DNA of 33,519 nucleotides from a bacterium (GTDB lineage Bacteria > Krumholzibacteriota > Krumholzibacteriia > JACNKJ01), in contig VGXI01000010.1 in assembly GCA_016873475.1 (NCBI GenBank), forward strand, positions 1 to 33,519, given 5' to 3'. A program made the position numbers and the translations under genes. Positions within the stretch are counted from its first letter, which is position 1. Each line of letters opens with the position of its first letter. Positions 1 to 33,519 of this stretch are shown here, piece after piece. Under the pieces are notes generated by a model, which did not search any database, was not told where the DNA came from, and saw nothing but the letters and a program-made list of their open reading frames with translations.

Positions 1-1
1 C

Positions 2-1288
2 AGCGCGCGCGACTTCCGCGCCGCCCTCGCCGCACCTGGCCGCCGGCACATCCTCGAAGTGAAGACGGCGAGCCCGAGCCGCGGGCCGATCCGCCCCGAC
101 CTCGATCTGGACGAGCTGCTCGCCCTCTACGAGCGCCACGCCGACTGCATCAGCGTGCTCACCGACGCGCCCTTCTTTGGCGGCAGCCCCGAGCACCTGC
201 GCCGTGCTGCGCAGCTCACGACGCGGCCGCTCCTGCGCAAGGACTTCACCGTCGATGCCTACCAGATCGCCGAAGCGCGCTGGCTGGGCGCCGACGCCGT
301 GCTGCTCATCGTGGCCGCGCTCGATCAGGGTGAACTTGTCGAGCTGCGCGCGGCGGCCGCCGAGTTCGGCATGGCTGCCTTGATTGAAGTGCACGACAAG
401 ACCGAGCTGGAGCGCGCGCTCGCGGCGGGCGCGGACCTCGTTGGCATCAACAACCGAGACCTGCACACGCTGCGCACGGACCTCGCCGTGACGGCGCGCC
501 TCGCGCCGCGGATCCCGGCCGGCGTGCTGCGTGTGAGCGAGTCGGGCTACGACGAGCACTGGCAGCTCCGCCAGGCGGCGCCCCTGGTGGACGCCTTCCT
601 CGTTGGCAGCAGCATCCTCGCCGCCCCCGACATGGAAGCGAAGGTGAAGGAGCTGGTCTACGGGCGCGTCAAGATCTGCGGCCTCACGCGCCGCGCCGAC
701 GCCCTCGCCGCGCTCGAGGCCGGCGCGAGCTGGCTGGGCTTCGTCGTGCACGAGGGCAGTCCGCGCAACGTGAGCGTGGAGACGCTCGAGGCGATCGCGG
801 CCGGACTGCCCGGCGTGAAGGTGGGCGTCTTCGTCGAGCGCAGGCTCGAGGAGGTGGCGGCCATCGCGCGGCGCTGCCGCCTGCACGGGCTGCAGCTCCA
901 CGGCGGCTACACGGAGAAGGACGTCGAGTGGGTGAAGGGCCGCCTGCCGGAGTGCTTCGTCACGCGCGTGGTGCCGGTGGCCAGTGCGCCCGCGGCGCTG
1001 CCCGAGACGGCGGCCGACTACGTGCTCTTCGACACGCAGGTGCCGGGCCGCCACGGCGGCACGGGCCGCCGCTTCGACTACGCGCTGCTCGCCGGGCTGC
1101 TCGCCGACCCCGCGAGTGCCGAGCGCTTCCGCCGCCGCGCGATCCTGGCCGGCGGCCTCGGCCCCGACAACATCGCCGAGGCCGCAGCGCTCGCGCCCTT
1201 CGCCCTCGATCTCGCCAGTGGGGTGGAAAGCGCGCCCGGCTTGAAGGACCGCGCGAAGCTAGCCGCGCTCTTTGCCGCGCTGCGCTAG
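2..1288 (+). CDS. trpCF: Bifunctional indole-3-glycerol-phosphate synthase / phosphoribosylanthranilate isomerase, 5' end missing
   Basis: This enzyme catalyses two consecutive tryptophan-pathway steps in the cytoplasm: isomerisation of phosphoribosylanthranilate (TrpF) and its cyclisation to indole-glycerol phosphate (TrpC). The reading frame is open to the window edge and the family motif ILEVKTASPSRG straddles position 59, so the true start lies upstream; a GTG at 59 is inside the domain and is not the start. The TrpC half carries SVLTDAPFFGGS, LRKDF, GINNRDL and VSESG. The TrpF half begins at about 655 with VKICGLTR and continues with FVVHEGSPRNV, LQLHGG, DTQVPGRHGGTGRRFD and LAGGLGPDN. 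One frame with no stop between the halves shows a true fusion, in the TrpC-TrpF order of E. coli. The TAG stop shares the tetranucleotide CTAG with the stop of the convergent cpoB. trpB and trpA lie 8 kb downstream rather than adjacent. Confidence 0.95.
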   Translation, partial: SARDFRAALAAPGRRHILEVKTASPSRGPIRPDLDLDELLALYERHADCISVLTDAPFFGGSPEHLRRAAQLTTRPLLRKDFTVDAYQIAEARWLGADAVLLIVAALDQGELVELRAAAAEFGMAALIEVHDKTELERALAAGADLVGINNRDLHTLRTDLAVTARLAPRIPAGVLRVSESGYDEHWQLRQAAPLVDAFLVGSSILAAPDMEAKVKELVYGRVKICGLTRRADALAALEAGASWLGFVVHEGSPRNVSVETLEAIAAGLPGVKVGVFVERRLEEVAAIARRCRLHGLQLHGGYTEKDVEWVKGRLPECFVTRVVPVASAPAALPETAADYVLFDTQVPGRHGGTGRRFDYALLAGLLADPASAERFRRRAILAGGLGPDNIAEAAALAPFALDLASGVESAPGLKDRAKLAALFAALR

Positions 1289-2226
1289 CGCTGCAAGCTC
1301 GCCAGCTTGTGCGCGGCGATCGCCGCTTCGTTGCTGTCGGGGAAGCGCTGCTGCACGCGCTGGAAGGCGGCGCGCCCCTCTTCGGTGTAGCCCAGCTCGA
1401 GACGGCAGTAGCCGGTCTTGAGCAGCGCGGCGGGCACGACGTCGCCGCTGGGATAATTGAGGAGGATGTCCTCGTAGCGCTCCAGCGCCTGCAGGAACTG
1501 ACCCTCGGCATAGAAGCTCTCGGCGAGCCAGTAGGCCGCGTTGTCGGCCAGCGTGCTGGCCGGGAAGCGGCGCAGCAGCTCCTCGAAGCCCTCGCGGGCG
1601 AGGGCGTAGTTGCCGCGCGCGAAGTCGCCCCGCGCGCCGTCGTAGATGGCCAGCTCGCTCGAGCCCTCGCCGCCGGGAAGCGCGGCGCCGGTGTCGGGCG
1701 GCGCGGCGGCCACGTCGGGGGCGGCTGCGGGAGGCGCCGCGGGCGTGGAGGCCGGCGGCGCGCTGGACTGCGTCCCCGCCGGCGCGGGCGCCGCGCCGCT
1801 GCTGGCGCCGGGCATCGCGCCACTGGGCGCAAGACCCGCCTGCCGCGCGAGTTGCTCGATCGCCGCGGCCATGCGCCGAAGCATGGCGTCCTGCTCCTCG
1901 CTGCGCGCCACCATCTGCGCCACCGTGCGCTCGATCGCGTCCAGACGCACGAGCAGCTCGGCGCGCTGCTCGTCGCCGACCATGCCTTCGCTCTCGAGCA
2001 GGCCGCGGATGCGCGCGACTTCATCCGTGAGGTCGCGCTGCTGGCTGCGCAGCACCCGCGTCTCGGTGGCGATCTCGTTCACCTTCAGCTCGGCCTTGCT
2101 CGTGAGCAGCGCACAGCCGGTGACGAACGGCGCGAGCAGCGCCCCGAGCGCGAGGAGACGGAGCAGCGTGCCGGCACTGCGGGCGCCGGCACGTGCTCCA
2201 GAAGCGGTGGTCGTCGGGCGGATCAC
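1285..2226 (-). CDS. cpoB: Tol-Pal system TPR protein CpoB (YbgF), probable lipoprotein
   Basis: CpoB is the periplasmic partner of Tol-Pal that coordinates peptidoglycan synthesis with outer-membrane constriction. The 313-residue product starts with a hydrophobic signal ending in FVTGC, a plausible lipobox, so it may be lipid-anchored, unlike the soluble E. coli protein. An N-terminal coiled-coil region of about residues 40-120 (heptad-rich, with LRSQQRDLTDEVARIRG) is followed by a Pro/Ala-rich linker and three TPR-like repeats in the last 125 residues (YDGARGDFARGNYALA; AYWLAESFYAEGQ; ALLKTGYCRLELG). I chose the GTG at 2226 because it overlaps the pal stop as GTGA, a translational-coupling arrangement. 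The longer open frame upstream runs antisense-style through pal and is not coding. It is the last gene of the tol operon, and its TAG stop interlocks with that of trpCF. Confidence 0.88.
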   Translation of the reverse strand: MIRPTTTASGARAGARSAGTLLRLLALGALLAPFVTGCALLTSKAELKVNEIATETRVLRSQQRDLTDEVARIRGLLESEGMVGDEQRAELLVRLDAIERTVAQMVARSEEQDAMLRRMAAAIEQLARQAGLAPSGAMPGASSGAAPAPAGTQSSAPPASTPAAPPAAAPDVAAAPPDTGAALPGGEGSSELAIYDGARGDFARGNYALAREGFEELLRRFPASTLADNAAYWLAESFYAEGQFLQALERYEDILLNYPSGDVVPAALLKTGYCRLELGYTEEGRAAFQRVQQRFPDSNEAAIAAHKLASLQR

Positions 2227-2798
2227 TTGGCGCTGCGCGGCACGAAGTGCGCGCGACGGTTCTGCGCCCAGGCGCTCTCGTCGTGGCCCATCGCGAAGGG
2301 GCGCTCCTTGCCGTAGGAGACGATGTCCAGGCGGCCGGCGTCGATGCCCAGGCTCACGAGGTAGTTCATCGCCGCGCGGGCGCGCTTCTCGCCGAGGGCG
2401 AGGTTGTACTGCGTCGTGCCCCGCTCGTCGCAGTGGCCCTCGATGGTCAGGCGCATCGCCGGCTTGTCCTTCAGGATGCGGGCGTTGGCGTTGAGCGTCT
2501 CGCGGCCCGGCGCCGTGATGTCGTACTTGTCGAAGTCGAAGAAGACGGGCCTCAGGCCCATGTCGCCCGTGATCACGTCCGAGGGCTCGGCCGTGGGCTG
2601 CGACACGGGGATGTCGCTGTCGGGGACCTTGACCGTCTCTTCGCTCACCGCCGACCCGGGGCTCGTACCGATGTCCGCCTGCTGCTGCTTCTTGCCGCAG
2701 CCGCCGAGGCCGACCATCAGGATCAGGGCGAGGCCCGCAAGCGCGATCAGCGCTGCCAGTCCGCGGGGGCGACGCACCCGCAGTTTCCGTCCGTTCAT
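2223..2798 (-). CDS. pal: Peptidoglycan-associated lipoprotein Pal
   Basis: Pal anchors the outer membrane to peptidoglycan and binds TolB. The sequence shows a signal peptide ending in the lipobox LGGC, a short linker, and an OmpA-like domain with FDFDKYDIT, IEGHCDERGTTQYN, LGEKRARAAMNYL and VSYGKERPFAMG. The NYLVSLGI and NRRAHF segments complete the peptidoglycan-binding fold. Three consecutive ATG codons occur (first bases 2804, 2801 and 2798). An AAGGAG lies at 2806-2811, only one base from the first but seven from the third, so I place the start at 2798 (191 residues). It sits between tolB and cpoB as in proteobacteria and overlaps cpoB by four bases. Confidence 0.95.
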   Translation of the reverse strand: MNGRKLRVRRPRGLAALIALAGLALILMVGLGGCGKKQQQADIGTSPGSAVSEETVKVPDSDIPVSQPTAEPSDVITGDMGLRPVFFDFDKYDITAPGRETLNANARILKDKPAMRLTIEGHCDERGTTQYNLALGEKRARAAMNYLVSLGIDAGRLDIVSYGKERPFAMGHDESAWAQNRRAHFVPRSAK

Positions 2799-2852
2799 CA
2801 TCATACTCCTTACGCTGTGGGTCTCTCTGATTTGCCGGCGTCTGTGCAGCCT

Positions 2853-4256
2853 TCATCTGCCGCGAGCGGCCCCCGGCGCACCGCTCCAGCTCGGACCCGT
2901 GTCTTCGCCCTTGCCCCGCGTGAGGGGCCGGGCCTCTCCCGAGTCGACATCGAGCACCCAGAGATTGGTATACCCGCTCCGGTTGCTGCTGACAACCAAA
3001 TGCCGACCATCGGGCGCCCAGGACGGGTCCTCGTTATCGCGGTCCTGGGCGAAGGTCACCTGCTGGCGCTCGCTGCCGTCGGGCGCCAGCACGAAGATCG
3101 TGAACTTCTTGTCGATGCGGCTCACGTAGGCGATGCGATCGCCTCGCGGCGACCAGGCCGCACTCTCGTTGTAGCTGCCCTCGAAGGTGATCCGCTGCCG
3201 CCCACCACCCACCGTGTCCATCACGTAGATCTGCGGGCTGCCCGTGCGGTCGCTCGTGAAGGCGATCTGCTTGCCGCTCGGATCATAGCAGGGACTGCAC
3301 TCGATGGAAGGCTCGAAGGTCAGTCGCTGAATGATAGTGCCATCGGGGCGGATGCGGTAGATCTCGGAATTCCCGTCGCGAGAGAGGGTTAGGGCCAGCT
3401 CTCGGCCGGCGGGGGACCAGGTCGGGCCCAGGTTCAGGCCCTGGAAATCCCCGATCCGCGTGCTCTGGCCCGTGGCGCTGGCCAGGAGCATGAGGCGCTG
3501 CCGGCCACGATAATAGGAGGTGTAGGCCACCTGGGTGCCGTCCGGCGACCAGCGCGGCGTCAGGTTCAGGCTCGCGTTGCGCGTGACCTGCCGCAGGTTC
3601 TCGCCGTCGAAGTCGACGATGTGCAGCTCCCGCTGATCGCCATGCCCTCGCGTGAAGAGGATCCGCGTCTGGCTGATGCCCTGCTCCCCGGTGAGCTGCA
3701 TGACCACCTCGTCGGCGAAGTGGTGCACCGAGCGCGCGAAGTCGGGCAGCTCGACCGTGTAGCGCTTGCTGATGCGCATCTCCCCGCTCGGATCGAGCAG
3801 GCGGGCCACCCAGACCTGGCCGGCGCCGGGCGCGGCCTCCAGGCGCAGCGCGATGCCGTAGGCGGGCGCCGTGGCGTCCTCGGGCCGCGGGCTGCGCCCG
3901 CCCGTGTAGGGCAGCGCGACGCCGGGCGGCAGGGGCTGGCCGATGTCGATGAGCCCGCTGAAGTAGAGGTCGCGCGCGAGGCGGCCGGCCATCAGGCGCG
4001 CGGCGTCGGCGGCGCCGGGCGCGTCCGTCACCACCTCGAGCGGGAGCAGGCGCACGAGCACGCGCGGCACGGAGCTGCGCTCCACGCCCAGGCGGATGAC
4101 CTCGCTGCTCGCTGGGCCCGCGGGGCCCGTCGACGGCGTCCCGCTGCCCTGAGGCAGCGCGGGCAGGGCGGCAAGCAGCGCGGCCAGGCCGAGGAGCGCG
4201 CCCAGCAGGCGGGCGCGGCGCGGCAGGCTCCTGCCGGTGAGCTGCTCTCGCTGCAT
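2853..4256 (-). CDS. tolB: Tol-Pal system beta-propeller protein TolB
   Basis: TolB is a periplasmic protein that interacts with Pal and links the TolQRA motor to the outer membrane. The 467-residue product has a Sec signal peptide (residues ~15-38, LLGALLGLAALLAALPALPQ). An N-terminal alpha/beta domain covers ~55-190. A WD40-like beta-propeller follows, with repeated blades containing SPDGTQVAYTS, DRTGSPQIYVMD, SPRGDRIAYVS and SNRSGYTNLWVLD. Length and order fit the family. GAGGAGAGG lies just before the ATG at 4256. The gene is 23 bp after tolA and 55 bp before pal in the same minus-strand operon. The C-terminus is a short Gly/Ala/Arg tail that looks unstructured. Confidence 0.95.
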   Translation of the reverse strand: MQREQLTGRSLPRRARLLGALLGLAALLAALPALPQGSGTPSTGPAGPASSEVIRLGVERSSVPRVLVRLLPLEVVTDAPGAADAARLMAGRLARDLYFSGLIDIGQPLPPGVALPYTGGRSPRPEDATAPAYGIALRLEAAPGAGQVWVARLLDPSGEMRISKRYTVELPDFARSVHHFADEVVMQLTGEQGISQTRILFTRGHGDQRELHIVDFDGENLRQVTRNASLNLTPRWSPDGTQVAYTSYYRGRQRLMLLASATGQSTRIGDFQGLNLGPTWSPAGRELALTLSRDGNSEIYRIRPDGTIIQRLTFEPSIECSPCYDPSGKQIAFTSDRTGSPQIYVMDTVGGGRQRITFEGSYNESAAWSPRGDRIAYVSRIDKKFTIFVLAPDGSERQQVTFAQDRDNEDPSWAPDGRHLVVSSNRSGYTNLWVLDVDSGEARPLTRGKGEDTGPSWSGAPGAARGR

Positions 4257-4279
4257 GCCTGGCCTCTCCTCGTTCGCGC

Positions 4280-5086
4280 CTAGCGGCGGTAGGTGAAGCT
4301 GAACTGGATGCTGAGCCCGGCGCTGCGGAAGCGCACCGGCGGCGCGGGCAGGGGATTCGCTTCCACCACCGCGCGCAGGGCCTCGCGGTCGAAGACCGAC
4401 AGGCCACTCGACTGGAAGATCTCGGGGCTCTCGATCTCGCCATCGGCCGAGATGCGGAAGGCGACGATCGCCTCGAGCACCGCGCGCCCCGCCGTGCTCG
4501 AGGCACTGGGCTGCCAGCGGCGGCCGATCTTGCTCTGCACGAGTCCAAGATAGGAATCGCCGGCGCCCAGGTCACCCCGCGCCTGCACGCTGCCGCCCAT
4601 GCCGACGGACTGCGCGCCCGGGCCCTCCTCGGCCGTGCCCGGCGCGGGGACGGACTCCTTCACGCCGGTCGGCGCCGTGCCCGTGCCGCCCGCCACGCCG
4701 GGCGGGGGCACGATCTTCTCGGGCGCCTTCGTGGCCTCGGCCTTGGTGACGGGCTTCACGGCCTCGCTGGCCTTGGTCGCGACCGGCTTCGGCGCCTCCT
4801 TCGGCGTTTCCTTGGCGGGTGTCTTGGGCGCGGGCTTGGGAGTCTCCTTCGGCTTGGCCACGGGGACGGCCGGCTTGGGCTTGGGCTCCTCGCGCGGCGC
4901 GGGCGAGACCTCGGCGCCGCGTCCCGCGCGGCGCCGGCCGCCCGCGTGCGGCAGCTCGCCGAAGCTGATGCGAATCGTGTCCGGCGGCGGCGGCGGTGCC
5001 TGCTTGAAGACGCTGGTGGCCGTGCCGAGCAGCACCAGGAAGACCAGGTGGCCGAAGAAGGACGCGATGAGATGAGCGGGCTTCAC
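4280..5086 (-). CDS. tolA: TolA/TonB-type energy transducer, by context TolA
   Basis: This protein spans the periplasm to transmit energy from the TolQR motor. It has one N-terminal membrane helix (about residues 6-26, IASFFGHLVFLVLLGTATSV), then a PPPPP run. A Lys/Pro/Ala/Thr-rich spacer of about 120 residues follows (KPKETPKPAPKTPAKETPKE), and a C-terminal TonB/TolA domain begins near SYLGLVQSKIGRRW and ends in SAGLSIQFSFTYRR. The C-terminal domain resembles TonB, with the IVAFRISADGEI and FDREALRAVVEANP signatures. Position between tolR and tolB makes TolA the likelier role. The spacer is Pro-rich, TonB-like and much shorter than the long helical spacer of E. coli TolA. The start is a GTG at 5086 with AGAGG upstream, 15 bp after tolR. 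Confidence 0.85.
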   Translation of the reverse strand: MKPAHLIASFFGHLVFLVLLGTATSVFKQAPPPPPDTIRISFGELPHAGGRRRAGRGAEVSPAPREEPKPKPAVPVAKPKETPKPAPKTPAKETPKEAPKPVATKASEAVKPVTKAEATKAPEKIVPPPGVAGGTGTAPTGVKESVPAPGTAEEGPGAQSVGMGGSVQARGDLGAGDSYLGLVQSKIGRRWQPSASSTAGRAVLEAIVAFRISADGEIESPEIFQSSGLSVFDREALRAVVEANPLPAPPVRFRSAGLSIQFSFTYRR

Positions 5087-5101
5087 GGCCGCGGCGCCTC
5101 T

Positions 5102-5533
5102 CTACTCGACCTCGTCGTCGGGGTCCACCACCAGGCTGAGCCCGGCGATGCCGGCCTCCTTGACCGTCCCCATCACGCGCACGACGAAGCCGTAGGGGAC
5201 CTCCTGGTCGCTGCGCAGATAGACCGGCCGCGCGTCGCCGGCCGGCCGGATCTCGGCGAGGATCTCCTTGAGCTGCGCGAGCTGGATCTGGTCCTCGTCG
5301 ATGAAGACGCGCCGCTGCTTGTCGACGGTGATCACCAGGCCCTCGACGCTGGCCTTGGCCGTCGTGCGCGTGTGCGGCAGGTTCACCTCGACGCCGCCCG
5401 CGATGAAGGGCGCCGTCAGCATGAAGATGATCAGCAGCACGAGCATGACGTCCACCAGCGGCGTGACGTTGATCTCGGCCAGGCTCGCGTACTGGGCGCC
5501 GCCGCGCCCCTTGGCCTGCGGGGTGCCCATCAT
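5102..5533 (-). CDS. tolR: Biopolymer transport protein TolR (ExbD family)
   Basis: TolR is the stator-like partner of TolQ in the proton-driven Tol motor. The 143-residue product has the family pattern: short cytoplasmic tail, the signature [19 protein letters not shown] with the proton-carrying Asp in TPLVDV, then a periplasmic domain with [17 protein letters not shown] and [13 protein letters not shown] take the first of two tandem ATG codons (5533) because it overlaps the tolQ stop as ATGA and a GGGGAGG lies eight bases upstream; 5530 is the alternative. It is co-oriented with tolQ upstream and tolA downstream. ExbD would be the alternative name, but the full tol gene order argues for TolR. 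Confidence 0.93.
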
Positions 5534-6288
5534 GAGAGGGCCCTCCCCGCGACGGGCGCGGGTGCCGGCGCCTCCAGGCGCAGATCCTCGCGTGCGAGCA
5601 GGTCGCCCAGGTGCGCGCCGAGCGCCTGCAGGTCGGCGTCCTGCTGTTTGAGCTTGCCGACGAAGTAGTTGTAGGCCACGGCCGCCGGGATGGCGACGGC
5701 CAGGCCCGCCACCGTGGCCACCAGCGACTCGGCGATGCCCGGGCCCACAGCGTCCAGCGAGGCCGTGCCCTGGCGGCCGATCTCGAGGAAGCTGGTGAGG
5801 ATGCCGTAGACCGTGCCGAGGAGGCCGATGAAGGGCGCCGTCGAGGTGAAGGTGGCCAGCCAGCTCACGCCGCGCTCGAGCTTGCCCATCTCCTCGGTGG
5901 CGACGCGGTCCACGCCGCGCGCGAGCACCTCGCCGAGCGTGCGCAGGCGCTCGGGCGAGTTCGCCTGCCCGAAGGCGCCGGGCAGGATCTCGCGGCTGAA
6001 GTAGTGATAGACGACGGCCAGCGGCGCCTCGCGCTGCTGCTCGGCCCAGGCGCCGAGGCGCCTGAGCGCGCCGGCGTCCTCGCGCGCGGGCAGGAACTGC
6101 TCCCAGAAGCGCGCGTTGCCGCGCGTCGCCCGGCCCAGGCGACGGCCGCGCTCGACCATCAGGGCCCAGGAGAGGACCGACATCGCGAAGAGGATGGCCA
6201 GGACGATCTTGCCCAGCAGCGTGGCGCCCGAGATCAGGCCGCCGAGGTCCCCGAGGAGGCCTCCCGTACCCTGTGCGAAAAAAGGCAT
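5530..6288 (-). CDS. tolQ: Tol-Pal system proton channel protein TolQ (MotA/TolQ/ExbB family)
   Basis: TolQ forms the inner-membrane proton channel with TolR. The 252-residue product has a first membrane helix near residues 20-45 ([20 protein letters not shown]), a cytoplasmic domain, and two further helices in the conserved C-terminal block. That block holds [20 protein letters not shown] and [24 protein letters not shown], the classic ExbB/TolQ signature. The ATG at 6288 has a perfect AAGGAG five bases upstream; a longer open frame extends into the promoter and is rejected. It is the first gene of the operon. A TTGACC-N17-TTTAGT promoter on this strand predicts a leader of about 156 nt. Confidence 0.95.
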
Positions 6289-6450
6289 CGTGACTCCTTG
6301 CTGATGACCCCGGCGCTGCTCGGCCGCGTGCGGAGCATGGGTCCCGCGGGCGCGCCGCGGGCAAAGGCAGGGGAGGCCGCTCCGGCAAACGGGCGTCTGA
6401 ACGCCTCGCGTCCGATTGAGTTTCGGACCCGTGGCGGGGGGCAAGGGCAG

Positions 6451-6479
6451 ACTAAAGGGGCCGGCGCGCGAAGGGTCAA
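6451..6479 (-). promoter_or_regulatory. Predicted promoter of the tolQRAB-pal-cpoB operon
   Basis: Reading the minus strand, TTGACC (6479-6474) and TTTAGT (6456-6451) are separated by exactly 17 bp. The predicted transcription start is near 6444, giving a leader of about 156 nt before tolQ. The -35 matches 5 of 6 and the -10 matches 4 of 6 sigma-70 consensus positions. I see no riboswitch-like structure in the leader. Confidence 0.5.
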
Positions 6480-6575
6480 GCGAAATCGGCCTGCTGCCGC
6501 GGGCCGGTGCTGGCGGGCAACTTGCCTGCTGGCAAGAGCTTGGGGGTCGGCTCGCGCCCGACCCCGACGATCGGC

Positions 6576-6581
6576 TATCAT
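6576..6581 (+). promoter_or_regulatory. Predicted -10 element of the polysaccharide lyase gene
   Basis: TATCAT in the context GGCTATCAT lies 42 bp before the GTG start, predicting a start of transcription near 6588 and a 35-nt leader. The same GCTATCAT string is used by the metalloprotease promoter at 19112. No good -35 is visible, and an inverted repeat occupies that place. Confidence 0.4.
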
Positions 6582-6622
6582 TAGAGACCGGGCGCCGCCC
6601 GGCAGCCGCCGAGAGGGCCGCC

Positions 6623-9223
6623 GTGACCTGCCGTTTGCTCCAGCGAACCCTTGCCGTCGCCCTGCTCAGTCTCGGGGCAGCGGCGCCCGCGCGCGCGCTG
6701 CCGCCCCACGCCCAGCAGCACCCGCGCCTCCTCATGGACGCCGCCACGCGCCCCGCCCTTCTCGCCGAGATTCTCGCCGACCCCGTGCGCAGCGCGGTCT
6801 GGGCCGAAACGCTGAGCGCCGCCGAGAGCCTCGTCGCGCTGCCGCCCGACAGCCTGCTCGGCGACGGCTACTGGGGCTTCCAGAACGTGCAGGAACTGTC
6901 GCTGGTCGCCCAGCTCGCCGAGCCGCCGCTGGCCGGCCAGGCCGAGGCCGCGCTCGAAGCCGCGCTCGCCTGGCTGGCGGCAACGCAGGACCCGACGCCC
7001 GAGCCCGCGCTCGGCGTGCTGGGGCCGGCGCTGCGTCTGCAGGGCCTCGTCTGGGGCTACGACCACGCCTTCAGCGCGGCGAGCGAGGCCGAGCGGCAGC
7101 TGATCGTCGACGAGATCCTCGGCTATCTCGAAGCGATGTGCACGGACCCGGCCTTCCTCGTCTTCCTCTACAACCCGCTGCTCAGCAACAAGAGCGTGAG
7201 CCTGGGCGCGCAGCTCGTGCTCGCCTCGCTGGCGCTCGAGAAGGACCTGCCGGCGGAGCCGCTCGTCTTCCAGGCGCGGGCGACGGGCGAGGCCCTGCTC
7301 GCCAAGGCCTGGACGGATCTCTTCGGCGCGGACGGCAGCTACCGCGAGGGCGTGACCTACGCCTGCTGGGCGATGCGCACGCTGCTGCCCACCTGGGAGG
7401 CGAAGCGGCGGCTCGAGGGCGCCGCCGGCTGGGAGGCGGAGCGCGTGGGGCGGCTGCTCGAGTGGCTAGCGCTGCAGCTCCTGCCCGAGGGCGGCGGCGC
7501 TTACCTGAATCGCAACGAGTGCAATTCGACGGACTTCATCGTCTCGCGGCACCACAGCCTGCTCGAGTGGGCCACGCGCTACGGGCCGCAGCCGGACGTG
7601 GCGCGCTGGCTGCTGCGCCGCAGCTCGGGCGATCTCGGCCACGACTTCGGGCGCGAGAGCGATCCGGTGGCCACGCTGCTCTGGCACACGACTGGGTACG
7701 AGGCCGCGCCCGACTACCTGCTCGGCGGCCGCGAGTTCGAGGACGGCGGGCTCTACACCTATCGCCGCGGCTGGCCGGGCGGGGAGCCCGCCGCGAGCTT
7801 CCTCGCCACGCTGGAGGGCACGCGCTTCGTGGGCGGGCACGCGCAGGAGGACGTCGGCCAGTTCACGCTGCGCGCGCTGGGCCACGGTTTCGCGCTCGAC
7901 AGCGGCGCCGGCGTGACGGCGCGGCAGACCCAGGGCCACAACCTGCCCACCGCCGATGGGCTGGGCCAGCACAACGCAGGCTCGAGCATCGGCACCGACG
8001 GCGAGGAGCGCGTGTGGATCCGCTCGCCCTTCCTCGACGCGGTGAGCGTGGACATGCGCGCGGCCTACACGACGCACTCGCCCTACAACGACCCCGACGT
8101 GCCCTGGGCCGGCTGGGACTGGTCCTGGGGCTACGACGGCGGCAACCCGATGAGCCGCGCGACGCGCACGCTGCTCATCTTTCCCGGCGACGTCGCGGGC
8201 GGCGAGCTGCCCGAGCTCTTCCTGCGCGACGACCTGATCAAGACCGACGGCGCCGCGCACCTCTGGCGCTGGCGCCTGCACTTCGCTCAAGACCTCGCGC
8301 TGAGCGAGGTCGGCGGCGGCCAGTGGCGGCTGACCGGCGCGAACGGTCTGCTGCGGCTTTTCCTGCACGACCCGCCGCGGGCGGGACTGGGCACCAGCGT
8401 CGCCCCCTACGACAACGGCAACACAGATCCCAACACGCAGCTGCTCTCGGTGAGCAAGACCACCGAGCGCTTCCACTTCCTCTGGCAGCTCACGCCGGTG
8501 GCGACGGGCGGCCTGCTGCCGGCGAGCAGCACGGAGCGCTACGCCGAGGGCCTGCGCCTCCTCACGACGCGGGGCCTGCGCGAGCGGCGGCTGCTCGTTG
8601 CGACCGGGGCGGCGCCGCTGGTGACGGCGGCTGGCGAGCGCCTCGAGGGGCCCCTCGGCTGGGGCGTGATCGAGAAGGAGGGCGCCGCGCTGCGCACGGC
8701 GCTGATCGAGGGCCGGCGCCTGCGCGGCGAGGGGAAGCTCCTCATCGGCCTCGAACCCGCGGGCTCGGCAGCGTGGGACGGCGCCGTGCTCTGGCTCTCC
8801 TCGCCGGCGCTCGTCTTCAAGGCCTACGCGCCGGGGGCGGTCTACGTGATTGCGGACGAGCGGCTGGTGGCCTTCGAGCGGCACGGCGACTTCGTGACGA
8901 GCCTGGCGCATTCCGACTACCAGCAGCCCGACTTCGCCGACGCCGGGCCACCGCTAAGGCTCGATGGCACCGCCGTGGGGCGGGCGCCTCTGCGCTTCGC
9001 GATCGCGGGGCCGGGCGCGCTGCGCGCGGAGGGCCGCGCGCGGCTCACGGTCTACGACCTGCAGGGCCGGCGCGTGGCGGCGCAGGATTTGGCGCTGGGT
9101 GCCGGCGAGGCCGTCTGGGACGGCCGCGACGCGACGGGCCGGCCGGCGCCGGCGGGGGTGTACTTCCTGCGCCTGCGGGCAGCGGAGGCGAGCGCGCAGC
9201 GGAAGGTCGTGCTTCTGCGCTAG
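6623..9223 (+). CDS. Secreted heparinase II/III-like polysaccharide-degrading protein with FlgD/sorting-type C-terminal domain
   Basis: This is a probable polysaccharide lyase acting on uronic-acid polymers outside the cytoplasm; the substrate cannot be read from sequence. The 866-residue product has a signal peptide (to about residue 30, ending ARA). An alpha/alpha-toroid-like region runs to about 380 (WGYDHAFS, LYNPLLSNKSVS, DGSYREGVTYACWAMR). A heparinase II/III-type beta domain follows, with YTYRRGWPGG, GGHAQEDVGQFTLRALGHGF (about residue 402) and ALDSGAGV. The last 80 residues form an Ig-like FlgD/T9SS-type sorting domain (YDLQGRRVA, VWDGRDATGRPAPAGVYFLRL). The GTG at 6623 follows GAGAGG by six bases and begins the signal peptide; the longer frame upstream covers promoter DNA. 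It stands alone between tolQ and trpB. The family assignment is from motif recall and would need a profile search. Confidence 0.75.
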   Translation: MTCRLLQRTLAVALLSLGAAAPARALPPHAQQHPRLLMDAATRPALLAEILADPVRSAVWAETLSAAESLVALPPDSLLGDGYWGFQNVQELSLVAQLAEPPLAGQAEAALEAALAWLAATQDPTPEPALGVLGPALRLQGLVWGYDHAFSAASEAERQLIVDEILGYLEAMCTDPAFLVFLYNPLLSNKSVSLGAQLVLASLALEKDLPAEPLVFQARATGEALLAKAWTDLFGADGSYREGVTYACWAMRTLLPTWEAKRRLEGAAGWEAERVGRLLEWLALQLLPEGGGAYLNRNECNSTDFIVSRHHSLLEWATRYGPQPDVARWLLRRSSGDLGHDFGRESDPVATLLWHTTGYEAAPDYLLGGREFEDGGLYTYRRGWPGGEPAASFLATLEGTRFVGGHAQEDVGQFTLRALGHGFALDSGAGVTARQTQGHNLPTADGLGQHNAGSSIGTDGEERVWIRSPFLDAVSVDMRAAYTTHSPYNDPDVPWAGWDWSWGYDGGNPMSRATRTLLIFPGDVAGGELPELFLRDDLIKTDGAAHLWRWRLHFAQDLALSEVGGGQWRLTGANGLLRLFLHDPPRAGLGTSVAPYDNGNTDPNTQLLSVSKTTERFHFLWQLTPVATGGLLPASSTERYAEGLRLLTTRGLRERRLLVATGAAPLVTAAGERLEGPLGWGVIEKEGAALRTALIEGRRLRGEGKLLIGLEPAGSAAWDGAVLWLSSPALVFKAYAPGAVYVIADERLVAFERHGDFVTSLAHSDYQQPDFADAGPPLRLDGTAVGRAPLRFAIAGPGALRAEGRARLTVYDLQGRRVAAQDLALGAGEAVWDGRDATGRPAPAGVYFLRLRAAEASAQRKVVLLR

Positions 9224-9229
9224 CCGCCG

Positions 9230-9258
9230 TTGTCGCCCGCGCCACCTTCCGTTATGCT
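9230..9258 (+). promoter_or_regulatory. Predicted trpB promoter
   Basis: TTGTCG (9230-9235), 17 bp, TATGCT (9253-9258). Transcription would start near 9265, leaving a 19-nt leader that contains the AGGAGG of trpB. It begins seven bases after the lyase stop, so trpB need not depend on read-through. I see no leader peptide or attenuator. Confidence 0.5.
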
Positions 9259-9283
9259 GCCCGCACCCGTGCCAGGAGGCAGC

Positions 9284-10498
9284 ATGCGCCAGAGGGGACG
9301 CTTCGGCGACTACGGCGGCTTCTACGTGCCCGAGATCCTCATGCCCGCGCTCGAGGAGCTCGAGGCCGCCTTCCTCGCCGCCCGCCGCGACCCGGCCTTC
9401 CGCGCCGAGCTGAAGCGCCTGCTCGCCGAGTACGCCGGCCGGCCGACGCCGATCACGCTGTGCGAGAACCTGAGCCGGCACGCCGGCTGGCCCATCGCGC
9501 TCAAGCGCGAGGACCTCGTCCACGGCGGCGCGCACAAGACGAACCAGGTGCTGGGCCAGGCCCTGCTCGCCCGCCGCATGGGCAAGCGGCGCCTCATCGC
9601 CGAGACGGGCGCCGGCCAGCACGGCGTCGCCACTGCCATGATGGGCGCCCTCTTCGGCATGCCCACGGACGTCTACATGGGCGCGCTCGATGTCGAGCGG
9701 CAGGCCCTCAATGTATTCCGCATGCGCCTGATGGGCGCGCGGGTGATCCCGGTGGAGTCCGGCAGCCGCACGCTGAAGGACGCCATCAACGAGGCCCTGC
9801 GCGACTGGGCGACGAACGTGCGCGACACGCACTACCTGCTCGGCACCGTCGCCGGGCCGCACCCCTATCCAACGCTGGTGGGCGAGTTCCAGCGCGTCAT
9901 CGGCCGCGAGGCGAAGCGGCAGTTCGCCGCCCGCTTCGGCGGCGCGCCGCGCGCGGTGCTGGCCTGCGTGGGCGGGGGGAGCAACGCCATCGGCCTCTTC
10001 AAGGACTTCATTCCCACGAAGGCCGAGATCCACGGCATCGAGGCGGGCGGCAGGGGCCTCGCGAGCGGCGCGCACGGCGCGACCTTGCAGAAGGGCACGC
10101 CCGGCATCCTGCACGGCGCCTACAGCTACCTGCTCCACGACGCGCACGGCCAGATCACCGAGACGCACAGCGTGAGCGCGGGCCTGGACTACCCCGGCGT
10201 CGGCCCCGAGCACAGCGCGCTCAAGGACGCGGGGCGCGCGCGCTACTGGTCCGTCACCGACGCCGAAGCCCTGGCCGCGTTCCGCCTGCTCGCCGAGACC
10301 GAGGGCATCGTGCCCGCGCTCGAGAGCGCGCACGCCGTGGCCGGCGCGCTCAAGCTCGCGCGGCGCTATGCGCGCGAGGCGGGCCTTGCCAAGGCCGATT
10401 GGAAGAAGAAGCTGAAGCAGGCCATCCTCGTCGGCCTCTCCGGCCGCGGCGACAAGGACATGGAGACCGCGCGGCGGCTCTTCCCGGAACTGGGCTAG
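9284..10498 (+). CDS. trpB: Tryptophan synthase beta chain
   Basis: TrpB is a PLP enzyme that condenses indole with serine to give tryptophan, working in the alpha2-beta2 complex. The 404-residue product is of family length. It shows the N-terminal [13 protein letters not shown], the PLP-binding lysine in GGAHKTNQ (K85), the catalytic loop ETGAGQHG, and the glycine-rich phosphate loop [18 protein letters not shown] occurs near the C-terminus. The ATG at 9284 is preceded by AGGAGG at 9274-9279; an upstream in-frame GTG at 9230 has no support. trpA follows 55 bp later, but trpCF lies 8 kb upstream beyond the tol operon. Confidence 0.97.
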
Positions 10499-10517
10499 GG
10501 CGCGCGGGTCTCCGCCC

Positions 10518-10546
10518 TTGTCGGGCGGGGGCGCGGGGGCTAGAAT
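10518..10546 (+). promoter_or_regulatory. Predicted internal trpA promoter, leaderless type
   Basis: TTGTCG (10518-10523), exactly 17 bp, TAGAAT (10541-10546). The expected transcription start (about 10553) falls at the trpA ATG at 10554, which has no Shine-Dalgarno sequence. The -35 hexamer is identical to that of trpB. Confidence 0.55.
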
Positions 10547-10553
10547 GCCCGCC

Positions 10554-11396
10554 ATGTCCGACTCGCGCTACGCCGCCGCCTTCGCGCGGCTCGCCGCCGC
10601 CCGCGAAGGCGCCTTCGTGCCCTTCACGGTGCTGGGGGATCCCGATCCCGAGACCAGCCTCGCCGTGCTCGAGAGCTTCGCCGCCGGCGGCGCCGACATG
10701 CTCGAGCTGGGCATCGCCTTCAGCGACCCGGTGGCCGACGGCCCGACGATCCAGGCCGCCGACCTGCGCGCGCTCGCGGCCGGCGTGACGCCGCCCGTGG
10801 CGCTCGAGGTGCTCGCCGAGTTCCGGCGCCGGCACCCCGAGCTGCCCCTTGGGCTCCTGCTCTATGCGAACCTCGTCCAGCGGCCGGGGCCACAGGCCTT
10901 CTCCCGCCGCCTCGCCGCGGCCGGCGCGGACAGCGTGCTCATCGCCGACCTGCCGCCCGAGGAGGCAGCGCCCTTCGCGCGCGCAGCGAAGACCGCGGGG
11001 ATCGGTCTCGTCTCCATGGTGACGCCACTCACGCGCCCCGCGCGCCTGGCCGCCATCGCGGCGCGCGGCGGGCCCTACCTCTACGTCGTCAGCCGCGCGG
11101 GCGTGACCGGCCGCGATGCCAGCCTCGCCACGACGGCGGCCCCCCTGCTCGCGCGCCTGCGCGCGGTGACGGCGATCCCCACCCTGCTCGGCTTCGGCAT
11201 CGGCAAGCCGGCGCAGGTGCGCGCGGCGCTGGCGGCCGGGGCCACGGGCGCGATCAGCGGCAGCGCGGCCGTGGAGATCATCGCCCGGCACGCGCCGGCG
11301 GGTCGCCCCGGCCCACGCGCTCGCCGCGCCCTGCTCGCCGAGCTGGCCGACTTCACCGCCGCGATGAAAGCGGCCACGCGGCGCGGCGGCGCCTGA
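10554..11396 (+). CDS. trpA: Tryptophan synthase alpha chain
   Basis: TrpA cleaves indole-glycerol phosphate to indole and glyceraldehyde-3-phosphate for TrpB. The 280-residue TIM barrel has GAFVPFTVLGDP, the catalytic Glu in MLELGIAFSDP, ADGPTIQ, GLLLYANLV, the catalytic Asp in LIADLPPEE, SRAGVTG and GAISGSA. These strings are notably like E. coli TrpA. Two ATG codons are possible. I chose 10554 because it matches the family N-terminus and because the ATG at 10545 would overlap the -10 of the predicted promoter. No clear Shine-Dalgarno precedes 10554, so it may be translated leaderless from its own promoter and also from trpB read-through. The TGA stop abuts the next gene. Confidence 0.95.
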   Translation: MSDSRYAAAFARLAAAREGAFVPFTVLGDPDPETSLAVLESFAAGGADMLELGIAFSDPVADGPTIQAADLRALAAGVTPPVALEVLAEFRRRHPELPLGLLLYANLVQRPGPQAFSRRLAAAGADSVLIADLPPEEAAPFARAAKTAGIGLVSMVTPLTRPARLAAIAARGGPYLYVVSRAGVTGRDASLATTAAPLLARLRAVTAIPTLLGFGIGKPAQVRAALAAGATGAISGSAAVEIIARHAPAGRPGPRARRALLAELADFTAAMKAATRRGGA

Positions 11397-11404
11397 GGGT
11401 GGCG

Positions 11405-12610
11405 GTGAGCGGCATGATGGCTTCGGGGTTTCAAGTGGACTCCTCGCTGCTGGACCTTCTCAATCTCTTTCGGCGCCGCGTTGCCTGGCTGATCTGGCCG
11501 CCCGTGATCGCCTCCCTTGTCAGTTTCCTCGTCGTCCAGTTCGTTGTTGCGCCCCGCTACGAAAGCCATGCGTCGATCCTACCGCAGCAGATCAGCGAAG
11601 TGACCGCCAAGCAACCGGTCCTGGAACGGGGCGCCTTCCTGAGGGGATTCAGCTTCCGGGATGTGACCACGCGGAACAGCACGAACATGGAGCTGATGGT
11701 GAGCGATCGCGTGCGCCGCGGGGTGGTCGAGAACCTCGATCTCGTCGCATTCTTCGGCACCGCCGGCAGGCATCCGGCTTCTGCCGAGGGGGCCACGCAG
11801 GCGGCGATGGAGGCACTTGCCCAGGCGACACGCTTCGAGTTGTCGCTCCAGCTTCAAGTCCTGACCGTGCGCGTGACGACGCGCGACCCCGAAACGAGCG
11901 CGCGCATCGCCGCCGCGTACCTGACGCAGACGAATGCGGCCAACCTCGACCGCATACACGCCTATGCCAAGCAGCGGGTCGACTTCTTCGCGGAGCGCCT
12001 GGCGGAGGTGAAGCAACAGGTCGCCGCCCTGGGAGCGCAAATCGGCACACAGGTTCAACGGAGCCGGAGCGCAGCGCCGGAGCGCGAACTGGAGATCGCC
12101 TACGGCTTCCTGGCACCGCTCCAGCAGAGACTTCTCGACTTGCACCTGCAGCAGGACCGCTTGGGCCGTGACCAAGCCGCGGGCAGTGCCGAGCGTCTGG
12201 CCCTCGCCGCCGAGATTCGGGTCTTCGAGAGCTTCCTCGCTGATATCGACTCCCTGGCAGAGGCGCGCCAGGGGCTCCTGCCGACACCGCGGAACAGCCA
12301 ACTCGCGGCGCTGGAGCGCGCCCAGCTCGAGCGGGACCTCGATCTGCTCCAGGCTCTGGAAGCAAGTCTGCTCGAGAGCCGGGAAGCGGCGCGCCTGGAG
12401 GCAATCCTCGACGTCGAGACCTTGACGATCCTCGATCGCCCGATTGTCGCGGCGGAGCCCACTTGGCCTCGCAAGCGCATGACGGTCCTGCTGGCATCGG
12501 TCATCGCGCTCATCGGCAGCGCGGCTGGCGTCACCTTCGTCGACGCCCTCGCGCGCCTCGGGGCAGGCTCTCCAGCGCTGGGTTGGCGCCGTCTTCTGGG
12601 CGAGACATGA
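11405..12610 (+). CDS. Wzz-type polysaccharide chain-length determinant / co-polymerase
   Basis: Such inner-membrane proteins control chain length in O-antigen, capsule or exopolysaccharide export. The ~401-residue product has an N-terminal helix (about residues 25-47, LIWPPVIASLVSFLVVQFVV) followed at once by the Wzz-like APRYESHASILP. It then has a long periplasmic coiled-coil region (RVDFFAERLAEVKQQVAALG; AALERAQLERDLDLLQALE), the motif near the second helix (ILDRPIVAAEPTWPRKR), and a C-terminal helix (VLLASVIALIGSAAGVTF). There is no kinase domain. The start is uncertain: GTG at 11405 sits five bases after GAGGG in the trpA stop region, with GTG 11399 and ATG 11414 as alternatives. It overlaps the next gene by ATGA. 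Its base composition is clearly lower in GC than that of the flanking trp genes. Confidence 0.8.
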   Translation: MSGMMASGFQVDSSLLDLLNLFRRRVAWLIWPPVIASLVSFLVVQFVVAPRYESHASILPQQISEVTAKQPVLERGAFLRGFSFRDVTTRNSTNMELMVSDRVRRGVVENLDLVAFFGTAGRHPASAEGATQAAMEALAQATRFELSLQLQVLTVRVTTRDPETSARIAAAYLTQTNAANLDRIHAYAKQRVDFFAERLAEVKQQVAALGAQIGTQVQRSRSAAPERELEIAYGFLAPLQQRLLDLHLQQDRLGRDQAAGSAERLALAAEIRVFESFLADIDSLAEARQGLLPTPRNSQLAALERAQLERDLDLLQALEASLLESREAARLEAILDVETLTILDRPIVAAEPTWPRKRMTVLLASVIALIGSAAGVTFVDALARLGAGSPALGWRRLLGET

Positions 12611-13992
12611 GCATCGGCCAGCTGCTGCTGCTCGCCGGAGCGGGCTTGGGCGGCCTGGGCGCCGGCCTCCTGGCACTGCGCCAACCCGCCGTTCTTGTCG
12701 CACTCAGCGTGCTGACGATCAGCCTCGACTACAAGGGCCGCCTGGGCGAAGGCTTCATCACGGCCAACAATCTGCTCAAGGTCGTGCTTATCGGCGCCTT
12801 CCTGGTGCAGATGCTCTGCGGTGGCCGTCGCTTGCGCCTGCCCATTCATCTGATCTGGTTCCTGCCCTACCTCGTCTTCGCCGCCATCTCGAGCTACTAC
12901 AGCGCCGATTTCCTCCAGGCTGGCTTCTACGTCGTGCGGCTGACCCTGGTTTGGATCTACGCAGTCCTGGTAGCCAACCTCATCGAACGCGAGTGGCAGT
13001 TGTCGCTCTTGCTGCTCGCGATGGCCGCCACGGCACTGTTCGTCAGCGTAACCGCCCACATGCAGACGCTCAACATTGCTGCCCTGGCCGGCGCCGAGCT
13101 GGTGCAGAAGCAAGGACCGGATGCGGGGTCGGTTCGCGCGCTGGGCACCTTTTGGGACGCGAACGCCCTTGGCGGTTTCCTCGGCGTGCTCTCGCTCTTC
13201 CTCACGGCCGGACTGGCCCGCGCCAATCTCGGCTGGATCGGGCGCACTGCGATCCTGTGCGTGCTCGGCGTCGCCTTCGGAGCTGTGCTCCTGAGCTTCT
13301 CGCGCAGCGCTTGGTTGATGATTGGGCTCGGCATGCTGCTCTTCGCGAGGGAGCGCCGGCTGCGACCCTATGTCGGCTGGTTCCTTGCGCTCGGGCTCGG
13401 CGGGGCGCTGTACGTCCTGATCGCGACGCCCTACGGTCAAGCGCTGACGGCCCGCGTTCTCAGCTTCGGTGAACTCGGGCAGGACTACTCAGGCCGCTTC
13501 CGCTGGTATCTTGCGCTCAGCGGCTTGCAGATCTGGTCAGACGGCATGCACTGGCTCTGGGGCAGCGGCTTCCACTCCTTCGGGGAGCAGATCTGGCGGC
13601 ACTGGTACCCGCTGGCCACGCACGACATGATGTACCACTCGGGTACGAACATGAGCCACACGCTGCTGGTCACTCTCCTCGCCGAAGGGGGCCTGCTCGG
13701 CGTGCTGCTCTTCGTCGTCCCCTTCGTAGCAGCGCTGCGGGTGCTCGGGCGGCTGCGCCGGCAGCCCCACGGGGAGGTGGGCGGCAGCGTGCTTCTCGGC
13801 TGCCAAGTGGTCCTAGTGGTGAAGCTCGTCGACACCTTCTTCAATCCGCTGATGTACGACAACCTCCTCTGGCTGACGCTGGGACTGATCGGCGCCATCG
13901 CAGGACCGGCGTTCTCGCCCCGACCAGGGGACATTGGTGCCCGATCCAACCGCGCAGCGCTACCGATTGACCCGCCCACAGCGCGGTGCTAG
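12607..13992 (+). CDS. O-antigen ligase / Wzy-like polymerase family membrane protein
   Basis: This is a polytopic inner-membrane protein of about 461 residues with roughly 10-12 hydrophobic segments (for example QLLLLAGAGLGGLGAGLLAL, LIWFLPYLVFAAI, LTLVWIYAVLVANLI). It has a large periplasmic loop containing SGRFRWYLALSGLQIWSDG, WGSGFHSFGEQ and NMSHTLLVTLLAEGGLLG. The R...W and GxGxxxF patterns followed by a His-containing loop (SHTLLVTLLAEGG) are typical of the WaaL/Wzy superfamily. The start ATG overlaps the Wzz-like stop (ATGA), so the two are translationally coupled and probably act on one polymer. No glycosyltransferases or flippase lie beside them. Ligase versus polymerase cannot be decided from sequence. 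Confidence 0.8.
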   Translation: MSIGQLLLLAGAGLGGLGAGLLALRQPAVLVALSVLTISLDYKGRLGEGFITANNLLKVVLIGAFLVQMLCGGRRLRLPIHLIWFLPYLVFAAISSYYSADFLQAGFYVVRLTLVWIYAVLVANLIEREWQLSLLLLAMAATALFVSVTAHMQTLNIAALAGAELVQKQGPDAGSVRALGTFWDANALGGFLGVLSLFLTAGLARANLGWIGRTAILCVLGVAFGAVLLSFSRSAWLMIGLGMLLFARERRLRPYVGWFLALGLGGALYVLIATPYGQALTARVLSFGELGQDYSGRFRWYLALSGLQIWSDGMHWLWGSGFHSFGEQIWRHWYPLATHDMMYHSGTNMSHTLLVTLLAEGGLLGVLLFVVPFVAALRVLGRLRRQPHGEVGGSVLLGCQVVLVVKLVDTFFNPLMYDNLLWLTLGLIGAIAGPAFSPRPGDIGARSNRAALPIDPPTARC

Positions 13993-13995
13993 CCT
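13967..13995 (+). promoter_or_regulatory. Predicted promoter of the 14006 membrane-protein gene, near-leaderless
   Basis: TTGACC (13967-13972), 17 bp, TAGCCT (13990-13995) with an extended TGC before it. Transcription would begin near 14002, about four bases before the ATG. It overlaps the last codons of the upstream gene. Confidence 0.45.
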
Positions 13996-14005
13996 TGCCG
14001 CCACC

Positions 14006-14641
14006 ATGCGCCGCATCCGACTCCTGCCCGCCCTCGCCCGCGCCTGGGCCCTCTTCGCCGAGGATCCCCTGCGCTACGTCGGCCTCGTCTTCCTCTCCAG
14101 CCTGATCGGTCTGACGATCGTCCTCGCGCCGATGATGGCCGCCGCCTGCTTCTTCGTGCTCGGGCGTCTCGCCCGCGGCGAGACGCCCCTCTTCGCCGAT
14201 CTCTTCGCGCCCTTCGCGAGCTTCGAGCGCTTCCTGATGGGCGGCCTGCTCTGGCTGGGCGCGCAGGTGCTCGGCCTTGTCGTCAGCACCTGGAATCCGC
14301 TGTTCGGGGCGCTGGTCGCCCTCGTGGTCAACGCCTTCCTGCTCCTCTACATGCCGCTGATGGTCGAGCAAGAGCTGAGCGCCGCCGCCGCCTTCGCGGC
14401 CTGCCGGCGCCTCTTCCAGCGTGAGTGGTTGATGCTGCTCACCGTGACCGGGCTGCTCACGGTGCTGCTCTGGCTCGGCGCGCTCGCGATGCTGATCGGC
14501 CTCGTCGTCGCGGTGCCCTACGGACTGGCGGTGATCCAGGCCGTCTACGAGCAGGCCACGGCGGAGCCCCCGCCGTCCCCGGTGGAGCCACCGCCGCCCG
14601 CAACGGAGCCGCCGCCCGCGGACGCGGAGGGCGCGGCGTGA
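14006..14641 (+). CDS. Integral membrane protein of unknown function with Pro-rich tail
   Basis: The 211-residue product starts MRRIRLLPALARAWALFAEDPLRYVG. It has about four to five hydrophobic segments (FLSSLIGLTIVLAPMMAAAC; LWLGAQVLGLVVS; ALVALVVNAFLLLYMPLMV; LMLLTVTGLLTVLLWLGALA) and ends in a Pro/Glu/Ala tail (PPPSPVEPPPPATEPPPADA). The early FAEDPLRYVGL pattern resembles small membrane proteins of the DUF4013/DUF975 kind, but I cannot assign a family. There is no Shine-Dalgarno at the ATG, and a -10 lies just upstream. It overlaps the BtpA-family gene by GTGA, so the two are probably coupled. Confidence 0.75.
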   Translation: MRRIRLLPALARAWALFAEDPLRYVGLVFLSSLIGLTIVLAPMMAAACFFVLGRLARGETPLFADLFAPFASFERFLMGGLLWLGAQVLGLVVSTWNPLFGALVALVVNAFLLLYMPLMVEQELSAAAAFAACRRLFQREWLMLLTVTGLLTVLLWLGALAMLIGLVVAVPYGLAVIQAVYEQATAEPPPSPVEPPPPATEPPPADAEGAA

Positions 14642-15465
14642 AGGTCCTCGGCATCGAGAGGCCCGTGATCGCCATGCTGCACCTGCCGCCCAGCCCGGGC
14701 GTGGCCGGCTTCCCGGGCCTGATGGCGGCCCTGGAGACCCTGCGCGCGGAGCTGCAGGTCTACCTGGCGGCGGGCGTGGATGCGCTGCTGCTCGAGAACA
14801 TGCACGACTTTCCCTGCTTGCCCGAGCGCGAGATGGGCCCCGAGGTGCCGGCCTACCTCGCCCGCCTGGCCGCCGCCGCGCGCGGTATGGCCGCCGAGCT
14901 GACGGGCGGCACCGCGCGGCCCCTGCCGATCGGCATCCAGGTGCTCTTCGCGGCGAACCGCACGGCCGTGGCCGTGGCGCTCGCCGCCGGCCTCCAGTTC
15001 GTGCGCGCCGAGGGCTGGACGCACGCCCACATCAGCGACAAGGGCTTCGTCGACGCCCAGGCCGGGCGCGTGAAGCGCTACCAGCACGCCATCGGCGCCG
15101 AGGGCATCCAGATCTTCGCGGACATCAAGAAGAAGCACGCGAGCCACGCGATCACGGCGGATCTCGGGATCGGCGAGATCGCCGCCACGCTCGCCCTGCA
15201 CCGCGCCGACGCGGCGATCGTCACCGGCGCGCTGACGGGGGCGGCGCCGGACCCGGCGGACCTGGCCGCCGTGCGCGCGGCGACCCCGCTGCCGCTGTTC
15301 ATCGGCAGCGGTCTCACGGCCGAGAATCTCGGCGACTACTTCGCCCTCGCCGACGGCTTCATCGTCGGCAGCGACTTCAAGCGGGAGGGCCGCTGGGATG
15401 CGCCGGTGGACGGCGCCCGCGTGCGCGACTTCATGCGGCGGCTGCGCGAGCTGCGCCGCAGTTGA
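14638..15465 (+). CDS. BtpA/SgcQ-family TIM-barrel protein
   Basis: The 275-residue product matches the BtpA family: MLHLPPSPGVAGFPG at the N-terminus, GVDALLLENMHDFP, PIGIQVLFAANRTAVAVALA, FVRAEGWTHAHISDKG, IFADIKKKHASHAIT, IVTGALTG and the C-terminal GSGLTAENLGDYFALADGFIVGSDFK. These are phosphate-binding TIM-barrel features. The family was named for a cyanobacterial photosystem I biogenesis factor, but most members are in non-photosynthetic bacteria and their role there is unknown, so no reaction is assigned. The GTG start at 14638 has GGAGG seven bases upstream, inside the previous gene, and overlaps its TGA. Confidence 0.88.
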   Translation: MKVLGIERPVIAMLHLPPSPGVAGFPGLMAALETLRAELQVYLAAGVDALLLENMHDFPCLPEREMGPEVPAYLARLAAAARGMAAELTGGTARPLPIGIQVLFAANRTAVAVALAAGLQFVRAEGWTHAHISDKGFVDAQAGRVKRYQHAIGAEGIQIFADIKKKHASHAITADLGIGEIAATLALHRADAAIVTGALTGAAPDPADLAAVRAATPLPLFIGSGLTAENLGDYFALADGFIVGSDFKREGRWDAPVDGARVRDFMRRLRELRRS

Positions 15466-15517
15466 ACGGCCGCGATCACCGCGGAGGATCCTCGCGACCT
15501 GCGGAGCGGAAAAAGAG

Positions 15518-15545
15518 AGACCCGCCGGCTCTGGCCGGCGGGTCT
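15518..15545 (-). terminator. Intrinsic terminator of the first metalloprotease gene
   Basis: A perfect 12-bp stem (arms 15518-15529 and 15534-15545) with a 4-base loop. On the minus strand it is followed by CTCTCTTTTTCC, a U-rich tail. It lies 107 bp past the TAA of the gene at 15652. On the plus strand there is no U tract, but the hairpin could also slow transcription leaving the BtpA-family gene. Confidence 0.75.
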
Positions 15546-15607
15546 GCTCGCTTCCGCTGCGGCGAGGTCGCCCAGGGAAGCCATGCGGGATCCTGGTTCG
15601 CGTCGCG

Positions 15608-15635
15608 GCCGGGCGCCTTCGAAGCGGCGCCCGGC
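15608..15635. other. Second perfect hairpin in the convergent intergenic region
   Basis: Arms of 10 bp (GCCGGGCGCC / GGCGCCCGGC) flank an 8-base loop, 17 bp beyond the metalloprotease stop. No U tract follows on either strand. It may stabilise the 3' end of the transcript or help the downstream terminator. Confidence 0.5.
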
Positions 15636-15651
15636 GCGACCCGAATCGGGC

Positions 15652-17292
15652 TTACTTCAGCAGCGCCCCGCGGGCGACCTCGCTGAGGCCCCCGGCGCTG
15701 GCGCGCAGGAAGTAGACCCCGCTGGGCACGGCCTGGCCGGCGGCGTCGCGGCCGTCCCAGCTCACGCTGAGCCACCCGGGCCCCGCGGCCGTCTCCGCGA
15801 AGCTGCGCAGCAGGCGACCCTGCAGGTCGAAGACCTCGAGCTGGACCGGGCCGGCCGCCGGAGCGTGGAAGCGCGCCGTGGTCTTCGGATTGAAGGGGTT
15901 CGGATGCAGGGCGAGGCCGAGCTGGCCGAGCGCCGGCGACTCGGCGGGCACCGACGTCAGGTCATCCCAGGTCAGGTCCAGGATCAGCTTGTAGCGCTGC
16001 ACGTCGTTGCCGCTGTGCCGCGTGATCTTGATGAAGTAGCTGCCCGCCGGCAGCGAGTAGTCGATCAGGGTCTCCTGGACGCCGATCGCCGAGGCGTTCT
16101 GCGCGAGCAGGACGGTGCTGCCGGTGGCGCCGGAGCGGATCTCGAAGCCGAGGTCCATGATCTGGTTCGTGTAGATCCCGCCCCCGATCGAGTCGAGGAT
16201 GTAGTAGGAGCCCACGGCCTGCAGGTAGATGTCGAAGAGGCTGCCGACGGGCGTGCTGAAGGAGTACCAGTCGGTGTCGTTCATCTCGGTCAGGCTGTGG
16301 TTCTCGATCGTGACCTGGCCCGTGAAGCTGCCCAGGGCGTTGGCCGTGTTGTAGGCGTTGTCGCGCTCGGCGAAGTCGCCGTAGTTGCGCATGCCGCCGC
16401 GGATGTCGTCGTCGCGAACGCCGTAGAAGGCAGCCGTGTAGGCAGCCTCCATCAGCTTGGTCTGGTTGATCGGACCCTCGTGCCCGAGACCGTGGCCGTG
16501 GCCGTGCTCGTGCATCACCACATTGCGGATGAAGCGGTAGTCCAAGTTCGCGTTGGCCCAGCCCTCAGCGTAGTCGAGCACCATGTCACTGCCGCCGCCG
16601 CCGGGTGTGGGGAAGTAGTTGTAGGCGAGGATGCCGTTCACGCCGTCGATGGGGTGCATGCCGATGCGCACGTCGCCGCGAGCGCCGAGGAGGCCGTTGG
16701 CGCCGAAGGCGGCGCCGTCGTCGCTGACCTCGACGTAGGTGATGCCGATGAACTCGCCCCAGCGCGCGAAGCAGGCGGCGAAGATCGGCTTCCAGACCGC
16801 CTCGCTGCCGAAGAGGGCGTTCAGCCTGGCGTAGAGCGAGCTGTTGCTGCCCGGTTCGCCGGCGCCGGGAGGAATGTAGACGCCGTCCGGCAGGAAGCTG
16901 TAGGTGACGGTGATCGGGTCGCCGACCACGCCAGTCGAGCCGTCCGTCGCCGTGACGAAGATGCGCGTCTGCCGGACGTAGCGGCCGCCGTCCTCCTGGG
17001 GAGGGAGCTGCGGCAGGCGGGCCAGCAGTTCGCGGAACTTCTCGGGCGAGGTGTCCGGGTGGATGCAGACGGCCAGCTCGGCGTTCTCGATACAGCTCGT
17101 GTCGAGGCGCAGGCCGGTGAGCTCCTGCAGGTTCTCGAGCACGAGCTGGTCAACGTAACTGCCGATCAGCTCGTGGCTCGCCAGGACGGGCGCGGACTCC
17201 GCCGCCAGGGCGCTGGCCGCGGGCGCGGCGGCCATGAGCAGGAACAGCCCGAAGACCGCCGGGCGTACGCGGGAGCCGAAAGTGCGGGGCAT
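15652..17292 (-). CDS. Secreted metzincin-type zinc metalloprotease with PPC and FlgD/sorting-type domains (paralog 1)
   Basis: A predicted exported protease of 546 residues. A Sec signal (to about residue 30, ending ASALA) precedes an N-terminal domain with two Cys pairs (LDTSCIENAELAVCIH). The catalytic domain follows, with the zinc motif HEHGHGHGLGH (about residues 258-268), a match to HExxHxxGxxH, and a probable Met-turn in TKLMEAAY. A pre-peptidase C-terminal-like beta domain comes next (NDTDWYSFSTPVGS ... SYFIKITRHSGNDVQRYKL). Last is an Ig-like sorting domain (LHPNPFNPKTTARF, VFDLQGRLLR, GVYFLRASAGG). AGGAGG lies seven bases before the ATG. It is the only gene here with a TAA stop. The downstream neighbour in transcription is a strong terminator, and a close paralog lies just upstream, so this is a tandem duplication. 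The substrate is unknown. Confidence 0.85.
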   Translation of the reverse strand: MPRTFGSRVRPAVFGLFLLMAAAPAASALAAESAPVLASHELIGSYVDQLVLENLQELTGLRLDTSCIENAELAVCIHPDTSPEKFRELLARLPQLPPQEDGGRYVRQTRIFVTATDGSTGVVGDPITVTYSFLPDGVYIPPGAGEPGSNSSLYARLNALFGSEAVWKPIFAACFARWGEFIGITYVEVSDDGAAFGANGLLGARGDVRIGMHPIDGVNGILAYNYFPTPGGGGSDMVLDYAEGWANANLDYRFIRNVVMHEHGHGHGLGHEGPINQTKLMEAAYTAAFYGVRDDDIRGGMRNYGDFAERDNAYNTANALGSFTGQVTIENHSLTEMNDTDWYSFSTPVGSLFDIYLQAVGSYYILDSIGGGIYTNQIMDLGFEIRSGATGSTVLLAQNASAIGVQETLIDYSLPAGSYFIKITRHSGNDVQRYKLILDLTWDDLTSVPAESPALGQLGLALHPNPFNPKTTARFHAPAAGPVQLEVFDLQGRLLRSFAETAAGPGWLSVSWDGRDAAGQAVPSGVYFLRASAGGLSEVARGALLK

Positions 17293-17337
17293 GAAGCAGC
17301 CTCCTGTTGGGCGGGGGAGCAGGACGAGACAGTGTCG

Positions 17338-17367
17338 ATTCTAGCACACCGGCCGGAGCCGTCCCAA
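17338..17367 (-). promoter_or_regulatory. Predicted promoter of metalloprotease paralog 1
   Basis: On the minus strand TAGAAT (17343-17338) is preceded by TGC, giving an extended -10 in the string TGTGCTAGAAT. A TTGGGA lies 18 bp further upstream (17367-17362). Transcription would start near 17331, giving a leader of about 38 nt. Paralog 2 has the same TGTGCTA element. Confidence 0.5.
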
Positions 17368-17400
17368 GCGACACTCTCTCCAGCGGGTGCGGGAACAGGG

Positions 17401-17427
17401 GGCGGGGGTCCGAGCTGGACCCCCGCC
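17401..17427 (-). terminator. Hairpin downstream of metalloprotease paralog 2
   Basis: A perfect 11-bp GC stem (arms 17401-17411 and 17417-17427) with loop GAGCT lies 26 bp past the stop at 17454. No clear U tract follows, so it is a weak intrinsic terminator or a 3'-end stabiliser. Confidence 0.45.
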
Positions 17428-17453
17428 GGGGAGGCACGCGATGCAGAAATCCA

Positions 17454-19052
17454 CTACTTGAGAAGCAGAGCGCGTACGGTCTCGCTCTCGCCGCCGCTCG
17501 TGGCGCGGAGGAAGTAGAGGCCGCTGGGCGCCGGACTGCCGGTCTCGTCCTGGCCGTTCCAGCTCACTTGCACCCAGGCGTTGCCGGCCGCCTCCTGCCG
17601 GAAGCCCTGGATGCGGCGGCCCTGAACGTTGAAGATCTCCAGGCTGACGCTGCCCGCCTCGCGCACGTAGAAACGCGCCGTGGTCTTCGGATTGAAGGGC
17701 GTCGGGAAGACGCTCAGGCCAAGGCCCCGCGCCGGCACCGCCGCCTCACCCACCGCCGTGCTGATCTGGGTGAGATCGATGTTCAGGCGGTAGCGCTGGA
17801 CGTCGTTGCCGCTGTAGCGGCGCACGCGCAGGTAGTAGTCGCCGGCCGTCAGCTCGAAGTCGGTGATGGTCTCGACGACGCCGAGGCCGCCGGCGTTGGC
17901 GGTGGTGAGCACCGTCACACCGTCGCTGGCGCGCAGCTCGAAGCCGAGGTCCATGATCTGGTTGGTCCAGACCTGGACGCCGTCGACGACGTAGAAGGAG
18001 CCCACCGGCGTCATGACCACGTCCAGCAGCATGCCGCTGGCGATGGTGAACTTGAAGTAGTCACTGTCGCTGGAGGCGGTCACCGAAACGTTCTCCTGCT
18101 GCAACGGCCCCTCGGGCAGCGTGCCCCAGAGCGTCGCATCGGCGGCGGTGCTGTTCTTCTCCAGATAAAAGCCGTAGTTGCGCATGCCGCCGCGGATGTC
18201 GTCGTCCTGCGGGCCGTAGATGACGGGATCGTAGTAGGGCTCCATCAGCTGGCGGTTGCTGGCCTCGATGTGGCCGAGACCGTGGCCGTGGCCGTGCTCG
18301 TGCATCACCACGTTGCGGAAGAAGCGGTAGTCGGTGCCGGCGTCACCCCAGTTCTCGCTCCAGTCCAGGACCATGTCGCCGCCCGAGGCCGGGTAGTAGT
18401 TGTAGGCCAGCACGTTGCTCGGGCCGTCGATGTTGGCCATGCCGATGCGGATGTCGCCGCGCACGCCGAGGACGCCCCAGGTGTCCGGGAAGGCGGCGCC
18501 ATCGTCGACCTCCTCGACGTAGTGCAGGCCGACGAAGAAGGCCCAGCGGGCGAAGCAGTCGCGGAAGATCTGCTTCCAGGCCTCGGTGTTGCCGCCGAAC
18601 TGAGCGTTCAGGCGCGCGAAGAGCGAGCTGTTCTCGTCCTCGGACGGGATGTAGGTGCCGTCGGGCAGGAAGCTGTAGGTGAGGATCACCGGGTCGCCGA
18701 GGATGCCCGAGAAGCCGCTGGCCGTCAGGCTCCAGCGGTCCACGCGGTTGTAGCGGTCACCCTCGGGCTCGATCCAGGTGGGCAGCTTGCGCAGCAGCTC
18801 CTCGACGACCTCGGGCGGGGTGTCCGGCGCGAGGCAGAAGGAGCGCTCGGCCGTCTGCACGCAGGTGGCCGCTGGGTCGATGCCGTAGAAGCGCTGCAGG
18901 TCGCTGGCGACGATCTGCGCCGCCATCCTCTCGACCATCTGGATCGCGCTCTGATTGAGGTAGGGGGTCTCGCCGGCGGCGGAAGCCGGCAGCGCCGAGG
19001 CCAGCAGCGTCAGCAGGGCGCCGGCCAGCGCGAGGCGGGAGCGTGCGAGCAT
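17454..19052 (-). CDS. Secreted metzincin-type zinc metalloprotease with PPC and FlgD/sorting-type domains (paralog 2)
   Basis: This 532-residue protein has the same architecture as the gene at 15652. It shows a Sec signal (LALAGALLTLLASALPASAA), an N-terminal domain with TCVQTAERSFCL, a catalytic domain with the identical HEHGHGHGLGH (about residues 250-260) and a Met-turn NRQLMEPYYD. A PPC-like domain (SDSDYFKFTIASG ... GDYYLRVRRYSGNDVQRYRL) and a C-terminal sorting-type domain (VFPTPFNPKTTARF, FNVQGRRIQ, GLYFLRATSGG) complete it. The two proteins share long blocks such as DDDIRGGMRNYG and NQIMDLGFE. The ATG at 19052 has GGAGG nine bases upstream and starts the signal peptide; an extension to 19196 lies in promoter DNA. 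The two genes are separated by a hairpin and each has its own promoter, so they are not one simple operon. Confidence 0.85.
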   Translation of the reverse strand: MLARSRLALAGALLTLLASALPASAAGETPYLNQSAIQMVERMAAQIVASDLQRFYGIDPAATCVQTAERSFCLAPDTPPEVVEELLRKLPTWIEPEGDRYNRVDRWSLTASGFSGILGDPVILTYSFLPDGTYIPSEDENSSLFARLNAQFGGNTEAWKQIFRDCFARWAFFVGLHYVEEVDDGAAFPDTWGVLGVRGDIRIGMANIDGPSNVLAYNYYPASGGDMVLDWSENWGDAGTDYRFFRNVVMHEHGHGHGLGHIEASNRQLMEPYYDPVIYGPQDDDIRGGMRNYGFYLEKNSTAADATLWGTLPEGPLQQENVSVTASSDSDYFKFTIASGMLLDVVMTPVGSFYVVDGVQVWTNQIMDLGFELRASDGVTVLTTANAGGLGVVETITDFELTAGDYYLRVRRYSGNDVQRYRLNIDLTQISTAVGEAAVPARGLGLSVFPTPFNPKTTARFYVREAGSVSLEIFNVQGRRIQGFRQEAAGNAWVQVSWNGQDETGSPAPSGLYFLRATSGGESETVRALLLK

Positions 19053-19111
19053 GAGTGACGACCTCCGAGCGGGAGTGGCAGGGGAAAGGCCCTGATCAGC
19101 GGACAGTAGCA

Positions 19112-19120
19112 ATGATAGCA
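19112..19120 (-). promoter_or_regulatory. Predicted extended -10 promoter of metalloprotease paralog 2
   Basis: On the minus strand TGCTATCAT (19120-19112) is an extended -10 within TGTGCTATCAT, nearly the same as at paralog 1. No good -35 is visible. Transcription would start near 19105 with a 53-nt leader. The stretch 19141-19200 further upstream is unusually AT-rich for this window. Confidence 0.45.
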
Positions 19121-19229
19121 CAGGCGAGCCGAACTGGCCAGCGCAAATCCCGGCAAGTGATATAGAGACAAAGACGTACAAGGATACCTGGGCCACAACT
19201 CCAGGCCGCGCTCCCGGCGGCGGCCGGGG

Positions 19230-19676
19230 CTAGACGCGGTGCCCCTGGGCCGGCGGCGCGAAGTCCATCTCGAGGATCTCGCCGGGGCGGGCCCGGCGCA
19301 GCTCCTGGCACTGTTGCAGGACGCTAACCACCAGCGGGAAGCCGACATCGAGAACGAAGGCCTGCTCGCCCTCGGCCAGGCGCTCGAAGCGGCCGCGGGC
19401 CCGCTCCAGCTCGTCCTTGTGGAACTCCAGCTGGGGCACCTTCACGGCCTCGCCGTGCCGGGCGATGATCCGGTGGCACTCGAAAACTGCTGGATTGACA
19501 ACGAGTTGCACCTCTTCTCCCACCGGCGGCGGGGCGGCGCCGTCCAGGAAGAGCCAGAGCGGATGGGTGGCGGCCCGCGGCTTGAAGAGCACGCTCTCGC
19601 CGCGGATCTGGATGACCGTGCCGGGCACGGCCGCGTCTCGCCATTGCTCGCCGAAGCGCCGTCTCTCCGCGTGCAT
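19230..19676 (-). CDS. Small protein of unknown function (148 residues)
   Basis: I do not recognise a family. The product begins MHAERRRFGEQWRDAAVPG, then has a beta-rich stretch (TVIQIRGESVLFKP, HPLWLFLDGA, GEEVQLVVNPAVFECHRII), a charged helix (EFHKDELERARGRFERLAEG) and a second hydrophobic segment (QAFVLDVGFPLVVSVLQQ). It has no signal peptide or clear membrane helix, so it is probably cytoplasmic. The ATG at 19676 follows GAGG by five bases. It diverges from hisC, with 174 bp between the starts. The VGEEVQLVV-type strand is vaguely like PilZ-type beta barrels, but I see no RxxxR motif followed by a DxSxxG motif, so I do not claim PilZ. Confidence 0.65.
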   Translation of the reverse strand: MHAERRRFGEQWRDAAVPGTVIQIRGESVLFKPRAATHPLWLFLDGAAPPPVGEEVQLVVNPAVFECHRIIARHGEAVKVPQLEFHKDELERARGRFERLAEGEQAFVLDVGFPLVVSVLQQCQELRRARPGEILEMDFAPPAQGHRV

Positions 19677-19772
19677 CCCGACCTCACAGATTTCCGGATG
19701 GCGAGCCCCCCGGCCCGCACCCCAAGTGTAGACGCGAAATCGCGCTCCGGCCAGCACCCGGCGGTCGCGGGC

Positions 19773-19801
19773 TTGCCGCTCCGGAAGGCAGGGGCTAAGC
19801 T
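19773..19801 (+). promoter_or_regulatory. Predicted hisC promoter
   Basis: TTGCCG (19773-19778), 17 bp, TAAGCT (19796-19801). Transcription would start near 19808, leaving about 43 nt of leader that contains GGGAG six bases before the ATG. Confidence 0.5.
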
Positions 19802-19850
19802 GCCCGGGGCCGCCGGGTGCGCCGGCGGATCCTCGCCGCGGGAGCGCGCC

Positions 19851-20942
19851 ATGCCCCTGGTTCCCCAGTCCATCAAGGAGCTCAGGCCCTACTCGCCCGG
19901 AAAGCCGATCGCCGAGGTGCGCCGCGAACTCGGCCTCGAGCGGGTCGTCAAGCTGGCCAGCAACGAAAACCCCTGGGGACCTTCCCCCCGGGCGCTGGCC
20001 GCCATCGCCGAAGCGAGCGGCGAGCTGCACCGTTACCCCGACATGGGCGCTCTCGCCCTGCGCGGCGCGCTGGCCGAGCGCTTCAAGGTGCGCGTGGAAA
20101 ACGTCGCCGTGGGCAGCGGCAGCGAGGGCATCATGGCGACGGTGATGCGCACCTTCCTCTGCGACGAGGACGAGATCCTCACGGCCGAGAACACCTTCAT
20201 CGGCTTCATGGTGCTGGCGCGCGCGAGCGGCAACAAGCTCACGCTGGTGCCGCGGCGGCCGGACTACCGCTACGATCTCGCGGCGATGGGCGAGCGCGTG
20301 AACGAGTACACGAAGATCATCTACCTCGCCAACCCGGACAATCCGACGGGGACCATCTTCACGCGCGCCGAGTTCGACGCCTTCATGGCCAAGGTGCCGA
20401 GCCGCTGCCTGGTCATCTACGACGAGGCCTACTTCGAGTTCACCGCGGCCGAGCCCTCCTTTCCGGACTCGATGACCTATCGCTACGACAACGTGATCAC
20501 CTTGCGCACCTTCTCGAAGGCCTATGGCCTGGCCGGCCTGCGGATCGGCTACGGCTTCGCGCACGACGAGTTGATCGGCAATCTGATGAAGGTGAAACTG
20601 CCCTTCGAGCCCAGCCACCTCGCCCAGGTGGCCGGCCTCGCCGCGCTCGCCGACGAGGACTTCCTGCGCCGCACGGTGAGGGGAACCGCCGCCGGCCTGG
20701 CCAGATTGCGCGAGACACTGGGCGCCGCCGGCCTCGCCGTGCTGCCCAGTCACACGAACTTCGTGGCCGTGGCGACGGGCGATGCCACGCGCTGCGAGCG
20801 CAGCTGCCGGCGCCTGCTCGAGCAGGGCGTGGTCGTGCGGCCCCTGGCCGCCTTCGGCTTTCCCGACCTGTTCCGGGTGAGCGTCGGCACTTCCGAGGAG
20901 CTGGCGGTCTTCGCCGAAGCGCTGCCACGGGCGCTCGACTAG
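19851..20942 (+). CDS. hisC: Histidinol-phosphate aminotransferase (class I/II PLP aminotransferase)
   Basis: This enzyme transfers an amino group from glutamate to imidazole-acetol phosphate in histidine synthesis; many members also act on aromatic amino acids. The 363-residue product has KLASNENPWGPSP, HRYPDMG, GSGSEGIM, LANPDNPTGT (PLP-contacting Asn), VIYDEAYFEF and the PLP lysine in TFSKAYGLAGLRIGYG (K223). SHTNFVAV and LFRVSVGT lie towards the C-terminus. ATG 19851 has GGGAG six bases before it. The longer open frame upstream overlaps the divergent gene and is rejected. No other his genes are nearby, so an aromatic aminotransferase role is possible. Confidence 0.9.
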   Translation: MPLVPQSIKELRPYSPGKPIAEVRRELGLERVVKLASNENPWGPSPRALAAIAEASGELHRYPDMGALALRGALAERFKVRVENVAVGSGSEGIMATVMRTFLCDEDEILTAENTFIGFMVLARASGNKLTLVPRRPDYRYDLAAMGERVNEYTKIIYLANPDNPTGTIFTRAEFDAFMAKVPSRCLVIYDEAYFEFTAAEPSFPDSMTYRYDNVITLRTFSKAYGLAGLRIGYGFAHDELIGNLMKVKLPFEPSHLAQVAGLAALADEDFLRRTVRGTAAGLARLRETLGAAGLAVLPSHTNFVAVATGDATRCERSCRRLLEQGVVVRPLAAFGFPDLFRVSVGTSEELAVFAEALPRALD

Positions 20943-20995
20943 CGCGACGCGAGCACGCCCAGAGCGGACACAATCTCCGCGGCACAACCTTTCGC

Positions 20996-21025
20996 TTGCT
21001 CCACGCCCTTGGCGCTCGTTAGGAT
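20996..21025 (+). promoter_or_regulatory. Predicted promoter of the four-gene membrane cassette
   Basis: TTGCTC (20996-21001), 18 bp, TAGGAT (21020-21025). Transcription would start near 21032, giving a 51-nt leader before the gene at 21083. I see no other promoter-like sequence inside the cassette, which fits one operon. Confidence 0.4.
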
Positions 21026-21082
21026 GCCAGAGCGCCTGCGCCCGCTCGCGCCGGCCGGACCACCCGATCGCGAGGGAGTCTC

Positions 21083-21955
21083 ATGGAAAGCTACCGCGGG
21101 AGCCTGGCTCGACCAGGCGCGGCGCTCCTCTGGCTGGCCTTGACCGCCGCGCCGGCCGCTGCGCAGGGCGGCAGCGGCTGGGGCATTCGCGAGGAGAACG
21201 TCTCGGCGCTCGTGCTCTTCATCGTCTTTTCGATCGTCATCGTGGTCAGCATCCGCCTGGCGCGCATGGGCCGGCCGCTCTTCGTGCGGCGCATCGCCGG
21301 CCTCAACGCGGTGGAGGAGGCGATCGGCCGCTCCACCGAGCTGGGCCGCAAGGTGCTCTACGTGCCCGGCATCATGTCCATCGACGAGGTGCAGACCCTC
21401 GCCTCGCTGGCCGTGCTCAAGCACGTCGCCAAGCACACGGCCGAGTACGGCACGCCGCTGGACGTGCCGAACAAGGACCCGCTCACCTTCGCCGCCGCGC
21501 GCGAGACGGTGAAGGAGGCCTACCTCGAGGCGGGGCGGCCGGACCTCTTCAGCGACGACATCGTGCACTACATCACCTACGACCAGTTCGCCTACACGGC
21601 GGCGGTGTCGGGCATCATGGTGCGTGAGAAGCCGGCGGCGAACTTCCTGGTCGGCTCCTTCTACGCCGAGAGCCTGCTGCTGGCCGAGGCCGGCCAGGGC
21701 ACGGGCGCCATCCAGATCGCCGGCACGGCCGAGGTGGCGCAGATCCCCTTCTTCGTCGTCACCTGCGACTACACGCTGATCGGCGAGGAGCTCTACGCGG
21801 CGAGCGCCTATCTCTCGCGCGAGCCCGTCATGCTGGGCAGCGTCAAGGGCCAGGACTTCGTGAAGCTGATGCTGCTGGCCTGGATCGTCATCGGGCTCCT
21901 GATCGCGACCTTCTTCGGCAACCTGGCGCTCCAGGGCTGGCTGCAGCCGCAGTAG
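21083..21955 (+). CDS. Membrane-anchored protein of unknown function, cassette gene 1
   Basis: The 290-residue product has an N-terminal hydrophobic signal-like segment (ALLWLALTAAPAAAQ), a second helix (ALVLFIVFSIVIVVSIRLA), and a soluble alpha/beta region of about 185 residues. A C-terminal helix follows (LMLLAWIVIGLLIATFF). The soluble part opens RIAGLNAVEEAIGRSTELGRKVLYVPGI and contains NFLVGSFYAESLLLAEAGQ, AGTAEVAQIPFFVVTCDYT and MLGSVKGQDF. From memory this resembles an uncharacterised domain family (DUF6754-like); I am not certain. GAGGGAG precedes the ATG. It is followed 9 bp later by gene 2. Together with genes 2-4 it forms a compact unit made only of membrane proteins. Confidence 0.75.
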   Translation: MESYRGSLARPGAALLWLALTAAPAAAQGGSGWGIREENVSALVLFIVFSIVIVVSIRLARMGRPLFVRRIAGLNAVEEAIGRSTELGRKVLYVPGIMSIDEVQTLASLAVLKHVAKHTAEYGTPLDVPNKDPLTFAAARETVKEAYLEAGRPDLFSDDIVHYITYDQFAYTAAVSGIMVREKPAANFLVGSFYAESLLLAEAGQGTGAIQIAGTAEVAQIPFFVVTCDYTLIGEELYAASAYLSREPVMLGSVKGQDFVKLMLLAWIVIGLLIATFFGNLALQGWLQPQ

Positions 21956-21964
21956 AGAGGACCC

Positions 21965-22651
21965 ATGTTCAGGAAACGCATTCCCCTGCTGCTGACTTTC
22001 ATCGCCGGCATGCTGCCGATCCTCTCCTTCCTCTTTCGCGGGCCCGCCCTGCGGGACGAGGATCCGACGGGCAACGGCATCCTTCACGTCAGCGACACCT
22101 TCGAGCGCTGGATGGTGATCCTCGCCGCCGCGGCGCTGCTGCTCGGCGTCGTCAACGTCTTCCAGGTGAACCTGCGCAAGATCTCCAACCGCGCGCAGGG
22201 CTGGCCCTACGCGCTGGTGTTCCTGCTCGCGCTGACGATCACCGGGTTCTTCGGGCTCTGGGACGCCTTCTCCCGCGCGAGCAACACCGCCTGGTACGCG
22301 CACGCCGCCTACAACTGGATCGTCGAGGCCGGCTTCAAGCCACTCCAGGCGACGATGTTCAGCCTGCTCGCCTTCTACGTGGCCTCGGCCGCCTTCCGCG
22401 CGTTCCGCGTGCGCAACGTGGAGGCGGCCATCCTGCTTGCGGCAGCGCTCCTGATCATGCTCGGCGTGAACCCTTACGTCGTCCGCGCGCTGCCCTTCCT
22501 GCCCGACCTCACGCAGTGGACGCTGAACATTCCCAATGCCGCGGCGCAGCGGGGGATCATCATCGGCGCCGCCCTGGGCGCCGCCTCGATGGCCCTGCGT
22601 ATCCTGATCGGCATCGAGCGCAGCTACCTCGGCCTGCAGAAGGGAGAGTAG
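21965..22651 (+). CDS. Polytopic membrane protein of unknown function, cassette gene 2
   Basis: The 228-residue product has about six hydrophobic segments (IPLLLTFIAGMLPILSFLF; WMVILAAAALLLGVVNVFQV; YALVFLLALTITGFFGLW; ATMFSLLAFYVASAAF; EAAILLAAALLIMLGV; GIIIGAALGAASMALRILI). It has polar loops with NLRKISNRAQGW and AAYNWIVEAGFKPLQ. The C-terminus is GIERSYLGLQKGE. I recognise no family or catalytic motif. AGAGGA precedes the ATG; the stop is one base before the GTG of gene 3. Its role is probably shared with the anchored proteins on either side. Confidence 0.75.
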   Translation: MFRKRIPLLLTFIAGMLPILSFLFRGPALRDEDPTGNGILHVSDTFERWMVILAAAALLLGVVNVFQVNLRKISNRAQGWPYALVFLLALTITGFFGLWDAFSRASNTAWYAHAAYNWIVEAGFKPLQATMFSLLAFYVASAAFRAFRVRNVEAAILLAAALLIMLGVNPYVVRALPFLPDLTQWTLNIPNAAAQRGIIIGAALGAASMALRILIGIERSYLGLQKGE

Positions 22652-22652
22652 T

Positions 22653-23558
22653 GTGACCGCCCTCTTCCAGCGGCTGATGAACATCGACCGGCGCTGGCTC
22701 TACCTGCTCGTGGGCCTGGCGGCGGTGATCCCCATCCTGCTGCCGCTCAACCTGCCCGTGAACGTCGCCCAGTCCGTGCAGGACCTCTACGACCGCGTGG
22801 AGAGCCTGCCGGCGGGCTCGGTGGTCCTCGCCTCCTTCGACTACGGCCCCTCCACCGGCCCTGAGAACGACCCGATGGCCGACGCCTTCCTGCGTCATTG
22901 CCTGGCGCGGGACCTCAAGGTGCTCTGTATCGCGCTCTACCCGCTGGGCGGTGTCACCGAGGGCGCCGAGGAGCTCCAGCGCGCGGTGGGGCCGCTGGAC
23001 CCGGCCAACGGCGTCCTCGAGAGCACGGCCTTCCCCGGCAAGTTCTACGGCAGGGACTTCGTCTACCTCGGCTACAAGGACGGCGGCCAGGCGACGATGC
23101 GGCAGATGGGCGAGAACGTGCACGCCGTCTTCCCGCGCGAGTACTACCAGGCGCCGGTGACGGACTACGAGCTGTCCAACCAGGTGCGGGGCTACGGCGA
23201 CGTCAGCTTCGTGATGAGCTTCGCCACCGGCATCATCGGCGAGTGGTGGGCGAACCTGGTGAACGCCCAGTACGGGACGCCGGTCGCCGTGGGTTGCACG
23301 GCGGTGAGCGCGCCCAAGTACTTCGCCTACTACAAGGCGGGGCAGATGTTCGCGCTCTTGCCCGGGCTCAAGGGCGCGGCCGAGTACGAGTACCTGGTCA
23401 AGCAGAAGTACGGGCAGATCGCCGAGGCGACGGCCGCCGACGTCTACAACGCCGGCAAGGGCTGGGACGTGCAGTCCATCGTCTACACGATCATCACGCT
23501 CTTCATCGTCATCGGCAACGTCGGCTTCCTGCTGGAACGCCGGCAGCGCCGGTCCTAG
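22653..23558 (+). CDS. Membrane-anchored protein of unknown function, cassette gene 3
   Basis: The 301-residue product has an N-terminal helix (WLYLLVGLAAVIPILLPLNL), an alpha/beta soluble domain and a C-terminal helix (SIVYTIITLFIVIGNVGFLL). The soluble part contains GSVVLASFDYGPSTGPENDP, KVLCIALYPLGG, VYLGYKDGGQATM, SFATGIIGEWWANLVNAQYG and GCTAVSAPKYFAYYKAGQM. The segment from GIIGEWWANLV to LLPGLKGAAEYE parallels GSFYAESLLLA to MLGSVKGQDF in gene 1, so the two may be distant homologs; this is by eye only. The start is GTG with AAGGGAG upstream. I recognise no characterised family. Confidence 0.75.
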   Translation: MTALFQRLMNIDRRWLYLLVGLAAVIPILLPLNLPVNVAQSVQDLYDRVESLPAGSVVLASFDYGPSTGPENDPMADAFLRHCLARDLKVLCIALYPLGGVTEGAEELQRAVGPLDPANGVLESTAFPGKFYGRDFVYLGYKDGGQATMRQMGENVHAVFPREYYQAPVTDYELSNQVRGYGDVSFVMSFATGIIGEWWANLVNAQYGTPVAVGCTAVSAPKYFAYYKAGQMFALLPGLKGAAEYEYLVKQKYGQIAEATAADVYNAGKGWDVQSIVYTIITLFIVIGNVGFLLERRQRRS

Positions 23559-23567
23559 GGGAAGGCC

Positions 23568-24275
23568 ATGGCCAGCGAACTCTGGGTCTGGGTCGGCGCG
23601 CTCTTCACGCTGTGCATCCTGAGCTTCCTGTACAAGGACAACCCCTTCTTTCGTTTCGCCGAGAGCGCCTTCGGCGGCATCAGCATGGGCTACTACATCA
23701 ACCTGACCTTCCGGAACACCTTCGTGCCCAATCTGATCGCGCCGCTCTTCCACGCCGGGCCGGCCTACAGCGCGGCCACCTACCCGACCCGCGAGCCCGA
23801 GCACTGGCTGCTCATCGCGCCCTTCCTGCTCGCGCTCGTGCTCTACTCGCGCTACGTGCCGAAGATCGCCTGGATGAGCCGCTTCGCGCTGGCCGTCTAC
23901 GTGGGCTACTACGCGGGGCTGAACATGATGCAGAAGCTGCAGGGCGAGGTGCTGCCGCAGTCGGCGGACACCATCCGCAGCTTCTGGCGCTTCCTCCCCG
24001 AGCGGCTGCCGATCTGGTTGGACGCCCAGACGCGCACCGTGAGCTGGGGCGAGTGGATCTCGAGCCTGGTCTTCGTGATCGGCGTGCTCGCGGTGCTCGT
24101 CTACTTCTTCTTCTCGGCGGAGCACAAGGGCGTGGTCGGCGGCGTGGGGCGCCTGGGGATCTGGTTCCTGATGATCTCCTTCGGCGCCGCCTTCGGCTAC
24201 ACGATCATGGGCCGCGTGTCGATCCTGATCGGCCGCGTGATCTTCCTCGTCGACGACTGGCTAGGCCTCGGCTAG
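23568..24275 (+). CDS. Polytopic membrane protein of unknown function, cassette gene 4
   Basis: The 235-residue product has about six hydrophobic stretches (LWVWVGALFTLCILSFLY; HWLLIAPFLLALVLYS; LAVYVGYYAGLNMM; LVFVIGVLAVLVYFFF; IWFLMISFGAAFGYTIM; ILIGRVIFLV). Aromatic, polar segments lie between them (FFRFAESAFGGISMGYYI; EVLPQSADTIRSFW). Function is unknown. The junction with gene 3 reads TAGGGGAAGGCCATGG, so the upstream stop runs straight into the Shine-Dalgarno. Its TAG stop is interlocked through CTAG with the stop of the minus-strand gene at 24272. It plays the same positional role after gene 3 as gene 2 does after gene 1. Confidence 0.75.
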   Translation: MASELWVWVGALFTLCILSFLYKDNPFFRFAESAFGGISMGYYINLTFRNTFVPNLIAPLFHAGPAYSAATYPTREPEHWLLIAPFLLALVLYSRYVPKIAWMSRFALAVYVGYYAGLNMMQKLQGEVLPQSADTIRSFWRFLPERLPIWLDAQTRTVSWGEWISSLVFVIGVLAVLVYFFFSAEHKGVVGGVGRLGIWFLMISFGAAFGYTIMGRVSILIGRVIFLVDDWLGLG

Positions 24276-24763
24276 TCGCCCGCGCTCGGCTCGGGTGGCG
24301 GCGCCGCCGCGGGCGGCGCTGCCGTCGCCGCGCGCTGGCGAACCCAGAGTGCGTGCCCGCCCAGCACGAGGGCCGCGGCCGGCAGCATGAGCAGCCAGAC
24401 GGCCCAGATCTCCTCCCGCCAGTACTGCGCCAGCGTGAGATGCGGGTTGCGCCGGATCAGGGCGAGCTGCGCACTCGCGCCGAGCAGAGCAAGCAGCAGG
24501 CTGCCCGCGGCCACGGTCGGCAGGCCCGCCGGCCGCAGCAGGAGGCGGCTTGCGCCGCTCAAGCGCTGCGCCTCGTCGGCGCGAGCGCGGCCGTAGGTGA
24601 GCGGGATGAGCGCGAGCACCAGGCCGGCCGGGGCCGTGCGCTTGAGGGTATAGCCGAGCGGGCTGAGCCAGATCGGCATCCAGAGCAGGGCCAGCAAGAG
24701 GCTGCCGCCGGCGAAGATCGCCAGGAAGGCGAGGGCCCAGAGGGCGAGCGAGCGGCGGCGCAT
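24272..24763 (-). CDS. Small integral membrane protein of unknown function
   Basis: The 163-residue product has about four hydrophobic segments (LALWALAFLAIFAGGSLLLA; AGLVLALIPLTYG; TVAAGSLLLALLGASAQLAL; WAVWLLMLPAAALVLGGHAL), a basic loop (GRARADEAQRLSGASRLLLR) and an Ala/Pro-rich tail. No family recognised. AGGAG lies four bases before the ATG at 24763. It converges on cassette gene 4 with a shared CTAG stop and diverges from the glycosyltransferase, so it appears to be a single-gene unit. Confidence 0.7.
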   Translation of the reverse strand: MRRRSLALWALAFLAIFAGGSLLLALLWMPIWLSPLGYTLKRTAPAGLVLALIPLTYGRARADEAQRLSGASRLLLRPAGLPTVAAGSLLLALLGASAQLALIRRNPHLTLAQYWREEIWAVWLLMLPAAALVLGGHALWVRQRAATAAPPAAAPPPEPSAGD

Positions 24764-24822
24764 GGGACTCCTGTCGGCGGGCCCACAGGCTAGCGCAGCG
24801 ACCGGGCGCCCACAAGCCCCGC

Positions 24823-24851
24823 TTCCCGGGCCGCCGGGCGCGTGCTAGGCT
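24823..24851 (+). promoter_or_regulatory. Predicted glycosyltransferase promoter, leaderless type
   Basis: TTCCCG (24823-24828), 17 bp, TAGGCT (24846-24851) in the extended context GTGCTAGGCT. Seven bases after the -10 is the A of the ATG at 24858, and no Shine-Dalgarno is present. The -35 match is weak (3 of 6). Confidence 0.45.
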
Positions 24852-24857
24852 CGCGCC

Positions 24858-26096
24858 ATGCCGCCGAGACCGCCGCGCCGTCTCCTCATCGTCACCCCCT
24901 GGGCGGACTTCTGGTCGATGCCCGGCAAGGCCGGCGTCAGCGACGACGCCGAGTTCGTGCGCCGCGCCCTGGCCGCCGGCCACGAGCTGCACTTCGTGCT
25001 GCCGGCCGGCGGCGCCTTCGACGCCGGCGAGCGCCATCCGCGCCTCATCCTGCATCCCTTTCCCGACATCACGCGCCGCACGCGCTGGCTGCCGACGCCG
25101 CTGCGCCGCCTGCTCTGGCTCGGCTGGTACTGCGGGCCGGTGGTCGCCCGCGCGCGCCGCGTGGCCCGTGCGCTGCGGCCCGAGCTCGTGCTGGGCTTCA
25201 GCTACCACGGCGCGCGGGCGGCCGCGCTGATCGGGCGCGAACTCGCAATCCCGAGCGTGGTCAAGCACTTCGGCGTCTACACGGCGGCCTTTTTCGACCA
25301 GTGGCCGCGGCTCAAGTACCGCTACAAGAACTGGGAGACGCTCTACGGCCTCACGCGCCCGGTGGACCGGCTCGTCATCCTCAACGACGGCTCGCGCGGG
25401 CGGGAGGCGGCGCTCGCAGCGGGCGTGCCGGCAAGGCGCATCGTCTACCTGCTCAACGGGATCCACACCGAGTGGGGCGGGCTCGCGATCGACCGCGCGG
25501 CCGAGCGCGCGCGGCTGGGCGTGGCGCTCGAGGAGCGGCTCCTGCTCTTCCTCGCCCGGCTCGCCCCCTTCAAGGGGACGCGGCAACTCGCGCGCATCGT
25601 GCCGCGCCTGCTCGCCGAGTGTCCGCGGCCGCTGCGCGTCCTCGTCGCCGGCAGCGGCGAGGACGAGGCCTGGCTGCGCCGCGCGCTGGCGGCGCCGATC
25701 GCGACGGGCCGCGTGCGTCTGCTCGGCGCGGTGCCGCACGCCGCCGTGCCGCCGCTCTTCGCCGCCGCCGACTGCTTCCTCACGCTGAACACCTACTCGA
25801 ACATGGCCCTCCCGACCTGCGAGGCGATGGTGATGGGCTGTCCCGTGGTGGCGACCGACGTGGCCGGCACGGGCGAGGTCGTGCAGGACGGCGCGAACGG
25901 TCGCCTCGCGCCGCCCGGCGACGATGCGGCGCTGATCGCCGCGCTGCGCGCCGTGCTCGAGGACGACGCCCTGCGCGCGCGCCTTGCCGCCGGCGCGCGG
26001 GAGACCGCCGCGGGCTTCGACTCCTGGGACGCCCGCGTCGGGCGCGAGCTGGACCTCATCGAGCAGCTCTGCGCGGAGAACAGCCGGCGCCCCTGA
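24858..26096 (+). CDS. GT4-type glycosyltransferase
   Basis: A predicted GT-B fold sugar transferase acting at the cytoplasmic face of the membrane. The 412-residue product has the N-terminal Rossmann start RLLIVTPWADF, a middle acceptor region, and the GT4 donor-binding half. That half holds YLLNGIHTEWGG, LLFLARLAPFKGTRQL, RVLVAGSGEDEAWL, RVRLLGAVPHAAVPPLFAAADCFL and NMALPTCEAMVMGCPVVATDVAGTGEVV. The E of PTCEAMVMG fits the EX7E-type catalytic region. No signal or membrane segment is evident. It stands alone between a divergent small membrane protein and the molybdoenzyme operon. The sugar and acceptor cannot be predicted. Confidence 0.88.
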   Translation: MPPRPPRRLLIVTPWADFWSMPGKAGVSDDAEFVRRALAAGHELHFVLPAGGAFDAGERHPRLILHPFPDITRRTRWLPTPLRRLLWLGWYCGPVVARARRVARALRPELVLGFSYHGARAAALIGRELAIPSVVKHFGVYTAAFFDQWPRLKYRYKNWETLYGLTRPVDRLVILNDGSRGREAALAAGVPARRIVYLLNGIHTEWGGLAIDRAAERARLGVALEERLLLFLARLAPFKGTRQLARIVPRLLAECPRPLRVLVAGSGEDEAWLRRALAAPIATGRVRLLGAVPHAAVPPLFAAADCFLTLNTYSNMALPTCEAMVMGCPVVATDVAGTGEVVQDGANGRLAPPGDDAALIAALRAVLEDDALRARLAAGARETAAGFDSWDARVGRELDLIEQLCAENSRRP

Positions 26097-26127
26097 TTCT
26101 GCCTTGTGAAGATCGTCACTTGGCCTC

Positions 26128-26147
26128 CCCTTGACCGCGGTCAAGGG
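26128..26147. promoter_or_regulatory. CRP/FNR-family operator upstream of the molybdoenzyme operon
   Basis: A 20-bp perfect palindrome whose core is TTGAC-N4-GTCAA, matching the TTGA-N6-TCAA pattern of FNR/DNR/HcpR-type regulators. Its centre (26137.5) lies 41.5 bp upstream of the transcription start predicted from the -10 at 26167-26172, the standard class II activator position. No regulator gene is present in the window. Confidence 0.7.
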
Positions 26148-26166
26148 CGGGGCGCGCGGCCCCGCG

Positions 26167-26172
26167 GATACT
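26167..26172 (+). promoter_or_regulatory. Predicted -10 of the molybdoenzyme operon
   Basis: GATACT (4 of 6 matches) predicts a transcription start at about 26179 and a 79-nt leader. No separate -35 is needed if the palindrome is a class II activator site. Confidence 0.5.
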
Positions 26173-26257
26173 CGGGGCATCAACGCCGCTCACCGCGCGC
26201 TGTCGACTCGCGCCGCTCGCCGGTGAGCGCTCTCGACTTCCTCAGAAGGGAGCGGCC

Positions 26258-29200
26258 ATGGCCGAGCACGACGCGGGGGCAAGGCCCGAGCGCGCGGATG
26301 CGGGCGAGCCGGCGAACCCCGGCGGCAGCACGCGCCGGTCCTTCCTCTACCAGCTCGCCCTGACCGGCATCGGCGCCGCAGGCATCGCCCGGCAGGCGGC
26401 GGGCGCGGTCGGCTATCTCGACGTGCTGGCCATCGACAATCCCCTGGCGAGCTACCCCAATCGCGGCTGGGAGCGGGTCTATCGCGACCTCTACCGCAGC
26501 GACAGCAGCTTCGTCTTCCTCTGCGCGCCCAACGACACGCACAACTGCCTACTGCGAGCCTTCGTCAAGAACGGCGTCGTCACGCGCATTGCGCCGAGCT
26601 ACGGCTACCACGAGGCCAAGGATCTGGACGGCGGCGGCGCCAGCCGGCGCTGGGATCCGCGCTGCTGCCAGAAGGGCCTCGCTCTCGCCCGCCGCTTCTA
26701 CGGCGACCGCCGCTGCAAGCGGCCCCTGGCCCGCAAGGGCTTCAAGGCCTGGGCGGACGCCGGCTTCCCGCGCGACAAGCGCACGGGCGCCGTCGACGCG
26801 AAGTTCCTCCAGCGCGGCAAGGAGCCTTGGGTACCCGTCAGCTGGGACGAGGCCTTCGCCCTCGCCGCCCGCGCCGCGATCGACATCGCCCGCACCTACT
26901 CGGGCGAGGCGGGCCAGGCCAAGCTGCGCGCGCAGGGCTACGACCCGCTGATGGTCGAGGCGACCCAGGGCGCCGGCACGCAGGTCCTGAAGTTCCGCGG
27001 CGGCATGCCGGCCCTGGGCCTCACCCGGATCTTCGCGCAGTACCGGATGGCCAACGCGATGGCCCTCGTCGACGACAGGCTCCGCGACACGGGGCCGGAG
27101 AAGGCCCTCGGGGCCCGCGGCTGGGACAACTACTCCTGGCACACGGATCTGCCACCCGGCCACCCGATGGTCACGGGACAGCAGACCGTGGACTTCGATC
27201 TCTGCAACGTCGAGCACGCGCGACTCATCCTCGTCTGGGGCATGAACTGGATCACCACGAAGATGCCCGACGCGCACTGGCTCACCGAGGCGCGCCTGAA
27301 GGGCAGCAAGGTGGTCGTGATCGCCGCCGAGTACAGCGCGACTTCGTCCAAGGGCGACGAGGTGCTCATCGTGCGGCCGGGCACGACTCCGGCGCTCGCG
27401 CTCGGTCTCGCCCAGCAGATCATCGCCGAGGGGCTCTACGACGAGGCGGAGGTGGCCGGGGGGACGGACCTGCCGCTGCTCGTGCGCACGGACACGGGCC
27501 AGCTCCTGCGCGCCGCGGAGGTCTTCGCGGGCTACCGGCCGGCGCCGCTCGCGAACGCTACCCTGGTCACCGCCGCCGGCGAGAGCGGGCCGGCCATCCA
27601 CGCCCAGGCGGGCGCGGTGATCGGGGCCGCCCAGCGGGAGGCCTGGGGCGACACCGTCGTTTGGGATCGCCGCCGCGGCGGGCCCGCCGCGGTGAATCGC
27701 GACCAGGTGGGCCGGCACTTCGCGGCGCTCGGCCTCGCGCCGCAGCTCGCCGGCACGGTGACGGTGACCCTCGCCAGCGGCGAGCGCGTGGCCTGCCGCA
27801 GCGTCTTCGACGCCACCCGCGCGTTGCTCGACGCCAGCTACACGCCCGAGCAGGTGGCCAAGCTCACCTGGGTGCCGGCCGCGGCGATCCGCAGCCTCGC
27901 CCGCCAGATCGCGGCCAACCCCGAGCGCACGCTCTTCGTCAACGGCATGGGGCCGAACCAGTTCTTCAACAACGACCTCAAGGACCGGGCGATCTTCCTG
28001 GTCGCCGCGCTGACCCGCAACGTCGGCCGCATCGGCGGCAACGTGGGCAGCTACGCGGGCAACTACCGGGCGAGCTTCTTCAACGGGCTGGGCCAGTACG
28101 TCGCCGAGAATCCCTTCGCGCCGGGGCTCGACCCGGCCAAGCCGGCGCCCGTGAGGAGCTACTGGAAGCCGGAGTCCGTGCACTACTTCAACCACAACGA
28201 CCAGATCCTGCGGGCGGGCGAGACGGTGCTGACGGGCAAGAGCCACATCCCGACGCCGACCAAGTCCATCCACGTCTCCAACTCCAACTCGCTGATCGGC
28301 AACGCGAAGGGCCACTACGACAGCATCGTCAACAGCTTCCCGCGCGTGGAGTTCATTGCCGTGAACGAGTGGTGGTGGACGGCGAGCTGCGAGTACGCGG
28401 ACATCGTCTTTCCCGTAGACAGCTGGGCCGAGCTGCGCGCGCCCGACATGACGATCAGCGCCACCAACCCCTTCCTGTACGTCTTCCCGACCTCGCCGCT
28501 GCCACGCATCCACGATACCCGCGGGGACGCCGAGGTGGCGGCCGGCATCTGCGCCGCCATCGGCCGCGAGTTGGACGACCCGCGCTTCGCGGACTACTGG
28601 CGATTCGTGGGCGAGGGCGACATGCGGCCCTACATCCAGCGCATCCTCGACCACTCGAACGCCATGCGGGGCTTCCGCGTCGAGACGCTCGAGCGCGAGG
28701 CGATGCGCGGCGTGCCGGCCATCATCCAGACGCGCACCTACCCCAAAGTCGGCGCCTGGGAGCAGGCGAACGAGGACCGGCCCTGGTACACGAAGACGGG
28801 CCGGCTCGAGTTCTACCGCGAAGAGCCGGAGTTCATGGACAGCGGCGAGAACCTGATCGTGCACCGCGAGCCGATCGACTCCACCTTCTACGAGCCGAAC
28901 ACGATCGTCGCGGCCCCGCATCCCCTGCTCCGGCCGAAGCGGCCGGAGGACTACGGCGTCGATCCGGCCGATCTCGGCAGCGACGCGCGCCAGCACCGGC
29001 ACGTCGTGCTCGACGTCGATGCCCTGCTCGCCACGCGCCATCCGCTCCACGCGGAGGGCTATCGCTACGTCTTCCACACGCCCAAGTACCGGCACGGCGC
29101 CCACACGACGTCGGTGGACACGGACATCGTCGCCATCTGGTTCGGACCCTTCGGCGACATGTACCGCGAGGACAAGCGGATGCCCTACATCAACGAGATG

Positions 29201-29785
29201 TTCCTGGACATCAACCCGTTGGACGCGCGCGAGCTGGGCGTCGAGGACGGCGACTACGTCTGGATCGACGCCGATCCGCACGATCGGCCCTTCCGCGGCT
29301 GGCAGCAGAACGCGGAGCGGTACCAGGTGGCTCGCCTGATGGCCCGCGCCCGCTACTACCCCGGCACGCCGCGCGGCATCACGCGCATGTGGCACAACAT
29401 GTACGGGGCCACCTACGGCTCCGTGAGGGGCAGCCGCGAGAACGCGAACGGCATGGCCCGCGCCCCGGAGACGGGCTACCAGTCGCTCTTCCGTTCGGGC
29501 AGCCACCAGAGCTGCACGCGCGGGTACCTGAAGCCCACCTGGATGACCGACAGCCTCGTCGTCAAGGGCGTCTTCGGCCAGAAGATCACGCAGGGCTTCG
29601 TCGCCGACGTGCACTGCCCGACCGGCGCGCCGCGCGAGTCGATCGTGCGCATCGAGCGCGCGGAGGCGGGCGGACCCGGCGGCCAAGGGCTCTGGCGACC
29701 CGCGCGGCTCGGCCTGCGGCCGGGCTACGAGAGCGCGGCGCTGATGCGCTTCATCGCCGGCGGCTTCGCCGCCCGCACGAGCTAG
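26258..29785 (+). CDS. Nitrite oxidoreductase / nitrate reductase-type molybdopterin catalytic subunit, Tat-exported
   Basis: This is a type II DMSO-reductase family catalytic subunit of 1175 residues. The Tat signal TRRSFL (Arg26-Arg27) indicates export, so the active site faces the periplasm. The FS0 iron-sulfur site reads CAPNDTHNC (C89, D93, C97) with PRCCQKG (C136/C137), in place of NarG's HxxxCxxxC. The molybdenum ligand is Asp297 in [11 protein letters not shown], equivalent to NarG Asp222. Further blocks are [25 protein letters not shown] and [18 protein letters not shown]. These strings resemble, from memory, NxrA of Nitrospira and anammox bacteria more than E. coli NarG. AAGGGAG precedes the ATG. 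First gene of a four-gene operon with its own beta, gamma and chaperone genes. The direction (nitrate reduction or nitrite oxidation) and even the oxyanion are not decidable from sequence; chlorate or selenate reductases belong to the same group. Confidence 0.88.
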
Positions 29786-29794
29786 GGGGAGGCC

Positions 29795-30922
29795 ATGCCC
29801 AAGCGCAAGAACTGGCAGATCGGCCGTGAGCAGGACTACCCCTACGAGGCCGCGCCGCCCAAGCGGCAGGTGGCCTACATCTTCGATACGAACAAGTGCA
29901 TCGAGTGCCAGACCTGCACCATCGCCTGCAAGGCGACCTGGACCAGCGGCAAGGGCCAGGAGACCACCTTCTGGAACAACGTCGAGACCAAGCCCTACGG
30001 CGGCTATCCGACGGCCTGGGACCTGCGCCTGCTCGAGATGAGCGAACCCGCGCGCTGGGCGCGCGGCGTGCTCGAGACGCCGACCGTTTTCGAAGGCCTG
30101 CCGCCCAACCAGCCGCCGCGCGGCCACCGGCCGGAGGTCGCCGACTACGGCGCGCCCAACCTGGGCGAGGACGACGTCACCGCGAACGTCGAGATGGGCA
30201 TGGCTTTCGAGGGCATCCACCCGATGTGGATGTTCTACCTCGCCCGCATCTGCAACCACTGCGACCACCCGGCCTGTCTGGCGGCCTGCCCGCGCAAGGC
30301 CGTCTACAAGCGCGAGGAGGACGGGATCGTCCTCGTCGACCAGGAGCGCTGTCGCGGCTACCAGGAGTGCATTCGGGCCTGTCCGTACAAGAAGGTCTTC
30401 CACAACGTGATCAGCCGCGTGAGCGAGAAGTGCATCGGCTGCTACCCGCGCGTGGAGCAAGGCGAGGTGGCGCTCTGCGTGGAGGCCTGCATCGGGAAGA
30501 TCCGCCTGCACGGCTTCCTCTCCACGCGCGAGGCGCCGCGCCCGGACAACCCGCTCGACTACATCATCAAGATCCGCCGGCTCGCGCTGCCGCTCTACCC
30601 GCAGCACGGCACGGGGCCGAACGTCTTCTACATTCCGCCCGTGCACGTGCCGGACGCCTTCCTCGAGCAGCTCTTCGGCCCGGAGGTGGCCGCGGCGAAG
30701 GCGCTCTACCGCGAGGCGGCGCGGGACAGGCAGCTACTCGGCGCGCTGCTGCTCTTCGGGGCGACGAACAAGATCATCACCCGCTTCGCCGTGCAGGGCG
30801 AGGAGGCCGTGGGCTGGGACGACGCCGGCACGGAGCTGGCGCGCGTGCCCTTCACCGAGCCCCACCGCGTGCGGAACTTCTTCGATGAGCGCCACGGCGC
30901 CTATCGCCACAACACGACCTAG
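29795..30922 (+). CDS. Iron-sulfur electron-transfer beta subunit (NxrB/NarH type)
   Basis: This subunit passes electrons between the molybdenum subunit and the heme gamma subunit. The 375-residue product carries four cluster motifs: CIECQTCTIAC (C35, C38, C41, C45), CNHCDHPACLAACP, CRGYQECIRACP and CIGCYPR with CVEAC. In the third, Tyr replaces one Cys, as the Trp does in NarH, which suggests a [3Fe-4S] cluster. The N-terminus (NWQIGREQDYPYE) and NVETKPYGGYP are NxrB-like. It has no signal peptide, so it would be carried out folded with the alpha subunit. The gene starts 9 bp after the alpha gene, at TAGGGGGAGGCCATG. Confidence 0.92.
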   Translation: MPKRKNWQIGREQDYPYEAAPPKRQVAYIFDTNKCIECQTCTIACKATWTSGKGQETTFWNNVETKPYGGYPTAWDLRLLEMSEPARWARGVLETPTVFEGLPPNQPPRGHRPEVADYGAPNLGEDDVTANVEMGMAFEGIHPMWMFYLARICNHCDHPACLAACPRKAVYKREEDGIVLVDQERCRGYQECIRACPYKKVFHNVISRVSEKCIGCYPRVEQGEVALCVEACIGKIRLHGFLSTREAPRPDNPLDYIIKIRRLALPLYPQHGTGPNVFYIPPVHVPDAFLEQLFGPEVAAAKALYREAARDRQLLGALLLFGATNKIITRFAVQGEEAVGWDDAGTELARVPFTEPHRVRNFFDERHGAYRHNTT

Positions 30923-30934
30923 GGAGGGCAGGCG

Positions 30935-31882
30935 ATGCGGAGCGACGACGCGGGCCTCTGGGCCATTCTCGGCGCCTTCCTGTTCAGCATCCTGCTGATG
31001 GCGGGGCTGCTCACGCTGGCGCAGCGCGAGTACGTCCGCGGGCTGCGCGAGCGCCAGCTCGTCGGCGTGCAGACCCGCCTCGGCGCCGAGGCGCTCCTCG
31101 TCGTGCGCGTCGGCGCCGGCGCCGCGCTCGGCGATCCCGAGGCGAAGCTCTGGCGCGAGGCGCCGGCCACCCAGATCGCCCTGCTGCCGCAGAATGTGGC
31201 CCTGCCGGCGATCACGGAGACGGCGGTGGCGAGCATCGCGCTGCAGGCGGTCACCGACGGCGAGCGCATCGCCTTTCGCCTGAGCTGGCCGGACGCCACG
31301 CGCGACCGCGCGCAGGAGGTCACCCGCTTCGGCGACGCCGCCGCGCTGCAGTTCCCCCTCGCCGAGGACGCCACCTACATGATGGGCGCCGCGGGCAAGC
31401 GCGTGCAGATCCTGCACTGGAAGGCGCTCTGGCAGCGCGACGTCGACGAGGGCTTCCAGGACGTGCAGGACCTGCATCCCAACTACTGGGTCGACCTCTA
31501 CTGGTTCGCCGCGGGCAGCTTCCCGCAGCGCGTGCCCGAGGACTTCGCCGACACCCGCGCCCAGGCCTGGTTCCCGGCGCGCGCGGCGGGCAACCCGATC
31601 GCCCAGTGGAATCGTGTCGAGCCGATCGAGGAACTGATCGCCGAGGGCTTCGGCACGCTCACGGCGCAGCGCGAGAGCGCGAGCGCCGGACGCGCCGTCT
31701 GGCGCGAAGGCCGCTGGTGGCTCACCGTCGTCCGCCCGCTCGAGACGCAGGACCCGAACGACTACCAGTTCCGCCTCGATCGGCCGGGCAGCGTGGGCGT
31801 CGCCATCTGGGACGGCAGCGCCGGCAACGTGGGCGGCCGCAAGCAGTACTCGCCCTGGCTCCGCTTCGAGGTGCAGGGATGA
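30935..31882 (+). CDS. Heme-b gamma subunit, ethylbenzene dehydrogenase type, N-terminally membrane anchored
   Basis: A predicted b-heme subunit that connects the enzyme to the respiratory chain. The 315-residue product begins with one hydrophobic helix (LWAILGAFLFSILLMAGLLTLA) that looks like an anchor rather than a cleaved signal. A beta-sandwich domain follows with IAFRLSWPDAT, FPLAEDATYMMGAAGKRVQILHWKA, DLYWFAAGSFP and WWLTVVRPLE. The Met-Met-Gly and Lys in the MMGAAGKRVQILHWKA block correspond in position to the axial-ligand region of EbdC-type subunits; that assignment is by family recall. It starts 12 bp after the beta gene and overlaps the chaperone by ATGA. No NarI-type integral membrane cytochrome is present. 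Confidence 0.82.
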   Translation: MRSDDAGLWAILGAFLFSILLMAGLLTLAQREYVRGLRERQLVGVQTRLGAEALLVVRVGAGAALGDPEAKLWREAPATQIALLPQNVALPAITETAVASIALQAVTDGERIAFRLSWPDATRDRAQEVTRFGDAAALQFPLAEDATYMMGAAGKRVQILHWKALWQRDVDEGFQDVQDLHPNYWVDLYWFAAGSFPQRVPEDFADTRAQAWFPARAAGNPIAQWNRVEPIEELIAEGFGTLTAQRESASAGRAVWREGRWWLTVVRPLETQDPNDYQFRLDRPGSVGVAIWDGSAGNVGGRKQYSPWLRFEVQG

Positions 31883-32595
31883 AAGAGCAGGCGCGCGCGC
31901 TTGCCCTGGCCGATCTCCTGTTTCTCCTGGCCGAGTTGTTGCGCGCGCCGGCGGCAGGCGCGCGCAGCCTGCCCGCCGCCGATCGCGCCGCGCTGACTGC
32001 GCTGCTCGCCGGGGCGGGCCTGGCGAGCCCGCAGCGCGCGGCGGCCCTGCTCGCCGACTGCCTCGCGCGAGCGGGGCGCGAGCCCGCCGCCCTCGCCGAG
32101 GCGCAGAGCGCGCTCTTCGAGGGCGCCGCGCCCTGCGCCGCGAACGAGACGGCCTTCGTGCGCCGCGACAAGGGCGCGCTGCTCGCCGACATCGCCGGCT
32201 TCTACCGCGCCTTCGGCTTTGCGCCCGCGGCCGGCACGGGCGAGAAGGCCGATCATCTCGGCGCCGAGCTCGAGTTCGTCGCGCTGCTGCTGGTCATGCG
32301 CGCGCAGGCGGCGGCCGCCGGCGAGGCCGAAGCGGCGGCAGTCACGCACGAGGCGCTCTGCGCCTACTGGGCCGACCACCTCGGCGAGTGGCTGCCCGCC
32401 TTCTGCGCGCGCCTGGCCGCGCTGGCCCCGGACCGCCATCACCGCCGCCTCGCGCGCCTGCTCGCGCTGGCCGGCACGCGGGTCGCCGCCGAGCTCGGCC
32501 TCGTCTTCGGCGAGAGCGCGCCGCCCCTGCCGCCGCCGGGCGACGAGGAGGCCGAGGCCTTCCGCTGCGGGCTGCTGCGCCCGACCGGCGCCTAG
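31879..32595 (+). CDS. TorD/NarJ-family molybdoenzyme maturation chaperone
   Basis: A dedicated chaperone that would hold the alpha subunit during cofactor insertion and check Tat export. The 238-residue, helix-rich, Ala-rich product has ALADLLFLLAELLRAP at the N-terminus, an AQSALFEG segment and CAANETAFVRRDKGALLADIAGFYRAFGF (the C..NE......... K..LLADIAGFY block typical of TorD). KADHLGAELEFVALLLVMRA and WADHLGEWLPAFCARLA follow. ATG 31879 overlaps the gamma stop and GAGG lies six bases upstream. It is the last gene of the operon. Its TAG shares CTAG with the stop of the convergent amidohydrolase. Confidence 0.85.
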   Translation: MKEQARALALADLLFLLAELLRAPAAGARSLPAADRAALTALLAGAGLASPQRAAALLADCLARAGREPAALAEAQSALFEGAAPCAANETAFVRRDKGALLADIAGFYRAFGFAPAAGTGEKADHLGAELEFVALLLVMRAQAAAAGEAEAAAVTHEALCAYWADHLGEWLPAFCARLAALAPDRHHRRLARLLALAGTRVAAELGLVFGESAPPLPPPGDEEAEAFRCGLLRPTGA

Positions 32596-33519
32596 GCCGG
32601 AAAGGGCCTGAGCGCCGCGAAGGCGTGGGCGATGCCGCCGATCACCGACAGGCCCGGCACGCGGTAGCCCGAGAGCAGGGCGCCCTCGATCGCCTCGAGC
32701 GCGCCGCGCCGCCCGCCGCGGCTTCCCGCGAGGTCGAAGGCGACGAAGTCCGCCGGCCCGCCGGCCGTCAGCTCGCCGCGCTCGGGGCAGCCGAGGGCGA
32801 GGGCGCCGGCCCGCGTCGCCATCCAGAGGATCTGCTCGGGGCCGAGCGCGGGCTGCGCGCGCCGCGCCAGCGTGCAGGTGAGCGGCAGGTTGAGCGTGGG
32901 GCTGCTGGCCAGCGAGTCGGTGCCGAGGGCGACGGGCAGGCCGGCGGCGAGCATGGCCACCACCGGGTGCGGGTCCGCGCCGCCGTGGAACCAAGGCACG
33001 GAGCCCGGGCAGTAGGCGATGGCCGTCGCCGGGCGCGCGGCGAGGCGGGCGATCTCCGCGGGTTCGAGCCAGGTGCCATGCACGAGGAGCAGCGGCGCCG
33101 CGAGCGGGACGCTCGCCAGCCACTCGCCGAGGCCATCCGGCGCGGCGGCGGACCAGGCCGCGGGCTCCGTCCAGCCGAGGCGCGCGTGCAGGTCGGCGAA
33201 GGGGCCGCTCGCGGCATCGAGGAAACGGCGCTCGGCTTCGGATTCGGCGAGGTGCATGGCGACGGGCAGCGCGCTCTCTCGGGCCAGGTCGAAGCAGGCG
33301 GTGACGAGCGCCGGGTGGCTGCTGTAGGGCGCGTGTGGACTGAGGCCGGCCAGCAGCGCGCCGGGCGCTGCGAGAACGGGCGGCGGCGCCGCAGCGAGCG
33401 CGGCGCGGGCCCCCGCCAGCGCGCGCTCACGCGCCGCGGGCTCCCAGCCCAGCACTTCGCGGTAGCCGCGCAGGGTGAGCGGCGGGGTCAGCTCGGCGAG
33501 TAGGCTGCGCACGTCCGCC
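32592..33519 (-). CDS. Amidohydrolase-superfamily deaminase/hydrolase, N-terminus outside window
   Basis: A metal-dependent hydrolase of the chlorohydrolase/deaminase branch (as in MtaD or aminodeoxyfutalosine deaminase). The visible 309 residues include GLSPHAPYSSHPALV (metal His), AMHLAESEAERRFL, LLVHGTWLEPAEIARLA, AIAYCPGSVPWFHGG, VALGTDSLASSPTLNL (metal Asp) and the closing GELTAGGPADFVAFDL of the small beta domain. The N-terminal HxH motif must lie beyond the window, and the frame is open to the edge (the GTG at 33512 is internal). The substrate cannot be predicted. It converges on the TorD-like gene with overlapping stops. Confidence 0.85.
   Translation of the reverse strand, partial: ADVRSLLAELTPPLTLRGYREVLGWEPAARERALAGARAALAAAPPPVLAAPGALLAGLSPHAPYSSHPALVTACFDLARESALPVAMHLAESEAERRFLDAASGPFADLHARLGWTEPAAWSAAAPDGLGEWLASVPLAAPLLLVHGTWLEPAEIARLAARPATAIAYCPGSVPWFHGGADPHPVVAMLAAGLPVALGTDSLASSPTLNLPLTCTLARRAQPALGPEQILWMATRAGALALGCPERGELTAGGPADFVAFDLAGSRGGRRGALEAIEGALLSGYRVPGLSVIGGIAHAFAALRPFPA

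Follow-up and report, generated by a model that had tools for sequence, protein, structure and literature searches.

The Pfam family DUF6754 (PF20539) has no assigned function; we found no paper naming either the family or its accession in the open literature, and as far as we could find neither neighbouring membrane genes nor a system context have been described for it. The GlmL/MutL family (PF13941; NCBIfam NF040745 and TIGR01319) includes the GlmL proteins linked to glutamate mutase. Among membrane systems, ECF-type and tripartite (TRAP/TTT) importers combine variable external recognition and membrane subunits with conserved, shared inner parts, and NqrA and RnfC are barrel-sandwich proteins of the Nqr and Rnf complexes.

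Here we report that a four-gene cassette (g1 to g4) from a Krumholzibacteriota genome, located in a contig stretch of 33,519 nucleotides (the whole of which we call the window), is the membrane half of a larger, widespread multi-component system. This system is undescribed, and is a larger finding than the four-gene cassette first noted. The g1 product is a full-length DUF6754 member. One soluble partner is a clear GlmL/MutL-family protein (415 bits against PF13941, above the cut-off, for the copy at locus L032), but it is ~150 aa longer than GlmL and tied to the membrane cassette, not to glutamate mutase. The likeness to ECF-type, TRAP and TTT importers is one of functional analogy only: neither an ABC ATPase nor a TRAP/TTT membrane family occurs in the cassette system, and it shows no sequence relation to those importers. 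A further soluble partner weakly resembles NqrA/RnfC, below threshold, and is accompanied by no other Nqr/Rnf subunit.

Gene content and conservation of the cassette

All four genes lie on the forward strand, separated by 9, 1 and 9 bp, with the positions, sizes and layout given by the first-pass annotation, and a codon-usage gene caller seeded with g1-g4 annotated the whole window coherently. Hydropathy analysis likewise bears out the architecture proposed there: g1 (21083-21955, 290 aa) and g3 (22653-23558, 301 aa, GTG start) each carry a single strong helix on either side of a soluble stretch (residues 42-60 and 260-278 in g1, 18-36 and 276-294 in g3), and g2 (21965-22651, 228 aa, adjoining g1 across relatives) and g4 (23568-24275, 235 aa) are polytopic, with at least five transmembrane helices each.

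Against Pfam, g1 matches DUF6754 at 378 bits (gathering cut-off 27, E-value 2.2e-113) over profile positions 8-250 of 257. No significant family match was obtained for g2, g3 or g4 in Pfam and NCBIfam, sequence searches of the PDB with g1 and g3 found no relative, and neither an ABC ATPase nor a known permease family was matched by g1-g4 or the soluble partners (Pfam, NCBIfam); no transporter signature was recognised in the cassette proteins. An anti-phage defence system was considered and rejected, with no PADLOC model matching g1-g4 or the partner proteins MutL and bsh. The initial impression that no known family or system is represented here is thus upheld to the extent that none of the four genes has a characterised homologue and no system is recognisable; it needs amending in that g1 does belong to a Pfam family, albeit a DUF.

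Of 83 distinct loci that are not truncated, 72 keep the exact order g1-g2-g3-g4, and the labels of their lineages span nine phyla or more; where a locus departs from this order, the reason is mostly a g3 gene that is additional, split or fused. When species genomes were scanned with g1, 19 loci were recovered in MAGs, which their submitters had labelled as Krumholzibacteriota, Eisenbacteria, Cloacimonadota, Hydrothermota, WOR-3, Latescibacterota, Bacillota, Armatimonadota, Zixibacteriota and unnamed bacteria, and tblastn placed g2, g3 and g4 directly behind g1 in nearly all sufficiently long loci. The recurrence of the same four-gene order in so many phyla indicates a cassette beyond chance. 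Its prevalence differs between groups: DUF6754 was found in 57 of 59 Cloacimonadota genomes, 13 of 44 genomes from the phylum of G095, 16 of 80 genomes of the window's own phylum and 12 of 150 genomes from the phylum of the Bacillota-labelled G092 (with ten matches in one 1.9-Mb genome).

Predicted topology and folds of g1 and g3

Lysine and arginine are distributed differently around the first anchors of these two proteins, with 4.0 per 12 residues behind versus 1.0 before that of g1 (103 homologues), and 3.0 before versus 1.2 behind that of g3 (143 homologues). This positive-inside signal places the g1 domain in the cytosol and the g3 domain outside, and the two soluble domains are accordingly predicted to lie on opposite faces of the membrane. 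The N-terminus of g1 is signal-peptide-like in the window and lipobox-like at L157, and some relatives carry fibronectin-III-like extensions (weak matches); these features agree with an outside N-terminus.

Structures were modelled with AlphaFold2 in two jobs, for the pairs g1-g2 and g3-g4, each taken in frame with the single intervening TAG read as a residue (a modelling device, by which no read-through is claimed). The cores of g1 (residues ~80-240, pLDDT mostly 85-98) and g3 (residues ~40-250, pLDDT mostly 82-98) were modelled as six strands with intervening helices, in identical order in both, and are predicted to be Rossmann-like alpha/beta domains; the membrane regions of both models are of low confidence. 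A fold search with both models returned no match in the PDB at E ≤ 0.001, the best ones (E of 0.015 and 0.023) being generic Rossmann or GT-B-like. In g3 the conserved residues cluster immediately after the strands, on the edge of the sheet where ligands usually bind (6 of 212 shifts as high). Such a concentration was rejected for g1, where 146 of 173 shifts were as high, and holds for g3 only.

The first-pass annotation had further taken local motif likeness between g1 and g3 as a sign that an anchored-plus-polytopic module was duplicated (an A-B-A'-B' plan). This likeness is undetectable at the profile level: with profiles built from 46-107 homologues each, hhalign gave a probability of 0.9% for g1 versus g3 and 1.7% for g2 versus g4, and no signal for any pair among the four proteins. 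Given these values and the opposite predicted topology of the g1 and g3 domains, the duplication is not supported at the sequence level. Since the modelled strands and helices follow a matching order, the two domains may still share a fold and a very ancient common ancestor.

Soluble partners of the cassette

The conserved all-membrane unit proposed from the window is real, but that view missed a larger system that includes soluble partners. The first of these, encoded outside the window, is a long GlmL/MutL-family ASKHA protein of ~600-640 aa (here MutL), which in the window's own genome is found at C89:970-2400 (415.7 bits against PF13941) and lies with the second partner on a different contig from the cassette (L074). 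The long MutL forms are below every NCBIfam GlmL cut-off (218-236 bits for the equivalog NF040745, cut-off 475) and also weakly match Hydantoinase_A. The second partner, bsh (~375 aa), is barrel-sandwich-like, with a weak match to the N-terminal barrel-sandwich domain of NqrA (NQRA_N, 15.9 bits, below the Pfam cut-off of 25) and no profile match to Nqr/Rnf structures. The third, sm, is ~80-146 aa long, and some loci include an additional membrane protein of ~150 aa (mem).

In many loci these three genes join the cassette, and contiguous complete sets, in differing orders, are found in unrelated genomes from several phyla. At L200 and L201 the genes are contiguous, as g1-g2-[g3::g4]-sm-mutL-bsh, with neighbours overlapping or abutting and g3 naturally fused to g4; other arrangements are sm-g1-g2-g3-g4-mutL-bsh (L172), sm-mutL-bsh-g1-... 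(L174, L175 and L176) and mutL-bsh-...-sm-g1..g4 (L032), and L203 and L034 also hold complete sets. In addition, sm is fused to MutL at L040, and MutL and bsh are fused into a single gene, without a cassette, at L090 and L091.

Across genomes, the cassette and MutL co-occur strongly in the three groups tested. MutL was found in 6 of 80 genomes of the window's own phylum, all six within the 16 DUF6754-positive ones (hypergeometric probability ~3e-5), in 13 of 13 positive versus 2 of 31 negative genomes from the phylum of G095 (~2e-9), and, as the long form, in 10 of 12 positive versus 0 of 20 negative genomes of the Bacillota-type sample (~1e-6), these probabilities overstating significance because they treat genomes as unrelated. 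Short GlmL forms (440-490 aa) occur independently of the cassette, in both DUF6754-positive and -negative Bacillota-type genomes. Several DUF6754-positive genomes of the window's own phylum had no detected MutL and one genome (G160) combines a single cassette with four long MutLs, which suggests that MutL may not be obligatory for the cassette. The sharing of one MutL by many cassettes was also considered, and rejected as a general rule, cassette-to-MutL ratios varying between 1:1 and 4:1, with 1:4 also seen.

Paralogues and genomic context

Up to 10 paralogous cassettes are present per 1.9-Mb genome, and in multi-cassette genomes g1 is usually the most conserved subunit and g3 usually among the most divergent. 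At L175, L198 and L199, four tandem g3 copies (50-56% mutual identity) stand beside a single g1, g2 and g4.

The neighbours of Bacillota-type cassettes (n = 104) include Peptidase_C26 (5), Amidohydro_3 (5), M20 (4) and TldD (3), versus 2 for Amidohydro_3 and fewer than 2 for each of the others among control genes of the same genomes (n = 104). With a neighbour list that was hand-trimmed and has one entry four genes away, related genomes, and hidden control singletons, this is suggestive only of an enrichment in enzymes of peptide, amide and amino-acid catabolism. Further neighbours are an amidase, a carbon-nitrogen hydrolase, an asparaginase, a creatininase and an M14 peptidase, and an indolepyruvate oxidoreductase adjoins cassettes in two unrelated groups (L168; L175/L199). 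A second cassette in the window's own genome (contig C8) faces a cluster with a 4-hydroxyphenylpyruvate dioxygenase and weaker homogentisate-pathway matches. Neighbours in Cloacimonadota and in the present window are not clearly catabolic. A hisC-like gene adjoins the cassette in the window; it was dropped as a functional clue, because its score exceeds the HisC equivalog cut-off and no other complete hisC was found, so that it may be plainly biosynthetic.

A link to poly-gamma-glutamate, an idea taken from a paper on Cloacimonadota (PMC13082233), was also evaluated through PgsB. Within the window's own phylum, PgsB exceeded the cut-off in 15 of 16 genomes with DUF6754, but also in 4 of the 16 sampled that lack it. 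In two other phyla PgsB was found in 0 of 12 and 0 of 9 DUF6754-positive genomes; the correlation fails outside the window's own phylum and looks phylogenetic, and the link was rejected.

Possible functions of the system

Our best guess, and the reading that accounts best for the paralogue, g3 and neighbour observations, is a solute importer assisted by an ASKHA protein, a tentative proposal that we hold at somewhat less than an even chance. Its core would be g1, g2, g3 and g4, with long MutL, bsh and sm as the usual soluble partners. The extracytoplasmic domain of g3 would act as an external receptor binding a small solute, probably derived from amino acids, amides or peptides and differing between paralogues, and the path through the membrane would be made of g2 and g4. 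In the cytosol, the highly conserved domain of g1 would couple this membrane part to a MutL-bsh module, whose ATP-dependent cycling (ATP hydrolysis being assumed for the long MutL form) would drive or gate uptake. The genes and their order, the domains, the topology signal, the co-occurrence and the fusions are observed, whereas the formation of such a complex, as well as transport, its direction, its energy coupling and the substrate class, is inferred. The transport reading draws on the expansion of paralogues, the divergent and locally four-fold g3, the placement of the two domains on opposite sides, the ligand-edge conservation of g3 and the catabolic neighbours; the mechanism is unproven.

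The same components could instead form a membrane-bound enzyme complex, in which MutL and bsh would activate or drive ATP-dependent chemistry of the amide, lactam or cobalamin-mutase kind, taking place on or at the membrane, and g1-g4 would provide anchor and catalytic subunits. Known GlmL-type proteins are, to judge from their family names, accessories of B12-dependent mutases, and the Hydantoinase_A match, the cassette-free MutL-bsh fusions and the strong conservation of g1, unusual in a domain that only couples, all point the same way. Yet no cofactor or catalytic motif was recognised, no enzyme fold matched significantly, the long MutL is far under the GlmL equivalog cut-off (218 versus 475 bits), and an enzyme offers no easy explanation for multiple g3 copies on the outer face, such that we consider this reading unlikely. 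Paralogue expansion, domains on opposite sides and a variable outer with a conserved inner part would also fit a sensory or signalling receptor, g3 sensing an external ligand and g1 passing the signal to MutL-bsh, and some response regulators and histidine kinases do occur near cassettes. Two large polytopic subunits would be unusual for a sensor, however, no output domain is present, and the hydrolase neighbours favour nutrient use over regulation; this makes a receptor of that kind fairly improbable.

An envelope-assembly or export machine (e.g., for a lipid, glycan or surface protein) would fit the near-universal presence in Cloacimonadota, the lipoprotein-like and fibronectin-like extracellular extensions of g1, and the glycosyltransferase gene found downstream of the cassette in the window as well as at L003 and L005. 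It fits poorly with the patchy distribution elsewhere (16/80, 12/150), the high variability of neighbours, the absence of any known secretion or polymer component and the breakdown of the PgsB correlation outside the window's own phylum, and we regard it as quite unlikely. Finally, the sub-threshold NqrA match of bsh could hint that the system is an energy-converting complex of Rnf/Nqr type, in which bsh would be the RnfC/NqrA-like subunit; with no profile match to the corresponding structures, no iron-sulfur or flavin motif recognised by eye and no other Rnf/Nqr subunit in the system, this is very improbable indeed.

Returning to the importer, a bolder form of the proposal, which we put forward as doubtful, is that the system represents an unrecognised class of transport machine, an importer that combines two Rossmann-like domains facing opposite sides with two polytopic subunits and exchangeable external receptors, in which an ATPase of actin/Hsp70 fold (ASKHA) and GlmL/MutL type would drive or gate transport, and which is spread over many uncultured bacterial phyla. 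Whichever function applies, one gene order across many phyla, near-universal presence in Cloacimonadota and as many as ten copies in a small genome argue for an important role, in membrane proteins whose function is uncharacterised, and for which no significant structural relative was found, despite their wide conservation. The partner set of long MutL, bsh and sm makes the question of function a testable one. If the cassette is indeed an ASKHA-coupled transporter, it would represent a new way of powering membrane transport and would account for the feeding of some uncultured fermenters.

Other genes in the window and its genome

Judged by eye, an operon downstream of the cassette, on the forward strand of the window (26258-32595), resembles those of nitrate or DMSO reductase family enzymes: its largest product, of 1175 aa, is molybdopterin-oxidoreductase-like, and the other genes encode two subunits, one of them the Fe-S subunit, and a likely chaperone. 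Also by eye, two adjacent reverse-strand genes (15652-17292 and 17454-19052) encode secreted proteins, the second of which carries a metalloprotease-like motif (HEHGHGHGLGH) and a FlgD-like, sorting-type C-terminus. The second cassette of the same genome (contig C8; locus L031:3464-10741) lies tail to tail with a 4-hydroxyphenylpyruvate dioxygenase gene cluster, which includes the dioxygenase itself (a TIGR01263 match) and fumarylacetoacetase-like, HmgA-like and flavin-reductase-like genes.

Variant proteins and neighborhoods among the collected loci

At three Cloacimonadota loci (L157, L158 and L159), a second, giant DUF6754 protein (g1', 920-950 aa) follows g4, giving the order g1-g2-g3-g4-g1'. 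A 767-aa ASKHA protein, assigned by eye as BcrA/BadF-like (L203:3584-5887; MEKNYFLGIDIGSTTLKAVLL), is encoded immediately upstream of a complete cassette that has its own MutL besides. Two of the usual soluble partners, MutL and the barrel-sandwich-like protein (bsh), are fused in single 843-965-aa proteins at L090:5233-8130 and L091:5878-8409; no cassette lies near either fusion gene, and one of the two adjoins genes resembling, by eye, methylmalonyl-CoA mutase subunits. Finally, in two genomes the cassette adjoins the tRNA-modification genes tsaE-tsaB-tsaD (L172:7076-12993 and L173:4511-7269; TsaE confirmed, the other tsa genes assigned by eye), a neighborhood that is conserved.
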